From Mycobacterium sp. (lineage in GTDB: Bacteria > Actinomycetota > Actinomycetes > Mycobacteriales > Mycobacteriaceae), in contig WOYS01000020.1 of NCBI GenBank assembly GCA_011620645.1, forward strand, positions 72,794 through 136,793: a DNA stretch of 64,000 nt, read 5' to 3'. How positions within the stretch are numbered: position 1 is the stretch's first letter; the number at the start of each line of letters is the position of its first letter. This document shows, piece by piece, positions 1 through 64,000 of this stretch. Under the pieces are notes generated by a model. The model saw nothing but the letters and a program-made list of their open reading frames with translations. It did no database searches and was not told where the DNA came from. Made by a program: the position numbers and the translations under genes.

Positions 1-2
1 CG

Positions 3-1301
3 CTCATCGATGACCTCACCGCGGCGGCCCCACCCGGCGAGGATGCCGATCGCACGCTGTTTCATTTGCTCGACCGTCCCCGGCGGGTGGTCGATGAACA
101 GCCCCTGCTCGCGGTGCTGGCGGCCGCGGTCATGGCGCGGAACCTGTTCGACCATGTGATCGCCCAGGCGACCGCGGCCGCTGAGCGTCTCGGGATCCCG
201 GCACGCCGGCACCTTCGCTCGGGAGCCGATCTGCTCACCAGCCTGGGTGTGCCCCCCGGCGCGGCGCTGAGGGCTGTGCGGGTGGGGCGGGCGGCGCACA
301 CCTTGCCTGCCCTCACCCAGGTCCAGCGTCTGGGTGGGCTCGGCATGGAGTTCGCTGACGCAGTCGGTAGGGGAGTCGTACACGTCAGCGACAGGTTCTC
401 GTTGTCCGACGAGGACAGGGCGAAGGTCGTCACGAAGCTGATGATCCAGACCACGCCCTCGGACGTGGCCAAGAAAGCCCGGGAGATCGCCATCGACAAA
501 GCCTCGACACAACCGCAAGAGGACGGGACGGTGCCGGTTGCCGAAAACGGTGGCCTCAACGAGATGACGCTGGTGCAGAACGACGAAGGGCGGGTCAGCG
601 CCACCCTCGATCTCGATGTGTTGACGGGCGAGGAACTGATCGCAGCGTTGGATCCGTTGTGTCGGCCCGTGCCGCTACCGGATGGATCACCGGACCCGCG
701 GTCGACAGGCAGGCGTCGCGCGGACGCGTTCGGTCAGCTGGTGCGTGACTACCTGTCGAGCTCGCATCGTCCGGCCTCCGGTGGCGTGCTCCCGCACGTC
801 ACCCTGATCCGGCCGGCGGCAGCAGCGCAGGCAGGAGTGCGCGGTGACGAGTTCGTCGACACTCTCGGTTTCACCGGGCCGGTCAGCGCCACCACCGCCG
901 ACCTGATCTCCTGTGACAGCTCTATCGGGTTGGTGATCGTTGACGACGCCGGCGCGCCGCTGGACGTGGGGCGCAGCGAGCGGCTGTTTCCGCCCAAGAT
1001 TCGTAAAGCGTTGGCAGCGCGCGACCGTGGCTGCGCGTTCCCCGGCTGCGGGAGGCCGGTGTCGTGGTGCGACGCCCACCACATCAAGCCGTGGGGCAGC
1101 GGGGGCATCACCTGCCTCGACAACGGTGTGCTGTTCTGCAGGTGCCACCACACCTTGATCCACCAGAGCGACTGGCAGGTCTACCTGGGCCCTGATCGTC
1201 ACCCCTGGTTCATCCCACCCCATGATCCGGCCGGTCCCGAACCGCCGCATCTGCGATCACACGCACGACGAACCATGACCAACCTGCCCGCCGCCGCATA
1301 A
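3..1301 (+). CDS. HNH endonuclease-domain protein of the 13E12/DUF222 family (5' partial)
   Basis: The reading frame is open from the window edge, so the true start lies upstream. The N-terminal part is the alpha-helical DUF222 region typical of mycobacterial REP13E12 proteins. The C-terminal part carries an HNH nuclease signature: C-A-F-P-G-C, then D-A-H-H-I-K-P-W, G-G-I-T, an Asn, and C-H-H-T-L-I-H. The two Cys pairs and the paired His are all present, so the nuclease fold looks intact. In this family such proteins occur in many copies and are linked to mobile 13E12 repeats, but no mobile-element ends are visible here. The DNA target is unknown. Confidence 0.85.
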   Translation, partial: LIDDLTAAAPPGEDADRTLFHLLDRPRRVVDEQPLLAVLAAAVMARNLFDHVIAQATAAAERLGIPARRHLRSGADLLTSLGVPPGAALRAVRVGRAAHTLPALTQVQRLGGLGMEFADAVGRGVVHVSDRFSLSDEDRAKVVTKLMIQTTPSDVAKKAREIAIDKASTQPQEDGTVPVAENGGLNEMTLVQNDEGRVSATLDLDVLTGEELIAALDPLCRPVPLPDGSPDPRSTGRRRADAFGQLVRDYLSSSHRPASGGVLPHVTLIRPAAAAQAGVRGDEFVDTLGFTGPVSATTADLISCDSSIGLVIVDDAGAPLDVGRSERLFPPKIRKALAARDRGCAFPGCGRPVSWCDAHHIKPWGSGGITCLDNGVLFCRCHHTLIHQSDWQVYLGPDRHPWFIPPHDPAGPEPPHLRSHARRTMTNLPAAA

Positions 1302-1580
1302 CCGAGTTTGACGCACCTTGACAACTACACAGAGAACACCAAGCAAGCGGCGGGAACCGACGGAGATGACGGAGTCGGGCCCGCCACGATGCATCACGCC
1401 GGCGTGCCTGGTCGGAGACGAACTCTCAGAACGGGCTAGGCGGATCGCCGGTGGGTACGTCCAACATTCGATCGCAACGGACACCGCTCGACGTACTGCA
1501 GGATGCGCGTTCGGACCCGGCGACACTGCAAAGCCGGAGGCCGCCGATGATAGTGACCCGTGGGCCCATGCAGTGGGCAA
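1302..1580. other. Intergenic region without a convincing gene
   Basis: This 279-base gap separates the HNH gene from the convergent htpG. A TTG-started frame (1318-1584) could encode 88 residues, but its codon choice is unlike neighbouring genes, there is no ribosome-binding site, and the protein resembles nothing I recognise. I see no clear terminator hairpin or repeat. Confidence 0.5.
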
Positions 1581-3500
1581 CTAGAAGGTCTTGGCCAACC
1601 GGTCAGCGAGAATGGCAGCGAAGCGCGCCGGATCGTCGAGTGAGCCACCCTCGGCGAGAAGGGCTGTGCCGTAGAGCAACTCGGCAGTATCGCTGAGCCC
1701 GTCCTGTGACGACGCCAAGGCGTCCCGCAGACCGGCGACGAGGGCGTGATCGGGGTTCAGCTCCAGGATACGTTTGCCGACGGGCACATCCTGACCGGAG
1801 GCGCGGTACATCCGCGCCAACTGCGGGGTGATGCCGAAGGCGTCGGTGATCAGGCAGGCCGGCGACGAGGTCAGTCGGGTCGACAGACGCACTTCCTTGA
1901 CATGCTCGTCGAGCGTCTCCTGCAGCCAGGTAAGCAGATCGGCGAACTCGCTGCGGTCGGCGTCGGCCTTGTCGCCTGCGGAGCCGAGATCGACTTCGCC
2001 CTTGGCCACAGACTGAAGCGCCTTGCCGTCAAACTCCGGCACCGATTCGACCCACACCTCGTCGACCGGATCGGTGAGCAGTAGCACTTCATAGCCCTTG
2101 GCCTTGAACGCCTCCAGATGAGGGGAGTGCTCCAGCAACTGGCGTGATTCGCCCGTCGCGTAGAAGATCTGTGTCTGGTCGTCCTTCATCCGGCTTACGT
2201 AGTCAGCCAGCGTCGTCGGGGTGTCCGGACTTGACGTTGACGCGAACGACGACAGCCCCAGCACCGTGTCCCGATTGTCGGTATCGGTGAGAAGCCCCTC
2301 CTTGAACGCACGGCCGAATTGTGTCCAGAAGGTCGCATAGTCGTCCGGGCGGCTGGCTTGCAGGTCCTTGATCGCCGAGAGCACCTTCTTGGTGAGGCTG
2401 CGCCGGATCACCTTGATCTGGCGGTCCTGCTGAAGAATCTCACGAGACACGTTGAGCGACATGTCCTGTGCGTCGACGACACCCTTGACGAACCGCAGGT
2501 ACGGCGGAATGAGCTCGTCGCAGTCGCCCATGATGAAGACACGCTTGACGTACAGCTGCACGCCGGTGTGCCCGTCGCGGTTGAACAGATCGAACGGCGC
2601 TTGCGACGGGATGAACAACAACGCCTGATACTCGAAGGTGCCTTCGGCCTTCATCGCGATGACATCGAGTGGCTCATCCCATGCATGCGCGATGTGCCGG
2701 TAGAACTCCCGGTACTCCTCGTCGGAGACGTCGCTCTTGGACTTCGCCCACAGTGCGGTGCGCGAGTTGATGGTCTCCGTCTCGACGGTAATGGTGGGCG
2801 GAGTGGCTTCCCCGGTATCCGACTCTTTGGCTGGGACGGTCTTCTCGACCTCCATCCGGATCGGCCAGGAGATGAAGTCGGAGTACTTTTTGACCAGCTG
2901 CCTGATCTTCCACGGCGAGGTGTAGTCGTGCAGCTCGTCGTCGGCGTCCTCGGGCTTGAGGTGCAACGTGACCGACGTGCCCTGCGGAGCGTCGTCGACG
3001 GTGGCGATGGTGTAGGTGCCGTCGCCGCTGGATTCCCAACGGGTGGCGGTGCTCTCGCCCGCCTTACGGGTCAGCAGCACTACCGAGTCGGCCACCATGA
3101 ACGTCGAATAGAACCCGATGCCGAACTGGCCGATGAGGTCGCTGACCTCGCCCTGCTGCTGCGCCTCGCTGAGCTTGCGGCGCAGCTCGCCGGTACCGGA
3201 CTTGGCGAGGGTGCCGATCAGGTCGACGACCTCGTCGCGGGACATGCCGATGCCGTTGTCGCGGATCGTCAGCGTACGCGCAGCATTATCGGCATCTATC
3301 TCGATGTGCAGGTCGGAGGTGTCGACGTCCAGGTCCTTGTCCTGGTACGCCGCGAGCCGCAGCTTGTCCAGCGCGTCGGAGGCGTTCGAGACCAGTTCCC
3401 GTAGGAACGAGTCCTTGTTGGAGTAGATGGAGTGCACCATCAGCTGCAACAGCTGACGGGCCTCTGCCTGGAATTCTCTCTGTTCGACCTGCTCGCTCAC
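1581..3500 (-). CDS. htpG: Hsp90-family chaperone HtpG
   Basis: ATP-dependent cytosolic chaperone, 639 residues, close to the roughly 647 of M. tuberculosis HtpG. The N-terminal GHKL ATPase motifs are visible in order: [23 protein letters not shown] and G-Q-F-G-I-G-F-Y-S. The middle and C-terminal dimerisation regions follow without interruption. A longer upstream frame exists, but GTG at 3500 ([10 protein letters not shown]) is where family similarity begins. It is transcribed away from the aldehyde dehydrogenase gene with a 25-base gap, and may be co-transcribed with it since both are on the minus strand. Confidence 0.96.
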
Positions 3501-3525
3501 AGCCCGCGATACTACCGAGCCCCGC

Positions 3526-5070
3526 TCACCCGAACTGCACCCCCTGGGCGAGCGGCAGCTCGGACGAGTAGTTGACGGTGTTGGTCGCCCGGCGCATGTA
3601 GGCCTTCCAGGAGTCCGATCCGGACTCCCGGCCGCCACCGGTCTGCTTCTCGCCGCCGAACGCGCCGCCGATCTCGGCGCCGGAGGTGCCGATGTTGACG
3701 TTGGCGATACCGCAGTCCGACCCGTCGGCCGCCATGAACCGCTCCGCCTCGCGGATGTCGGTGGTGAAGATCGCCGACGAAAGGCCCTGCGGCACCGCAT
3801 TGTTCAGCTCGATCGCGGTGTCGAGATCATCGTAGGTCAGCACATACAGGATCGGCGCGAAGGTTTCGTTGTGCACGACCTCGGTCTGGGCCGGCATCCG
3901 GACCAGCGCGGGTACGACGTAAAACGCACCCTCATCACCGAGTTCGTGGCGGTGCCCGCCGACGACCTCGCCACCGTCGGCGCGGGCGGCTTCGAGGGCA
4001 CCGACCATGTCGCGGTAGGCGCGGGTATGGATCAACGGGCCCACCAGGGTGCCCGCGGCGGACGGATCGCCGATGGGCAGCGTCTGGTACGCCGCGGCGA
4101 CCCGCCGGCACAATTCGTCGGCGATCGAGGTGTGCACGATCACCCGTCGCATCGTCGTGCACCGCTGGCCTGCCGTCCCCGCCGCGGAGAACACGATGGC
4201 GCGCACCGCGAGATCCAGATCGGCCGACGGCGTCACGATCGCGGCGTTGTTGCCGCCGAGTTCCAGCAGCACCTTGCCGAAGCGGCGGGCCACCCGCGGG
4301 CCGACCTCCTGACCCATCCGCACCGAACCGGTGGCGCTCACCAGGGCGACACGAGGATCGTCGACCAGCTGTTCGCCGATCTCGCGGCCGCCCTGAATCA
4401 GCCGGCTGACGGATCCGTCGACTCCGACATCGGAGCAGGCGCGCTCGATCAGGGCCTGACACGCGACGGCGGTCAGCGGGGTCAGCTCCGAGGGCTTCCA
4501 CACCACGGTGTCACCGCACACCAGCGCGACCGCGGTATTCCAGGCCCACACCGCCACTGGGAAGTTGAAGGCGGTGATGACGCCGACCACGCCCAGGGGA
4601 TGCCAGGTCTCCATGAGTCGGTGGCCGGGCCGCTCCGAGGCGATGGTCCTGCCGTACAGCTGCCGGGACAGCCCGACGGCGAACTGGCAGATGTCGATCA
4701 TCTCCTGCACCTCGCCGAGCGCCTCGGAGGTGATCTTGCCCGCCTCCACGGTCACCAGCGTGGCCAGATCCTCTTTGTGCTCGGTGAGCAGCTCACCCAA
4801 TCGCGCCACGAGTGCGCCGCGGACCGGGGCCGGTGTCGTCCGCCACCCGAGGAATGCGGCCGCGGCGTCGGCGATGGCGGCTTTGGTCTGCTCGGCGCTG
4901 GTCTCGGGGACCGAGAACAGCACGTCACCGCTGATCGGCGTGCTCGCGGGCAGGCCGGGCTCTCCCGGCGCGCCGAGTCGGATGTCGGCGCCTATCGCCT
5001 GCAGTGCGACACGCACCCGGTCGCGGAGGTCGGCGGCCGTGGGAAGGCTGCTGGTTTTCACGCTCGTCAT
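3526..5070 (-). CDS. pcd: L-aminoadipate-semialdehyde (piperideine-6-carboxylate) dehydrogenase
   Basis: NAD(P)-dependent aldehyde dehydrogenase of 514 residues, orthologous to M. tuberculosis Rv3293. It should oxidise alpha-aminoadipate semialdehyde, the product of Lat, to alpha-aminoadipate. The catalytic Glu lies in L-E-L-G-G-N-N and the nucleophilic Cys in G-Q-R-C-T-T; the Rossmann binding stretch T-A-F-N-F-P-V-A is also clear. Its ATG overlaps the stop of the DUF1338 gene by four bases (ATGA, 5067-5070), so the two are translationally coupled. Substrate assignment rests on synteny with lat and on the family, not on a substrate-specific residue. Confidence 0.93.
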   Translation of the reverse strand: MTSVKTSSLPTAADLRDRVRVALQAIGADIRLGAPGEPGLPASTPISGDVLFSVPETSAEQTKAAIADAAAAFLGWRTTPAPVRGALVARLGELLTEHKEDLATLVTVEAGKITSEALGEVQEMIDICQFAVGLSRQLYGRTIASERPGHRLMETWHPLGVVGVITAFNFPVAVWAWNTAVALVCGDTVVWKPSELTPLTAVACQALIERACSDVGVDGSVSRLIQGGREIGEQLVDDPRVALVSATGSVRMGQEVGPRVARRFGKVLLELGGNNAAIVTPSADLDLAVRAIVFSAAGTAGQRCTTMRRVIVHTSIADELCRRVAAAYQTLPIGDPSAAGTLVGPLIHTRAYRDMVGALEAARADGGEVVGGHRHELGDEGAFYVVPALVRMPAQTEVVHNETFAPILYVLTYDDLDTAIELNNAVPQGLSSAIFTTDIREAERFMAADGSDCGIANVNIGTSGAEIGGAFGGEKQTGGGRESGSDSWKAYMRRATNTVNYSSELPLAQGVQFG

Positions 5071-6278
5071 CTTGCCGCTTTCTCGTAGAGGTCATAAGGG
5101 TCGTGGATGTGATGGCCGATGGCGCCGGCCATCCAGTCGTGGCTGTAATCGGATTCGTCGGGCGCATCCACCGACTCGGCGTCGTGGTCGAGGTTGGAAC
5201 GGAATATCCCCGCCGCCGAGGCGGGCAGGAAGTCTTCGTACACGACGGGTTTCGCCGGATCGCCGCTGCGGTAGAAGGCCAGTTCCTGCGCGGCCATCTC
5301 GGCGTCGGTGTCGGGGAAGTACTCGCCCCACACCATGGCCGGCTCGGGAGTGGCCATCGCCGCGTCGTAGCACTTGCGGCCCGCGGGGGTGAGGGCGACG
5401 CCACGGGCCTCGACCTCGCCGAACCGCACCCGCAGGTTGCCCTCGGTGACCGTGCCGTGGGAACCCCGGAACCAGCGGGGCTCCGACAGCGCGCGAAATG
5501 ATGTCTGGCGCAACAGCACATCGGGACCGTCCCAGCGGGGAGGGCCCTGGATTTTGCCGATCATGATGATGCCCCTGGCGACCATCCGGCGGTACAGCTC
5601 GTCGATGTCGAGTACTCGCGGCGTCAGATGGTTGATGTGCGTGGTGGCCACGCCGGCGATATCGGCGGCCACCGCGGACACCTGGGACAGTTCGGTGTAC
5701 CACCCGGTGTCGATCGGATCGTGGGAAAGGGCGAACGCCGCCGTCGCATGCGCGACGAAATCGTCGGCCTCCCCGGACGGTGCGCCGCCGGCCGCGGCGA
5801 TGCGGCGTGCATCGGCGATCAGTGCAGGGTCGAAGAGCTGCCGGGCCGCGAGGAAACGCTCGACCCGGTTACCGAGATCCGGGGAGAAGAAGCGCGTGTC
5901 CGCGGTGGCCAGCATCGAGGTGAACACCCGAAACGGGTTATGGTCCAATTCGATCGCATCGATCGGACGGAACGCAGTCGAGACCACCGGCACGGGCGAG
6001 GCGGCCTCACGAAGATCGTAGTAGCCCACCGGATGCATCCCGAAGGCGGAGAACAGGTCGGCTACATCCGACAGTTCACGGGCATTGCCCACCCGGATCG
6101 CGCCATGGCGCTCGGCGGTGACGCGGTCCAGTGAGCCCAGCCGCGAGTCACCGGCGGTGTCGCGGTTCACCTCGGTGGCGACCTCGACAAGGGTGTTGTA
6201 TGCGGGGACCTCGGCGCCGTACATCTGTGACAGCGATGCGGCGAACGCGGCGCGCAACTGTGAAGTCGGAACGGTCAT
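5067..6278 (-). CDS. DUF1338 protein, probable 2-oxoadipate dioxygenase/decarboxylase (HglS-like)
   Basis: 403 residues, orthologue of Rv3292. DUF1338 proteins include Pseudomonas putida HglS, an Fe(II) enzyme that turns 2-oxoadipate into D-2-hydroxyglutarate in lysine degradation. Conserved-looking stretches include V-S-T-A-F-R-P, H-I-N-H-L-T-P-R and G-E-Y-F-P-D, which should supply metal and substrate ligands. ATG at 6278 is preferred; a longer frame to 6305 adds a nine-residue tail with no homology expectation. It is the first gene of a minus-strand operon with pcd and is divergent from lrpA across 81 bases. The neighbourhood (pcd, lat) strongly supports the lysine role, but activity is inferred. 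Confidence 0.85.
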   Translation of the reverse strand: MTVPTSQLRAAFAASLSQMYGAEVPAYNTLVEVATEVNRDTAGDSRLGSLDRVTAERHGAIRVGNARELSDVADLFSAFGMHPVGYYDLREAASPVPVVSTAFRPIDAIELDHNPFRVFTSMLATADTRFFSPDLGNRVERFLAARQLFDPALIADARRIAAAGGAPSGEADDFVAHATAAFALSHDPIDTGWYTELSQVSAVAADIAGVATTHINHLTPRVLDIDELYRRMVARGIIMIGKIQGPPRWDGPDVLLRQTSFRALSEPRWFRGSHGTVTEGNLRVRFGEVEARGVALTPAGRKCYDAAMATPEPAMVWGEYFPDTDAEMAAQELAFYRSGDPAKPVVYEDFLPASAAGIFRSNLDHDAESVDAPDESDYSHDWMAGAIGHHIHDPYDLYEKAAR

Positions 6279-6347
6279 CCGATCGCGTCCGGCATGCTGG
6301 TCCAATTCCCCGGGTCGCTACGCTCCTGCCCGCCGGACCCGCCGGGG

Positions 6348-6362
6348 TAGTCTCCGGCCATG
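6348..6362 (+). promoter_or_regulatory. -10 hexamer of a leaderless lrpA transcript
   Basis: TAGTCT at 6348-6353 is followed by exactly six bases and then the ATG of lrpA. This geometry places the transcription start on the A of the ATG, so the mRNA would be leaderless, which is common in mycobacteria. No Shine-Dalgarno sequence is present. Confidence 0.6.
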
Positions 6363-6821
6363 GTCGACACCGAGCACCTCGACGAGATCGATCGGAATCT
6401 GGTGCGGGAACTCATCGCGGATGGCCGGGCCACCCTGGCGCACCTGGCGGCGAGCGCCGGGTTGTCGGTCTCGGCGGTGCAGTCGCGGGTGCGACGGCTG
6501 GAAACGCGCGGTGTGGTGACCGGATACACCGCGCGGATCAACCCAGAGACCGTCGGACACATGCTGTCGGCGTTCGTGGCCATCACTCCTCTCGATCCCT
6601 CTCAACCCGATGACGCTCCGGCCCGGCTGCGCCATATCGATGAAATCGAGTCGTGCTATTCGGTGGCCGGGGATGAGAGCTACGTCCTGTTGGTGCGTGT
6701 CGCTTCGGCGCGGACGCTGGAAGACCTGCTGCAGCGAATCCGCACAGCGGCCAACGTCCGCACACGAAGCACCATCATCTTACAGACGTTTTACGATGGA
6801 CGAACCAACCTGCCGGAATAG
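6360..6821 (+). CDS. lrpA: Lrp/AsnC-family transcriptional regulator
   Basis: 153 residues: N-terminal winged helix (I-D-R-N-L-V-R-E-L through V-Q-S-R-V-R-R-L-E) and a C-terminal RAM ligand-binding domain. Orthologue of Rv3291c LrpA, an amino-acid-sensing feast/famine regulator whose binding near lat is documented in M. tuberculosis. It lies between the two arms of the lysine cluster, divergent from the DUF1338-pcd operon and 49 bases upstream of lat, so it is well placed to control both. No ribosome-binding site; the start appears leaderless. Confidence 0.93.
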   Translation: MVDTEHLDEIDRNLVRELIADGRATLAHLAASAGLSVSAVQSRVRRLETRGVVTGYTARINPETVGHMLSAFVAITPLDPSQPDDAPARLRHIDEIESCYSVAGDESYVLLVRVASARTLEDLLQRIRTAANVRTRSTIILQTFYDGRTNLPE

Positions 6822-6858
6822 TTACGGTCATAGGGCCTATTGGATGTAAAGATTGCGT

Positions 6859-6873
6859 TAGTATGGCCGCATG
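6859..6873 (+). promoter_or_regulatory. -10 hexamer of a leaderless lat transcript
   Basis: TAGTAT at 6859-6864 is followed by six bases and the ATG of lat, the same geometry as the lrpA promoter. The AT-richer stretch upstream (6830-6858) is the likely LrpA operator region, but I cannot define individual sites. Confidence 0.6.
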
Positions 6874-8220
6874 ACCGCTGTCTACGCTCTCGATGCCGCT
6901 GGTTACCAGCCCACCGCCGATGAACTGCGGGCCGACCGCGTGCACGACGTGCTGCGTCGCAACATGCTGGCCGACGGCATGGATCTGGTGCTCGATCTCG
7001 ACCGGTCCCGCGGGATGGAACTCGTCGATGCCCGGGACGGCCGTCGGTATCTGGACATGTTCACGTTCTTCGCGTCCTCGGCGCTCGGCATGAATCATCC
7101 GGCGCTCGCCGACGACGCGGCCTTCCGCGCCGAACTCGCCCAGGCGGCGATCAACAAGCCGAGTAACTCCGATGTCTACACCGTCCCGATGGCCCGTTTC
7201 GTCGAGACGTTCGCCCGCGTACTCGGCGACCCGGCGCTGCCGCACCTGTTCTTCGTCGACGGGGGAGCGCTTGCCGTCGAGAACGCGCTGAAGGTGGCGT
7301 TCGACTGGAAGAGTCGCCACAACCAGGCGCATGGGCGCGACCCGTTGTTGGGGACCCGGGTGCTGCATCTGCGCGGGGCATTCCATGGTCGCAGCGGTTA
7401 CACGCTGTCGCTGACCAACACCGACCCCAACAAGGTCGCGCGGTTCCCCAAGTTCGACTGGCCGCGCATCGATTCGCCCTACCTGCGCCCCGGTGTGGAT
7501 ATCGCTGCGCTGGAAGCCGAGTCGCTGCGCCAGGCCCGTGCCGCCTTCCTCGCCCATCCAGATGACATCGCCTGTTTCATCGCCGAACCGATCCAGGGCG
7601 AGGGCGGGGACCGGCACATCCGCCCGGAATTCTTCGCCGCAATGCGTGCGCTGTGTGACGAGTTCGACGCGCTGTTGATCTTCGACGAAGTGCAGACCGG
7701 CTGCGGAATCACCGGAACTGCCTGGGCTTACCAACAGTTGGGCGTGACGCCGGACGTGTTGGCCTTCGGTAAGAAAACCCAGGTGTGCGGCGTGATGGCC
7801 GGCGGTCGCATCGACGAGGTGCCCGACAACGTGTTCTCTGTCAGTTCGCGCATCAACTCCACCTGGGGTGGAAACCTCACCGATATGGTGCGTGCCCGGC
7901 GCATCCTGGAGGTCATCGAGGCCGACGAGTTGATCGGCAATGCCGCCACGACGGGCCGCCACCTGCTGGACCGACTCAGCGGATTGGCGGCCGAGTACCC
8001 GGGCCGGGTGCTCGATCCGCGGGGCCGAGGACTGATGTGCGCGTTCAGCATGCCCGCAGCGGCCGACCGTGATGAACTGGTCCGCCTGCTGTGGGATCGG
8101 CAGGTCATCATGCTGGCCAGTGGCGCGGATTCGGTGCGTTTCCGGCCGGCGTTGACGGTGACGACCGCCGAGATCGACGCGGCCGTGGATGCGGTGCGCG
8201 ACGTGCTCGCCGGTAGGTGA
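6871..8220 (+). CDS. lat: L-lysine epsilon-aminotransferase
   Basis: 449 residues, matching the family and M. tuberculosis Rv3290c. A PLP enzyme that moves the epsilon-amino group of lysine to 2-oxoglutarate, giving alpha-aminoadipate semialdehyde. The cofactor Asp sits in I-F-D-E-V-Q-T-G and the Schiff-base Lys is in F-G-K-K-T-Q-V-C-G, at about residue 301. In M. tuberculosis lat is strongly induced in persistence models. Here it starts the lysine pathway whose next steps are encoded divergently at 3526-6278. It has its own leaderless-type promoter. Confidence 0.96.
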   Translation: MTAVYALDAAGYQPTADELRADRVHDVLRRNMLADGMDLVLDLDRSRGMELVDARDGRRYLDMFTFFASSALGMNHPALADDAAFRAELAQAAINKPSNSDVYTVPMARFVETFARVLGDPALPHLFFVDGGALAVENALKVAFDWKSRHNQAHGRDPLLGTRVLHLRGAFHGRSGYTLSLTNTDPNKVARFPKFDWPRIDSPYLRPGVDIAALEAESLRQARAAFLAHPDDIACFIAEPIQGEGGDRHIRPEFFAAMRALCDEFDALLIFDEVQTGCGITGTAWAYQQLGVTPDVLAFGKKTQVCGVMAGGRIDEVPDNVFSVSSRINSTWGGNLTDMVRARRILEVIEADELIGNAATTGRHLLDRLSGLAAEYPGRVLDPRGRGLMCAFSMPAAADRDELVRLLWDRQVIMLASGADSVRFRPALTVTTAEIDAAVDAVRDVLAGR

Positions 8221-8222
8221 CC

Positions 8223-8759
8223 TTATCGGGCGGCGGACATGAGGCCGCGGATCAGCCCCTTCAATCGGGGCAGTTCGACCCCGCTCACCAGGATGCAGTC
8301 GTGCCGCTCGGCCAGTTTCTTCGCGGCAGGAGTGAACTCGTTGTTGGTCACGACCATGGTGCGGGTGCAGTCCTGCATCGCGGCACCGGCGACGACTTCC
8401 TGCACGGCCCCCGCACCGACCGGACGGTTCAGCCGTTTGCATTGGATGGCAAGTCGATTCGGGCGCATGCCCACGACCAGGTCGACGCCCCAGTCGCCGG
8501 TGATCGACGTCATGATGACTGGCGCGCCGCAAGAGCGCGCGATCCGCGCGACGTAGTCCTCGAACTCGGTCCCCGACATGATGTCGATCGGGTTCTCGTT
8601 CGGGGCCGGTGTGCGTAAGCCGGTCAGAAAATGCGGTGCGGCCGCCAGCAGCAATGGCGCGAGTAGCGCCAGGGACAGCGCGAACGGCCAGATGGCACCC
8701 GCGACGAACGCGCCGGCACCGGTCGTGATGCCCACCGCAAGAAGGATCTTGATCCGCAC
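8223..8759 (-). CDS. Membrane-anchored Mrr-like restriction endonuclease domain protein
   Basis: 178 residues from GTG 8759; the frame is open further upstream to an ATG at 8882, so the start is uncertain. Two hydrophobic segments near the N-terminus (I-L-L-A-V-G-I-T-T and W-P-F-A-L-S-L-A-L-L-A) predict a membrane anchor. The rest is a PD-(D/E)xK nuclease fold of the Mrr catalytic type: G-T-E-F-E-D-Y-V, then G-D-W-G-V-D-L-V-V and I-Q-C-K-R, giving the Asp and the Q-x-K catalytic residues. It is convergent with lat and divergent from the small membrane gene at 8947. No methyltransferase partner is nearby, so a classical restriction system is unlikely; its substrate is unknown. Confidence 0.75.
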   Translation of the reverse strand: MRIKILLAVGITTGAGAFVAGAIWPFALSLALLAPLLLAAAPHFLTGLRTPAPNENPIDIMSGTEFEDYVARIARSCGAPVIMTSITGDWGVDLVVGMRPNRLAIQCKRLNRPVGAGAVQEVVAGAAMQDCTRTMVVTNNEFTPAAKKLAERHDCILVSGVELPRLKGLIRGLMSAAR

Positions 8760-8946
8760 CGTCGCATGGTAGGGGCAGGCTCGGACATCGGATCCAAGGC
8801 CGGTGGCACCGGTTTCTTCGGTCGACGCGCCCCGGCTACTGCTGATCGCCCGCCTCAAGGGTCGACTCCTGAGGTTTGCCACCGGGTCTGCCCGGGCATC
8901 CCCACTGCATGGTGATCGGCATCACAAGGCTCACGGCGCGAAAGCG

Positions 8947-9306
8947 ATGATCCGCGAGCCGGGTGTGTGGCGGGACGACCCCGAGGTGCGGGCCGCGATT
9001 CGGTTCGGTGTGGTGGTGGCGCTGCTCGGAATCGGATTCCTGATCGTGGCCGCGGTATTGGCCCGCACCTGCGACGGTATGGTCGGCGATTCGGCCGCGT
9101 GCGGCCGGCCGGAACGCCTGGTCTTGGCGCTCGGTGCGCCCGTCATCCTGTTCGGCGGCGGGCTGCGTGCGTTCGTGCGCACCTATCAGACGTGGAAGAA
9201 CCGCCAAATCTGGTGGGCATGGCAGGGCGCCGGCTGGTTCCTGATGCTGCTGATGCTGTCGGTCCTCACCATGAGCCTGCCCGCCTTGGCGGGATTCCGT
9301 GGATGA
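8947..9306 (+). CDS. Small membrane protein (Rv3289c-type)
   Basis: 119 residues with three hydrophobic segments (about residues 17-39, 56-72 and 93-113). It holds the place of Rv3289c, annotated as a transmembrane protein, between lat and the sigF operon. A longer frame reaches 8803, but ATG 8947 (M-I-R-E-P-G-V-W) gives the compact family-like length. No catalytic motif is visible and no function can be assigned. Confidence 0.7.
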   Translation: MIREPGVWRDDPEVRAAIRFGVVVALLGIGFLIVAAVLARTCDGMVGDSAACGRPERLVLALGAPVILFGGGLRAFVRTYQTWKNRQIWWAWQGAGWFLMLLMLSVLTMSLPALAGFRG

Positions 9307-9380
9307 GTCCGTTCGGCCGCCACCGCCCGAGCGCGGATCTACCCTGGCTGGGTGAGTAGCCCGGAAGCGGGTGCAGGTGG

Positions 9381-9431
9381 GAGAAGTCGGTCGGGGAGAG
9401 AAGTCGGTCGGGGAGAAGAAGTCGGTCGGAA
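9381..9431. repeat. Three tandem copies of a 17-bp unit
   Basis: Units 9381-9397 and 9398-9414 are identical (GAGAAGTCGGTCGGGGA) and a third, altered copy with a one-base insertion follows to 9431. The array lies between the membrane gene and the 3' end of the DoxX gene and directly precedes a strong ribosome-binding site at 9434-9439. Confidence 0.85.
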
Positions 9432-9433
9432 AA

Positions 9434-9603
9434 AGGAGATAGCCATGATCTACGAGCGCATCCGTCGCCAGCGGGAGGACAGTTGTTCGCCGCCCTGTTC
9501 GAGAGCGGTCTCGGCCAGCTCGGCACCACGGCGGCGTGCCTCGGCAGCCAGCGGCGCGGCCTTGTCGGCGCCCTTCTGCAGGGCATGCGCGCTTCGTTCA
9601 TAG
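9434..9603 (+). other. Strong ribosome-binding site and ATG opening a short frame antisense to the DoxX gene
   Basis: AAGGAG followed after seven bases by ATG (9445) is among the best initiation signals in the window, yet the frame runs into the antisense of the DoxX gene's alanine-rich tail and ends at 9603. Only the first dozen residues (M-I-Y-E-R-I-R-R-Q) fall outside that tail. It looks like the 5' stub of a lost gene rather than an active one. Confidence 0.4.
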
Positions 9604-10199
9604 GCGGTGACCGCGAGCGGCGCGGCCCGGTCATAGGCGGTTTCGGCGAGCTCGCGCCCACGCTCGACCCCGTGCCCCAGCCTCTCGGCGAATTCGGAGT
9701 CGAGCAGGCTGTCATTGGATGACGGCAGAGCCGAAGAGACTCTCTCGGCGACGTGGCGGCCTGCGCGCCGTCCCCGCCATCCCAGTGACGGCTTGCCCGC
9801 GGTGTCGGCAGAGGCAAGCACCAAGCCGCCGATCAGACTCACGTCGGTGAGGAATGCGCGGCGCTTGTCCGCCTTGAGCACCGGATCGGTCTCCTCCCAG
9901 AACATGTGCCGACCGAGGTTTCCCGGAATCACCGTGGCAGCCAGCAGTGCGGACGCGACTCGCGGAATGCGGCCCGTGGCCAGCAGCAGGCCGCCGCCTA
10001 TCTGAACCGCGGCATTGATCTTGGCCACCGTCACGGCATTGTCGGGCACCTTGTCGGACACCGAATTCGGCAGGGAGTGCAGGCCGTCGAGCGTCGGCTG
10101 GACGATTTCGGCTGCGGGCTTCACATCTCTGAGGGCTTCGATGCCCTGTCCGATGAAAGCGGCTGACAGTAACGGGCGGGCTATTCTACGAACCAACAT
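9450..10199 (-). CDS. DoxX-family membrane protein with an alanine-rich tail
   Basis: 249 residues. The N-terminal ~150 residues form the four-helix DoxX-type membrane domain (A-R-P-L-L-S-A-A-F-I, A-A-V-Q-I-G-G-G-L-L-L-A-T-G-R, A-T-V-I-P-G-N-L, L-I-G-G-L-V-L-A). The C-terminal ~90 residues are a charged, Ala-rich amphipathic helix (repeats of A-A-P-L-A, R-R-G-A-E-L-A) likely to be coiled. ATG 10199 is chosen because DoxX similarity begins at M-L-V-R-R; upstream sequence in frame is not conserved. A SigF-like promoter lies just upstream, suggesting membership of the general stress regulon. Confidence 0.8.
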   Translation of the reverse strand: MLVRRIARPLLSAAFIGQGIEALRDVKPAAEIVQPTLDGLHSLPNSVSDKVPDNAVTVAKINAAVQIGGGLLLATGRIPRVASALLAATVIPGNLGRHMFWEETDPVLKADKRRAFLTDVSLIGGLVLASADTAGKPSLGWRGRRAGRHVAERVSSALPSSNDSLLDSEFAERLGHGVERGRELAETAYDRAAPLAVTAYERSAHALQKGADKAAPLAAEARRRGAELAETALEQGGEQLSSRWRRMRS

Positions 10200-10208
10200 G
10201 CCATGGGT

Positions 10209-10234
10209 ATGCCCAGCCTCCCCGGAACGCAAAC
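10209..10234 (-). promoter_or_regulatory. Candidate SigF promoter for the DoxX gene
   Basis: Read on the minus strand: GTTT, 16 bases, GGGCAT. The mycobacterial SigF consensus is GTTT-N15-17-GGGTAT, so only one base of the -10 differs. The start ATG lies nine bases beyond the -10, implying a leaderless or nearly leaderless mRNA. Confidence 0.5.
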
Positions 10235-10251
10235 ACGCCAAGGCGCACGGG

Positions 10252-10449
10252 TTATCGTCCACTGATCTCGTTCGGCCGCAAGAAATCCCGCGTCGTAGCA
10301 AGCGTGACAAGGGCTCCGCTGAAGTGAATCCACAAATGCCCGTCATGCCCGAAACCGGTGATCGCGCCGACCAGGAGATACGCCAGCACCAGCCTTGAGA
10401 GCCAATACGTTTGAGCATCTATGTTTGAGCATCGCTGCGCAACGGGTGG
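10252..10449 (-). pseudogene. Remnant of a small membrane-protein gene, no start codon
   Basis: A frame ending in TAA at 10254-10252 encodes a plausible membrane protein piece: W-L-S-R-L-V-L-A-Y-L-L-V-G-A-I-T-G-F-G-H, then W-I-H-F-S-G-A-L-V, ending R-P-N-E-I-S-G-R. It has no upstream ATG, GTG or TTG before a stop at 10450-10452. Another hydrophobic stretch (W-V-T-S-L-I-S-N-T-L-R-E-I-L-I-A-V) lies upstream in a different frame. Between them is an 11-bp repeat at 14-bp spacing (10409-10433), which could have shifted the frame. I read this as a frame-disrupted gene; identity unknown. Confidence 0.45.
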
Positions 10450-10554
10450 TCAGCACCACAGCGACCGCAATGAGTATCTCGCGCAACGTGTTGCTGATAA
10501 GGCTGGTTACCCAGCGCGCGAGGGTGAGACACGGAGGGGGGTGCGGCACCATTG

Positions 10555-10580
10555 GTTAGCGACCGGCCGATGTGGGGTAA
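10555..10580 (+). promoter_or_regulatory. SigF-dependent autoregulatory promoter of rsbW-sigF
   Basis: GTTA (10555-10558), a 16-base spacer, then GGGTAA (10575-10580). This matches the mycobacterial SigF consensus in both elements and in spacing, and its position ahead of rsbW matches the known SigF-autoregulated promoter in M. tuberculosis. Confidence 0.75.
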
Positions 10581-10607
10581 CCTCCGAGCGGATCAGCGGG
10601 AGGTCAG

Positions 10608-11048
10608 ATGGTGCAGGCAACGGGCGCGCACGGTGGTGCGGTCGTCGGCGATCGAACGGTCGAGCTCCGGGTGGCGGCCACCGTGGAGAACTTGGCTGTG
10701 CTGCGAGCGCTGGTCGCTACCGTCGCCACGTTCGAAGACCTGGATTTTGACGCGGTCTCCGATCTGCGACTCGCGGTCGATGAGGCCGCCACCCGGTTGA
10801 TCCGGTCATCGGTCGCCGGCTCCGATCTGCTGGTGCGGGTCGAACCTCGAGACAACGCGCTGGTGGTGCACGCATCGACGACATGTGAGGCCGACGACGA
10901 CGCCATCGTCGCGCCGGGCAGCTTCAGCTGGCACGTCCTGAGTTCGCTCACCGACGAGGTCAGCACGTTCACCAAGGGGCAGAGCGCCGGTGCCGGCCGG
11001 GTATTCGGAATTTCGCTCACTGCGAGACGAGCGAGCCTGCTGCAGTGA
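10608..11048 (+). CDS. rsbW: Anti-sigma-F factor RsbW (UsfX)
   Basis: 146-residue GHKL-type serine kinase/anti-sigma factor that binds and silences SigF. The N-box region is seen as L-R-L-A-V-D-E-A-A-T, and the G-box region is short, as in M. tuberculosis UsfX (Rv3287c). ATG 10608 follows GGGAGGTC at a suitable distance. Its stop overlaps the sigF GTG by four bases (GTGA, 11045-11048), fixing the stoichiometry of the pair. Whether it still phosphorylates its antagonist cannot be told from sequence. Confidence 0.93.
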   Translation: MVQATGAHGGAVVGDRTVELRVAATVENLAVLRALVATVATFEDLDFDAVSDLRLAVDEAATRLIRSSVAGSDLLVRVEPRDNALVVHASTTCEADDDAIVAPGSFSWHVLSSLTDEVSTFTKGQSAGAGRVFGISLTARRASLLQ

Positions 11049-11797
11049 CCTCGGAATATGCCGACGTCCTCGAGATGTTCCGCGAACTCCGCGAGGTATC
11101 CGATGACTCAGCACAATTCGCGAGGCAGCGGGAGCGGATTGTGCAGCGCTGCCTCCCATTGGCAGACCATATTGCGCGTCGGTTCGAAGGCCGCGGTGAA
11201 GCTCGCGACGACCTGGTGCAGGTGGCGCGGGTCGGCTTGGTCAACGCCGTCAACCGTTTCGATGTCGATGCCGGGTCGGACTTCACGTCCTACGCGGTGC
11301 CGACCATCATGGGCGAGGTGCGCAGGCATTTCCGCGACAACGGCTGGTCGGTCAAGGTGCCGCGCAGGCTCAAGGAACTTCATTTGCGGTTGGGCGCCGC
11401 CACCGCGGAGTTGTCGCAGCGGCTCGGTCACGCACCGACCCCGTCCGAACTCGCCGCCGAACTGGGGATGGACCGCGAAGAGGTGGTCGAAGGCCTCATC
11501 GCCGGTAGTTCCTACAACACGCTGTCCATCGACAGTGGTGGTTCGGGCGACGACGAGTCCCCGGCGATCGCGGATACCCTCGGCTCCCAGGACGATGCGC
11601 TGGAGCAGATCGAGAACAGGGAGGCGCTGCGTCCCTTGCTCGCCACCCTGCCCGAGCGTGAGCGCACGGTGCTGATCCTGCGGTTCTTCGAGTCGATGAC
11701 GCAGTCGCAGATCGCCGAGCGCGTCGGCATCTCGCAGATGCACGTCTCGCGGCTGCTGGCGAAGTCCCTGGCGCGTCTGCGCGACGAGCTGCAATAG
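11045..11797 (+). CDS. sigF: RNA polymerase sigma factor SigF
   Basis: 250-residue SigB/SigF-type group 3 sigma factor for stationary-phase and stress genes. Region 2 (D-L-V-Q-V-A-R-V-G-L-V-N-A-V), region 3 (L-S-Q-R-L-G-H-A-P-T) and region 4 (R-T-V-L-I-L-R-F-F and M-H-V-S-R-L-L-A) are all present. GTG start overlaps rsbW. The last codons and stop are followed by a near-exact second copy of themselves (11780-11818). Confidence 0.95.
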   Translation: MTSEYADVLEMFRELREVSDDSAQFARQRERIVQRCLPLADHIARRFEGRGEARDDLVQVARVGLVNAVNRFDVDAGSDFTSYAVPTIMGEVRRHFRDNGWSVKVPRRLKELHLRLGAATAELSQRLGHAPTPSELAAELGMDREEVVEGLIAGSSYNTLSIDSGGSGDDESPAIADTLGSQDDALEQIENREALRPLLATLPERERTVLILRFFESMTQSQIAERVGISQMHVSRLLAKSLARLRDELQ

Positions 11798-11818
11798 GCC
11801 GCGACGAGCTGCAATAGG
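11780..11818 (+). repeat. Tandem duplication copying the 3' end and stop codon of sigF
   Basis: A 19-bp sequence at 11780-11798, covering the codons for R-D-E-L-Q and the TAG, recurs at 11800-11818. The second copy lies between the sigF stop and the stop of the convergent STAS gene. Confidence 0.9.
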
Positions 11819-12190
11819 TCAGCCAGCGCGCCGCAGCCTGCCCAGTGCATGGTCGGGATCGCAGATCGTCAGCATCCTGTCGACGGCCGCGCTGGTCAGC
11901 AGATCCCAGTGCACACCGCGGGCGGCGGCTTGCACGCTGACCTTGTGTACGGTCGAAAATGCTTCTGCGGCAAAGAATGTCACGCCATTGAGATCCAGCA
12001 CGAGCTTGTCGGCATCGCGAAGACGTGCCTGGATGTAATCGCTGAACTGGGTGGTGTTGGCCGCGTCGAGTTCACCTTCGACGGTAATGACAACGGTCGA
12101 AGGCGGTAGTGCCTGTGTCGCATAGGTTGCTCTGTCGCCGGTGGCGCGCCGCGTCGCCGCGGCCCGTCCGCTGATGTGGATGTTCGACAT
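11819..12190 (-). CDS. STAS-domain anti-anti-sigma-like protein lacking the phospho-acceptor serine
   Basis: 123 residues; STAS core with V-V-I-T-V-E-G-E-L-D-A-A-N and L-V-L-D-L-N-G-V-T-F-F. In RsbV/RsfB-type antagonists the next residues are D-S-S/T-G, holding the phosphorylated serine; here they are A-A-E-A-F-S-T, as in Rv0516c-like STAS proteins. ATG 12190 follows GGAG. Convergent with rsbW-sigF, so it is a good candidate SigF-circuit component, but regulation must differ from the classical partner switch. Its upstream region contains a perfect palindrome. Confidence 0.8.
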   Translation of the reverse strand: MSNIHISGRAAATRRATGDRATYATQALPPSTVVITVEGELDAANTTQFSDYIQARLRDADKLVLDLNGVTFFAAEAFSTVHKVSVQAAARGVHWDLLTSAAVDRMLTICDPDHALGRLRRAG

Positions 12191-12494
12191 ATTGACTCCG
12201 TCAGTCGGGTCGCACTCGGAACGCCTGAATGTGCTGGCCTCGCGTCGGCGAGGTATGGGGTCCTGAATATTCAGGACCCGCATTGCTCGGCGTGGGGGTC
12301 CTCAGAACGCCGTGTGTGCTTTGACGCGTGCAGCCGGCTGGGAACTCAACCTGAAATCGACCCTACGCCACATTCTCGTGGTCGGACAATTACCTCAATG
12401 AACTCTCATCAAGGCAACTCGGGACCACCATCGTGATGACGGCGTCACCGGCCTCGGTGGAGGCGCCCGAACGGTGGGGTCCACACTAGATGCC
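12191..12494. promoter_or_regulatory. 304-base divergent intergenic region with a perfect 22-bp palindrome
   Basis: The palindrome spans 12258-12279, arms GGGTCCTGAAT and ATTCAGGACCC, 68 bases upstream of the STAS start. A related half site (GGGGTCCTCAG) follows at 12295-12305. No gene is seen. The element could be an operator for the STAS gene or for the nucleotidyltransferase gene on the other side. Confidence 0.65.
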
Positions 12495-13061
12495 ATGTCC
12501 AGAAACGGGAAAGCGGCCGGCGTGGTGCTCGGCGCCGGCGCCGGAATGCGGTATGGAATGCCGAAAGTCCTTGCTGAAAATGGTGATTGGTTGAACCGGG
12601 CGGTCGCGGCGCTGAACAGCGGCGGCTGCGATGAGGTGGTGGTGGTGCTGGGTGCCGCCGGCGAGGACGCCGTCGACGTGCCCGCCGTCGCCGTGCCCAC
12701 TGCCTCGCGTGCGGTCATCGCCGCCGACTGGGCCGACGGGCTGTCGGCATCGCTGCGGGCCGGCCTGCACGCCGTCGAGGCCGACTATGCCGTCGTGCAG
12801 CTCGTCGACACCCCCGATGTCGGCGGTGATGTCGTGCGGCGGGTGCTCGATGCGGCACGTGCAACACCGTCCGGGTTGGCCAGGGCGGTCTATCACGGAC
12901 GTCCGGGGCATCCTGTCGTGCTGGCACGCAAGCACTGGCAGGCCCTGCTGGAGGGACTGAGTGGGGATGTGGGCGCCGGGCCGTTCCTGCGGGCCCGCGC
13001 CGATGTCGTCACGGTGGAGTGCGGTGATCTGGCCACCGGGGCCGATATCGACGCGCAGTGA
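12495..13061 (+). CDS. MobA-like nucleotidyltransferase
   Basis: 188 residues of the MobA-like NTP transferase fold. The nucleotide-binding start reads V-V-L-G-A-G-A-G-M-R-Y-G-M-P-K, a variant of the LAAGxGxRMGxxK motif, and Q-L-V-D-T-P-D-V is the metal-binding Asp region. Such proteins activate molybdenum cofactor (MocA/MobA) or related sugar/nucleotide substrates; which one is not decidable. ATG 12495 is favoured over an in-frame GTG at 12474. It is flanked by unrelated genes on the minus strand and stands alone. Confidence 0.75.
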   Translation: MSRNGKAAGVVLGAGAGMRYGMPKVLAENGDWLNRAVAALNSGGCDEVVVVLGAAGEDAVDVPAVAVPTASRAVIAADWADGLSASLRAGLHAVEADYAVVQLVDTPDVGGDVVRRVLDAARATPSGLARAVYHGRPGHPVVLARKHWQALLEGLSGDVGAGPFLRARADVVTVECGDLATGADIDAQ

Positions 13062-13073
13062 CAGGCCCTCAGC

Positions 13074-13406
13074 TCAGGTGTGGACCGTCAGGCCGAGGGC
13101 GGCCGCCGCGTAGCGCCGCACGGTGTCCTCGGACATCGCCGCGGCGTCCTCGAAGCCGCGGCGTGCCCTACTGGCCATGAAGCCCGTGGTGCGGTCCAGC
13201 GTGACCTCGGCGAGCAGTTCGCCGGTACTCGGCTCACAGACAGCCCAGGTGTAGAGGGTGTCCGATTCCCAGCCGTCTGCGGCCTCGTCGATGTAGTCGA
13301 GGTCGTTCTCGCCGAGATCGGCCAGCGCGGGGCGGTCATCGACACGATCGTCATAGCGCAGCCCACGCAGGTACCACTGGCCGTTGTTGATTTCGACAGG
13401 TTCCAT
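13074..13406 (-). CDS. Conserved hypothetical protein
   Basis: 110 residues, acidic, with no membrane segment or known motif. The sequence has a W-Y-L-R-G-L-R-Y-D-D start, a D-Y-I-D-E-A-A-D-G-W-E middle and an A/R-rich end. ATG 13406 is preferred to the ATG at 13430 because GGAG sits eight bases upstream. It is 13 bases from the convergent nucleotidyltransferase stop and lies 47 bases downstream of accA3 on the same strand, so it may be read through from accA3. I do not recognise a family. Confidence 0.65.
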   Translation of the reverse strand: MEPVEINNGQWYLRGLRYDDRVDDRPALADLGENDLDYIDEAADGWESDTLYTWAVCEPSTGELLAEVTLDRTTGFMASRARRGFEDAAAMSEDTVRRYAAAALGLTVHT

Positions 13407-13453
13407 GGCGTTGCTCCGTCGAGTGGCCACACCAAGTGGCCGTTCGGCAGAAA

Positions 13454-15286
<1,833 letters not shown>

Positions 15287-15360
15287 TTAAGAATGTATCG
15301 GGCGAAGTTTAAGTGTCCAATTCCGGGGTGGCGAGTCGGACCCCCGAAAATTCACCGGGT

Positions 15361-15777
15361 TCAGCTTGAGCGCAGGCGCCGTTTTATCCGGGCCAGCATG
15401 GCGGACATTCCCCGCAGCCGTAGCGGGCTGATCAGCGCGGCCAGGCCGAGGTCGGCGTAGAAGTCATCGGGCACCGCGAGAATATCGGCCGTGGACTGGC
15501 CGTCCAGGCCGGCAGCCAGGATCGACGCGAAGCCCCGGGTGGTCGGTGCCTCAGGCGGGGCACTGAAGTACAGCCGGACGCGGTCGGGGTCGGTGGCGTC
15601 GACGTCGAGGAACAGCGGCGACTGGCACTCGGGGACCGGCTCCATGGACGCCTCTTCGAGATGGGCCGGCAGTGCGGGTAGGTCGTTGGCGAACTCCAGC
15701 AGCAGTTGGAGCTTGTCTCGCCCGGTGACTTCCTGGAACTCTCCGACGACCTCGCTCAGGGCCGCCGGCATCGTCAC
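15361..15777 (-). CDS. SufE-family protein
   Basis: 138 residues, orthologue of Rv3284. SufE proteins accept persulfide sulfur from a cysteine desulfurase. The acceptor Cys51 is in V-P-E-C-Q-S-P-L-F, and the typical R-G-F-A-S-I-L and I-S-P-L-R-L-R-G-M stretches are present. GTG 15777 overlaps the sseA stop (GTGA, 15774-15777), so it is co-translated with a sulfurtransferase, which suits a shared role in sulfur transfer. The cognate desulfurase is not in this window. Confidence 0.9.
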
Positions 15778-16670
15778 GAGGCGCAGGGCGCCGCGCCGGG
15801 CTCTGAGCCGACCGCGACCGGCACCCGAACCGCGTTACCCCATTCCGTCCAGGACCCGTCGTAGTTGCGCACATTGGGCAGGCCCAGCAGATGGGTCAAC
15901 ACGAACCAGGTGTGGCTGGAGCGCTCGCCGATACGGCAGTACACGATTGTCTTGTCATCCGCGCTGAGGTGCCCGTACAGCTGGTCGAGATCCGCACGGC
16001 TGCGGAACCGCCCGCTGTCCTCGGCGGCTTTGGACCATGGGATCGACACCGCGGTCGGGATGTGGCCAGCGCGCAGCGCGCCCTCTTCCGGGTAATCGGG
16101 CATGTGGGTGCGCTCTCCGGTGTATTCCTGGGGTGAGCGCACGTCGATCAGGGGCTCGCGTCCCAGTACCCCGAGGACGTCCTCGCGGAATGCCCGGATG
16201 GCGGCGTCGTCGCGGTCGACCACCGGGTAGCCGGCGCTCGGCTTGTTCGGCACATCCAGAGTGGTATCGCGACTGTTGGACACCCACAGATCACGCCCGC
16301 CGTCGAGCAGCCGGACGTCGGGATGGCCGAACAGCGTGAACACCCAGAGCGCGTAGGCCGCCCACCAGTTGCTCTTGTCGCCGTAGATCACGACGGTGTC
16401 ATCCCGCGAGATGCCCTTGCGGTTCATCAGTTCGGCGAACTGGGCGCCGTCGATGTAATCGCGGACAGTGGGATCGTTGAGATCGGTATGCCAGTCGATC
16501 TTCACCGCGCCGGGGATGTGCCCGGTGTCGTACAACAACACGTCCTCGTCGGACTCGACGATGGACAGCCCGGGGCGCCCGAGGTTGGCCGACAGCCAAT
16601 CCGCGGTGACCAAACGTTCGGGATGCGCGTAGGCGGCGAGGGCACGGTCTGGATCGACAGGAAGCGGCAC
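15774..16670 (-). CDS. sseA: Thiosulfate/3-mercaptopyruvate sulfurtransferase SseA
   Basis: 298 residues with tandem rhodanese domains. The N-terminal domain is catalytically inactive; the C-terminal loop C-R-I-G-E-R holds the persulfide-forming Cys. Orthologue of Rv3283. Starts at GTG 16670 ([10 protein letters not shown]) in line with the M. tuberculosis protein. First gene of a two-gene unit with the SufE-family gene, separated from the Maf gene by 45 bases. Confidence 0.93.
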
Positions 16671-16715
16671 ACCATGAGCGTACCCATGCGGTATGCCCCG
16701 ATGCTCGCACCCGGC

Positions 16716-17362
16716 TCAGGCGCCGCTGATCCTGTTCGCCGCCCACACCGTGGCTACAGAAATATCGAGATCGGCGAGCAGAATTCGTAGCAGCGGCAGG
16801 CTGATCCCGATGACATTGGACGGGTCGCCCTCGATGCGGTCGACGAACCAGCCACCCAAACCGTCCAGCGTGAAACCTCCTGCGACATGAAGAGGTTCAC
16901 CACTGGCCAGGTAGGCATCCAGATCATCATCGCTCGGCACGCCGAAATGCACGGTGGTGGTGGCTGTTCGGCCGGTCTCGCCGACGACGGCGCCGTCGCG
17001 CACCCGCAGCACGCTGTGCCCGGTGTGCAGCAAGCCGGCCCGCCCCGCCGAGGACTGCCACTGACGGCGTGCGGCCTCGATCGTGCCGGGCTTCCCATTC
17101 AGCACGCCATCGACCTCGAGCATCGAATCACAGCCGACGACGACGCAGTCCGCCGCGACATCGCCGTCGATCAGCTCGACGACACGACGCGCCTTGGCGC
17201 AGGCCAGCGCGGCGACCACGTGTGCCGGGGAGTCCTGCGGCCGCGCGGCGATGACGGCGTCCTCGTCCACATCGGACACTACGACCAACGGGTCGACGCC
17301 CGCTTGCCGCAGCACGCCGAGCCGGCCGCAGGAGGCCGAACCCAGAACGAGGCGGATGCCAC

Positions 17363-17366
<4 letters not shown>
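16716..17366 (-). CDS. Maf-family nucleoside triphosphate pyrophosphatase
   Basis: 216 residues, orthologue of Rv3282. Maf proteins hydrolyse non-canonical or pyrimidine NTPs. Visible motifs: [10 protein letters not shown] near the N-terminus, V-V-G-C-D-S-M-L (catalytic Asp) and [12 protein letters not shown] at the end. GTG 17366 overlaps the accE5 stop (GTGA, 17363-17366), making it the third gene of the accD5-accE5-maf operon, an arrangement conserved in mycobacteria. Confidence 0.92.
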
Positions 17367-20273
<2,907 letters not shown>

Positions 20274-20282
20274 GGTCGCTCT

Positions 20283-20801
20283 GTGGGCTACCCGGACAAT
20301 GTGCTCGCGGGCGATGAGCAGGTGGTGCTGCACCGGCATCCGCATTGGAAGCAACTGATCGGCCCGGTGTTGGTGCTGCTGGTCGCCACGGCGCTGGCGG
20401 CCTTCGTCGCCGCGGTGGTGTCGCGCACCGACTGGGACGCCACCGCAAAGCAGGTGGTGCAGCTGGTGATCGCCGCGGCCTGGCTGATACTCGTCGGCTG
20501 GCTGACGGTGTGGCCGTTCATGACGTGGTGGACAACGCATTTCGTGATCACCGACCGCCGGGTGATGTTCCGGCACGGGCTGCTGACCCGAACCGGCATC
20601 GATATTCCACTGGCGCGCGTCAACAGCGTGGAGTTCCGGCACGGCCTGCTGGACCGGATGCTGCGTACCGGCACCCTGATCATCGAATCGGCGTCGCAGG
20701 ATCCGCTCGAGTTCTACGATATTCCGCGGGTGGAGCACGTCCACTCGCTGCTGTATCACGAAGTCTTCGACACCCTGGGGACCGAGGAATCGCCGAGCTG
20801 A
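20283..20801 (+). CDS. PH-domain membrane protein (Rv3278c-type)
   Basis: 172 residues: two transmembrane segments (I-G-P-V-L-V-L-L-V-A-T-A-L-A and V-I-A-A-A-W-L-I-L-V-G-W) followed by a bacterial PH-like domain (F-V-I-T-D-R-R-V-M-F-R-H-G-L-L; I-D-I-P-L-A-R-V-N-S-V). GTG 20283 stands six bases after TAAGGT (20271-20276), whose TAA is also the birA stop, so the mRNA is probably leaderless. Its 3' end overlaps the convergent gtrA-type gene by 46 bases. Function unknown. Confidence 0.85.
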   Translation: MGYPDNVLAGDEQVVLHRHPHWKQLIGPVLVLLVATALAAFVAAVVSRTDWDATAKQVVQLVIAAAWLILVGWLTVWPFMTWWTTHFVITDRRVMFRHGLLTRTGIDIPLARVNSVEFRHGLLDRMLRTGTLIIESASQDPLEFYDIPRVEHVHSLLYHEVFDTLGTEESPS

Positions 20802-21436
20802 TCGGCCTGCTTGCTGCGGCCCGGGGGACGGCGCAGCGGGGTCACCGTTGCGTCCGAATCGGCGGGCAGCGGGGGATCGATGCGGTTCTCGATGGCCTCG
20901 GCCAGACCGCCGCCGGTCAGCGCCGACTCCAGCGCCTGATCCGGGTCCCGGCCGAACTCGTCGGGGAAGACCCAGCGGCGGAACGCCCAGAACCGGAACG
21001 CCATCTGCATCAGATTGCCGACGATGTAGGCCGAGATGAAGTCGGCGATGTTCTCCACCGTCAGCGAGACATCGGGAACGCGCAATTGCAGCACGTAACT
21101 TGAGAAGTACAGCGGAGCCATGCTCAGCAGCACCCCGACCGCGCTGACACCGAAGAACAGCAGCGCTTCGTGATGCCGCTCACGTCCGCCTCGGTCCCGG
21201 AAGCTCCACTCGCGATTGAGAATGTAGGAGGCGATGACCGCGACCACGCCGGCGATGATCTTCGCCGTCACCGGCTTGGGCTCCAGCACCGTCAGTTTGA
21301 GCGTGTAGAAGATCGCCGAGTCGATGATGAACGTGGTGCCACCGACGATGGCGAACTTGATCAGCTCGTGGTGCCGCTCGGCATACGGTCGGATCAGGCG
21401 GGGCAGGCGCGCGATCGTGGCATCAGCAAAGGACAC
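20756..21436 (-). CDS. GtrA-family membrane protein
   Basis: 226 residues, orthologue of Rv3277. GtrA proteins are small four-helix membrane proteins thought to flip or carry polyprenyl-linked sugars. Helices are evident at F-A-I-V-G-G-T-T-F-I, A-K-I-I-A-G-V-V-A-V-I-A, F-F-G-V-S-A-V-G-V-L-L and F-I-S-A-Y-I-V-G-N, with the family's Y-I-L-N-R-E-W-S-F motif. A ~70-residue charged tail follows. Close linkage to wall-sugar genes fits, but the substrate is unknown. Confidence 0.88.
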   Translation of the reverse strand: MSFADATIARLPRLIRPYAERHHELIKFAIVGGTTFIIDSAIFYTLKLTVLEPKPVTAKIIAGVVAVIASYILNREWSFRDRGGRERHHEALLFFGVSAVGVLLSMAPLYFSSYVLQLRVPDVSLTVENIADFISAYIVGNLMQMAFRFWAFRRWVFPDEFGRDPDQALESALTGGGLAEAIENRIDPPLPADSDATVTPLRRPPGRSKQADQLGDSSVPRVSKTS

Positions 21437-21503
21437 GGATAGCGAGTGTACGGAACCGGGCAGCCAGCTGCTGAATCGTGCGTTCGTCGCAGGTCATGCC
21501 ACC

Positions 21504-22733
21504 ATGGTGGGCGTGCCGGACCCGCGTGATGCTCCTCGTTCCACCCCTGTCGTGGCTATGGTCGGCGGCGGGCAACTGGCCCGCATGACCCATCAGGCAG
21601 CGATAGCGCTGGGCCAGACCCTGCGTGTGCTGGCCTCCGACGAAGGCGACCCCGCCGCCCAGGTCAGCCCCGATGTGGTGATCGGGGCCCACACCGATTA
21701 CGACGCGCTGCGCGAGGTCGCCCGGGGCGTCGCCGCGCTGACCTTCGACCACGAGCACGTCCCCACCGAACTGCTGGACAAGCTGGTCGCCGACGGTGTC
21801 AACGTGGCACCACCACCGGCGGCGCTGATCCACGCCCAGGACAAGCTGATCATGCGGCGCAAACTGTCGGCGCTGGGGGCTCCGGTCCCGCGTTTCACCG
21901 ACGTGCAGACCGTCGACGACGTGGCCGCGTTCGCCTCACAGGTCGGCGGCCCGGTGGTGATCAAGGCCATCCGGGGCGGCTATGACGGCCGCGGTGTGGT
22001 GATCGCCGACGGCACCGAGCAGGCCGTGGCCGCGGCCGGCCGCTATCTTGCCGACGGCGTCGCCATTCTGGTCGAGGAGCGGGTGGCGATGCGGCGCGAG
22101 CTGTCCGCGCTGGTGGCCCGATCGCCGTTCGGTCAGGGCGCCGCGTGGGCGGTGGTGCAGACCGTGCAGCACGACGGCATATGCGTCGAAGTGATCGCCC
22201 CGGCGCCGGACCTGTCCCGCGAGCTGGGTGCGCAGGCGCAGCAGCTGGGCCTGCAACTGGCCGACGCGCTGGGTGTCGTCGGGGTGCTGGCGGTCGAGCT
22301 GTTCGAGACCACCGATGGCGCCCTGCTGGTCAACGAGCTCGCGATGCGTCCGCACAATTCCGGGCACTGGACCATGGACGGAGCGGTCACCAGCCAGTTC
22401 GAACAACACCTGCGGGCGGTCCTGGACTATCCGCTCGGTGACACCGCTGCCCGTGCACCCGTCACCGTGATGGCCAATGTGCTCGGTGCCGCGCAGACCC
22501 CGGCGATGAGCGTCGACGAACGCCTCCATCACCTGTTCGCGCGGATGCCCGACGCCAAAGTGCACCTGTACGGCAAGGGGGAGTGGCCTGGCCGCAAACT
22601 CGGCCACGTCAACCTCGTCGGCGACCGGGGGGACGCCGAAGGCGTGGCCACCTTGCGGGAACGCGCCAACCGGGCGGCACACTGGTTGTCGCACGCGCAG
22701 TGGACCGATGACTGGAATGAGCACACCGAATGA
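21504..22733 (+). CDS. purK: N5-carboxyaminoimidazole ribonucleotide synthase PurK
   Basis: 409-residue ATP-grasp enzyme of purine synthesis, converting AIR, bicarbonate and ATP to N5-CAIR. Motifs: [28 protein letters not shown] and [17 protein letters not shown] 21504 lies 16 residues before the conserved start; an in-frame extension upstream overlaps the divergent gtrA-type gene and is rejected. Stop overlaps purE by four bases (ATGA, 22730-22733). Confidence 0.94.
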
Positions 22734-23239
22734 GTAATCAGGCCCGGGTCGGAGTCATCATGGGCAGTGACAGCGACTGGCCGGTGATGACCGATGCCGC
22801 CACCGCGCTGGCCGAGTTCGACATCCCCTTCGAGGTCGGTGTCGTTTCGGCGCATCGCACGCCCGGCCGGATGCTCGACTACGCGCGCGACGCCGCCGGC
22901 CGCGGTATCGAGGTGATCATCGCAGGCGCCGGCGGCGCGGCACACCTGCCGGGGATGGTCGCATCGGCCACACCTCTGCCGGTGATCGGCGTCCCGGTGC
23001 CGTTGGCCCGGCTGGACGGTCTGGACTCGCTGCTGTCCATCGTGCAGATGCCCGCGGGTGTCCCGGTGGCCACGGTGTCCATCGGCGGCGCGCGCAACGC
23101 CGGACTGCTGGCTGTGCGGATCCTCGCCACGGGCAATCCCGCGCTACGGGCGCGCGTGGAGAAGTTCCAGGCCGATCTCGAGGCGACGGTGCTGGGAAAG
23201 GATGCGCGGTTGCGCGCCGAGCTTCTGGGTGACCGTTAA
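22730..23239 (+). CDS. purE: N5-CAIR mutase PurE
   Basis: 169 residues. Rearranges N5-CAIR to CAIR, the step after PurK. The class I signature is intact: G-S-D-S-D-W-P-V-M (phosphate loop), S-A-H-R-T-P (catalytic His) and [12 protein letters not shown]. Translationally coupled to purK through ATGA, matching Rv3276c-Rv3275c. Confidence 0.95.
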
Positions 23240-23375
23240 CGCGAGGGCCGGTGGCACCGATAACGCGGTCAGTCAGTACGCCGCGCTGCCCTTATCCGCG
23301 TCACCGCGACATGGTTCGATGTGCACGGATTCTCGTTGTGCGCGCCCGGCGTGGAGCAACGCGTCCGCGACCCAT

Positions 23376-23393
23376 TAAAGTTACTGACAAGTA
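23376..23393 (+). promoter_or_regulatory. fadE25 promoter with operator-like TTACTGACAAGTA
   Basis: TAAAGT (23376-23381) is a plausible -10, and TTACTGACAAGTA (23381-23393) overlaps the expected transcription start, ahead of the GAGGAGA ribosome-binding site. Twelve of these 13 bases recur at 54851-54863 upstream of desA3, another fatty-acid gene. Confidence 0.4.
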
Positions 23394-23407
23394 GCGAGGA
23401 GATCCCG

Positions 23408-24568
23408 ATGGTTGCCAACCCGTCTTTCGACCTGTTCCAGCTGTCCGACGAGCACAATGAGCTGCGCACAGTGCTGCGCAATCTGTGCGAGAAGGAAATC
23501 GCGCCGTATGCCGCGGAGGTGGACGCGCAAGCGCGCTACACCGACGAGGCCCTCGCGGCCCTGGACTCCTCCGGCTTCTCCGCGGTGTTCATCCCCGAGG
23601 AGTACGGCGGGCAGGGAGCGGACTCGGTCGCGGCGTGCATCGTCATCGAGGAGGTCGCGCGGGTATGTGCGTCGTCCTCGCTCATCCCGGTCTGCAACAA
23701 GCTCGGTACCACAGGGCTGTTGATGCGCGGATCCGAAGAGCTCAAACAGAAGGTGCTGCCCTCGATCGCAGCCGGTGAGGCCACCGCGTCCTATGCGCTC
23801 TCCGAGCGGGAGGCCGGCAGTGACGCCGCGGCGATGCGCACCAAGGCGGTCGCAGACGGCGACGACTGGATCCTCAACGGCACCAAGTGCTGGATCTCCA
23901 ACGGCGGCAAGTCGACCTGGTACACCGTGATGGCGGTGACCGACCCCGACAAGGGGGCCAACGGCATCTCGTCGTTCATCGTGCACAAGGATGACGAGGG
24001 TTTCAGTGCCGGACCCAAGGAACACAAGATGGGCATCAAGGGATCGCCCACCACCGAGCTGTACTTCGAGAACTGCCGCATCCCGGGTGACCGCATCATC
24101 GGCGAGCCGGGTACCGGCTTCAAGACCGCGCTGGCGACACTGGACCACACCCGGCCCACCATCGGCGCGCAGGCCGTGGGAATCGCGCAGGGTGCACTGG
24201 ACGCGTCGATCGCATACACCAAGGAGCGCAAGCAGTTCGGCAAGTCGATCGCAGACTTCCAGAGCACGCAGTTCATGCTCGCGGATATGGCGATGAAGAT
24301 CGAGGCCGCCCGCCTGATGGTGTATACCGCGGCCGCTCGCGCCGAGCGCATGGAACCCAATCTGCAGTTCCTGGCGTCTGCGTCGAAGTGTTTCGCCTCC
24401 GATGTCGCGATGGAGGTGACCACCAACGCGGTGCAGCTGTTCGGTGGTTACGGCTACACCGTCGACTTCCCGGTGGAGCGCTTCATGCGCGATGCCAAGA
24501 TCACCCAGATCTACGAGGGCACCAACCAGATCCAGCGCGTCGTGATGAGCCGGCAGCTGCTCAGGTAG
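23408..24568 (+). CDS. fadE25: Acyl-CoA dehydrogenase FadE25
   Basis: 386 residues, orthologue of Rv3274c. FAD-dependent oxidation of acyl-CoA to enoyl-CoA. N-terminal helical, central beta and C-terminal helical domains are all visible: Y-A-L-S-E-R-E-A-G-S-D, W-I-S-N-G-G, F-G-G-Y-G-Y-T-V-D-F-P-V-E-R and I-Y-E-G-T-N-Q-I-Q-R with the catalytic Glu. ATG 23408 follows GAGGAGA. In M. tuberculosis the gene is followed by the Rv3273-Rv3269 block including ctpC; here the TIGR03089 gene follows directly. Confidence 0.94.
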   Translation: MVANPSFDLFQLSDEHNELRTVLRNLCEKEIAPYAAEVDAQARYTDEALAALDSSGFSAVFIPEEYGGQGADSVAACIVIEEVARVCASSSLIPVCNKLGTTGLLMRGSEELKQKVLPSIAAGEATASYALSEREAGSDAAAMRTKAVADGDDWILNGTKCWISNGGKSTWYTVMAVTDPDKGANGISSFIVHKDDEGFSAGPKEHKMGIKGSPTTELYFENCRIPGDRIIGEPGTGFKTALATLDHTRPTIGAQAVGIAQGALDASIAYTKERKQFGKSIADFQSTQFMLADMAMKIEAARLMVYTAAARAERMEPNLQFLASASKCFASDVAMEVTTNAVQLFGGYGYTVDFPVERFMRDAKITQIYEGTNQIQRVVMSRQLLR

Positions 24569-24573
24569 GCGAC

Positions 24574-25290
24574 TCAGAGCTCGCGGGTCACCTTCTCGGT
24601 CGCGATTCTGCGGGCGAGCTTTCCGGAGTCCGGATGGGCCACCTGCACCAGCGACGCGCCGGCCGCGAAAACGGCAAGCAGGTTGTCCGTGAGCTGGTCG
24701 TCGGTCTCCCACGAAGCCGACGACATCACCCGATCAGTCGCGGTGAGTCCACGCCGTCGTGCCGAATCCGCGGCGGCCGCCAACAGGTTCGCTGCGGTAC
24801 GGCCGTTGAGTGCGGCACCGGGGGAGCGCTCGGGGATGATCTGGTCGCCGTGCACACGCACCGACGTCGCGTAATCGGTGATCCCGAACGGCAGGTCGGG
24901 CACCGGCTTGCCGAACGGATCGAGCGAGAACACCACCACCTCACCGGTGCCCACCGCCGCGTCGGCGTCATCGAGGCGGTCCGCGGTGCACAGCGCGATG
25001 TCGGCGTCCGGATCATCTACTCCCAGCAGGGCTTCCGCACCGATCCACCAGATGCCCAGCAGCACGGCGGCGGTCTGCCAGTGTGCAGGCAGCAGTACCG
25101 CGACCCTGCTGCCCGGACCTGCCCCGAGCTCGTCGCGCAGCAGATTCGCCGTCTTGGCGGCCCAGTTGGCCAGCGTCACGGTGGACACCTCGATGCGTTC
25201 ACCGGTGGCATCGTCGTAGTAGGTGATCCGCGGACCGACCGGATCGCGTTTCATCAACGGGTCGAGCAGTGCCGCACTGACCGTCGTCAC
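24574..25290 (-). CDS. TIGR03089-family AMP-binding-like protein
   Basis: 238 residues resembling only the N-terminal part of acyl-adenylate-forming enzymes (L-A-N-W-A-A-K-T-A-N-L-L; V-A-V-L-L-P-A-H-W-Q-T-A). The ATP-binding P-loop and the C-terminal catalytic lid of real ligases are absent, so it is unlikely to be an active ligase. Orthologue of Rv3268. GTG 25290 begins one base after the stop of the LCP gene, so the two form an operon and may act together in the envelope. Confidence 0.85.
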   Translation of the reverse strand: MTTVSAALLDPLMKRDPVGPRITYYDDATGERIEVSTVTLANWAAKTANLLRDELGAGPGSRVAVLLPAHWQTAAVLLGIWWIGAEALLGVDDPDADIALCTADRLDDADAAVGTGEVVVFSLDPFGKPVPDLPFGITDYATSVRVHGDQIIPERSPGAALNGRTAANLLAAAADSARRRGLTATDRVMSSASWETDDQLTDNLLAVFAAGASLVQVAHPDSGKLARRIATEKVTREL

Positions 25291-25291
25291 G

Positions 25292-26830
25292 TCAGTTCAC
25301 GCACTGCGGGTCATCCGAACCGGCGGTGATGATCGGCGACGGCGGCGGGACCGGCGTGTCCTCCGTCGAGGAGACCAGACTCTCGCCCTCGTAACCCTCG
25401 TACCATTCGCTGCCCGCGGGATCCGCGGTCGGAGCGGTGCCCTCAAACCCGGAGCCTGGACCGGCGTAGTCCGAGGACAGCACCACCTGCACCGTGCCGG
25501 GCGTCATCGAGGGATCCTCGATGACCGGCAGGTTGCCAAGGCTCTTCGAGACCGCCTGGGCGCCCAGGTCATCGACGCTGGTGGCCCGGACCTGGCTGTT
25601 CGCCACCCCGACACCCTCGTGGTTGCCGACGGAACCGGACGCGAAGCCGACGCCGGCAAGCACCTCGGACACCGCGGCGGCAAGACCGTTGATATCCGTG
25701 TCGTTGACGACGTCGACTGTCGTCTTCTCGGGCGAGTAGGCCACCTTGTCGGTGTTGCCCTGGGCCTGCTCGTCCAGCAGGCCGCTCACCCATTCCTTCA
25801 CCTGGTCGGCATCGATGCGGACGACGCTCTGCATGCCGTCATCGCTCCAACCGTCCTCACGCAGGATGGGAATCGTGGCGAAGGCGACCGAACCGGCCGC
25901 GATCTCCTGGAGTTGCGTGACGAAATCCATGATGTCCCAGCCATCGGAGAGCACCACCGACCGTTGCACGGCCGTCTGCAGGCGGCCCAAGGTGGCCGGA
26001 CTGGACAGCGTCTTACCCGAAATCACCTGATGCGCCAGCGATGCCATCACCGCCTGCTGACGGGTCACCCGATCCAGATCGCCGCGCGGCAGGTCGTGAC
26101 GCTGACGGACAAAGCTCAACGCCCTCGGGCCATCGAGCTTCTGCCACCCTGCCGGGAAATCCGCCCCGGAAAGTGGTTCGTACACCGGCTCTTTGAGGCA
26201 GACATCGACACCGCCGAGGGCGTCGGTGATCAAACTGAAACCCAGCAGCCCGATTTCGGCGTAGTTGTCGACGGTGACACCGGTCAGGTGCGCGACTGTC
26301 TCGATCAGCGCCTCGCGGCCCGCCTCGATACCGTGTTTCTCGCCCTCGGCCGGGTCCATGCCCTGGTCCTCGATGAGTTCCTTCATGGTGGCCAGTTTGG
26401 CGTCGCCGTATACCCCGTTGATCTTCATCTTGCCCTGGTTGTCGGGAAGCTCGACGTAGGTGTCGCGAGGGATGGAGATCGCGGTCGCGGACCTCCCGTT
26501 GTTCGGGATGCGGATGAGAATGATGGTGTCGGTATTGGTGGCCACGTCGTCCCCGACGCGCAGCGAGGTCAATTCCTCGGCCGACAGTGGATTTCCGTGC
26601 GCGTCGGTGCGACTGTCCACGCCGACCAACAGAATGTCGATCGCGCCGTCCCCACCGCCGCCACCAAGCGCTGCGGAATTCACGTGGTTGATGCCACCTT
26701 CGAACGAGCGAAGAGTGCTCCAGGCCACGCCCGTGGACACCATCACCGCCGCCGCCGTCACGGTGGCGAGCGCACGCATCGCCTTCGGCAGGCCGGATTT
26801 GGCCCCGGCAGATTGTGCGGGCATGGCCAC
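25292..26830 (-). CDS. LytR-CpsA-Psr ligase (Lcp1/CpsA, Rv3267 orthologue)
   Basis: 512 residues. Cytoplasmic N-terminus, one transmembrane helix (A-L-A-T-V-T-A-A-A-V-M-V-S-T-G-V), LCP domain (I-D-I-L-L-V-G-V-D-S-R; I-S-I-P-R-D-T-Y-V-E; F-V-R-Q-R-H-D-L-P-R-G-D-L-D-R) and a C-terminal LytR_C domain. The conserved Arg and Asp residues of the LCP site are present. Rv3267 joins arabinogalactan to peptidoglycan outside the membrane. Start is GTG 26830 or ATG 26824. Divergent from rmlD-wbbL, which make the linker sugar that this enzyme attaches. Confidence 0.93.
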   Translation of the reverse strand: MAMPAQSAGAKSGLPKAMRALATVTAAAVMVSTGVAWSTLRSFEGGINHVNSAALGGGGGDGAIDILLVGVDSRTDAHGNPLSAEELTSLRVGDDVATNTDTIILIRIPNNGRSATAISIPRDTYVELPDNQGKMKINGVYGDAKLATMKELIEDQGMDPAEGEKHGIEAGREALIETVAHLTGVTVDNYAEIGLLGFSLITDALGGVDVCLKEPVYEPLSGADFPAGWQKLDGPRALSFVRQRHDLPRGDLDRVTRQQAVMASLAHQVISGKTLSSPATLGRLQTAVQRSVVLSDGWDIMDFVTQLQEIAAGSVAFATIPILREDGWSDDGMQSVVRIDADQVKEWVSGLLDEQAQGNTDKVAYSPEKTTVDVVNDTDINGLAAAVSEVLAGVGFASGSVGNHEGVGVANSQVRATSVDDLGAQAVSKSLGNLPVIEDPSMTPGTVQVVLSSDYAGPGSGFEGTAPTADPAGSEWYEGYEGESLVSSTEDTPVPPPSPIITAGSDDPQCVN

Positions 26831-26875
26831 CAGGCTACTTGCGGGCCGGTCCGGATCCGGTTAGCCGCGGTCCGG

Positions 26876-26944
26876 CGTGCCAACCCGCACCGGTGTGCCG
26901 TGCCAACCCGCACCGGTGTGCCGTGCCAACCCGCACCGGTGTGC
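26876..26944. repeat. Three perfect tandem copies of a 23-bp unit
   Basis: Copies at 26876-26898, 26899-26921 and 26922-26944 are identical. Each contains the palindrome CACCGGTG. The array lies between the LCP gene and the rmlD operon, upstream of both promoters. Confidence 0.95.
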
Positions 26945-26993
26945 AAAGACATCGGTGCGCCTTCAGTGCGGCCGCCGCCGGTCCGGTATTGGC

Positions 26994-27062
26994 TATGGTT
27001 GCAACATGTTGGCCCAGTTGAGTAGGTTGGCAAGACGCGTCACCGGCGTGCTGGCCCGCTAG
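26994..27062 (+). CDS. Possible leaderless 18-residue upstream ORF ahead of rmlD
   Basis: TATGGT (26994-26999) is followed by six bases and an ATG (27006) that opens an 18-codon frame, M-L-A-Q-L-S-R-L-A-R-R-V-T-G-V-L-A-R. Its TAG (27060-27062) ends 12 bases before the rmlD GTG. The peptide would be a basic amphipathic helix. The geometry suggests a leaderless small ORF that feeds ribosomes to rmlD, or simply an unusual leader; there is no direct proof of translation. Confidence 0.4.
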   Translation, partial: YGCNMLAQLSRLARRVTGVLAR

Positions 27063-27074
27063 TTGGGGCGCATC

Positions 27075-28007
27075 GTGCCCGGCCGAATCGTCATCATCGG
27101 TGCAGGCGGTCAGGTCGGACGTTTCCTGGCGGCTGAACTCACCGCCCAGGGACGTGATCTGCTCGCGTGCACGTCGGCGCAGTGGGACATCACCGATCCG
27201 GCGGCCGGCACCGATCACGTCGCCCCCGGCGACACCGTGATCAATTGTGCCGCCCTGACCGCCGTCGATATCGCCGAGAGCGATGAGGCGCGTGCGTACG
27301 CCGTCAACGCCACCGGCGCGAAGAATGTAGCGCGCGCCTGTGCAGACAACGGTGCCCAGCTGATCCACATCTCGACCGACTACGTGTTCAGCGGTGAGTT
27401 CGGTGCTCAGGAGGGCGGGGCACCGCGACCGTACGAGGTGGAAGATCCCGTCGGTCCGCGCAGCGTCTACGGCCGGAGCAAGCTGGCCGGGGAGCGTGAA
27501 GTGCACATCGTGCTGCCCGAGGCGACCGTGGTGCGCACCGCATGGGTCTACACCGGGACCGGCGGCGATTTCGTCGGCACCATGCGCCGGCTGGAAGCCG
27601 AACGCCCCACCGTGGACGTGGTGGCCGACCAGACCGGTTCGCCGACCTATGTCGCCGACCTGGTGGCGGCGCTGGTGCAGATCGCCGACGATCCGTTTCC
27701 GGCGCCGCTGCTGCACGTGGTCAACACGGGCCCGGCCAGCCGGTACGAACTGGCCCGGGCGGTGTTCGCCGGGATCGGCGCCGACCCCGAACGGGTCCTG
27801 CCGGTGACCACCGACCGGCATCCGCGGCCCGCGCCGCGTCCGGTCTACTCCGCCTTGTCGACCACGCGTTACGACGCCGCATACCAACCGCTGCGCTCCT
27901 GGCAGGACGGGCTCGACGCCGCGTTGCACGGCGGCGCGGGCGACGGGAAAACGGACTCGTTACCCTCTAGCAGCGTGGGCGACGAACTGGCTGGGCGTGG
28001 TGACTGA
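27075..28007 (+). CDS. rmlD: dTDP-4-dehydrorhamnose reductase RmlD
   Basis: 310 residues, orthologue of Rv3266c. Last step of dTDP-L-rhamnose synthesis, the sugar of the arabinogalactan linker. Rossmann motif V-I-I-G-A-G-G-Q-V-G, N-C-A-A-L-T-A-V-D, the catalytic S-T-D-Y-V-F and S-V-Y-G-R-S-K (Tyr-Lys pair) are seen. GTG 27075 is chosen for the GGGG six bases upstream; TTG 27063 is an alternative. Its stop overlaps the wbbL start. Confidence 0.93.
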   Translation: MPGRIVIIGAGGQVGRFLAAELTAQGRDLLACTSAQWDITDPAAGTDHVAPGDTVINCAALTAVDIAESDEARAYAVNATGAKNVARACADNGAQLIHISTDYVFSGEFGAQEGGAPRPYEVEDPVGPRSVYGRSKLAGEREVHIVLPEATVVRTAWVYTGTGGDFVGTMRRLEAERPTVDVVADQTGSPTYVADLVAALVQIADDPFPAPLLHVVNTGPASRYELARAVFAGIGADPERVLPVTTDRHPRPAPRPVYSALSTTRYDAAYQPLRSWQDGLDAALHGGAGDGKTDSLPSSSVGDELAGRGD

Positions 28008-28875
28008 CGAACTGAAGGTGGTGACGGTGACCTATTCACCGGGCCCGCATCTGGATCGCTTCCTGGCCTCACTGGCCCATGCCACCGACCGGCCGGTGAC
28101 CGTCATCATGGCCGACAACGGATCCACCGACGGTTCCCCCGAGGAGGCGGTGGCGCGATATCCCGATACCCATCTGCTGCACACCGGCGGCAATCTGGGC
28201 TACGGCACCGCCGTCAACCGGGCCGTCACCCGATACGTCGACGACGGTGAGTTGTTCATCGTGGCCAACCCCGATGTGCAGTGGGGTCCGGGCAGCATCG
28301 ACGAGTTGCTGGCGGCTGCGGCGCGCTGGCCGCAGGCCGGGGCATTCGGTCCGCTGATCCGCGATCCGGATGGCTCGGTGTACCCGTCGGCACGGCATCA
28401 GCCCAGCCTGATCCGCGGCGGCATGCATGCCGTGGTCGGGCCGGTGTGGAAATCGAATCCGTGGACCGCCGCCTACCGCCAGGAGCGGCTCACACCCAGC
28501 GAACGGCCGGTCGGCTGGCTGTCGGGCGCCTGCCTGCTGTTGCGTAGGGAGGCGTTCAACGGCATCGGTGGCTTCGATGAGCGTTACTTCATGTACATGG
28601 AGGACGTCGACCTCGGGGATCGGTTGGCGCGGTCGGGCCGGCAGAACATCTATGTGCCGACCGCCGAGGTACTGCACGACAAGGGCCATTCGACCGGTCG
28701 GGACCCCGCCGGCAATCTGGCGGCCCATCATCGCAGCACCTACACTTTCCTGGCTGACCGTCATTCGCACTGGTGGCAGGCCCCTTTGAGATGGACGATC
28801 AGGGGAGCGCTGGCCACCCGCGCCGGTCTTGTGGTCCGGAACTCCCGACGTAAGCAGGCGAAAGGGCGGCGTTGA
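27997..28875 (+). CDS. wbbL: dTDP-Rha:GlcNAc-diphosphopolyprenol rhamnosyltransferase WbbL
   Basis: 292-residue GT2 glycosyltransferase, orthologue of Rv3265c, essential in M. tuberculosis. It adds rhamnose to decaprenyl-PP-GlcNAc, building the linker of arabinogalactan. Motifs: V-T-Y-S-P-G-P-H-L, A-D-N-G-S-T-D-G-S, A-N-P-D-V-Q-W-G-P-G (metal Asp region) and Y-F-M-Y-M-E-D-V-D-L-G-D (catalytic base). Starts at GTG 27997 or 28000, overlapping rmlD by up to 11 bases. Confidence 0.94.
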   Translation: MVTDELKVVTVTYSPGPHLDRFLASLAHATDRPVTVIMADNGSTDGSPEEAVARYPDTHLLHTGGNLGYGTAVNRAVTRYVDDGELFIVANPDVQWGPGSIDELLAAAARWPQAGAFGPLIRDPDGSVYPSARHQPSLIRGGMHAVVGPVWKSNPWTAAYRQERLTPSERPVGWLSGACLLLRREAFNGIGGFDERYFMYMEDVDLGDRLARSGRQNIYVPTAEVLHDKGHSTGRDPAGNLAAHHRSTYTFLADRHSHWWQAPLRWTIRGALATRAGLVVRNSRRKQAKGRR

Positions 28876-28876
28876 C

Positions 28877-29965
28877 GTGAGCGGAACACTCAAACCCTCG
28901 AATGTGGATGCGGTGATCCTGGTCGGTGGTCAGGGCACCCGGTTGCGGCCGCTGACCCTGTCGGCCCCCAAACCGATGCTGCCGACGGCGGGCCTGCCGT
29001 TCCTCACCCACCTGCTGTCGCGTATCGCCGCGGCCGGCATCGAGCATGTGGTGCTGGGCACCTCCTACAAGGCCGAGGTGTTCGAGGCGGACTTCGGTGA
29101 CGGCTCCAAGCTGGGCCTGGAGATCGACTACGTGGTCGAGGAGGAAGCGCTGGGCACCGGCGGCGGTATCGCCAACGCGGCCGGCAAGCTTCGTCACGAC
29201 ACCGCGCTGGTGTTCAACGGCGACGTCCTGTCCGGCGCCGATCTGGGCGCCCTGCTGAACAGCCACGCCGAGCATCAGGCCGATGTCACGCTGCACCTGG
29301 TCCGGGTCGGGGATCCGCGCGCCTTCGGGTGTGTGCTCACCGACGCCGACGGACGGGTCACCGCGTTCCTGGAGAAGACCCAGGATCCGCCGACCGATCA
29401 GATCAATGCGGGCTGCTATGTCTTCGAGCGCGAGATCATCGACCAGATCCCCAAGGGCCGGGCTCTGTCGGTGGAGCGCGAGGTGTTTCCGTGGCTGCTC
29501 GCCGATGGGCGAAAGGTGTGCGGGTACGTCGACGCCAGCTATTGGCGCGATATGGGCACACCCGACGATTTCGTCCGTGGATCGGCCGATCTGGTGCGCG
29601 GTATCGCCCCGTCGCCGGCACTGCAGCACCAGCGCGGTGAGTTCCTCATCCACGACGGCGCGGCCGTCTCACCCGGTGCCCTGCTGTTGGGCGGCACGGT
29701 GGTCGGCCGGGGCGCCGAGATCGGAGCCGGTGTGCGTCTGGACGGCGCGGTCATCTTCGACGGGGTTCGTGTCGAGGCCGGGGCGGTCATCGAGCGGTCG
29801 ATCATCGGGTTCGGCGCCCGCATCGGGCCGCGGGCGCTGATCCGTGACGGTGTCATCGGCGACGGCGCCGATATCGGGGCACGCTGCGAGCTGCTGCGCG
29901 GCGCCCGGGTGTGGCCGGGGGTGACCATCCCCGACGGTGGTATCCGCTACTCCACCGACGTCTAG
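28877..29965 (+). CDS. manB: Mannose-1-phosphate guanylyltransferase
   Basis: 362 residues, orthologue of Rv3264c (named manB or rmlA2). Makes GDP-mannose for lipomannan and lipoarabinomannan. N-terminal nucleotidyltransferase (V-I-L-V-G-G-Q-G-T-R-L-R-P-L; K-P-M-L-P; F-N-G-D-V-L-S-G) and a C-terminal left-handed beta-helix with hexapeptide repeats (I-G-A-G-V, I-G-P-R-A). GTG 28877 starts two bases after the wbbL stop. Three 36-bp repeats begin at its stop codon. Confidence 0.92.
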   Translation: MSGTLKPSNVDAVILVGGQGTRLRPLTLSAPKPMLPTAGLPFLTHLLSRIAAAGIEHVVLGTSYKAEVFEADFGDGSKLGLEIDYVVEEEALGTGGGIANAAGKLRHDTALVFNGDVLSGADLGALLNSHAEHQADVTLHLVRVGDPRAFGCVLTDADGRVTAFLEKTQDPPTDQINAGCYVFEREIIDQIPKGRALSVEREVFPWLLADGRKVCGYVDASYWRDMGTPDDFVRGSADLVRGIAPSPALQHQRGEFLIHDGAAVSPGALLLGGTVVGRGAEIGAGVRLDGAVIFDGVRVEAGAVIERSIIGFGARIGPRALIRDGVIGDGADIGARCELLRGARVWPGVTIPDGGIRYSTDV

Positions 29966-30072
29966 GTTCGGCGGGCGGGAGCGAAGCGACTGGGGAATCA
30001 GGTTCGGCGGGCGGGAGCGAAGCGACTGGGGAATCAGGTTCGGTGGGCGGGAGCGCAGCGACTGGGGGATCA
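29965..30072. repeat. Three 36-bp tandem repeats between manB and the Nudix gene
   Basis: Copies 29965-30000 and 30001-30036 are identical; 30037-30072 differs at a few positions and a partial fourth follows. The last base of the manB TAG begins the first copy, and the last three bases of the third copy are the Nudix stop codon on the other strand, so the array exactly fills the convergent gap. Confidence 0.92.
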
Positions 30073-30603
30073 GGTTCGGTGCGCGGCTTTCGCCAGCGCC
30101 ACCAGAGCCGGGTCGTCTCGGGGTATCGCATCCAGCGGCCACCACCGCAGATCCAGGGACTCGTCGCTGCGCACGACCTGCGCACCGGCCGGAGCACGCA
30201 CCACGAACTGCAGATCCAGATGACGGGTCGGCAGTCCCAGCGAGCAGGTCAGCGGATGCACATGCAGCGCAACCATTTCCGGGTCGATGCGCAAACCCCC
30301 GATACCCGACTCCTCGGTGGCCTCGCGCAGTGCCGCGGCAGCGATAACGCTGTCGGACTCCTCGCAGTGCCCGCCCAGTTGCAGCCAGCGCCCGATGCGC
30401 GGGTGCAGGGTCAGCAGTGTGTGCGTCCCGCTGTGATCGAGAACCAGCGCAGAGGCGGTGATGTGACCGGGCTCGCAGGAGCGCAGGCAGGCATCGGGCC
30501 GGGCCAGCGCAAAGGCCAGTACGGCATGCCGTAGCTCATCTTGTTCGGGATCGGTTGCGTCCCAGCGGGTCAGCGCGTCGATGACGGAGTCGTGCAGGCT
30601 CAT
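30070..30603 (-). CDS. Nudix hydrolase
   Basis: 177 residues. The Nudix box is complete: G-G-H-C-E-E-S followed by the R-E-A-T-E-E-S-G-I helix. ATG 30603 overlaps the fbiB stop (ATGA, 30600-30603), so it is translated with the F420 biosynthesis genes. Nudix enzymes cleave nucleoside diphosphates linked to other groups; a role in cleaning up or recycling F420 precursors is suggested by the operon but is not shown by the sequence. Confidence 0.85.
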
Positions 30604-31958
30604 CGCTCGATCAGCAGTCCGTCGGTCTGTGCCGGGCTACGTGGTCCGAAGTTCTCCGACGCGTAGCCGATCGCGATGGCGCCCAACGGCTCCCAGTCGT
30701 CTGCGATGGCGAGCTCGCGGCGGGTGGTGTCGGCGGCGAAGATCGTGGACCCGACCCAGCAGCTGCCGACATCCCGGGCGGCCAACGCCACCAGCAGGCC
30801 CTGTACCGCGGCCCCGGCGGCGACGGTGAACATGGTGTGCTCGGCCGCCGTACGCTCGGGATCCGGATAGCTGTGCGCACCATCGGCAACCATGAAGGGA
30901 ATGATGAGTTCGGTTGCGTCGTAGAGAATTCGGCCGCGGCCTGTGCGGCGCGTAGCGTCCTCGTCGGAACGGCCGTCGGCGGTCAGATCGGCATGCCATT
31001 GCCGCTTCATCGCATCGAGCAGTCGGGTCCTGGTCTGCGGGTCGCGCACCCATACGAAACGAACCGGCCGGGTGTGGTGCGGGGCCGGTGCGGTCAGGGC
31101 TTCGGCGACCGCCTCCTCGATGAGTTCGGCGGCGACGGCCTCGGCGTTGAACTGCCGCACCGAACGGCGCAACAGCTGCGCCTGCCGGCGGCCCAGTTCG
31201 ATGGCCTCTGCGGTGCCGAGCCAGAACAGGTCTTCCTCGCCGCTGCGCACCAGGGTGTGCCCATTGGAGCCGTCGTCGTGCAATTTCAGTCCGCGGACGA
31301 CGGCGACCGGGACACCGGTGAGCTTGCCCTTCACCAGATCCCCGGCCGCGGCGAGTTCGTCGGCCACCGCGATTTCGGTCACCACGAGTTCGTTGCCGTG
31401 GGCGTCGTGTGCACCGGCGTAACCGTGCAGCACGGTCAATCCGGCGGCTCCGATAGCGACATCGGTCTGCCCGTTGCGCCAGGTCCGTCCCATGGTGTCG
31501 GTGATGACGATGCCGACCCGCACACCCAGATGCGCTGCGATGCCGTTCCGGATCGCCGCGGCGCTGCCGTCCGGGTCGACCGGTAGCAGTGCGAGTTCGG
31601 CGGTGTCGATGTTCGAGCCGTCCACACCGGCGGCGGCCTGGATCAGGCCGATGGCGTTCTCGGTGATGAGTGTCTTGCCCTTGCGGGCCAGCACGCGGAC
31701 CGCCTCATCGTCGATGAGCTTGCGGCGCAAGGTGTCCCGTTGCTCAGGATCGGTGGGTGCGGCGACGATGCGGCCCTCGGCCTTGGAGAGCACCTTGCTG
31801 GTGATGATCACCACGTCGTCGTCACGCAGCCAGTCGGCGGCACTGGCGATCGCCGCGGCCAGATTGTCGCCGGGACGGAATTCGCCGAGCCCGGTGACCG
31901 GGATGATCTCGATGACCTTCGCGGTTCCATGTTCGGCGCTTGCGTGTTCGGTGCTCAC
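30600..31958 (-). CDS. fbiB: Coenzyme F420:L-glutamate ligase / dehydro-F420 reductase FbiB
   Basis: 452 residues in two domains: N-terminal CofE-like gamma-glutamyl ligase ([28 protein letters not shown]) and C-terminal nitroreductase-fold FMN domain (S-V-R-Q-F to V-G-S-C-W-V-G-S). It elongates the F420 glutamate tail and reduces dehydro-F420-0. GTG 31958 overlaps the fbiA stop (GTGA). Orthologue of Rv3262. Confidence 0.95.
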
Positions 31959-32953
31959 AGCGAGACGCCCGCCAATTGAAGGCCGGCCCGCACCATCTCG
32001 GCGGTGATGCCCGGGTCGGTCATCAGCAGGGGAGCGGAGCGCACGTCGACGCCCTCGATGACCGCGCTGTCACCCTGGTGGATCAGCCAGCCGTCCAGAA
32101 TGCCGACTCCGCTGCGGGCGCCGAAGTGCTTTCCGACGGCCTCCGAGGAGGATTCGACGCCGATTGCCGAGAGGCACTCGTCGGCCATTCCGCGCAACGG
32201 CTTTCCGGCGATGATCGGCGAGTACCCGATGACCGGCGCGGCGGTGGACCGCAGTGCGCCACGGATGCCGCCGACGGCGAGAATGGAGCCGATGCTGACC
32301 ACCGGATTGGACGGGGCGATCAACACGATGTCTGCGTCGGCGATCGCTTCGGCCACACCGGATGCGGCGGTGGCCTTGTCGGACCCGACGAACGCGAAGC
32401 TGTGGGTCGGAATCTTCGCGCGATAGCGCACCCACCACTCCTGGAAGTGGATCGCCCTGCGCTCGCCGTCGGGATCGGTGACGACGACATGGGTTTCGCT
32501 GCGGTCATCGCTGGCCGGCAGCAGTCGGGCGCCGGGCGCCCATCGGGCGCACAGTGCCTCGGTGACCTGTGAGAGCGGATATCCGGCCCTAAGCATCTGA
32601 CTGCGCACCAGATGGGTGGCCAGATCGCGGTCACCGAGCCCGAACCAGTCGGGCTGCACACCGTAGGCGGCGAGTTCCTCCTTGGCATGCCAGGTTTCGT
32701 CGCGGTGTCCCCAGCCACGCTCCGGATCGATGCCGCCGCCGAGGGTGTACATGCAGGTATCGAGGTCGGGGCAGATTCGCATGCCGTACATCCAGGCGTC
32801 GTCTCCCACGTTGACGATCGCCGTCAGCTCGTGTTGAGTGGGCGCCTCGGATTTGCCCGACGAGCCGGCAAACTGCCCCAGTCGCAGCAGATGTTGCACT
32901 CCCAGGAGGAATCGTGCGCCGCCCACGCCGCCGACCAGAACTGTGACCCTCAC
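31955..32953 (-). CDS. fbiA: F420-0 precursor transferase FbiA
   Basis: 332 residues, orthologue of Rv3261. CofD-like enzyme joining the phosphoenolpyruvyl (or phospholactyl) group to Fo. Motifs: [28 protein letters not shown] and [12 protein letters not shown] 32953 gives V-R-V-T-V-L, aligning with the M. tuberculosis start; a TAGGGT lies eight bases upstream of it, so initiation may be leaderless. First gene of fbiA-fbiB-Nudix. Confidence 0.95.
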
Positions 32954-33312
32954 GCCCTCAGACCCTAGGCCAGCCAGCATTCTTCGATGCCGCCGCCCGG
33001 GTTGTGGTGGACACGCCGGGGCGTGGACACGCCGGATCTATGTCACGAGATGGTATGTAAAGCGGCCGTTCCGCTTGACCGTGGCAGCTAACGCGTGTCT
33101 AATCACATCAGTGTCATTACGTGGTTCGACCGCCGGTTTCGGTGCGGCAGACCGGGATTCGATCATCTGTTCGAATGCGGATGGCCTTACATCACAATAG
33201 TGATAGCTGGGGCAGTGCTGGAGGGGTTTGGCGATTCGCTATTTCGTGAATTCAGCAGGTGTCCTGAACGAGGCAATAACGGGGACAACCAGATTAGGGG
33301 AGGAGGCGGAAC
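32954..33312. promoter_or_regulatory. 359-base divergent region between fbiA and whiB2 with paired GTGGACACGCCGG boxes
   Basis: No gene is evident. A 13-bp sequence, GTGGACACGCCGG, occurs at 33007-33019 and again at 33023-33035, a 16-bp phase, and TGTCAC follows at 33041-33046. GACAC is the core bound by WhiA together with WhiB in Streptomyces. whiB2 would have a long 5' leader; its ribosome-binding site AGGAGG is at 33301-33306. Confidence 0.5.
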
Positions 33313-33708
33313 ATGTCTTTTGAGCAGGTCGATCTCGACCGCGCGCTCCGGTTCGAAGACCGGATGCTCGGTTCAGTGGGCAGTGCACCGCACACCACTA
33401 CCGGCCCAGCGGCAGGCGAAATTATTGGGCGCCCGCAGTTGAGTTTGGTGCCCGAGCGAATCGAGTTGGCGCCCGAGTCGTTTGAAGATGACGATCAATG
33501 GCAGGAGCGCGGTCTGTGTGCGCAGACCGACCCTGAGGCATTCTTCCCCGAGAAGGGCGGCTCGACGCGCGAGGCCAAGCGCATCTGCCAGGGCTGCGAG
33601 GTCCGCGACCGGTGCCTGGAGTATGCACTGGCCAACGACGAGCGCTTCGGCATCTGGGGTGGCCTGTCCGAGCGTGAACGGCGCCGCCTCAAGCGCGGCA
33701 TCGTCTAG
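33313..33708 (+). CDS. whiB2: Iron-sulfur transcriptional regulator WhiB2 (WhmD)
   Basis: 131 residues. Four cluster-binding cysteines at 69, 92, 95 and 101, the G-I-W-G-G turn and the basic tail R-E-R-R-R-L-K-R-G. WhiB2/WhmD is essential for septation in mycobacteria and acts with WhiA. The ~60-residue N-terminal extension before the WhiB core matches rapid growers and is absent from the 89-residue annotated M. tuberculosis protein. ATG 33313 lies six bases after AGGAGG. Confidence 0.95.
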   Translation: MSFEQVDLDRALRFEDRMLGSVGSAPHTTTGPAAGEIIGRPQLSLVPERIELAPESFEDDDQWQERGLCAQTDPEAFFPEKGGSTREAKRICQGCEVRDRCLEYALANDERFGIWGGLSERERRRLKRGIV

Positions 33709-33740
33709 CGGTTCGCACGCGGCCGTCTCGGCCACGCGCG

Positions 33741-34163
33741 CTATTCGTCGTCGATCGATGGGTCGATGACGGAGGGCTCGACGCCCAGGTGTGTGGCGAC
33801 CTGCGCCACCAACACCTCGTGCAACAACTCGGCGAGTTCGTCGGTGTTTTTTGCGCGCCGTTCAATTGGCTTGCGAAACAGCACTATTCGCGCCCGCGTG
33901 GAGTTTCCGCGGATATCGACACCGGCCGGGATCAACCGGGCCAGCGCGATCGGACCGTCGGCGATGACCTCCGGCGGCCACTGCACGCTGTCGGGATCCT
34001 TGGGCGAGATGCGCGGGATCTCGTCGACCGCCACGTCCAGTCCGGACACTCGGTGATGCCACCGGCGTTCGATCGGCTCGTAGGCCTCCAGCACCGCCAT
34101 GTCGAACCGTTCGGCTCTGCTGCGCCAGCCGGGCACTGTTTGCGGCAACAGGGATCCACGCAT
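33741..34163 (-). CDS. Metallopeptidase-family protein with a degenerate zinc motif
   Basis: 140 residues, orthologue of Rv3259. The family (zincin-like) normally has HExxH; here the helix reads L-L-H-E-V-L-V-A-Q-V-A-T-H, so the second metal His at +4 is Val. Catalysis by the usual mechanism is therefore doubtful. ATG 34163 (M-R-G-S-L-L-P) is the family start; the frame is open well upstream but unconserved. Convergent with whiB2 (32-base gap) and divergent from the DUF3499 gene. Confidence 0.85.
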   Translation of the reverse strand: MRGSLLPQTVPGWRSRAERFDMAVLEAYEPIERRWHHRVSGLDVAVDEIPRISPKDPDSVQWPPEVIADGPIALARLIPAGVDIRGNSTRARIVLFRKPIERRAKNTDELAELLHEVLVAQVATHLGVEPSVIDPSIDDE

Positions 34164-34279
34164 GCCCCGGCCGCGTCGGGATCCCCGATGGTTGCGCTGC
34201 ACCACGGAGGAGATGGTAACGGTTGGAGATCGGGCCTCTCCCACGCGCGTGTCCGGAGGCCCGCGGCGTCGCTGCACGA

Positions 34280-34295
34280 TAATCTTCCGAACGTG
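34280..34295 (+). promoter_or_regulatory. -10 hexamer of a leaderless transcript for the DUF3499 gene
   Basis: TAATCT (34280-34285), seven bases, then GTG. No ribosome-binding site is present, so leaderless initiation is likely. Confidence 0.55.
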
Positions 34296-34724
34296 AACGC
34301 TCCCCGTCGCTGCTGCAGGCCAGGGTGCCCGCACTACGCCGTGGCGACGCTGACCTTCGTCTATTCGGACTCGACAGCCGTCGTCGGACCACTCGCGACG
34401 GTGTCTGAGCCCCATTCCTGGGATCTCTGTGTCGTGCATGCCGGTCGGATCACCGCTCCCCGCGGCTGGGAGTTGGTCCGCCACGCGGGTCCACTTCCCA
34501 CCCACCCCGATGAGGACGACCTCGTCGCACTCGCCGACGCCGTCCGGGAGGGTCGCGAAGGCGTCCACTCCCTGGTGAACGGTGTCACCGCAGGTTTTTC
34601 CGATCCCAGAACCGGGATCTCGGGCGGATCGCTGATGGCGCCGCCGGCCCGTCGCCCGGAACCCAACGGCCGCCGTCGCGGTCATCTCCGGGTGCTCCCG
34701 GACCCCGAACCCAGCTCTGAATAG
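34293..34724 (+). CDS. DUF3499 protein (Rv3258c-type)
   Basis: 143 residues. N-terminal C-C-R-P-G-C and the later W-D-L-C-V-V-H place Cys and His residues as in a small zinc-binding domain; the C-terminal half is variable and Pro/Arg-rich. Conserved in Actinobacteria next to the phosphomannomutase gene, but function is unknown. GTG 34293 is supported by the leaderless -10 geometry. Confidence 0.85.
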   Translation: MNAPRRCCRPGCPHYAVATLTFVYSDSTAVVGPLATVSEPHSWDLCVVHAGRITAPRGWELVRHAGPLPTHPDEDDLVALADAVREGREGVHSLVNGVTAGFSDPRTGISGGSLMAPPARRPEPNGRRRGHLRVLPDPEPSSE

Positions 34725-34890
34725 CTGCGGCGCAGCTGCCGCCAGATCCGTCGCCGGTGCCGTGTCGCCGGACTGCGGGCCGTCGGCCGCTCCCGGCTCC
34801 CGGGGCCCGCGACGGTGGTCGTGCCGAGCCACTAGGCTGAGTGACCAGAGCAGTTCCCCCGATTCCCCGTACACACAGAGAGCGAGAGCC

Positions 34891-36288
34891 ATGTCTCGGT
34901 CCGCTGAGGCTGTCCACGCTGTCATCAAGGCTTACGACGTGCGGGGCCTGGTCGGAGATCAGATCGACGAGGCATTCGTGCGCGATGTCGGCGGGGCCTT
35001 CGCCCGGCTGGTACGCGACGAGGGACCGCACGAGGTGAGTGAAGTCGTCGTCGGTTACGACATGCGCGACAGTTCCCCCGCGCTGGCCGATGCGTTCGCC
35101 GAAGGTGTCATCGCCCAGGGGCTCGACGTGGTGCGGATCGGGCTGGCCTCGACCGACCAGCTGTACTTCGCCTCGGGTCTGCTGGACTGCCCGGGCGCGA
35201 TGTTCACCGCCAGCCACAACCCGGCCGCCTACAACGGCATCAAGCTGTGCCGGGCGGGCGCCAAGCCCGTCGGCAAGGACACCGGTCTGCTGATCATCAG
35301 CGACGAGGTCATCAACGGTGTGCCGCCGTACGACGGCGCCGCCGGCACGATCACCGATCGCGATGTGCTCGCCGAGTACGGCGAGTTCCTGCGCGAACTC
35401 GTCGACTTGTCGGAGCTGCGTCCGCTGCGGGTGGCGGTCGACGCCGGTAACGGCATGGGTGGGCACACCACGCCCGCGGTGCTCGAGGTGATCCCCGGGA
35501 TCACGGTGCTGCCGCTGTTCTTCGAACTCGACGGCACGTTCCCCAATCACGAGGCCAACCCGCTGGATCCGGCGAACCTCGTCGACCTGCAGGCCCATGT
35601 CCTGGCGACCGGAGCCGATATCGGCCTGGCCTTCGACGGTGACGCCGACCGCTGTTTCGTCGTCGACGAAAAGGGTCTGCCCGTTTCACCTTCCACGGTG
35701 ACCGCACTGGTGGCGGCCCGCGAACTCGGGCGCGAAATCGGTGCCACCGTGATCCACAATCTGATCACCTCCCGGGCGGTGCCGGAACTGATCGTCGAGC
35801 GCGGAGGCACCGCGGTGCGTTCCCGAGTGGGCCACTCCTACATCAAGGGCCTGATGGCCGACACCGGCGCCATCTTCGGCGGCGAGCACTCGGCACACTA
35901 CTACTTCCGGGACTTCTGGGGCGCCGACTCGGGCATGCTGGCCGCGCTGCACGTACTCGCCGCGCTGGGCGAACAGCAGCGCCCGCTGTCCGAACTGATG
36001 TCCGACTACCAGCGGTATGAGGCCTCCGGGGAGATCAACTTCACCGTCGCCGACGCGCCGGGCTGTGTGGATGCGGTACTCGCCACCATCGGCAGCCGCA
36101 TCCAGTCGCTCGATCACCTCGACGGCGTCACCGTCGACCTCGGTGACGACCGCTGGTTCAACCTGCGTACCTCCAACACCGAACCGCTGCTGCGGCTCAA
36201 CGTCGAGGCCCGCACCGCCGAAGAGGTCGACGAGGTGGTGCAACAGGTGGCGAATCTGATTGCCGCGCGCGGCGAGTCGGCACCATGA
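34891..36288 (+). CDS. pmmA: Phosphomannomutase/phosphoglucomutase
   Basis: 465 residues, orthologue of Rv3257c. Interconverts mannose-6-P and mannose-1-P for GDP-mannose. The phosphoserine loop is F-T-A-S-H-N-P, the metal loop D-G-D-A-D-R, the sugar loop G-G-E-H-S-A-H and the phosphate-binding T-S-N-T-E-P are intact. ATG 34891 follows GAGAGCGAGAG. Its stop overlaps the next gene by ATGA (36285-36288). Confidence 0.94.
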   Translation: MSRSAEAVHAVIKAYDVRGLVGDQIDEAFVRDVGGAFARLVRDEGPHEVSEVVVGYDMRDSSPALADAFAEGVIAQGLDVVRIGLASTDQLYFASGLLDCPGAMFTASHNPAAYNGIKLCRAGAKPVGKDTGLLIISDEVINGVPPYDGAAGTITDRDVLAEYGEFLRELVDLSELRPLRVAVDAGNGMGGHTTPAVLEVIPGITVLPLFFELDGTFPNHEANPLDPANLVDLQAHVLATGADIGLAFDGDADRCFVVDEKGLPVSPSTVTALVAARELGREIGATVIHNLITSRAVPELIVERGGTAVRSRVGHSYIKGLMADTGAIFGGEHSAHYYFRDFWGADSGMLAALHVLAALGEQQRPLSELMSDYQRYEASGEINFTVADAPGCVDAVLATIGSRIQSLDHLDGVTVDLGDDRWFNLRTSNTEPLLRLNVEARTAEEVDEVVQQVANLIAARGESAP

Positions 36289-37355
36289 CCCCCCGGGCGG
36301 TCACCATCGACCTCGACGATGTCGAGGGGTTGCTGGCTGCCGACCGGGAAGGGTTGTTGCGGGCGGCCGCAATGGCCGGAGCGCAGGTGCGCGCCACGGC
36401 GGCCGCCGTCGACGAAGGCGCGCTGGATTCGCTGCGTTCCGACACCCCGCCCCGGACACTGATTTGGGTCGCTGATGGCGGTCCGGCGCGCGCGGCGGGC
36501 ACCGTGCTGGCGGCCGCACTCGGCGCGGCCGCCGGCGTACCGATCGTGGTGGCCTCGGAGTTGCCGCCGTGGACCGGTGCGCTGGATATCGTGGTGGTGG
36601 CAGGGCCCGACGCGGGGGATTCTGTGTTGGTGACGGCCGCGGCGACGGGCGTGCGCCGGGGGGCGCGGGTCGTCCTCGTCGCACCGAACGAAGGACCGCT
36701 GCGCGATGTGACTGCGCGCCGGGCGGCCGTCCTGGCGCCGCGGCTGCCGGTGCCCGACGAGTTCGGACTGACCCGGTATCTGGCTGCCGGCGTGGCGGTG
36801 CTGGCCGTCGCGGACGCTGCGTTGCGGGTCGACCTCGGGGCGTTGGCCGACGAACTGGACGCCGAGGCGCTGCGCAACAGCGTGACGCGAGAGCTGTTCA
36901 CCAATCCTGCCAAGAGCCTGGCCGAGCGGCTGGCCGGCCGAGAAGTGGTGCTGGCCGGGGACAGCGCGGCGACACTGGCGCTGGCCCAGCACAGCGCGGC
37001 GGTGCTGCTGCGGGTCGCGCGTCAGGTGGTCGCGGCGGTCGGGCTGGCCGACGCGCTGGCCGCGGTGAGCCCGCTGAACATCGCCCCGGTCGACTACGAG
37101 ACCGCCCTGTTCCATGACGAGGAACTCGACGGCCCGTTGCCGTCCCGGGTTCGTACGGTTGTGCTGACCTCCGACGAGCAACGGCCCGTGGTGGTTGCGC
37201 GCACCGAGGGGTTCGCCGATCTCGATGTGGTCAGCGCCGACAATGTGCTCGATATCGCGACGACGATCGGCGGCGTCCGACCCGAGCAGCAGTTGGCGAC
37301 GGTGGCGGTGCGCCTGGAGATGGCGGCCGTATACCTACGACTGGTGCGAGGTTGA
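36285..37355 (+). CDS. TobH-like SIS/phosphosugar-isomerase-fold protein (Rv3256c-type)
   Basis: 356 residues, Ala-rich, with two sugar-isomerase-like Rossmann halves (T-L-I-W-V-A-D-G-G-P-A-R; I-V-V-V-A-G-P-D-A-G-D). Relatives are annotated as TobH or bifunctional phosphoglucose/phosphomannose isomerase-like. Situated between phosphomannomutase and ManA with overlapping or near-overlapping junctions, so it probably serves mannose metabolism. The activity is not established. Confidence 0.82.
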   Translation: MTPRAVTIDLDDVEGLLAADREGLLRAAAMAGAQVRATAAAVDEGALDSLRSDTPPRTLIWVADGGPARAAGTVLAAALGAAAGVPIVVASELPPWTGALDIVVVAGPDAGDSVLVTAAATGVRRGARVVLVAPNEGPLRDVTARRAAVLAPRLPVPDEFGLTRYLAAGVAVLAVADAALRVDLGALADELDAEALRNSVTRELFTNPAKSLAERLAGREVVLAGDSAATLALAQHSAAVLLRVARQVVAAVGLADALAAVSPLNIAPVDYETALFHDEELDGPLPSRVRTVVLTSDEQRPVVVARTEGFADLDVVSADNVLDIATTIGGVRPEQQLATVAVRLEMAAVYLRLVRG

Positions 37356-37359
37356 GAGC

Positions 37360-38586
37360 GTGAACCTGCTGCGTGGAGCTCTGCGCAAATACGCTTGGGG
37401 ATCGCGTACGGCTATTGCTGAATTCACCGGAAGGCGTAGCCCCACACCGCATCCCGAGGCCGAGCTGTGGCTCGGTGCGCATCCCGGCGATCCGGCGCAC
37501 TGCGAAACCGACTCCGGCGAGCGGTCGCTGCTGGACATGATCACGGCCGACCCGGAGGGACAGTTGGGCGGCCGGTCGCGTGCCCGGTTCGGGGACGCGC
37601 TGCCGTTCCTGGCCAAGGTGCTCGCCGCCGACGAACCGCTGTCCCTGCAGGCACATCCCAGTAGCCAGCAGGCGGTGCACGGCTACGAGCGTGAGGAGCG
37701 CCTGGGTATTCCGGTGTCGGCGCCGACCCGGAACTACCGGGACGCCAGCCATAAGCCGGAGCTGATCGTCGCACTGGGGCAGTTCGAGGCACTGGCGGGA
37801 TTCCGCCCTGCGGCACGCAGCGTGGAGTTCATGCGCGCGCTGGCGGTGGCAGATCTGGACCCGTTCGTCACATTGCTCAAGGACCAGTCCGATGCCGACG
37901 GGCTGCGCACGCTGTTCACCACCTGGATCACCGCTCCCCAGCCCGACCTCGACGTGCTGGTCCCATTGGTGCTCGACGGAGCTGTCAACTACATCCGTTC
38001 GGGCGCAACGACTTTCCATGCCGCAGCCAAGACAATCCTGGAACTCGGTGAACGCTATCCCGGCGATGCCGGTGTGCTGGCGGCGATGCTGCTCAATCGC
38101 ATCACGCTGCAGCCCGGCGAGGGGGTCTATCTGCCTGCCGGCAATCTGCATTCCTATCTGCACGGCGTGGGCTTCGAGGTGATGGCCAACTCGGACAATG
38201 TGTTACGCGGCGGCCTGACGCCCAAGCACGTGGATGTGCCGGAGCTGTTGCGGGTCTTGGATTTCACGCCCGCCGACGATTCGCCGATCCTGCCGCGGTC
38301 CACCCGCGGCGGGATGGAACTGGTCTATGACACCCCGGCGCCGGAGTTCGCGGTGTCGCTGCTGCAGCTCTCCGATGAACAGGTCGGCCATGAGGTCGAA
38401 GCGCCTGCCGAACACGACGGGCCGCAGGTGCTGCTGTGCACCGAGGGTGTCGTGCAGGTGCACGCCAAGGCTGGCGTGGTGACGCTGGAGCGTGGTGGCG
38501 CGGCCTGGGTGGCCGCCGATGATGGGCCCATCCGGTTGGTGGCCGATCGGCCGAGCAAGCTGTTCCGCACCACCGTCGGGATCTAA
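37360..38586 (+). CDS. manA: Mannose-6-phosphate isomerase ManA
   Basis: 408 residues, the same length as Rv3255c. Zn cupin enzyme converting fructose-6-P to mannose-6-P. Motifs: Y-A-W-G-S-R, A-E-L-W-L-G-A-H-P, L-Q-A-H-P (metal-binding Gln/His), H-K-P-E-L and N-L-H-S-Y-L-H-G. GTG 37360 is four bases after the previous stop. Last gene of the mannose operon; downstream lies the wrecked alkane-hydroxylase locus. Confidence 0.94.
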   Translation: MNLLRGALRKYAWGSRTAIAEFTGRRSPTPHPEAELWLGAHPGDPAHCETDSGERSLLDMITADPEGQLGGRSRARFGDALPFLAKVLAADEPLSLQAHPSSQQAVHGYEREERLGIPVSAPTRNYRDASHKPELIVALGQFEALAGFRPAARSVEFMRALAVADLDPFVTLLKDQSDADGLRTLFTTWITAPQPDLDVLVPLVLDGAVNYIRSGATTFHAAAKTILELGERYPGDAGVLAAMLLNRITLQPGEGVYLPAGNLHSYLHGVGFEVMANSDNVLRGGLTPKHVDVPELLRVLDFTPADDSPILPRSTRGGMELVYDTPAPEFAVSLLQLSDEQVGHEVEAPAEHDGPQVLLCTEGVVQVHAKAGVVTLERGGAAWVAADDGPIRLVADRPSKLFRTTVGI

Positions 38587-38627
38587 GAAGGTTGCCCGCC
38601 TGGATCGACGTCACGGTCATGCCTTGA

Positions 38628-38795
38628 CCGCCGATTTTATATGACTACGTCTATAGTGAAGTCAAAGGTGCTCCGCGCGAAGGATTTCCGGCCGGCACCG
38701 CCTGGTCCGATATCCCCGACGACTGGTGCGGCCCGGATTGTGCGGTGCTCGAGAAGGTCGATTTCGGAATCGTCGAGGTCAAGAGAGGACCCAAC
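38628..38795 (+). pseudogene. Remnant of rubredoxin gene rubA, fused in frame to rubB
   Basis: The frame reads [20 protein letters not shown], then [13 protein letters not shown] and E-K-V-D-F, which is the body of a RubA-type rubredoxin. The first CxxC is lost, a TGA lies at 38625-38627, and the second iron-ligand motif reads C-G-P-D-C, with the first ligand Cys of C-P-D-C replaced by Gly. The frame has no proper start and runs without a stop into rubB. alkB, expected upstream, is missing. Confidence 0.85.
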
Positions 38796-38975
38796 ATGGA
38801 TTACAAGTTGTTCGTGTGCATGCAGTGCGGATTCGAGTACGACGAGGCCAAGGGCTGGCCAGAGGACGGGATCGCCCCGGGCACCCGGTGGGATGACATC
38901 CCCGAGGACTGGTGCTGCCCGGACTGCGGTGCGGCCAAGACGGATTTCGAGATGGTCGAGGTCGCAGGGTCATAG
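38796..38975 (+). CDS. rubB: Rubredoxin RubB
   Basis: 59 residues, orthologue of Rv3250c. Two iron-ligand pairs C-M-Q-C-G and C-P-D-C-G around the rubredoxin core ([10 protein letters not shown]). Rubredoxins pass electrons to AlkB-type alkane hydroxylases. Here alkB is absent, rubA is decayed and the TetR regulator alkX is not found, so the electron acceptor of this intact rubredoxin must be encoded elsewhere or be different. Confidence 0.93.
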
Positions 38976-39196
38976 CAACAACGTCGGTCGCGTCTACGGG
39001 GCCGAGCCTCATGACGCCGTTCGCCGAGCGGTACGGTGTCATAGACACCCGGTAGCTGGCAGAGCTCTGAAGAAGCGCCTGTCCCGCGAGCCCGCAGGCC
39101 ACCGGTGTCGTCCGCGCACAGCGAGTGCGCTCAGAGGCAACGCTCGATCAAAACCGATGCCTGATCGAGAACGACGAAAAAAGGGGCTCCAACCAC
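38976..39196 (+). promoter_or_regulatory. sahH leader region with riboswitch-like pairing
   Basis: Within the 221 bases between rubB and sahH, GACACCCGG (39044-39052) can pair with CCGGTGTC (39102-39109). Inside it, GCCTG (39077-39081) pairs with CAGGC (39095-39099). AGCGC (39074-39078) can also pair with GCGCT (39127-39131) as a pseudoknot. The AGCGC..CTG/CAGG arrangement recalls the SAH riboswitch, but helix P1 does not match the usual sequence. No gene is seen. Confidence 0.35.
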
Positions 39197-40657
<1,461 letters not shown>

Positions 40658-40662
40658 GTAGC

Positions 40663-41133
40663 GTGCGGATCCTGTCCGGTTTCGCCACGGCGGCCCTGTG
40701 GGCCGCCGTGGCGACCGGCTGCTCCGGCGCGCCGGAGCAGCCGGCTCCAGATGTCTCGGCACCGCCGGCGGAGGTGCATCGCGATATCGCCGGTCTGGCC
40801 AAGGAGTTTCCCGGTATCGGAGCACCGGAATCGGTGGTCTGGCTGCAATGGGACGACCCGGCGGCAGGAGATGCAGAGACTGGGGTTTCGTGGACCGACG
40901 CCGTGGTGCGGTTGACGCCGACCGTGGCCGAGGCCATGGTCGCCCAGTTCGAGCCCACCGACACCGGTCGAGCCCCGAGGGTCCAGGACGTGCTCCAGCC
41001 CGAGGTGCCCAAGGGCCCGTTCCTCACCGGCGTACTTCTCGACACGGGGTTCTCATCGGACTCGACCAGCACCTATGCGTTCCTGGACCGCGAACGGGCT
41101 ACCCTCGTGTTGCAGGCGACCAGCCTCGATTGA
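40663..41133 (+). CDS. Putative lipoprotein between sahH and tmk
   Basis: 156 residues. A signal peptide (V-R-I-L-S-G-F-A-T-A-A-L-W-A-A) ends in the lipobox V-A-T-G-C, so Cys19 would be lipidated and the protein exported. The mature part is acidic and has no recognised domain. It begins five bases after the sahH stop. There is no counterpart here in M. tuberculosis as I recall it. A perfect hairpin lies within its signal-peptide codons. Confidence 0.75.
   Translation: MRILSGFATAALWAAVATGCSGAPEQPAPDVSAPPAEVHRDIAGLAKEFPGIGAPESVVWLQWDDPAAGDAETGVSWTDAVVRLTPTVAEAMVAQFEPTDTGRAPRVQDVLQPEVPKGPFLTGVLLDTGFSSDSTSTYAFLDRERATLVLQATSLD
40682..40714 (+). terminator. Perfect 15-bp stem, 3-nt loop hairpin just after sahH
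   Basis: Arms 40682-40696 and 40700-40714 are exact inverted copies (starting TCGCCACGGCGGCCC) around the loop TGT. It begins 25 bases after the sahH stop and lies within the lipoprotein signal-peptide codons. There is no U-tract, so it could be a mycobacterial I-shaped terminator, a 3'-end stabiliser for sahH mRNA, or a block to lipoprotein translation. Confidence 0.6.
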
Positions 41134-41159
41134 CGTCCGCGGGTGGCGACGGACACGGC

Positions 41160-41174
41160 TAGGCTCGCCGCGTG
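41160..41174 (+). promoter_or_regulatory. -10 hexamer of a leaderless tmk transcript
   Basis: TAGGCT (41160-41165), six bases, then the GTG of tmk. This gives tmk, and possibly the following mtrA operon, a promoter independent of sahH. Confidence 0.55.
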
Positions 41175-41804
41175 CTCATCGTGATCGAAGGTCTGGACGG
41201 CGCGGGTAAACGAACCTTGACCGAGGGACTGCGCGCGGCGTTCGAGGCCGACGGGAAAACCGTCGCAACACTGGCCTTCCCGCGCTACGGCGCCTCGGTG
41301 CATGCCGACCTCGCGGCCGAGGCGCTGCGGGGCAGCCACGGTGACCTCGCCGACTCCGTGTACGCGATGGCGACACTGTTCGCGCTGGACCGGGCCGGCG
41401 CCAAGGACGACATCGAACAACTGCGGGCCGCCCGCGACGTCGTGATCCTGGACCGCTACGTCGCGTCCAACGCCGCCTACAGCGCGGCACGTCTGCAGCA
41501 GGACGTCGACGGCGACGTCGTCGACTGGGTGTATCGGCTGGAGTTCGACAGATTCCAGCTCCCCAAACCGGACTACCAACTACTGCTGGATGTTTCCGTG
41601 GAAATGGCGGACCAGAGGGCGCGGCAGCGCGCCGAGCAGGACGCCGACCGTGCCCGCGACGCCTATGAACGTGACCGCGGACTGCAGCAGCGCACCGCCT
41701 CCGCCTACGCCGGGCTGGCCGCCGCGCACTGGGCGGGAAAATGGGTGGTGGTGCCGCCGTATTCGGACCCGGCCGCGATTGCCGCATTGCTGCGCGGCAG
41801 CTGA
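41172..41804 (+). CDS. tmk: Thymidylate kinase
   Basis: 210 residues, orthologue of Rv3247c. Phosphorylates dTMP to dTDP. P-loop G-L-D-G-A-G-K-R-T, the D-R-Y motif in I-L-D-R-Y-V-A-S-N, and the LID region Q-R-A-E-Q-D-A-D-R-A-R-D are present. GTG 41172 has no ribosome-binding site but matches leaderless geometry. Confidence 0.94.
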   Translation: MLIVIEGLDGAGKRTLTEGLRAAFEADGKTVATLAFPRYGASVHADLAAEALRGSHGDLADSVYAMATLFALDRAGAKDDIEQLRAARDVVILDRYVASNAAYSAARLQQDVDGDVVDWVYRLEFDRFQLPKPDYQLLLDVSVEMADQRARQRAEQDADRARDAYERDRGLQQRTASAYAGLAAAHWAGKWVVVPPYSDPAAIAALLRGS

Positions 41805-41924
41805 GTCGGGACGCACCGCCACCGACATCTTCCTCGCAATCCTCGACCGCATCGGCTGACCCCGGCGGATATGCCCGCGAAAACTGCGTGTGGCACCCGG
41901 ATTTTATCCCCTTGTGGTGACACC

Positions 41925-42611
41925 ATGGTCACCATGAGGCAACGGATTCTGGTTGTTGACGACGACCCCTCGCTGGCGGAGATGCTCACCATTGTGCTGC
42001 GCGGGGAGGGATTCGACACGGCCGTCATCGGTGACGGCACCCAGGCGCTGTCCGCGGTCCGCGAACTGCGGCCCGACCTGGTGCTGCTGGATCTGATGCT
42101 GCCGGGCATGAACGGTATCGACGTCTGCCGGGTGCTGCGCGCGGACTCCGGTGTGCCGATCGTCATGCTGACCGCCAAGACCGACACCGTCGATGTGGTC
42201 CTCGGTCTTGAGTCCGGCGCCGACGACTACGTGATGAAGCCTTTCAAGCCCAAGGAACTCGTCGCGCGGGTGCGGGCCCGCCTGCGCCGCAACGACGACC
42301 AGCCGGCCGAGATGCTGTCCATCCATGACATCGACATCGACGTGCCTGCGCACAAGGTCACCCGCGCCGGAGAACAGATCTCGCTGACCCCGCTGGAGTT
42401 CGACCTGTTGGTGGCGCTGGCACGCAAACCGCGCCAGGTGTTTACTCGTGATGTGCTGCTCGAACAGGTGTGGGGATACCGACATCCCGCCGACACCCGT
42501 TTGGTGAACGTGCATGTCCAGCGGCTGCGGGCCAAGGTGGAAACCGACCCGGAGAACCCGCAGGTGGTGTTGACAGTTCGAGGAGTGGGATACAAGGCCG
42601 GACCTCCGTGA
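41925..42611 (+). CDS. mtrA: Response regulator MtrA
   Basis: 228 residues, the same length as the M. tuberculosis protein. Receiver domain with phospho-acceptor Asp56 in L-L-D-L-M-L-P-G, conserved T-A-K and a C-terminal OmpR/PhoB winged helix ([14 protein letters not shown]). MtrA binds oriC and promoters for cell division and wall hydrolases. ATG 41925 (M-V-T-M-R-Q-R) matches the M-D-T-M-R-Q-R start. Forms an operon with mtrB and lpqB. Confidence 0.97.
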
Positions 42612-42639
42612 TCGGTGGGCCCGCGGCTGGGTGGCGCTC

Positions 42640-44322
42640 GTGATCTGGGGTACGCGACGCCGGGTCCGTAGCCGTTTCCGAGGCTCGTCCCCGATGCTGC
42701 GGGGCCTGGGCGCGTTGGGCCGTGCGGTCAGCTATGCCTGGCGCCGTTCGTTGCAACTGCGAGTGGTGTCGCTGACTCTGGGGTTGTCGCTTGCCGTGAT
42801 CCTGGTGCTCGGTTTCGTGCTGACCAGTCAGATCACCGATCGCATCCTCGAGGTCAAGGTGGGTGCCGCCACCGAGGAGGTTGAGCGTGCCCGCGACACC
42901 GTGGGCGGCATCGTGGGTGGCGAGGAGACCCGTTCGCTGGACAGCAGCCTGCAGCTGGCGCGCAACACCCTCATCGATCGCAAGGCCGACGCGGGCCCCG
43001 GGCTGGCCGGTGCCTTCGACGCCGTCCTCGTGGTGCCCGGCGACGGTCCGCGCGAGGCGACCGCCGCCGGCCCGGTACAGCAGATTCCCGACGCTCTCCG
43101 CGATTTCGTCAAGGCGGGTCAGGTCAGCTACCAGTACTCGGTGGTGCACACCGACGGATTCTCCGGCCCGGCACTGATCATGGGCAGCCCCACGACATCC
43201 CCGGTCACCAATCTTGAGCTGTACCTGATCTTTCCGCTGAACAACGAGGAATCCACCATCGCCCTGGTGCGCGGCACGATGGCCACCGCCGGCATCGTGC
43301 TGCTCGGTCTGCTCGCGGCGATCGCACTGCTGGTGGCGCGCCAGATCGTGCTGCCGGTGCGCTCGGCATCGCGGATCGCCGAACGGTTCGCCGAAGGGTA
43401 TCTCACCGAACGCATGCCGGTGCGCGGCGAGGACGACATGGCGCGGCTGGCGGTGTCGTTCAACGATATGGCCGAGAGCCTGTCCCGCCAGATCACCCAG
43501 CTCGAGGAATTCGGGAACCTGCAGCGGCGGTTCACCTCCGACGTCAGCCACGAACTGCGGACCCCGCTGACCACGGTGCGGATGGCCGCCGACCTGATCC
43601 ATGACCACAGTGCGGATCTCGACCCGGCGCTACGCCGGTCCACCGAACTGATGGTCAACGAATTGGATCGCTTCGAGACGCTGCTCGCCGACCTGCTGGA
43701 GATCTCGCGTCACGACGCCGGTGTCGCCGAACTCGCCGTGGAGGCAGTCGATCTGCGCGCCACCGTGCAGAGCGCGCTGGACAATGTCGGTCACCTCGCG
43801 GCCGACGCCGGCGTCCAGCTCGATGTCGACATGCCGGCCGACGGGGTGATCGCCGAGGTCGATCCGCGCCGGGTGGAGCGCGTTCTGCGCAACCTGATCG
43901 CCAACGCCATCGACCACGCCGAGCGCAAATCCGTGGAGATCCGGATGGCCGCCGACGAAGACACGGTCGCGGTCACGGTTCGCGATCACGGTGTCGGACT
44001 GCGGCCCGGCGAGGAGAAGCTGGTGTTCAGCAGGTTCTGGCGATCGGACCCCTCGCGGGTGCGCCGATCCGGCGGTACCGGGCTCGGATTGGCCATCAGC
44101 ATCGAGGACGCCCGGCTGCACCAGGGCCGACTCGAGGCGTGGGGCGAGCCCGGCAAGGGGGCCTGTTTCCGGTTGACTCTGCCGCTGGTGCGTGGCCACA
44201 AGGTCACCACAAGCCCGTTGCCGCTCAAGCCGCCCGGGCTGTCGGGTGGATCCACCGGACCGCAGGCGCGGGTCAAGGATCCCGCGGCCCTGCGGCGCGA
44301 CCGTGAGTCGGAGGGCGTATGA
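42640..44322 (+). CDS. mtrB: Sensor histidine kinase MtrB
   Basis: 560 residues. Two transmembrane helices ([13 protein letters not shown] and [14 protein letters not shown]) frame an extracytoplasmic sensor region, then HAMP, HisKA with [13 protein letters not shown] and HATPase with N-A-I-D-H-A and [11 protein letters not shown] 42640 aligns with M. tuberculosis; GTG 42631 is an alternative. MtrB localises to septa and phosphorylates MtrA. Confidence 0.95.
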
Positions 44323-46097
44323 AGCACGCCCTGAATTTGTTGTGCGTGGCGACGGCCACCATGCTCGCCGCGGTGACGATTGCCGGTTGTGCCGGGGTGC
44401 CGAGTTCTTCGGCGCCGCAGGCCATCGGGACCGTCGACCGGCCGGCGCCACCGAGCCTGCCGACACCGACGCCGGGCATGGAACCCGATGTGTTGTTGCG
44501 CGAATTCCTCAAGGCCACCGCCGATCCCGCCAACCGCCACCTGGCAGCACGTCAGTTCCTCACCGAATCCGCTTCGCGCAGTTGGGATGACGCCGGCAGT
44601 GCGCTGCTGATCGACAGGGTCGTCTTCACCGAGACGCGCAGGCCGGACCTCGTCACGGTGAGCATGCAGGCCGACATCCTCGGGTCACTGTCGGAGTTGG
44701 GCGTGTTCGAGACGGCCGAGGGTGCGCTGCCCGATCCGGGTGCGATCGAGCTGGTGAAGACTGCCGGAGGTTGGCGCATCGACCGGCTGCCCAACGGGGT
44801 TTTCCTGGACTGGCAGCAGTTTCAGCAGACCTACAAGCGCAACACCCTCTACTTCACCGATCCAACCGGCAACACTATGGTGCCCGACCCGCGCTACGTG
44901 GCGGTCCCCGATTCCGATCAGCTGGCCACCGAACTGGTCACCAAGCTGATCAGCGGTCCGCGACCCGAGATGGCCCGCACTGTGCGCAACCTGCTGGCCG
45001 CACCGCTACGCCTGCGCGGTCCGGTGACCCGGGCCGACGGTGGCAAGACGGGGGTGGGTCGCGGCTACGGAGGGACCCGCATCGAGCTGGAGAACCTGTC
45101 CACGACCGACCCGCACACCCGTCAACTGCTTGCCGCCCAACTCATCTGGACATTGTCTCGGGCCGGGATCAACGGCCCGTATGTGATCAATGTGGACGGT
45201 GCGGCACTGGACGACCGGTTCGCCGAAGGATGGGACACCGCCGATGTGGCGGCCAGCGACCCGGGTGCGGCCGACGGTGCGGGCGCCGGGCTGCACGCCC
45301 TGGTGGGCGGATCGCTGGTGTCCCTGGACGGTCAGCGGGCACCCCGGGTACCCGGGCCGTTCGGGCAGATGCCCGCTCAGGTGTCGGCGGCGCTGTCACG
45401 CAGTGGGCAGGATGTGGCCTCGGTGATGGCGCTGCGCGCAGGCGCACCGGATATGACGTCCTCGCTGTGGATCGGTCCGATCGGAGGTGACGCCGGACAG
45501 GCCCTCGACGGCCGCACCCTGACGCGGCCCAGCTGGTCGCTCGACGATGCCATCTGGATCGTGGTCGACGGTGTCAACGTGGTGCGGGTGCTGCAGGAGG
45601 CAGCCTCCGGGCAGCCGGCCCGCATCCCGGTGGACTCGACCGCGCTCTCGGCGAAGTTCGCGGGCGCCATCACCGAACTGCAGCTCTCGCGGGACGGCAC
45701 CCGGGCGGCGATGGTGATCGACGGGCGGGTGATCCTCGCCGGCGTGGAGCAGACCCCGGGCGGCCAGTACGCACTGACCTATCCGCGCCGGCTCGGTTTC
45801 GGGCTGGGCGACACGGCGGTCTCGCTGTCCTGGCGCACCGGCGACGATATCGTCGTCACCCGCACCGACGGCGCCCATCCGGTGTCGTACGTGAATCTCG
45901 ATGGTGTCAACTCCGACGGGCCCGTTGGCAATCTCGCAGGCCCGGTGACGGTGGTCGCTGCCAACCCGTCGACGGTGTACGTCGCCGACCGGCGTGGGGT
46001 CCTGCAGCTATCCGGGTCCGCGGCCGACGACGACCTCATCTGGTCGGAAGTGCGCCCGCTGATGATCGCCGGCGCCCTGCCGGTCCTACCGGGCTGA
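44319..46097 (+). CDS. lpqB: Lipoprotein LpqB, MtrAB accessory
   Basis: 592 residues. Signal peptide with lipobox T-I-A-G-C, a GerMN-like domain in the N-terminal half, and a C-terminal beta-propeller. LpqB binds the extracellular part of MtrB and modulates its signalling. ATG 44319 overlaps the mtrB stop (ATGA), as in all mycobacterial mtrA-mtrB-lpqB operons. Confidence 0.95.
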
Positions 46098-46156
46098 CGC
46101 CGCGGCGGGTGCGGCTGCGCGCCGACTGTGTCGGACCCGGGAGTGACACTCGACCC

Positions 46157-46789
46157 GTGCTGTTGGACCTGATCCTGCCGCTGGAGTGCGGTGGCTGCGG
46201 TGCTCCGTCGACGCGGTGGTGTCCGGCGTGCGCGGCGGAGTTGACCGCCCGCGCCGACGAGCCCCGCCTGGTGACGCCCCGGCTCGATCCCGGGGTTCCG
46301 GTGCTGTCGCTGGGCCGGTATGCCGCCGCTCGCCGTCAGGCGATCGTCGCCATGAAGGAACATGGCCGTGCCGATCTGGTCGCCCCGCTGGCCGCGGCGC
46401 TGCACACCGGCCTGTCCCGGCTGCTGGGCTGGGGACTGCTGGAGGCGCCGCTGATCCTGGTGCCCGCACCGACCCGCCGGATGGCCGCGCGTCGCCGCGG
46501 CGGTGACCCGGTGACCAGGGTGGCCCAGCGGGCGACCACGGATATACCCGGCATCACGGTGCGGCGGGCGCTCCGACTGACCGGCCGCACCCGGGATTCC
46601 GTCGGCCTCTCCAGTGCGGACCGGCAGCGGAATCTGGCGGGCCGGGTCCGGCTGACCAGACCGGTGCCGGGTCCCGCGGTGATCGTCGATGACGTCGTCA
46701 CCACCGGTGCGACCGCGTGCGAGTCGGTACGTGCCCTGCAAACAGCAGGCGTACAGGTGCTCGCGGTGCTGGCACTGGCCAACGCATGA
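46157..46789 (+). CDS. ComF-family phosphoribosyltransferase-like protein
   Basis: 210 residues, orthologue of Rv3242c. N-terminal zinc-finger Cys pairs (C-G-G-C-G; C-P-A-C) and a type I PRTase fold with the PRPP loop V-I-V-D-D-V-V-T-T-G-A-T. ComF homologues are needed for DNA uptake in transformable bacteria, but their role in mycobacteria is not known. GTG 46157 (V-L-L-D-L-I-L-P) is preferred; an in-frame GTG at 46109 would add 16 unconserved residues. Confidence 0.85.
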   Translation: MLLDLILPLECGGCGAPSTRWCPACAAELTARADEPRLVTPRLDPGVPVLSLGRYAAARRQAIVAMKEHGRADLVAPLAAALHTGLSRLLGWGLLEAPLILVPAPTRRMAARRRGGDPVTRVAQRATTDIPGITVRRALRLTGRTRDSVGLSSADRQRNLAGRVRLTRPVPGPAVIVDDVVTTGATACESVRALQTAGVQVLAVLALANA

Positions 46790-47087
46790 GGACGCCGGGA
46801 AAACTCCCTGGTCTATTGCTGGGAGATGAAGACTTCAAAACAGGTCTGCGAAATTGGTGGCGCACTCAGGTGAACACGGACTACCGTCGGGCCAATGACC
46901 CGTGAACCTTGCGGTGGCACCCGGCAGCGGGCGCCCGTGTGGTTCCGGGACTGCCGAGTGCGGTTGGAGGTGATTATTCGACCCCTGACGCCGGCGGGCG
47001 CAGCGACATGCAACGTCCCGAAGGCGTATTTGTACGATCCGGGCACGTCATGCGCGTGCGACTTCCGACAGAAACGAGTTGTCAAGC
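46790..47087. other. 298-base region ahead of hpf
   Basis: No gene, repeat or terminator could be supported. It should hold the hpf promoter and leader. TACGAT at 47034-47039 is a candidate -10, but no partner -35 is convincing. Confidence 0.35.
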
Positions 47088-47768
47088 ATGTCAACGAATT
47101 CCGTGGAGACCAACAGCTCCAACAGCTCCACCATGGTTCTCGATGATCACGACCAATCGACAGATGCGCCGGCGCTCAACGCCGACGTCGTCGTCAAGGG
47201 CCGCAACGTCGAGGTACCCGACCACTTCCGGGTCTACGTCTCGGAGAAGCTCGCACGGCTGGAGCGTTTCGACAGGACCATTTACCTGTTCGACGTGGAA
47301 CTCGACCATGAGAAGAACCGGCGTCAGCGCAAGAACTGCCAGCACGTCGAGATCACCGCACGCGGTCGCGGCCCAGTGGTGCGCGGCGAGGCCTGTGCGG
47401 ACAGCTTCTACACCGCACTGGAGTCGGCGGCAAGCAAACTCGAAGCCCGGCTCCGTCGCAGTAAGGATCGGCGCAAGGTTCACTACGGGGACAAGACGCC
47501 GGTCTCGGTCCACGAGGCCACCGCGGAGTTGGCCGCCGTCGAAGCGCCCGCTCCGCGCGATCTGTTCGCCGTCGAACCCGATTACCAGCCCGGGCGCATC
47601 GTGCGTACCAAGGACCACGAGTCCACACCCATGAGCATCGACGATGCGCTCTACGAGATGGAGCTCGTCGGTCACGACTTCTTCCTGTTCCACGACAAGG
47701 AATCCGATCGGCCGTCGGTGGTGTACCGCCGGCATGCTTACGACTACGGACTCATCCGGCTGGCCTGA
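47088..47768 (+). CDS. hpf: Long-form ribosome hibernation-promoting factor
   Basis: 226 residues, orthologue of Rv3241c. N-terminal ribosome-binding domain (V-V-V-K-G-R-N-V-E-V-P-D-H-F-R; K-L-A-R-L-E-R-F-D) of S30AE type with basic residues for 16S rRNA, a linker, and the C-terminal dimerisation domain (M-S-I-D-D-A-L-Y-E-M-E-L-V-G-H-D-F-F-L-F). Stabilises idle ribosomes in stationary phase or hypoxia. ATG 47088 is used; TTG 47079 is in frame. A clear terminator follows. Confidence 0.94.
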   Translation: MSTNSVETNSSNSSTMVLDDHDQSTDAPALNADVVVKGRNVEVPDHFRVYVSEKLARLERFDRTIYLFDVELDHEKNRRQRKNCQHVEITARGRGPVVRGEACADSFYTALESAASKLEARLRRSKDRRKVHYGDKTPVSVHEATAELAAVEAPAPRDLFAVEPDYQPGRIVRTKDHESTPMSIDDALYEMELVGHDFFLFHDKESDRPSVVYRRHAYDYGLIRLA

Positions 47769-47783
47769 GCCGCCACCATGCGC

Positions 47784-47811
47784 GAGCCCCCGGCTGCCAA
47801 GCCGGGGGCTC
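47784..47811 (+). terminator. Terminator after hpf
   Basis: Perfect 11-bp stem GAGCCCCCGGC / GCCGGGGGCTC with a six-base loop, followed by GTTGCGTTC. It lies 15 bases after the hpf stop. Confidence 0.8.
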
Positions 47812-47845
47812 GTTGCGTTCCCGGGACACGTGCACGGGCACTTTC

Positions 47846-47873
47846 CGTAGGCGACCCTGCGCGGTCGCCTACG
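47846..47873. promoter_or_regulatory. 11-bp inverted repeat upstream of secA1
   Basis: CGTAGGCGACC (47846-47856) and GGTCGCCTACG (47863-47873) flank a six-base loop. The distal arm runs into TACGAT (47870-47875), a possible secA1 -10, so it may be an operator or a structured leader rather than a second terminator. Confidence 0.5.
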
Positions 47874-47905
47874 ATGGAGTATTGGCGGGCTGGTGCGCAG
47901 CGACC

Positions 47906-47937
47906 CGTGGATCGGCTGCGTCGTGGATCGGCTGCGT
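47906..47937. repeat. 16-bp perfect tandem duplication in the secA1 leader
   Basis: CGTGGATCGGCTGCGT occurs at 47906-47921 and 47922-47937, about 40 bases ahead of the secA1 GTG. Confidence 0.9.
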
Positions 47938-47978
47938 CGACCGGCTGACACTATTCATCGACCCACAGGGGAAATAGC

Positions 47979-50854
<2,876 letters not shown>

Positions 50855-50864
<10 letters not shown>

Positions 50865-50888
50865 CCGATGTCAAGCGCTAACCGATGT
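50855..50888. repeat. 17-bp tandem duplication spanning the secA1 stop
   Basis: CAAGCGCTAACCGATGT at 50855-50871 is repeated at 50872-50888. The first copy holds the secA1 TAA; the second holds, on the other strand, the TAG and last codons of the convergent gene. Confidence 0.93.
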
Positions 50889-51435
50889 GTAGCGCCACCA
50901 CCTGCCATCGCCCCGCGACCAGCTCGACCCGCGCGGCGATGGCCCGGACTCTGGGCCCGCGGGTGTAGGCGGCGAACACCTCGGCAGCTTCGACCTCTGC
51001 GGGGTCCACGGGGTGTTCCTGACCACCGCTGCATCCGACGCTGCGCAGCCGGATCCGGCGTAGCACTGCCGCGCCGCCGGTCTGCGGAACCCGTGCCAGG
51101 GTTTGCGCCATGTCGATCAACGACGGTGCCAGCAACCCGCGGAGCTGGGTCACCGGACGCCGGCGATCCACCACCTCGAGCACACGACGCAGGGTGGCGT
51201 CGGCGAACATCACTGCCGCCTGCGGTACCGGAACCTCGCCGGCGACCGCGGCTGGGCGCGGGTGTCGTGGCGTACGAGGCCGCAGTGTGGCGGCGTGCTG
51301 AGCGGGGTGCGGTGACGGGCGGTGCGATGCGCCGCGCGCAGGCGGCTCACAGTCGATGATCGGCGAGGTGACGGCGGGCCGGGCGTTCGCAGCTGCGGCG
51401 GCTACCGGGTGGGTCGGGTTGGGCAAAAAGGACAT
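50878..51435 (-). CDS. Rv3235-family conserved protein
   Basis: 185 residues. An Ala/Pro/Arg-rich N-terminal half is followed by a conserved ~90-residue C-terminal domain (A-D-A-T-L-R-R-V-L-E-V-V-D-R-R-R-P; A-R-V-E-L-V-A-G-R-W) of the Rv3235/DUF6459 type, always found beside secA1 in mycobacteria. ATG 51435 has GGAG five bases upstream. No catalytic motif; role unknown, though the placement hints at a link with secretion. Confidence 0.78.
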   Translation of the reverse strand: MSFLPNPTHPVAAAAANARPAVTSPIIDCEPPARGASHRPSPHPAQHAATLRPRTPRHPRPAAVAGEVPVPQAAVMFADATLRRVLEVVDRRRPVTQLRGLLAPSLIDMAQTLARVPQTGGAAVLRRIRLRSVGCSGGQEHPVDPAEVEAAEVFAAYTRGPRVRAIAARVELVAGRWQVVALHIG

Positions 51436-51639
51436 CGGCACTCCAGCGGGCACGGAAACGGACGGGACAATTGCTGGAGAGGCACAGTCATATTGATGAT
51501 CGCACGGGTTGAGGGGGCTCGGGCGCACCCGTGATGCGCGCAGTGGATGGTGCGCGCAGTGAATGGCGATGGCTACGGTAACGTCCGAATCGGGTCGGAC
51601 ATGCTGTGCTGGACGCGGGGAGGGGAGGACGCCGTCGCG

Positions 51640-53049
51640 ATGGTGACGAGACTGTCGGCGTCCGACGCGGCGTTCTATCACTTGGAGAACAGTGTGACCC
51701 CGATGTACGTCGGGTCGCTGTCCATCCTGCGCAAACCGCGCGCTGCGCTGAGCTACGAGTCGATAGTGGCCACCGTGGAGCAGCGGCTGCCGCAGATCCC
51801 GCGATATCGGCAGAAGGTCCGCGAGGTCAGCCTGGGGCTGGCCCGTCCGGTGTGGATCGACGACGGTGACTTCGACATCACATACCACGTCCGGCGATCG
51901 GCGCTGCCGTCGCCGGGAAGCGATGCGCAACTCCATGATCTGATCGCCCGGATCGGATCCCGGCCGATGGACAAGACCCGGCCGTTGTGGGAGATGTACA
52001 TCGTCGAAGGCCTGACCCGCAACCGGATCGCCATCTACACCAAATCCCACCAGGCGCTCGTCAACGGGATGTCCGCGCTGGAGATCGGGCACGTCATCGC
52101 CGACCGCACCCCGAAACCCCCGGCGTTCGGTGAGGACATCTGGATCCCGGCGCGTGAGCCCAGCGATTTCCAGCTGTTCGCCGGTGCGGTCGGGGAGTGG
52201 GTCACCCGCCCGACCGCTCAGCTGGCCGCCCTGCGCTCGACGGTGCGTGAGATGGCCACCAATGCCGGCCCCCTCGTCGAGGCCGCCCGCCGCGTCGCCG
52301 ATGTGGTTCGCACCGTCGCGCGCGGCACCGCCCCGAGCAGCCCACTGAACACGACGGTGTCGCGCAACCGGCGGTTCGCCGTGGCCGCGCACCAGCTGGA
52401 CGATTACCGGGCGTTGCGGGCGCGCTACGAGTGCGATGTCAACGATGTGGTGCTGGCGGTGGTGGCCGGCGCGCTGCGCAACTGGCTGCTCTCCCGCGGT
52501 GAGCCGGTGACCGCCACGTCGACGGTGCGGGCGATGGCGCCGAATTCGGTGTACCCCGACGCCGAGATCGATTCCGCGGGACCGGGCCAGGCCATCAGCG
52601 AGGTCTCGCCGTTCCTCGTCGATCTCCCGATCGGGGAGGGAAACGCGGTGGTGAGGCTATCCCAGATCGCCCATACCACCGAATCACATTCCACTGCGGC
52701 CAGTTTGGTCGACGCCCGCTCCATCGTCACGCTGTCGGGGTTCGCCCCGCCGACGCTGCACGCCATGGGCATCCGGGTGGCCACCAGTTTCTCGGCGCGC
52801 CAGTTCAACCTGTTGATCACCAATGTTCCGGGCGCGCAGAAGCAGATGTACGTCGCGGGCATCAAGTTGCTGGAGTCGTACGTGGTTCCGCCCCTGCTGG
52901 CGAATCAGGTACTGGCTATAGCGGTGACCTCCTATAACGGCATGTTGTACTTCGGCATCAACGCCGATCGCGACGCGATGAGCGATGTCGACGTGTTACC
53001 GGCGTTGTTGCGTGAATCCCTGGACGAATTGCTGGAATCCACGCGCTGA
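51640..53049 (+). CDS. WS/DGAT-like acyltransferase with a degenerate active-site motif
   Basis: 469 residues; corresponds to the Rv3234c-Rv3233c (tgs3) locus, which is split in M. tuberculosis but is a single gene here. Family stretches are R-L-S-A-S-D-A-A-F, D-F-D-I-T-Y-H-V-R and L-W-E-M-Y-I-V-E-G-L. The catalytic HHxxxDG appears as S-H-Q-A-L-V-N-G: the second (catalytic) His remains, the first His is Ser and the Asp is Asn. Wax ester or triglyceride synthesis is the family role; activity is uncertain. ATG 51640 (M-V-T-R-L-S-A-S-D) is chosen over earlier in-frame starts. Confidence 0.85.
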   Translation: MVTRLSASDAAFYHLENSVTPMYVGSLSILRKPRAALSYESIVATVEQRLPQIPRYRQKVREVSLGLARPVWIDDGDFDITYHVRRSALPSPGSDAQLHDLIARIGSRPMDKTRPLWEMYIVEGLTRNRIAIYTKSHQALVNGMSALEIGHVIADRTPKPPAFGEDIWIPAREPSDFQLFAGAVGEWVTRPTAQLAALRSTVREMATNAGPLVEAARRVADVVRTVARGTAPSSPLNTTVSRNRRFAVAAHQLDDYRALRARYECDVNDVVLAVVAGALRNWLLSRGEPVTATSTVRAMAPNSVYPDAEIDSAGPGQAISEVSPFLVDLPIGEGNAVVRLSQIAHTTESHSTAASLVDARSIVTLSGFAPPTLHAMGIRVATSFSARQFNLLITNVPGAQKQMYVAGIKLLESYVVPPLLANQVLAIAVTSYNGMLYFGINADRDAMSDVDVLPALLRESLDELLESTR

Positions 53050-53107
53050 CGGCCCGCCGTGCAGGTGCCCGGTGATCTCGGTGGAGAACGACTCCGACGC
53101 CGGCGGC

Positions 53108-53122
53108 TAACCTCGCTTGGTG
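53108..53122 (+). promoter_or_regulatory. -10 hexamer of a leaderless transcript for the DUF6912 gene
   Basis: TAACCT (53108-53113), six bases, then GTG 53120. This decides between GTG 53120 and TTG 53117 in favour of the GTG. Confidence 0.55.
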
Positions 53123-53626
53123 CGTGTCTATATACCGGCGACTCTGGCGATGTTGCAGCAACTGGTGGCCGATCGGTTGATCCATGCTCGCAGCGGCACG
53201 GCGTTCGCCGTGACGCCGACGCTGCGTGAGTCCTACGCCGAGGGCGATGACGACGAGCTGGCCGAGGTGGCCCTGCGTGAGGCGGCACTGGCCTCGCTGC
53301 GTCTGCTTGCCGGCCAGGGCGAGACCGGTCTGCCGCCGCGGCGTGCGGTGCTGGTCGCTGATATCGGCGCGGGAATCGAGGCCACCATCCGTCCGGATCT
53401 GGATGACGCGGTGGTGCGGCTGTCGGGGCCGGTGGCCCTCGACGATGTCATCGCCGCCTACGTCGACAACGCCGCTGCGGAGGCCGCGGTTCTGGTCGCC
53501 GTCGATCTGGTCGACGACGCCGATCTGGGAGACGAGGACGCCGAACTGGCCGTCGGCGATGCCCAGGACCATGATCTTGCGTGGTACGCCCCACAGGAGC
53601 TGCCGTTCCTGCTCGATCTACTGTGA
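53120..53626 (+). CDS. Conserved hypothetical protein (Rv3231c-type, DUF6912)
   Basis: 168 residues, strongly acidic in the C-terminal third. Starts V-R-V-Y-I-P-A-T-L-A-M-L. No membrane segment or catalytic motif. In M. tuberculosis ppk2 (Rv3232c) precedes it; here only 70 bases separate it from the acyltransferase gene and ppk2 is absent. Function unknown. Confidence 0.78.
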   Translation: MRVYIPATLAMLQQLVADRLIHARSGTAFAVTPTLRESYAEGDDDELAEVALREAALASLRLLAGQGETGLPPRRAVLVADIGAGIEATIRPDLDDAVVRLSGPVALDDVIAAYVDNAAAEAAVLVAVDLVDDADLGDEDAELAVGDAQDHDLAWYAPQELPFLLDLL

Positions 53627-53659
53627 CGGATATCGCTTCCGGCCAGGCTCAAAGCCGGG

Positions 53660-53686
53660 TACGCATGCGTAAGTTACGGTACCGTA
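53660..53686. promoter_or_regulatory. Paired palindromic operator TACGNNNNCGTA before the desaturase reductase gene
   Basis: Two perfect 12-bp palindromes, TACGCATGCGTA (53660-53671) and TACGGTACCGTA (53675-53686), start 15 bp apart. The second overlaps the likely -10 TACCGT (53680-53685), which is seven bases before the GTG. A repressor bound here would block transcription directly. Confidence 0.7.
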
Positions 53687-53692
53687 GGTCGC

Positions 53693-54847
53693 GTGGCCAA
53701 GAGTGAAATCAAGGTCTCGGCCAAAGTAGCCGAGACGGTGCGTCCGAAGATTGCGGGCGCAGACCGCCACCGTGGATGGCACGCACTGCGCACCATCGCC
53801 GGCCGGTTCACCACCCCGCTGCTGCCCGACGATTACCTCAAGTTGGCCAACCCGTTGTGGTCGGCACGTGAATTGCGCGGTCGCGTCATCGAAGTGCGGC
53901 GCGAGACCGAGGCCTCGGCGACCCTGGTGATCAAGCCGGGCTGGGGCTTCTCGCTGGACTACGAGCCCGGCCAGTACGTCGGCATCGGTCTGCTGGTCGA
54001 CGGGCGCTGGCGCTGGCGCTCCTACTCACTGACCTCGACTCCGGTGCGCGGCGGGGTGGACAAGCGTGGCGCGCGCACCATCACCATCACCGTGAAGGCG
54101 ATGCCGGAGGGCTTCCTGTCGACCCACCTGGTCGGCGGCGTGGAACCCGGCACGATCGTGCGTCTGGCGGCACCGCAGGGCAACTTCGTGATGCCCGATC
54201 CCGCGCCCGCTTCGGTGCTGTTTCTGACCGCCGGGTCGGGGATCACCCCAGTCATGTCGATGCTGCGCACCCTGCAGCGCCACGACCAGATCACCGACAT
54301 CGTGCATGTGCATTCGGCGCCGACCGCGTCCGACGTCATGTTCGCCGGCGAGTTGACCGCCCTGCACGACGTACACCCCGGCTACCGGATGGAGTTGCGC
54401 ACCACGCGCACCCAGGGACGCCTGGACCTGGATCGTCTCGGTGAGGTGGTTCCCGACTGGCGTGACCGCCAGGCCTGGGCATGTGGCCCGGAGGCGATGC
54501 TCAACGACGCCGAGCGGGTCTGGGCGGAGGCGGGTATCCCCACGCATCTTCATCTGGAGCGTTTCGCGGTCACCCGTGCCGCACCGCATGGCACCGGTGG
54601 CACCGTCACGTTCGAGCGCAGCGGCAAGAGTGTGGCGGCCGATGCCGCGACGTCGCTGATGGAAGCCGGCGAGGGCGCCGGTATCCAGATGCCGTTCGGG
54701 TGCCGGATGGGCATCTGTCAATCGTGTGTTGTGGGTCTGGTCGAGGGGCATGTGCGCGATCTCCGCACCGGGGTGGAACACGAGCCGGGAACCCGGGTGC
54801 AGACCTGTGTCTCGGCGGCTTCCGGCGACTGCGTACTGGACGCCTAG
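53693..54847 (+). CDS. Flavin/2Fe-2S oxidoreductase, electron donor to DesA3
   Basis: 384 residues, orthologue of Rv3230c. FAD-binding ferredoxin-reductase domain (R-S-Y-S-L-T-S-T), NAD(P)H domain ([21 protein letters not shown]) and a C-terminal plant-type 2Fe-2S domain with C-R-M-G-I-C-Q-S-C plus a distal Cys (Q-T-C-V-S). It supplies electrons to the stearoyl-CoA Delta-9 desaturase DesA3. GTG 53693 is probably leaderless. Paired with desA3, 68 bases downstream. Confidence 0.94.
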
Positions 54848-54850
54848 CCT

Positions 54851-54893
54851 TTACTGACAGGTAACCTACGGTGGCGTAGGTTACGCTATCGTA
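54851..54893. promoter_or_regulatory. desA3 operator region: TTACTGACAGGTA plus paired TACGNNNNCGTA
   Basis: TACGGTGGCGTA (54867-54878) and TACGCTATCGTA (54882-54893) start 15 bp apart, exactly as upstream of the reductase gene. The first is centred in the longer inverted repeat GTAACCTACG / CGTAGGTTAC (54861-54884). The second contains TATCGT (54887-54892) as likely -10. TTACTGACAGGTA (54851-54863) resembles the fadE25 site. Confidence 0.7.
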
Positions 54894-54915
54894 GTAAGGG
54901 AAGGAGGGCCGATAG

Positions 54916-56163
54916 GTGGCTATTACCGACGTAGCGGCGTTCACGCATCTGACCGATGCGGATATCGAAACGCTGGGTGCAGAGCTGGATGCGATCCGTC
55001 AGGACATCGAGGATTCCCGGGGCGCGAACGATGCGCGATACATCCGTCGGGCGATTGCCGGCCAGCGTGCGCTGGAGATCGTCGGACGCCTGTTACTTGC
55101 CGGCAGCTCCAAGCGAGCCTTCTGGTGGGCGGGCGCCTCGACCTTGGGCGTGGCCAAGATCATCGAGAACATGGAGATCGGCCACAACGTCATGCACGGC
55201 CAGTGGGACTGGATGAACGATCCCGAGATTCACTCCTCGACGTGGGAGTGGGACATGGCCGGAGCATCCAGGCACTGGCGCTTCACTCACAACTTCATGC
55301 ACCACAAGTACACCAACATCCTGGGTATGGACGACGATGTGGGCTACGGCGTCATCCGCGTCACCCGCGATGCCCGGTGGAAACCGTTCAACCTGTCGAA
55401 TCTGATCTTCAACACGCTGCTGGCTGCCCTGTTCGAATGGGGTGTCGGGTTGCAGCACCTGGAACTCGGGAAGATCTTCAAGGGCCGTGACGACCGCGCG
55501 GCGACCATCGAGCGGGCCAAAGAGTTCGGCGTGAAGGCCGGTCAGCAGGTGGCCAAGGATTATGTGGTGTGGCCCGTGCTGACGGCGCTGTCACCGGGAG
55601 CCACCTACAAGTCCACGATGAAGGCGAACATCGTCGCCAACATCATCCGCAACGTCTGGGCCAACGCCGTCATCTTCTGCGGCCATTTCCCCGACGGCGC
55701 AGAGAAATTCACCAAGACCGATATGGTCGGCGAGACCAGGGGTGAGTGGTACCTGCGGCAGCTGCTGGGCAGCGCCAATTTCGAGAACGGCCCGGTGCTG
55801 CGCTTCATGAGCGGCAACCTGTGCTACCAGATCGAGCATCACCTGTACCCGGACCTGCCCAGCAACCGGCTCTATGAGATCTCGATCAAGGTGCGGGCGC
55901 TGTGCGACAAGTACGACCTGCCCTACACCACCGGGAACTTCCTGGTGCAGTACGGCAAGACGTGGCGCACCATCGCCAAGCTGTCGTTGCCGGACAAGTT
56001 CCTCAAGGACACCCGTGACAACGCGCCCGAAACCTGCAGCGAGCGGATGTTCGACGAGTTGGAAGGGTTCGGTGTCGCCGATCCGGCCACCGGCAAGCGC
56101 CGCGGCCTGAAGACCGCGATCGCGACCGTCCGCGGTTGGCGTCGGGGCAAGGTCGTCGCATAG
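54916..56163 (+). CDS. desA3: Stearoyl-CoA Delta-9 desaturase DesA3
   Basis: 415 residues, orthologue of Rv3229c. Membrane di-iron desaturase making oleic acid. Three His boxes are intact: H-N-V-M-H (residues 90-94), H-N-F-M-H-H (125-130) and Q-I-E-H-H-L-Y-P near residue 300. Hydrophobic segments lie between the boxes. GTG 54916 follows AAGGAGG. Works with the reductase upstream; both share operator sequences, so they are co-regulated though separately promoted. Confidence 0.96.
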   Translation: MAITDVAAFTHLTDADIETLGAELDAIRQDIEDSRGANDARYIRRAIAGQRALEIVGRLLLAGSSKRAFWWAGASTLGVAKIIENMEIGHNVMHGQWDWMNDPEIHSSTWEWDMAGASRHWRFTHNFMHHKYTNILGMDDDVGYGVIRVTRDARWKPFNLSNLIFNTLLAALFEWGVGLQHLELGKIFKGRDDRAATIERAKEFGVKAGQQVAKDYVVWPVLTALSPGATYKSTMKANIVANIIRNVWANAVIFCGHFPDGAEKFTKTDMVGETRGEWYLRQLLGSANFENGPVLRFMSGNLCYQIEHHLYPDLPSNRLYEISIKVRALCDKYDLPYTTGNFLVQYGKTWRTIAKLSLPDKFLKDTRDNAPETCSERMFDELEGFGVADPATGKRRGLKTAIATVRGWRRGKVVA

Positions 56164-56175
56164 CGAACCACCCTT

Positions 56176-56218
56176 ACCGCGAGTGTGCATGTCTGGTCCA
56201 GGCACGCACCCTCGCGGT
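56176..56218. terminator. Bidirectional hairpin between desA3 and rsgA
   Basis: ACCGCGAG-T-GTGC (56176-56188) pairs with GCAC-C-CTCGCGGT (56206-56218), 12 pairs with one mismatch, in the gap between these convergent genes. No U-tract on either side. Confidence 0.55.
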
Positions 56219-56247
56219 TCGGCGTTTGCGCATGATCGCCGTCGGCG

Positions 56248-57234
56248 TCAGTAACCCGACTCCGCCAGCGTCGCCAGCAGGAGCCGTGCCGCCGCGACTC
56301 GTGCGGCGGCGGGCCCGGTCAGCGTGTCCAGCGCGCATTCCGGATCGGCCGGCGGGCCCATGTGCCCGCAGCCCCGGGGGCAGTCGTCCGCCGCCTCGGC
56401 CAGATCCGAGAAGGCCTGCACCACATCGTCGGGTTGTACGTGGGCCAGGCCGAACGAGCGGATGCCGGGAGTGTCGATCACCCAGCCCGATTCGCGCAGT
56501 GGCAACGCTATCGACTGCGTCGAGGTGTGCCTGCCCTTGCCCACTCCGGTGACCGATCCGGTGGCCCGTTCCGCCTCGGGCACAAGACGATTCACCAAGG
56601 TGGACTTGCCCACCCCGGAATGCCCCAATAGGACGGTCACTTTCCCGTCCAGCAGCGGGGCCACCACGTCGAGCGGATCGTCGCGTCCCGCCGTCACGAT
56701 CCGAAGATCCAGATCGGCGAACTGCGCCGCGAACGGCTCCGGCGCTGCAAGATCGGATTTCGTCAGGCAGAGGATCGGCGAGAGACCGCCGGTATAGGCG
56801 GCGATGAGCGCGCGCTCCACGAAGCCGGTGCGCGGTGGCGGGTCGGCCAGCGCCACGACGATCAGCAGCTGATCGGCGTTGGCGACCACCACCCGTTCGG
56901 TCGGGTCGGTGTCATCGGCGGTGCGGCGCAACACCGTACGGCGATCACCGCGCCGCACGATGCGGGCCAGGGTATCGGGTAGGCCGGACAGGTCGCCGAC
57001 GATGCTGACCTCATCGCCGACCACGATCGGTGTGCGGCCCAGCTCCCGGGCGCGCATCGCGGTCACGTTCCGATCGGGGTCACCACCCAGGGCGCAGCCC
57101 CACCGGCCGCGGTCGACGGTGACGACCATCGCCTCGGCGGCGTCGGCATGGTCTGGCCGGGTCTTGGTGCGCGGCTTGGAGCCCCGACCTGGGCGTACCC
57201 GGACATCGGACTCGTCGTACTCGCGGGCTTTCAC
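56248..57234 (-). CDS. rsgA: Ribosome small-subunit-dependent GTPase RsgA
   Basis: 328 residues, orthologue of Rv3228. OB-fold, circularly permuted GTPase (T-K-S-D-L before [10 protein letters not shown], then D-T-P-G-I-R-S-F-G) and a C-terminal zinc knuckle (C-P-R-G-C-G-H). Helps mature the 30S subunit. GTG 57234 ([10 protein letters not shown]) overlaps the aroA stop (GTGA, 57231-57234). Confidence 0.93.
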
Positions 57235-58529
57235 ATCGGTTGGGACCTGGCGGTATCCGAGGCCAGCATGGCCGCCCACATACCGGGGAAGTCCGGAAGT
57301 GTCTTGGCGGTAGTCGCAATGTCCTCGACCTCCACGCCCGGCACCCGCAGGCCGACGATAGCGCCCGCGGTGGCCATCCGATGATCGGCGTACGACCGCC
57401 ACACACCACCGTGCAGTGGCGTCGCGGTGATCTGCAGACCGTCCGGTGTCTCGGCGCACCGCCCGCCTAGTCCGTTGATCTCGGCGCTCAGTGCGGCCAG
57501 TCGATCCGTCTCATGACCGCGCAGGTGGGCGATACCGCGCAGGGTGGACACCGACCCGGTGGCGGCGAGGGTGGCCAGTGCCGCCACCGCGGGCGCCAGT
57601 TCGCCGATATCGTGCAGGTCGATGTCGATGCCGCCGTAGCTCGGTGCACCCTGAACCCGCAGATTCGAATCAGTCAGCTCGGCAACGATATTCACCCGCG
57701 CCAGCAGATCCAGGATCGCGCCGGAGGCCTGGATGCTGGCGGCGGGCCAGCGGCTGATCCGCAGCGTGCCGGCGGTGACTGCGGCGGCAGCCAGGAACGG
57801 CACCGCGTTCGACAGATCCGGTTCGATGTCCCAGTGCCGGGCCGCGACGGCACCCGGGGCGATCTGCCACCGGTTGGGTTGGCCGTCATCGACGGTGACG
57901 CCGGCCGAACGCAGCATCGACACCGTCATCGAGATGTGCGGAGCCGAGGGTACCGACTCGCCGGTGTGCACGACCGTCAGCCCGTTGTCGAAGGTGGCCC
58001 CGGCCAGCAGCAGCCCTGAGACGAACTGCGATGACGCCGACGCGTCGATGTGCACCTCACCACCGGCCACCGAACCCTGCCCGCGCACCTCGAATGGCAG
58101 CCCGTCCCCGTCGATTTGCACCCCAAGCCCGCGCAGCGCATCGAGAAGTGGCGCGATCGGACGGGCCCGTGCCTGCTCGTCCCCGTCGAAGATGACGGTC
58201 TCGGTGCTCAGTGCGGCGACGGCGGGTAGAAACCGCAACACCGTGCCGGCCAACCCGCAATCGATGCGGCTGCCGGGCGCGGGGGTGATGGCCCCGCTGA
58301 CGGTCAGTTCGGCGTCCTCGCCGTCCACCGCGGCGCCCAGGGTCTGCACGGCGCCGATCATCAGGTCGGTATCGCGGCTGCGCAGCGCCCCGCTGATCGT
58401 CGAGGTCCCCCCGCCCCGGGTGCCCAGCGCCGCCAGCACCAACGCCCGGTTGGTCAGCGACTTCGAGCCGGGTACCGCAACCGTGGCGTTCACGGGGGCG
58501 GTCGCCGAGGGTGCCGGCCAGTTGCTCAC
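57231..58529 (-). CDS. aroA: 3-phosphoshikimate 1-carboxyvinyltransferase (EPSP synthase)
   Basis: 432 residues, orthologue of Rv3227. Shikimate pathway step joining PEP and shikimate-3-P. Motifs: [12 protein letters not shown] (PEP/S3P loop), [11 protein letters not shown] and [11 protein letters not shown] 58529 starts V-S-N-W-P-A-P-S; the upstream frame overlaps the divergent SRAP gene and is rejected. Operon with rsgA. Confidence 0.94.
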
Positions 58530-58535
58530 AGCCTC

Positions 58536-58551
58536 TATCCTGCCTGGTATG
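58536..58551 (+). promoter_or_regulatory. -10 hexamer of a leaderless SRAP-gene transcript
   Basis: TATCCT (58536-58541), seven bases, then ATG 58549. It sits within the 19-base gap between the divergent aroA and SRAP genes. Confidence 0.55.
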
Positions 58552-59397
58552 TGTGGGCGATTTGCGGCGACCACCGACCCGGCGTTGTTGGCGGAGAAGA
58601 TCAAGGCGCTCGACGAGACCGTCAACGACTCTGCGGGCAAGTCCGATGAGGTCAAAGGCAAGGGTGGAGCCAACTACAACGTGGCGCCGACCACCACCAT
58701 CAGCGCCGTGGTCAAGCGGCATCACTCTTCCCCGTCGCTTCGCTCGCCCCGGGCCGAACCCGATGACGAGTCGACCCGCCGCATCCGTTCGATGCGCTGG
58801 GGGCTGATCCCGCCGTGGGCCAAGACCGGCGAGGACGGCGGCCCCGACACCAAGAAGGGCCCACTGCTGATCAATGCGCGCTCGGAGACGCTGACCACCT
58901 CGCCGGTGTTCCGTGGTTCGGCCAGGGGCAAACGCTGCCTGATCCCGATGGACGGCTGGTACGAGTGGAAGCCCGGCACCGGCACAGCCAAGAAGTCGGC
59001 GAAGACTCCCTACTACATGTACGCCGCCGACGGCGAGCCGCTGTTCATGGCCGGCCTGTGGTCGACGTGGCGGCCCAAAGACGCACCGAAGGACATTGCG
59101 CCACCGAAGGACATTGCGCCACTGAAGGACAGTGTGCCACTGTTGAGTTGCACCATCATCACCACCGATTCGGCGGCACAGCTGGCCGATATCCACGACC
59201 GGATGCCGTTGACCATCAGCGCGTCCGACTGGGACCGCTGGCTGGACCCCGACGCGCCGATCGACGAGGGCCTGCTGCGCGGGCACGGCGATCTGGATCG
59301 CATCGCGATCCGCGAGGTGTCGCGGCTGGTCAACAGCGTCCGCAACAACGGCCCGGAACTGATCGAGGCAGCCGCACATGGGGAAGGGCTCTTTTGA
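58549..59397 (+). CDS. SRAP-family abasic-site-processing protein (HMCES/YedK)
   Basis: 282 residues, orthologue of Rv3226c. SRAP proteins crosslink to abasic sites in single-stranded DNA through Cys2. Here M-C-G-R-F exposes Cys2 after Met removal; the Asn (I-N-A-R-S-E), Glu (G-W-Y-E-W) and His (I-H-D-R-M-P) of the active site are present. An extra loop of near-repeats (P-K-D-I-A-P) lies before the last strand. ATG 58549 must be the start for Cys2 to be correctly placed. Confidence 0.93.
59083..59136 (+). repeat. 18-bp repeats inside the SRAP gene
   Basis: Units at 59083-59100 and 59101-59118 differ by one base; 59119-59136 is a more diverged third copy. They encode P-K-D-I-A-P-like steps in a surface loop and keep the frame. 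Confidence 0.85.
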
Positions 59398-59671
59398 CCC
59401 TCGGCCCGGTGGTGCTCGACGCCCTGGGCACCGGCCTGCGTGCGGGCAGATCCTCGAAGAGATCACCGGCGCTGACGAACTCGTCATCGGCACGGAGGTG
59501 GAGGCGTTCTTCGCCCGCCGCACCTACCTTCGCGACACCGGTGACGAGGCGCTGCTGGGCGCGCTCATCGCACTGCCGGCCGCTCACCACGGGGTGGATG
59601 CCCTGGCCGAGGCGGTGTTGCCGGAGGTCCGCACGGCGATCGGGTGCGGGATTTTGTACCAGGCGCAGTGA
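59378..59671 (+). CDS. Small hypothetical protein overlapping the SRAP gene end
   Basis: Up to 97 residues from ATG 59378, which overlaps the SRAP stop. The C-terminal ~75 residues (I-L-E-E-I-T-G-A-D-E-L-V-I-G-T-E-V-E to I-G-C-G-I-L-Y-Q) have strong mycobacterial codon bias and look genuinely coding. The first ~22 residues look out of frame, and an alternate frame (L-G-P-V-V-L-D-A-L-G-T-G-L) looks more protein-like there, so a frameshift is possible. No family recognised. Confidence 0.5.
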   Translation: MGKGSFDPRPGGARRPGHRPACGQILEEITGADELVIGTEVEAFFARRTYLRDTGDEALLGALIALPAAHHGVDALAEAVLPEVRTAIGCGILYQAQ

Positions 59672-59678
59672 TCCCGGC

Positions 59679-60443
59679 TCAGCGGCGTCGCGCCGCAACC
59701 ACTGAGTAGGAGGCGTCGAAGGCGACCCCGTCGGCTGTTGAGTGCGCACTCAGGGCGGCGGTGAACGCGTCCACCAGCCGGGCACGCGTGGCCTCGTCCA
59801 GTTGCGCCAGCGCCTCGACGTGCATCGGCGATTCGGCGGTGATGAACCGCACCGCGTCATCGAGTGAATCGAATCGCCATGTGAGGCTGTCGTTCTCGAT
59901 GAAGATTTCGTCGAAATCGTCGGACAGCCGGCTGGTGATGATGTCGGCTTCGCCCCACTGATCGGGTGTGTAGCCAGCTGCCGGGCGCGGGCCGAGAACC
60001 TCGACGATGGGGTCGAAGAACGGATTCTCGGTGTCGCGCACCCAGGTGGAGAACCCGAGAAAGCCGCCCGGCCGCAGCAGCCGCGCGATCTCGGCGACCT
60101 GACTGACCGGCTCGACGAAGATGATGCCCATGTTCGACAGCACGACGTCGAAACCCTGGTCGGGCAGCCCGGTGGCCGACGCGTCGGCGGCCACCCACCG
60201 CACCGCGTCACCGCCGGGTTTGTCCGCGGCGATGGCCAGCAATTCGGGGGTGAAGTCGACGCCGGTCACCTCGGCTCCGGCCGCAGCGGCCGCCAGCGCG
60301 GCGTTCCCGGTACCGCAGGCCAGATCGGCGAGCGCGATACCGTCGAGCGGGCGCAGCCGGTCCACGATCTCGACCAACTGGGTGGCGATCGGGGCGATGC
60401 GTTGCGCGACGGCCTCATACCGTCCTGCGGACCAGATTGACAC
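59679..60443 (-). CDS. Class I SAM-dependent methyltransferase
   Basis: 254 residues. SAM-binding motif I D-L-A-C-G-T-G-N, motif II V-T-G-V-D-F-T-P, and post-I/IV F-D-V-V-L-S-N-M-G-I. Resembles UbiE/Methyltransf_11 enzymes, but the substrate cannot be inferred. GTG 60443 lies six bases after TAGGCT (minus strand, 60455-60450), so the mRNA is probably leaderless. Confidence 0.85.
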   Translation of the reverse strand: MSIWSAGRYEAVAQRIAPIATQLVEIVDRLRPLDGIALADLACGTGNAALAAAAAGAEVTGVDFTPELLAIAADKPGGDAVRWVAADASATGLPDQGFDVVLSNMGIIFVEPVSQVAEIARLLRPGGFLGFSTWVRDTENPFFDPIVEVLGPRPAAGYTPDQWGEADIITSRLSDDFDEIFIENDSLTWRFDSLDDAVRFITAESPMHVEALAQLDEATRARLVDAFTAALSAHSTADGVAFDASYSVVAARRR

Positions 60444-60452
60444 GCCGCCAGC

Positions 60453-60590
60453 CTAGGCCACGATGGCGGGGTGACCGCTCTGTCCGTCACCGAAAGACTC
60501 CGCGCGCGGGCTGTGTTGATGGCGCAGGATCTCGTGGGCCGCGCCGTCGGCGAGCAGGGCCGCGATCGTCGGGGTCGCTGCACGTGTCAC
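60453..60590 (-). pseudogene. N-terminal remnant of a YbaK-type aminoacyl-tRNA deacylase
   Basis: From GTG 60590 the frame reads V-T-R-A-A-T-P-T-I-A-A-L-L-A-D-G, then H-E-I-L-R-H-Q-H and A-E-S-F-G-D, typical of the first ~35 residues of YbaK/EbsC Cys-tRNA(Pro) deacylases. It then diverges and stops at 60455-60453 after 45 residues. The catalytic body is missing. M. tuberculosis also has split small genes (Rv3224A/B) at this place. It abuts the methyltransferase promoter. Confidence 0.6.
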
Positions 60591-60615
60591 CAGGTCAGCC
60601 TAGTTCTGGGCGGTC

Positions 60616-60643
60616 GGGAATTTAGCCAGGCGGGGCCGCCGTT
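60616..60643 (+). promoter_or_regulatory. Candidate SigH autoregulatory promoter of sigH
   Basis: GGGAAT (60616-60621), a 19-base spacer, then GTT (60641-60643), resembling the mycobacterial SigH consensus GGAA(C/T)-N17-20-GTT. sigH is known to be self-activated in M. tuberculosis. The start codon is about 170 bases downstream. Confidence 0.5.
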
Positions 60644-60811
60644 GTTGGTGACATCGATAGGCGACGCGGCCCTGAACCGGGCGCGGGTCTCGGTCACAGC
60701 CTTAGGATCGTCAGATAGGGGATTTTGGTGCCAACGGCCTGCCTGGATCGTCCGGTGTGCACACCGGACCTGTTCGGTGACGCCGCAACAGAAGGGACGG
60801 GTTCTCCCGCG

Positions 60812-61450
60812 ATGACCGATATCGACGAGGCGGCTCTCGAGCCCGTCCCAGAAACGGATGCCGAACTGACGGCCCGGTTTGAACGCGATGCTATCCCACT
60901 GCTCGACCAGCTCTACGGCGGCGCCCTGCGGATGACACGCAATCCGGCCGATGCCGAGGACCTGCTGCAGGAGACGATGGTCAAGGCGTACGCCGGGTTC
61001 CGCTCGTTCCGTGCAGGCACCAACCTCAAGGCCTGGCTGTACCGCATTCTGACCAACACCTACATCAACAGCTATCGCAAGAAGCAGCGGCAGCCCGCTG
61101 AGTACCCGACCGAAGAGATCACCGACTGGCAGCTGGCGGCCAACGCCAAGCACACCTCGACCGGTCTGCGCTCCGCCGAGGTCGAGGCGCTGGAGGCGCT
61201 GCCCGACACCGAGATCAAGGCGGCGCTGCAGGCACTGCCCGAGGACTTCCGGATGGCCGTGTACTACGCCGATGTCGAGGGGTTCCCCTACAAGGAGATT
61301 GCCGAGATCATGGACACGCCGATCGGCACCGTGATGTCGCGGCTGCACCGCGGTAGGAAACAATTGCGCGAGTTGCTGACCGACGTGGCCAGGGACCGGG
61401 GATTCATCCGAGACAAGCAACTCGGTGAGCCGGAGGAGGTCTCCTCATGA
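60812..61450 (+). CDS. sigH: ECF sigma factor SigH
   Basis: 212 residues, orthologue of Rv3223c (216). Directs the oxidative- and heat-stress response (thioredoxin system, sigE, sigB). Region 2 ([17 protein letters not shown]) and region 4 ([11 protein letters not shown] and [11 protein letters not shown]) are intact. ATG 60812 (M-T-D-I-D-E-A) matches the M. tuberculosis start; the frame is open 29 codons upstream. Its stop overlaps rshA (ATGA). Confidence 0.95.
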
Positions 61451-61761
61451 GTGACAACCACGAGTCGTTTCGAGCAGACGAGCGTTGGGCGCCGCCGATC
61501 GGACCGGTCGACCCCGACCATCCCGAGTGCGCCGCGGTGATCGCCGAGGTGTGGACGCTGCTCGACGGTGAATGCACCGCCGAGAGCCGCGACAAGCTCA
61601 AGCAGCACCTCGAAGAATGCCCGACCTGCCTGCGGCATTACGGCGTCGAGGAGCGGGTGAAGAACCTGATCGCCAGCAGATGCCGAGGTGAGAAGGCCCC
61701 GGAGGGCCTGCGGGTGCGCCTGCAGGTAGAGATCAGCCGGACCACCATCATTCGGGGCTGA
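61447..61761 (+). CDS. rshA: Redox-sensing anti-sigma-H factor RshA
   Basis: 104 residues. Zinc anti-sigma motif HxxxCxxC with His54, Cys58 and Cys61 (H-L-E-E-C-P-T-C-L); oxidation releases SigH. Coupled to sigH by ATGA (61447-61450). The last codons and stop lie in a 29-bp tandem duplication. Confidence 0.94.
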
Positions 61762-61801
61762 CAGCCCCAGAGACCATCATTCGGGGATGACAGCCCCAGA
61801 G
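61744..61801 (+). repeat. 29-bp tandem duplication spanning the rshA stop
   Basis: Copies 61744-61772 and 61773-61801 differ at one base. The first holds the final T-I-I-R-G codons and TGA of rshA; the second repeats them in the 3' untranslated region. Each copy includes a GGGGCT-AGCCCC-type inverted repeat. Confidence 0.92.
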
Positions 61802-61814
61802 ACCGTCAAACGCC

Positions 61815-61850
61815 AACCGCCCGGACTCCGTTTAGAGAGCTCGGGCGGTT
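61815..61850. terminator. Bidirectional terminator between rshA and the bL37 gene
   Basis: AACCGCCCG (61815-61823) and CGGGCGGTT (61842-61850) form a nine-pair stem, followed by TGTT on the plus side. It lies between the convergent rshA and bL37 genes. Confidence 0.7.
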
Positions 61851-61868
61851 TGTTCGGTGCGCGACGTG

Positions 61869-61943
61869 TCAGGCGTTGGGACGACGGCCGTGGTTGGCCT
61901 TCGAGTGCTTACGGTCGCGCTTCTTGCGGCCTCGCTTGGCCAT
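61869..61943 (-). CDS. Ribosomal protein bL37 (24 residues)
   Basis: The 25-codon frame from ATG 61943 to TGA 61871-61869 encodes a very basic peptide beginning M-A-K-R-G-R-K-K-R-D-R-K and ending H-G-R-R-P-N-A. This matches the actinobacterial 50S protein bL37 found in cryo-EM structures of the M. smegmatis ribosome. GGAGG lies seven bases upstream. It is easily missed because of its size. Confidence 0.9.
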   Translation of the reverse strand: MAKRGRKKRDRKHSKANHGRRPNA

Positions 61944-62096
61944 GGTGAACCTCCGATTCAGATGAATACTTGGCCATCAGTATCTCACGCCGAGCGGACT
62001 GCTTCTTCCCCCGTGGTCTTCGGTGCGCGATTTCGTCTTGTGGTTCGATATAGGCCGGTAGGCAGACAGTCAGAAGCCGAAGTGAGTGGGGTGAAG

Positions 62097-62312
62097 ATGT
62101 CCGAGGATGTTCGCGCCGAGATCGTGGCCAGCGTGCTGGAGGTCGTGGTGCAGCTGGGCGACCAGATCGGAGCGGGCGACACCCTGGTGCTGCTGGAATC
62201 CATGAAGATGGAAATCCCAGTGCTGGCCGAGGTCGCAGGCACCATCACCGAGGTGAGCGTTTCGGTGGGTGACGTCATCCAGGCTGGCGATCTCATCGCG
62301 GTGATCAGCTAG
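62097..62312 (+). CDS. Biotinylated protein TB7.3
   Basis: 71 residues, the same length as Rv3221c. A free-standing biotinyl/BCCP domain with E-S-M-K-M-E-I-P holding the biotin Lys. It should be charged by BirA (19461). Which carboxylase uses it is unknown. Divergent from bL37 and 20 bases upstream of pdtaS. Confidence 0.94.
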   Translation: MSEDVRAEIVASVLEVVVQLGDQIGAGDTLVLLESMKMEIPVLAEVAGTITEVSVSVGDVIQAGDLIAVIS

Positions 62313-62332
62313 CTCGTCTGAGGTAACGACCC

Positions 62333-63883
62333 ATGTCAACTCTCGGCGACCTGCTCGCCGAGCACACCGTCCTTCCCGGCAACGCCGTCGACCATCTGCA
62401 CGCCGTGGTCGGGGAGTGGCAGCTGCTGGCGGATCTGTCCTTCGCCGATTACCTGATGTGGGTGCGTCGCGATGACGACGGCCTGGAGTGTCGCGATGAC
62501 GACGGCCTGGTGTGTGTGGCCCAGGTACGGCCTAATACCGCCCCCACGGTGCTGCTGGCCGACGCGGTGGGCACCGTGTCGGCTGCCATCGACATGCCGG
62601 TGGTCCGCGCGGCGTTCGACTCAGGCGCGATCGGCCGCGAAAGCGATGTGAGGCAACCGGATTCGCCCAAAGGGCAGCGCCGGGACGTCGAATCGGTGCC
62701 GGAACCGCACGAGGTCGAAGCGGTGCCGGTGCGTCATGCCGACCGGGTGGTGGCCGTGTTGACGCACCAGACGGCACTGGCAGAGGGGCGAAAGGCCAGC
62801 CCGCTGGAACGGGCCTATCTCGATTGCGCCGCCGATCTGGTGCACATGCTCAGTGACGGCACCTTCCCGAACGTCGGCGATCTGCCGATGTCGCGATCCA
62901 GCCCCCGCGTCGGTGACGGCTTCATCCGCCTCGGGGTTGCCGGCGAGGTCGCCTTCGCCAGCCCCAATGCTCTCTCGGCGTACCACCGGATGGGGCTGGC
63001 CGCCGATCTGGAAGGGCGCAATATGGTTGCGGTGACCCGGCCGCTGATCTCGGACCCGTTCGAGGCCCAGGAACTGGCCGATCACGTGCGCGATTCGCTG
63101 GCCGGGGGGTCCAGCATGCGGATGGAGGTCGACGCCGGCGGCGCCGCGGTGCTGATGCGGACCATCCCCTTGCAGGTGGGCGGCGAGGCAGCGGGCGCGG
63201 CGGTGCTGATCCGCGATGTCACCGAGGTCAAACGGCGTGACCGTGCGCTGCTGTCCAAGGACGCGACGATCCGCGAGATCCACCATCGGGTGAAGAACAA
63301 CCTGCAAACGGTGGCGGCTCTGCTGCGTCTGCAGGCACGCCGGACCAACAATGCCGAGGGCCGCGAGGCGCTCAACGAGTCGGTGCGGCGGGTGTCGTCC
63401 ATTGCGCTGGTGCACGACGCGTTGTCGATGTCGGTCGACGAAGAGGTCAACCTCGACCAGGTGGTGGACCGGATCGTCCCGATCATGAACGACGTCGCCT
63501 CGGTGGACACCCCGATCCGGATCACCCGCGAGGGTGACCTCGGCGTACTGGACGCCGACCGGGCCACCGCGCTGATCATGGTGATCACCGAACTGGTGCA
63601 GAACGCTCTGGAGCACGCCTTCGACGGCGATGTCACCAAGGGATCGGTGACCATCCGGGCCGAACGCTCGGCCCGGTGGCTCGACGTCGTCGTGCATGAC
63701 GACGGTAAAGGACTACCGGAGGGCTTCAGCCTGGAGAAGTCCGATCGGCTGGGTCTGCAGATCGTGCGGACGCTGGTCACGGCGGAGCTGGACGGCTCGC
63801 TCGGCATGCACGATGTGGACTCCGGCGGCACCGATGTGGTGCTGCGGGTGCCTCTCGGGCGCCAGCGCAGGTACGCGATCTAG
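62333..63883 (+). CDS. pdtaS: Sensor histidine kinase PdtaS
   Basis: 516 residues, orthologue of Rv3220c (501). N-terminal GAF and PAS domains, then HisKA_2 with I-H-H-R-V-K-N-N-L-Q-T (phospho-His) and an HATPase with N-A-L-E-H-A-F and G-L-Q-I-V-R-T-L. Signals to the RNA-binding antiterminator PdtaR. An eight-residue duplication (R-D-D-D-G-L) occurs in the N-terminal domain. ATG 62333 follows GAGGTAACG. Confidence 0.94.
   Translation: MSTLGDLLAEHTVLPGNAVDHLHAVVGEWQLLADLSFADYLMWVRRDDDGLECRDDDGLVCVAQVRPNTAPTVLLADAVGTVSAAIDMPVVRAAFDSGAIGRESDVRQPDSPKGQRRDVESVPEPHEVEAVPVRHADRVVAVLTHQTALAEGRKASPLERAYLDCAADLVHMLSDGTFPNVGDLPMSRSSPRVGDGFIRLGVAGEVAFASPNALSAYHRMGLAADLEGRNMVAVTRPLISDPFEAQELADHVRDSLAGGSSMRMEVDAGGAAVLMRTIPLQVGGEAAGAAVLIRDVTEVKRRDRALLSKDATIREIHHRVKNNLQTVAALLRLQARRTNNAEGREALNESVRRVSSIALVHDALSMSVDEEVNLDQVVDRIVPIMNDVASVDTPIRITREGDLGVLDADRATALIMVITELVQNALEHAFDGDVTKGSVTIRAERSARWLDVVVHDDGKGLPEGFSLEKSDRLGLQIVRTLVTAELDGSLGMHDVDSGGTDVVLRVPLGRQRRYAI
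62467..62510 (+). repeat. In-frame 24-bp tandem duplication in the PdtaS sensor domain
   Basis: A 20-bp sequence beginning TCGCGATGACGACGG occurs at 62467-62486 and 62491-62510, a 24-bp phase, adding eight residues (C-R-D-D-D-G-L-V after R-R-D-D-D-G-L-E). Confidence 0.9.
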
Positions 63884-63953
63884 CGCTGTTCTTCTCGCCG
63901 AGCGTGTGCGGGAGTCGTGCGTCATTTCGGCCGGCGGGCGAGCATGACACGAA

Positions 63954-63995
63954 ACAGACTGCGGCCCCGACATTTCTGTCGGGGCCGCAGTCTGT
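63954..63995. terminator. Strong bidirectional terminator after pdtaS
   Basis: A 19-bp perfect stem (ACAGACTGCGGCCCCGACA with its complement) closed by a TTTC loop and followed by GGTTT. It is 70 bases after the pdtaS stop and close to the window edge, where M. tuberculosis has the convergent whiB1. Confidence 0.9.
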
Positions 63996-64000
63996 GGTTT

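Follow-up and report, generated by a model that had tools for sequence, protein, structure and literature searches.

The window, a 64,000-nucleotide stretch of a Mycobacterium sp. genome, raises the question of which regulator acts through the paired palindromes lying ahead of two adjacent fatty acid desaturation genes, and how far this arrangement extends beyond the locus. The upstream gene (53693..54847, + strand) encodes a desaturase reductase of the Rv3230c/fnr1 type with FAD, NAD and 2Fe-2S domains, and the downstream one (54916..56163, +) is desA3, coding for a membrane fatty acid desaturase (PF00487) of the Rv3229c type. We regard the two as counterparts of Rv3230c-Rv3229c and of M. kansasii fnr1-desA3. 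According to the accessible passages of a study on M. kansasii, fnr1-desA3 are makers of oleic acid, and mutants of both genes grow poorly and are rescued with oleic acid (PMC9861118). The first-pass annotation had proposed a shared double operator controlling two desaturase genes. Both genes do carry the pair, but only one of them is a desaturase, the other being its reductase.

At the reductase promoter, the outer (upstream) operator R1 (TACGCATGCGTA, 53660..53671, +) is followed by the promoter-proximal R2 (TACGGTACCGTA, 53675..53686, +), and upstream of desA3 the operators D2 (TACGGTGGCGTA, 54867..54878, +) and D3 (TACGCTATCGTA, 54882..54893, +), the latter promoter-proximal, are arranged in the same way. 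The four palindromes, starting at 53660, 53675, 54867 and 54882, thus form two pairs, each 15 bp apart start to start, as had been noticed from the letters. A search with the looser form TAC-N6-GTA reveals a further outermost site of desA3, D1 (TACTGACAGGTA, 54852..54863, +), which displays this form only; what had been described as a double operator is here an array of three sites in 15-bp steps, with D2 in the middle. The stricter TACGN4CGTA occurs 4 times in the window vs 0.27 expected, and none of 100 shuffles attains 4, in agreement with the initial view that chance was unlikely. The looser form is found 9 times vs 1.21 expected, the four occurrences beyond the arrays being scattered. Ahead of the desA3 start, a ribosome-binding-like GAAGGAGG was seen by eye (54900..54907, +). 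Two other features were noted in the window. A near-perfect inverted repeat at 53714-53736, with 10 pairs (one of these is G-T when read on the minus strand) and a 3-base loop, lies within the initial codons of the reductase gene just 3′ of the operators, and a SecA-like protein (47979-50864) displays in its translation AQSQDR repeats in tandem near the C-terminus.

The window's own assembly (3,976,197 bases, 128 contigs) was scanned with the reversed pattern as control. Genome-wide, the exact pair marks three distinct promoters, those of the reductase, of desA3 and, on contig C54, of an acyl-ACP desaturase of the DesA type, while the reversed pattern is found nowhere. The search suggested at first pass therefore returned desaturase functions exclusively. 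When up to 2 mismatches are allowed, two extra places appear, on contigs C83 and C111; the looser pair without mismatch adds nothing genome-wide but the outer desA3 site. Since contig C55 duplicates a portion of C45, the contig of the window, two of these promoters appear twice in the list; the repeat is identical in the compared stretches (window 52160-56393; L001/L004 and L002/L005) and the assembly is redundant there. The gene of the own FasR ortholog is carried by the part of C55 past the end of C45.

Lack of conservation in related species had been named as the observation that would weigh against the paired sites. We compared 80 loci of named mycobacteria, the best 80 of at least 577 relatives, with testable upstream regions for 79 desA3 and 64 reductase genes. 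Among these best 80, the looser pair is present at 68/79 desA3 loci (exact pair 62/79, triple array 62/79) and at 55/64 reductase loci (exact pair 47/64), all 64 of the latter having at least one site. No reductase gene was found at the 11 pairless desA3 loci, which are thus paralogues in appearance; for one of them (L207), the upstream sequence amounts to 156 bases only. In the genus sample, 111 of 118 genomes contain the looser pair and 8 of 118 the reversed control. The Rv1019-type TetR gene, discussed below, looks intact in four of the seven genomes devoid of the looser pair, is broken in two and is missing from one, which is 72% complete. One of the four with an intact-looking gene (G325) has retained the desA3 promoter array with a mismatch (L116). 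Variations of the locus were also observed. In three mycobacterial genomes (L118, L119, L120), desA3 by eye comes almost directly after the reductase gene and lacks a separate site, as though a single promoter now served both genes. In two reduced mycobacterial genomes (3.3 Mb; L111, L112, L122), the Rv1019-type gene is broken and the looser pair is absent; one contains just a broken desA3-like gene (47% identity) and the other none at E<=1e-30.

Comparison of exact pairs points to a motif larger than the palindrome. The 3-bp linker between the two sites is RSY in 174 of 176 pairs (66/67 order and phylum loci, 108/109 named mycobacteria), the corresponding figure for background triplets being 186/1408. 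The outer flanks also tend to RSY, upstream in 50/59 and downstream in 43/59 of the order and phylum loci. In named mycobacteria this holds for the downstream flank (105/109) and weakly for the upstream one (17/48). We read the fuller motif as an 18-bp unit, RSY-TACG-N4-CGTA-RSY, with one RSY common to adjoining units, and this sharing would fix the 15-bp phase. Given about 10.5 bp per turn, such a phase would set neighbouring dimers on nearly opposite faces of the DNA.

The proximal sites display a second constraint. The likely -10 hexamers pointed out in the first-pass annotation, TACCGT within R2 (53680-53685, +) and TATCGT within D3 (54887..54892, +), are indeed at equal offset, both corresponding to bases 6-11 of their site. 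Among the best 80 of at least 577 relatives, TA at bases 6-7 is kept in the proximal desA3 site of 62/68 pair-bearing loci and in the proximal reductase site of 55/55, vs 2/68 and 5/55 for the respective next site upstream. As the palindrome itself does not require TA at these positions, the simplest reason would be a TANNNT hexamer serving as -10 within the operator, and we suppose that the proximal operator contains such a putative -10 element at both promoters. This assignment is limited to desA3 and the reductase, since 1/35 SCD promoters and 2/14 DesA-type promoters have TA at these two bases of their proximal site. A search of 53500-55000 for sigma-70-like promoters of E. coli type gave no match. 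At the reductase, 6 bases separate the site from the start codon in the window, and 5-6 bases in 16/55 relatives among the best 80 of at least 577, the gap being longer in the others. The short gap would fit a leaderless reductase transcript with its mRNA 5′ end at or near GTG 53693.

Outside the genus, the pair was followed in an order sample of 249 genomes, some incomplete, in which regulator types were called at E<=1e-25. The exact pair occurs in 155 of them vs 9 for the reversed pattern, so that random phased pairs, the other observation named as adverse at first pass, are rare there as in the own genome. The FasR type was detected in 238/249 genomes and the Rv1019-type TetR in 200/249. 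The 200 genomes in which it was detected divide into 154 that contain the pair and 46 that are pairless; of the 49 without the Rv1019 type, which are spread over seven families, 48 are pairless, the sole exception being 63% complete (these counts ignore shared ancestry). Operator presence thus tracks regulator presence (154/155; 48/49), but not conversely, as 46/200 regulator genomes have no exact pair. In the phylum sample, the exact pair is found in 47/346 genomes (reversed control 3/346), including 9/9 genomes of genus g70, which we take for Streptomyces from its gene order.

The genes behind the pair were classed by tblastn at 58 loci, 30 from the order scan and 28 new ones from the phylum scan, a set that is not a random draw. 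The gene directly downstream encodes a desaturase or reductase at 55 of them: 35 SCD-type, 13 DesA-type and 7 desA3/reductase; the other three (L126, L127, L153) have no such gene. L153 displays three exact in-phase sites (1501-1542), and the gene behind them resembles by eye a nitronate monooxygenase or a FabK-type enzyme. In 28/35 SCD loci, a gene of the Rv1019-type TetR starts within 1.5 kb in the same 3-kb locus, and for two SCD loci (L038, L039) a piece of the TetR gene was recovered further downstream in longer stretches (L060, L058). Moreover, glmU is divergent beside the pair in 25/25 SCD loci of the order sample.

The linkage leads to a protein of the window's own genome. One such pair-linked TetR (G041) finds its best own-genome match on contig C113, with 63% identity over 133 aa; with FasR it shares 39% over 106 positions. 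Between glmU and the C113 gene (L073, 4324-4965) lies tRNA-Gln, and on the other side of the TetR gene a single gene separates it from mfd (glmU and mfd were identified by eye). We presume the C113 gene to be of the Rv1019 type from its context, namely the M. tuberculosis gene order and the published target mfd-mazG. In the tree, mycobacterial Rv1019 types group with 16 linked TetRs, apart from FasR, with support 93/89, below the mark for a firm branch; the remaining own TetRs display long branches. The recognition helix is VSKPVVYEHF in 16/17 aligned members and VSKPIVYEHF in the remaining one, while in the TetR of L051, outside that alignment, G replaces E. The mfd-mazG target of Rv1019 is cited in the passages available of PMC9579286.

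By its sequence, the Rv1019 type is a paralogue of FasR. FasR is the nearest solved structure found by sequence for the own Rv1019-type protein (E 1.4e-27), which scores 113.9 bits against the FasR model, cut-off 330. The FasR helix VSKPVLYQHF differs from that of the Rv1019 type at 2 of 10 positions. As for the ligand pocket, FasR Leu106 and Leu185 are kept in 17/17 Rv1019-type members and Leu98 in 15/17. Phe123 and Phe138 are replaced, so that the ligand may differ; a fatty acyl ligand for the Rv1019 type is plausible but unproven.

The own Rv1019-type gene neither carries the operator nor follows an operator-bearing desaturase, as its relatives do at the SCD loci counted above. No TAC-N6-GTA was found across 10 kb around it (L073 1-10001, into mfd). 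Auto-control by this operator would thus be absent in this genome, and the reported control of mfd-mazG would here need another kind of site.

Part of this picture is already in print. The first-pass annotation did not recognise a published motif, yet a predicted TAC...GTA palindrome, found in clusters of 2-3 sites and tied to palmitate, has been known since McGuire et al. 2012 as motif X, with three sites at Rv3229c, two at Rv3230c and three at Rv2524c/fas in the accessible part of that paper (PMC3388012). Motif X differs from the present operator in that it includes fas, and the available passages give no regulator, RSY flank, TetR link or spread beyond mycobacteria. Rv1019 itself is reported, in the title of Pushparajan et al. 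2022 (doi 10.1111/febs.16647, in PMC9861118), as repressor of the Rv3230c-Rv3229c oleic acid operon. This is independent support, since our comparisons pointed to the Rv1019 type separately. Judging from that title, the repressor acts on the same operon; here we deal with an ortholog in another mycobacterium, and the DesA-type desaturase is a candidate additional target. In S. coelicolor, SCO3129 reportedly regulates SCO3128, SCO3130 and itself (He et al. 2018, as cited in a passage of PMC8303971), SCO3128 being a putative fatty acid desaturase according to the part available of PMC6585502. By its description, SCO3129 seems to represent the Rv1019 type in Streptomyces: it is a TetR controlling a desaturase gene, and in g70 a desaturase followed by this TetR type is found with the pair present. 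What differs is that the passages at hand describe SCO3129 as an osmotic-stress regulator (PMC8303971, PMC7169405). In the literature, covered mostly through open-access passages, we found none that ties the paired operator to Rv1019. At this locus, our results hence confirm, without surprise, the pattern and the regulator that the M. tuberculosis literature has. New are the link between operator and regulator, the breadth of the regulon, the RSY-flanked motif and the conserved -10-like hexamer in the proximal site.

FasR (Rv3208 type), the acyl-CoA-responsive TetR activator of fas-acpS, was the regulator that we first favoured, on account of McGuire's grouping of the fas, Rv3229c and Rv3230c sites in a single motif (PMC3388012, in part), which suggests FasR, and of the crystal structure of the M. 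tuberculosis protein. In the passages available, the fas promoter oligonucleotide of that structure contains TACCCGTACGTA, of the same TAC-N6-GTA form (PMC7382501). The own genome has a FasR ortholog (L010 protein, 382.3 bits, above the NCBIfam cut-off of 330) and, upstream of its own fas, a matching TACCCGGGCGTAGAACTCGCCAGTA with two more, widely spaced TAC-N6-GTA sites. Genome profile and gene linkage displaced this candidate. FasR shows no association with the pair, being present in 150/155 genomes with the pair vs 88/94 without (absent from 5 and 6, respectively; Fisher p 0.34). In family f4, represented in the sample by 17 genomes of a single genus, every genome has FasR, and none has the Rv1019 type or the pair. 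At the own fas promoter, TAC-N6-GTA sites do not form an exact pair with 15-bp phasing, and the operator-linked TetR is not FasR, as judged from identity, model score and tree. FasR as the main regulator of both promoters is thus improbable to us. The crystal site form and the two helix differences in ten suggest that FasR could also bind; we hold it for a minor possibility, at roughly one chance in four, that it is an additional player at these promoters. A related reading, with the two paralogues competing for a common TAC/GTA half-site and thereby cross-wiring fas and the desaturases, draws on the near-equal recognition helices and the alike core sites; it has to face a different array geometry, 15-bp phase here vs an imperfect second site 13 bp off in the fas oligonucleotide (by eye), and we regard it as rather unlikely. 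In the own fas region (L012), a second, imperfect site was likewise seen by eye 13 bp from TACCCGGGCGTAGAACTCGCCAGTA, not 15. As described in the part available of the same paper, FasR resembles the Rv1019 type as a paralogous TetR with a TAC-N6-GTA core and nearly the same recognition helix, but is an activator of fas-acpS with another phylogenetic profile and another array geometry (PMC7382501).

Other candidates were considered. MadR (Rv0472c) is, like the proposed regulator, a TetR repressor of mycobacterial desaturases (desA1, desA2) and is acyl-CoA-responsive, but it was ruled out by its differing motif, the consensus TCTGTGxxxxxxxGT given in the passages available; these also indicate that desA3 is not up-regulated by deletion of madR in M. 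smegmatis (PMC8872791). AlkX (Rv3249c) was also weighed; its paper mentions neither desA3/Rv3229c nor any palindrome, motif or inverted repeat. The main text of an iModulon paper names neither FasR nor the desA3 and reductase genes. That the repeats themselves are an artefact of chance or composition can practically be dismissed, given their excess in the window, the reversed controls in the own genome and in the order sample, and the association with a gene class.

We consider it very probable that these promoters are controlled chiefly by the Rv1019-type TetR, acting as their repressor. The initial idea of one TetR-type repressor of oleate synthesis, acting on core-promoter sites, is in this respect supported by the profile, the linkage, the -10-like conservation and the title report on Rv1019. 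In the model that we propose, the sites would be tandem operators on which each dimer occupies one RSY-TACG-N4-CGTA-RSY unit. Two dimers at the reductase and three at desA3, perhaps bound cooperatively and with all sites occupied, would mask the -10 element together with the spacer and so exclude RNA polymerase. Common repression would keep the reductase and the desaturase of oleate synthesis in step, rising and falling together. The repressor would be released by a hydrophobic ligand, for which a long-chain (saturated) acyl-CoA signalling desaturation demand is the likeliest candidate; this acyl-CoA sensing is the weakest step of the model.

A broader reading can be put forward tentatively, and we would ourselves bet against it: an ancient TetR repressor with a fixed tandem operator would govern distinct desaturase classes in a large part of the phylum (SCD-type, DesA3-type membrane desaturases with their reductase, and unrelated acyl-ACP desaturases), and would in mycobacteria be coupled to FAS I via the near-identical half-site of FasR, saturated acyl-CoA turning synthesis off and desaturation on.

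Oleate synthesis by the reductase and desA3 pair is needed for normal growth, as indicated by the M. kansasii mutants. With the Rv1019 type, a published orphan motif would gain a regulator that had been reported apart for the DNA-repair genes mfd-mazG, for osmotic stress and for the oleate operon. Rv1019 and SCO3129 would then become one family of actinobacterial regulators of membrane unsaturation. Moreover, the operator is searchable in any genome and could serve to locate further desaturase genes.
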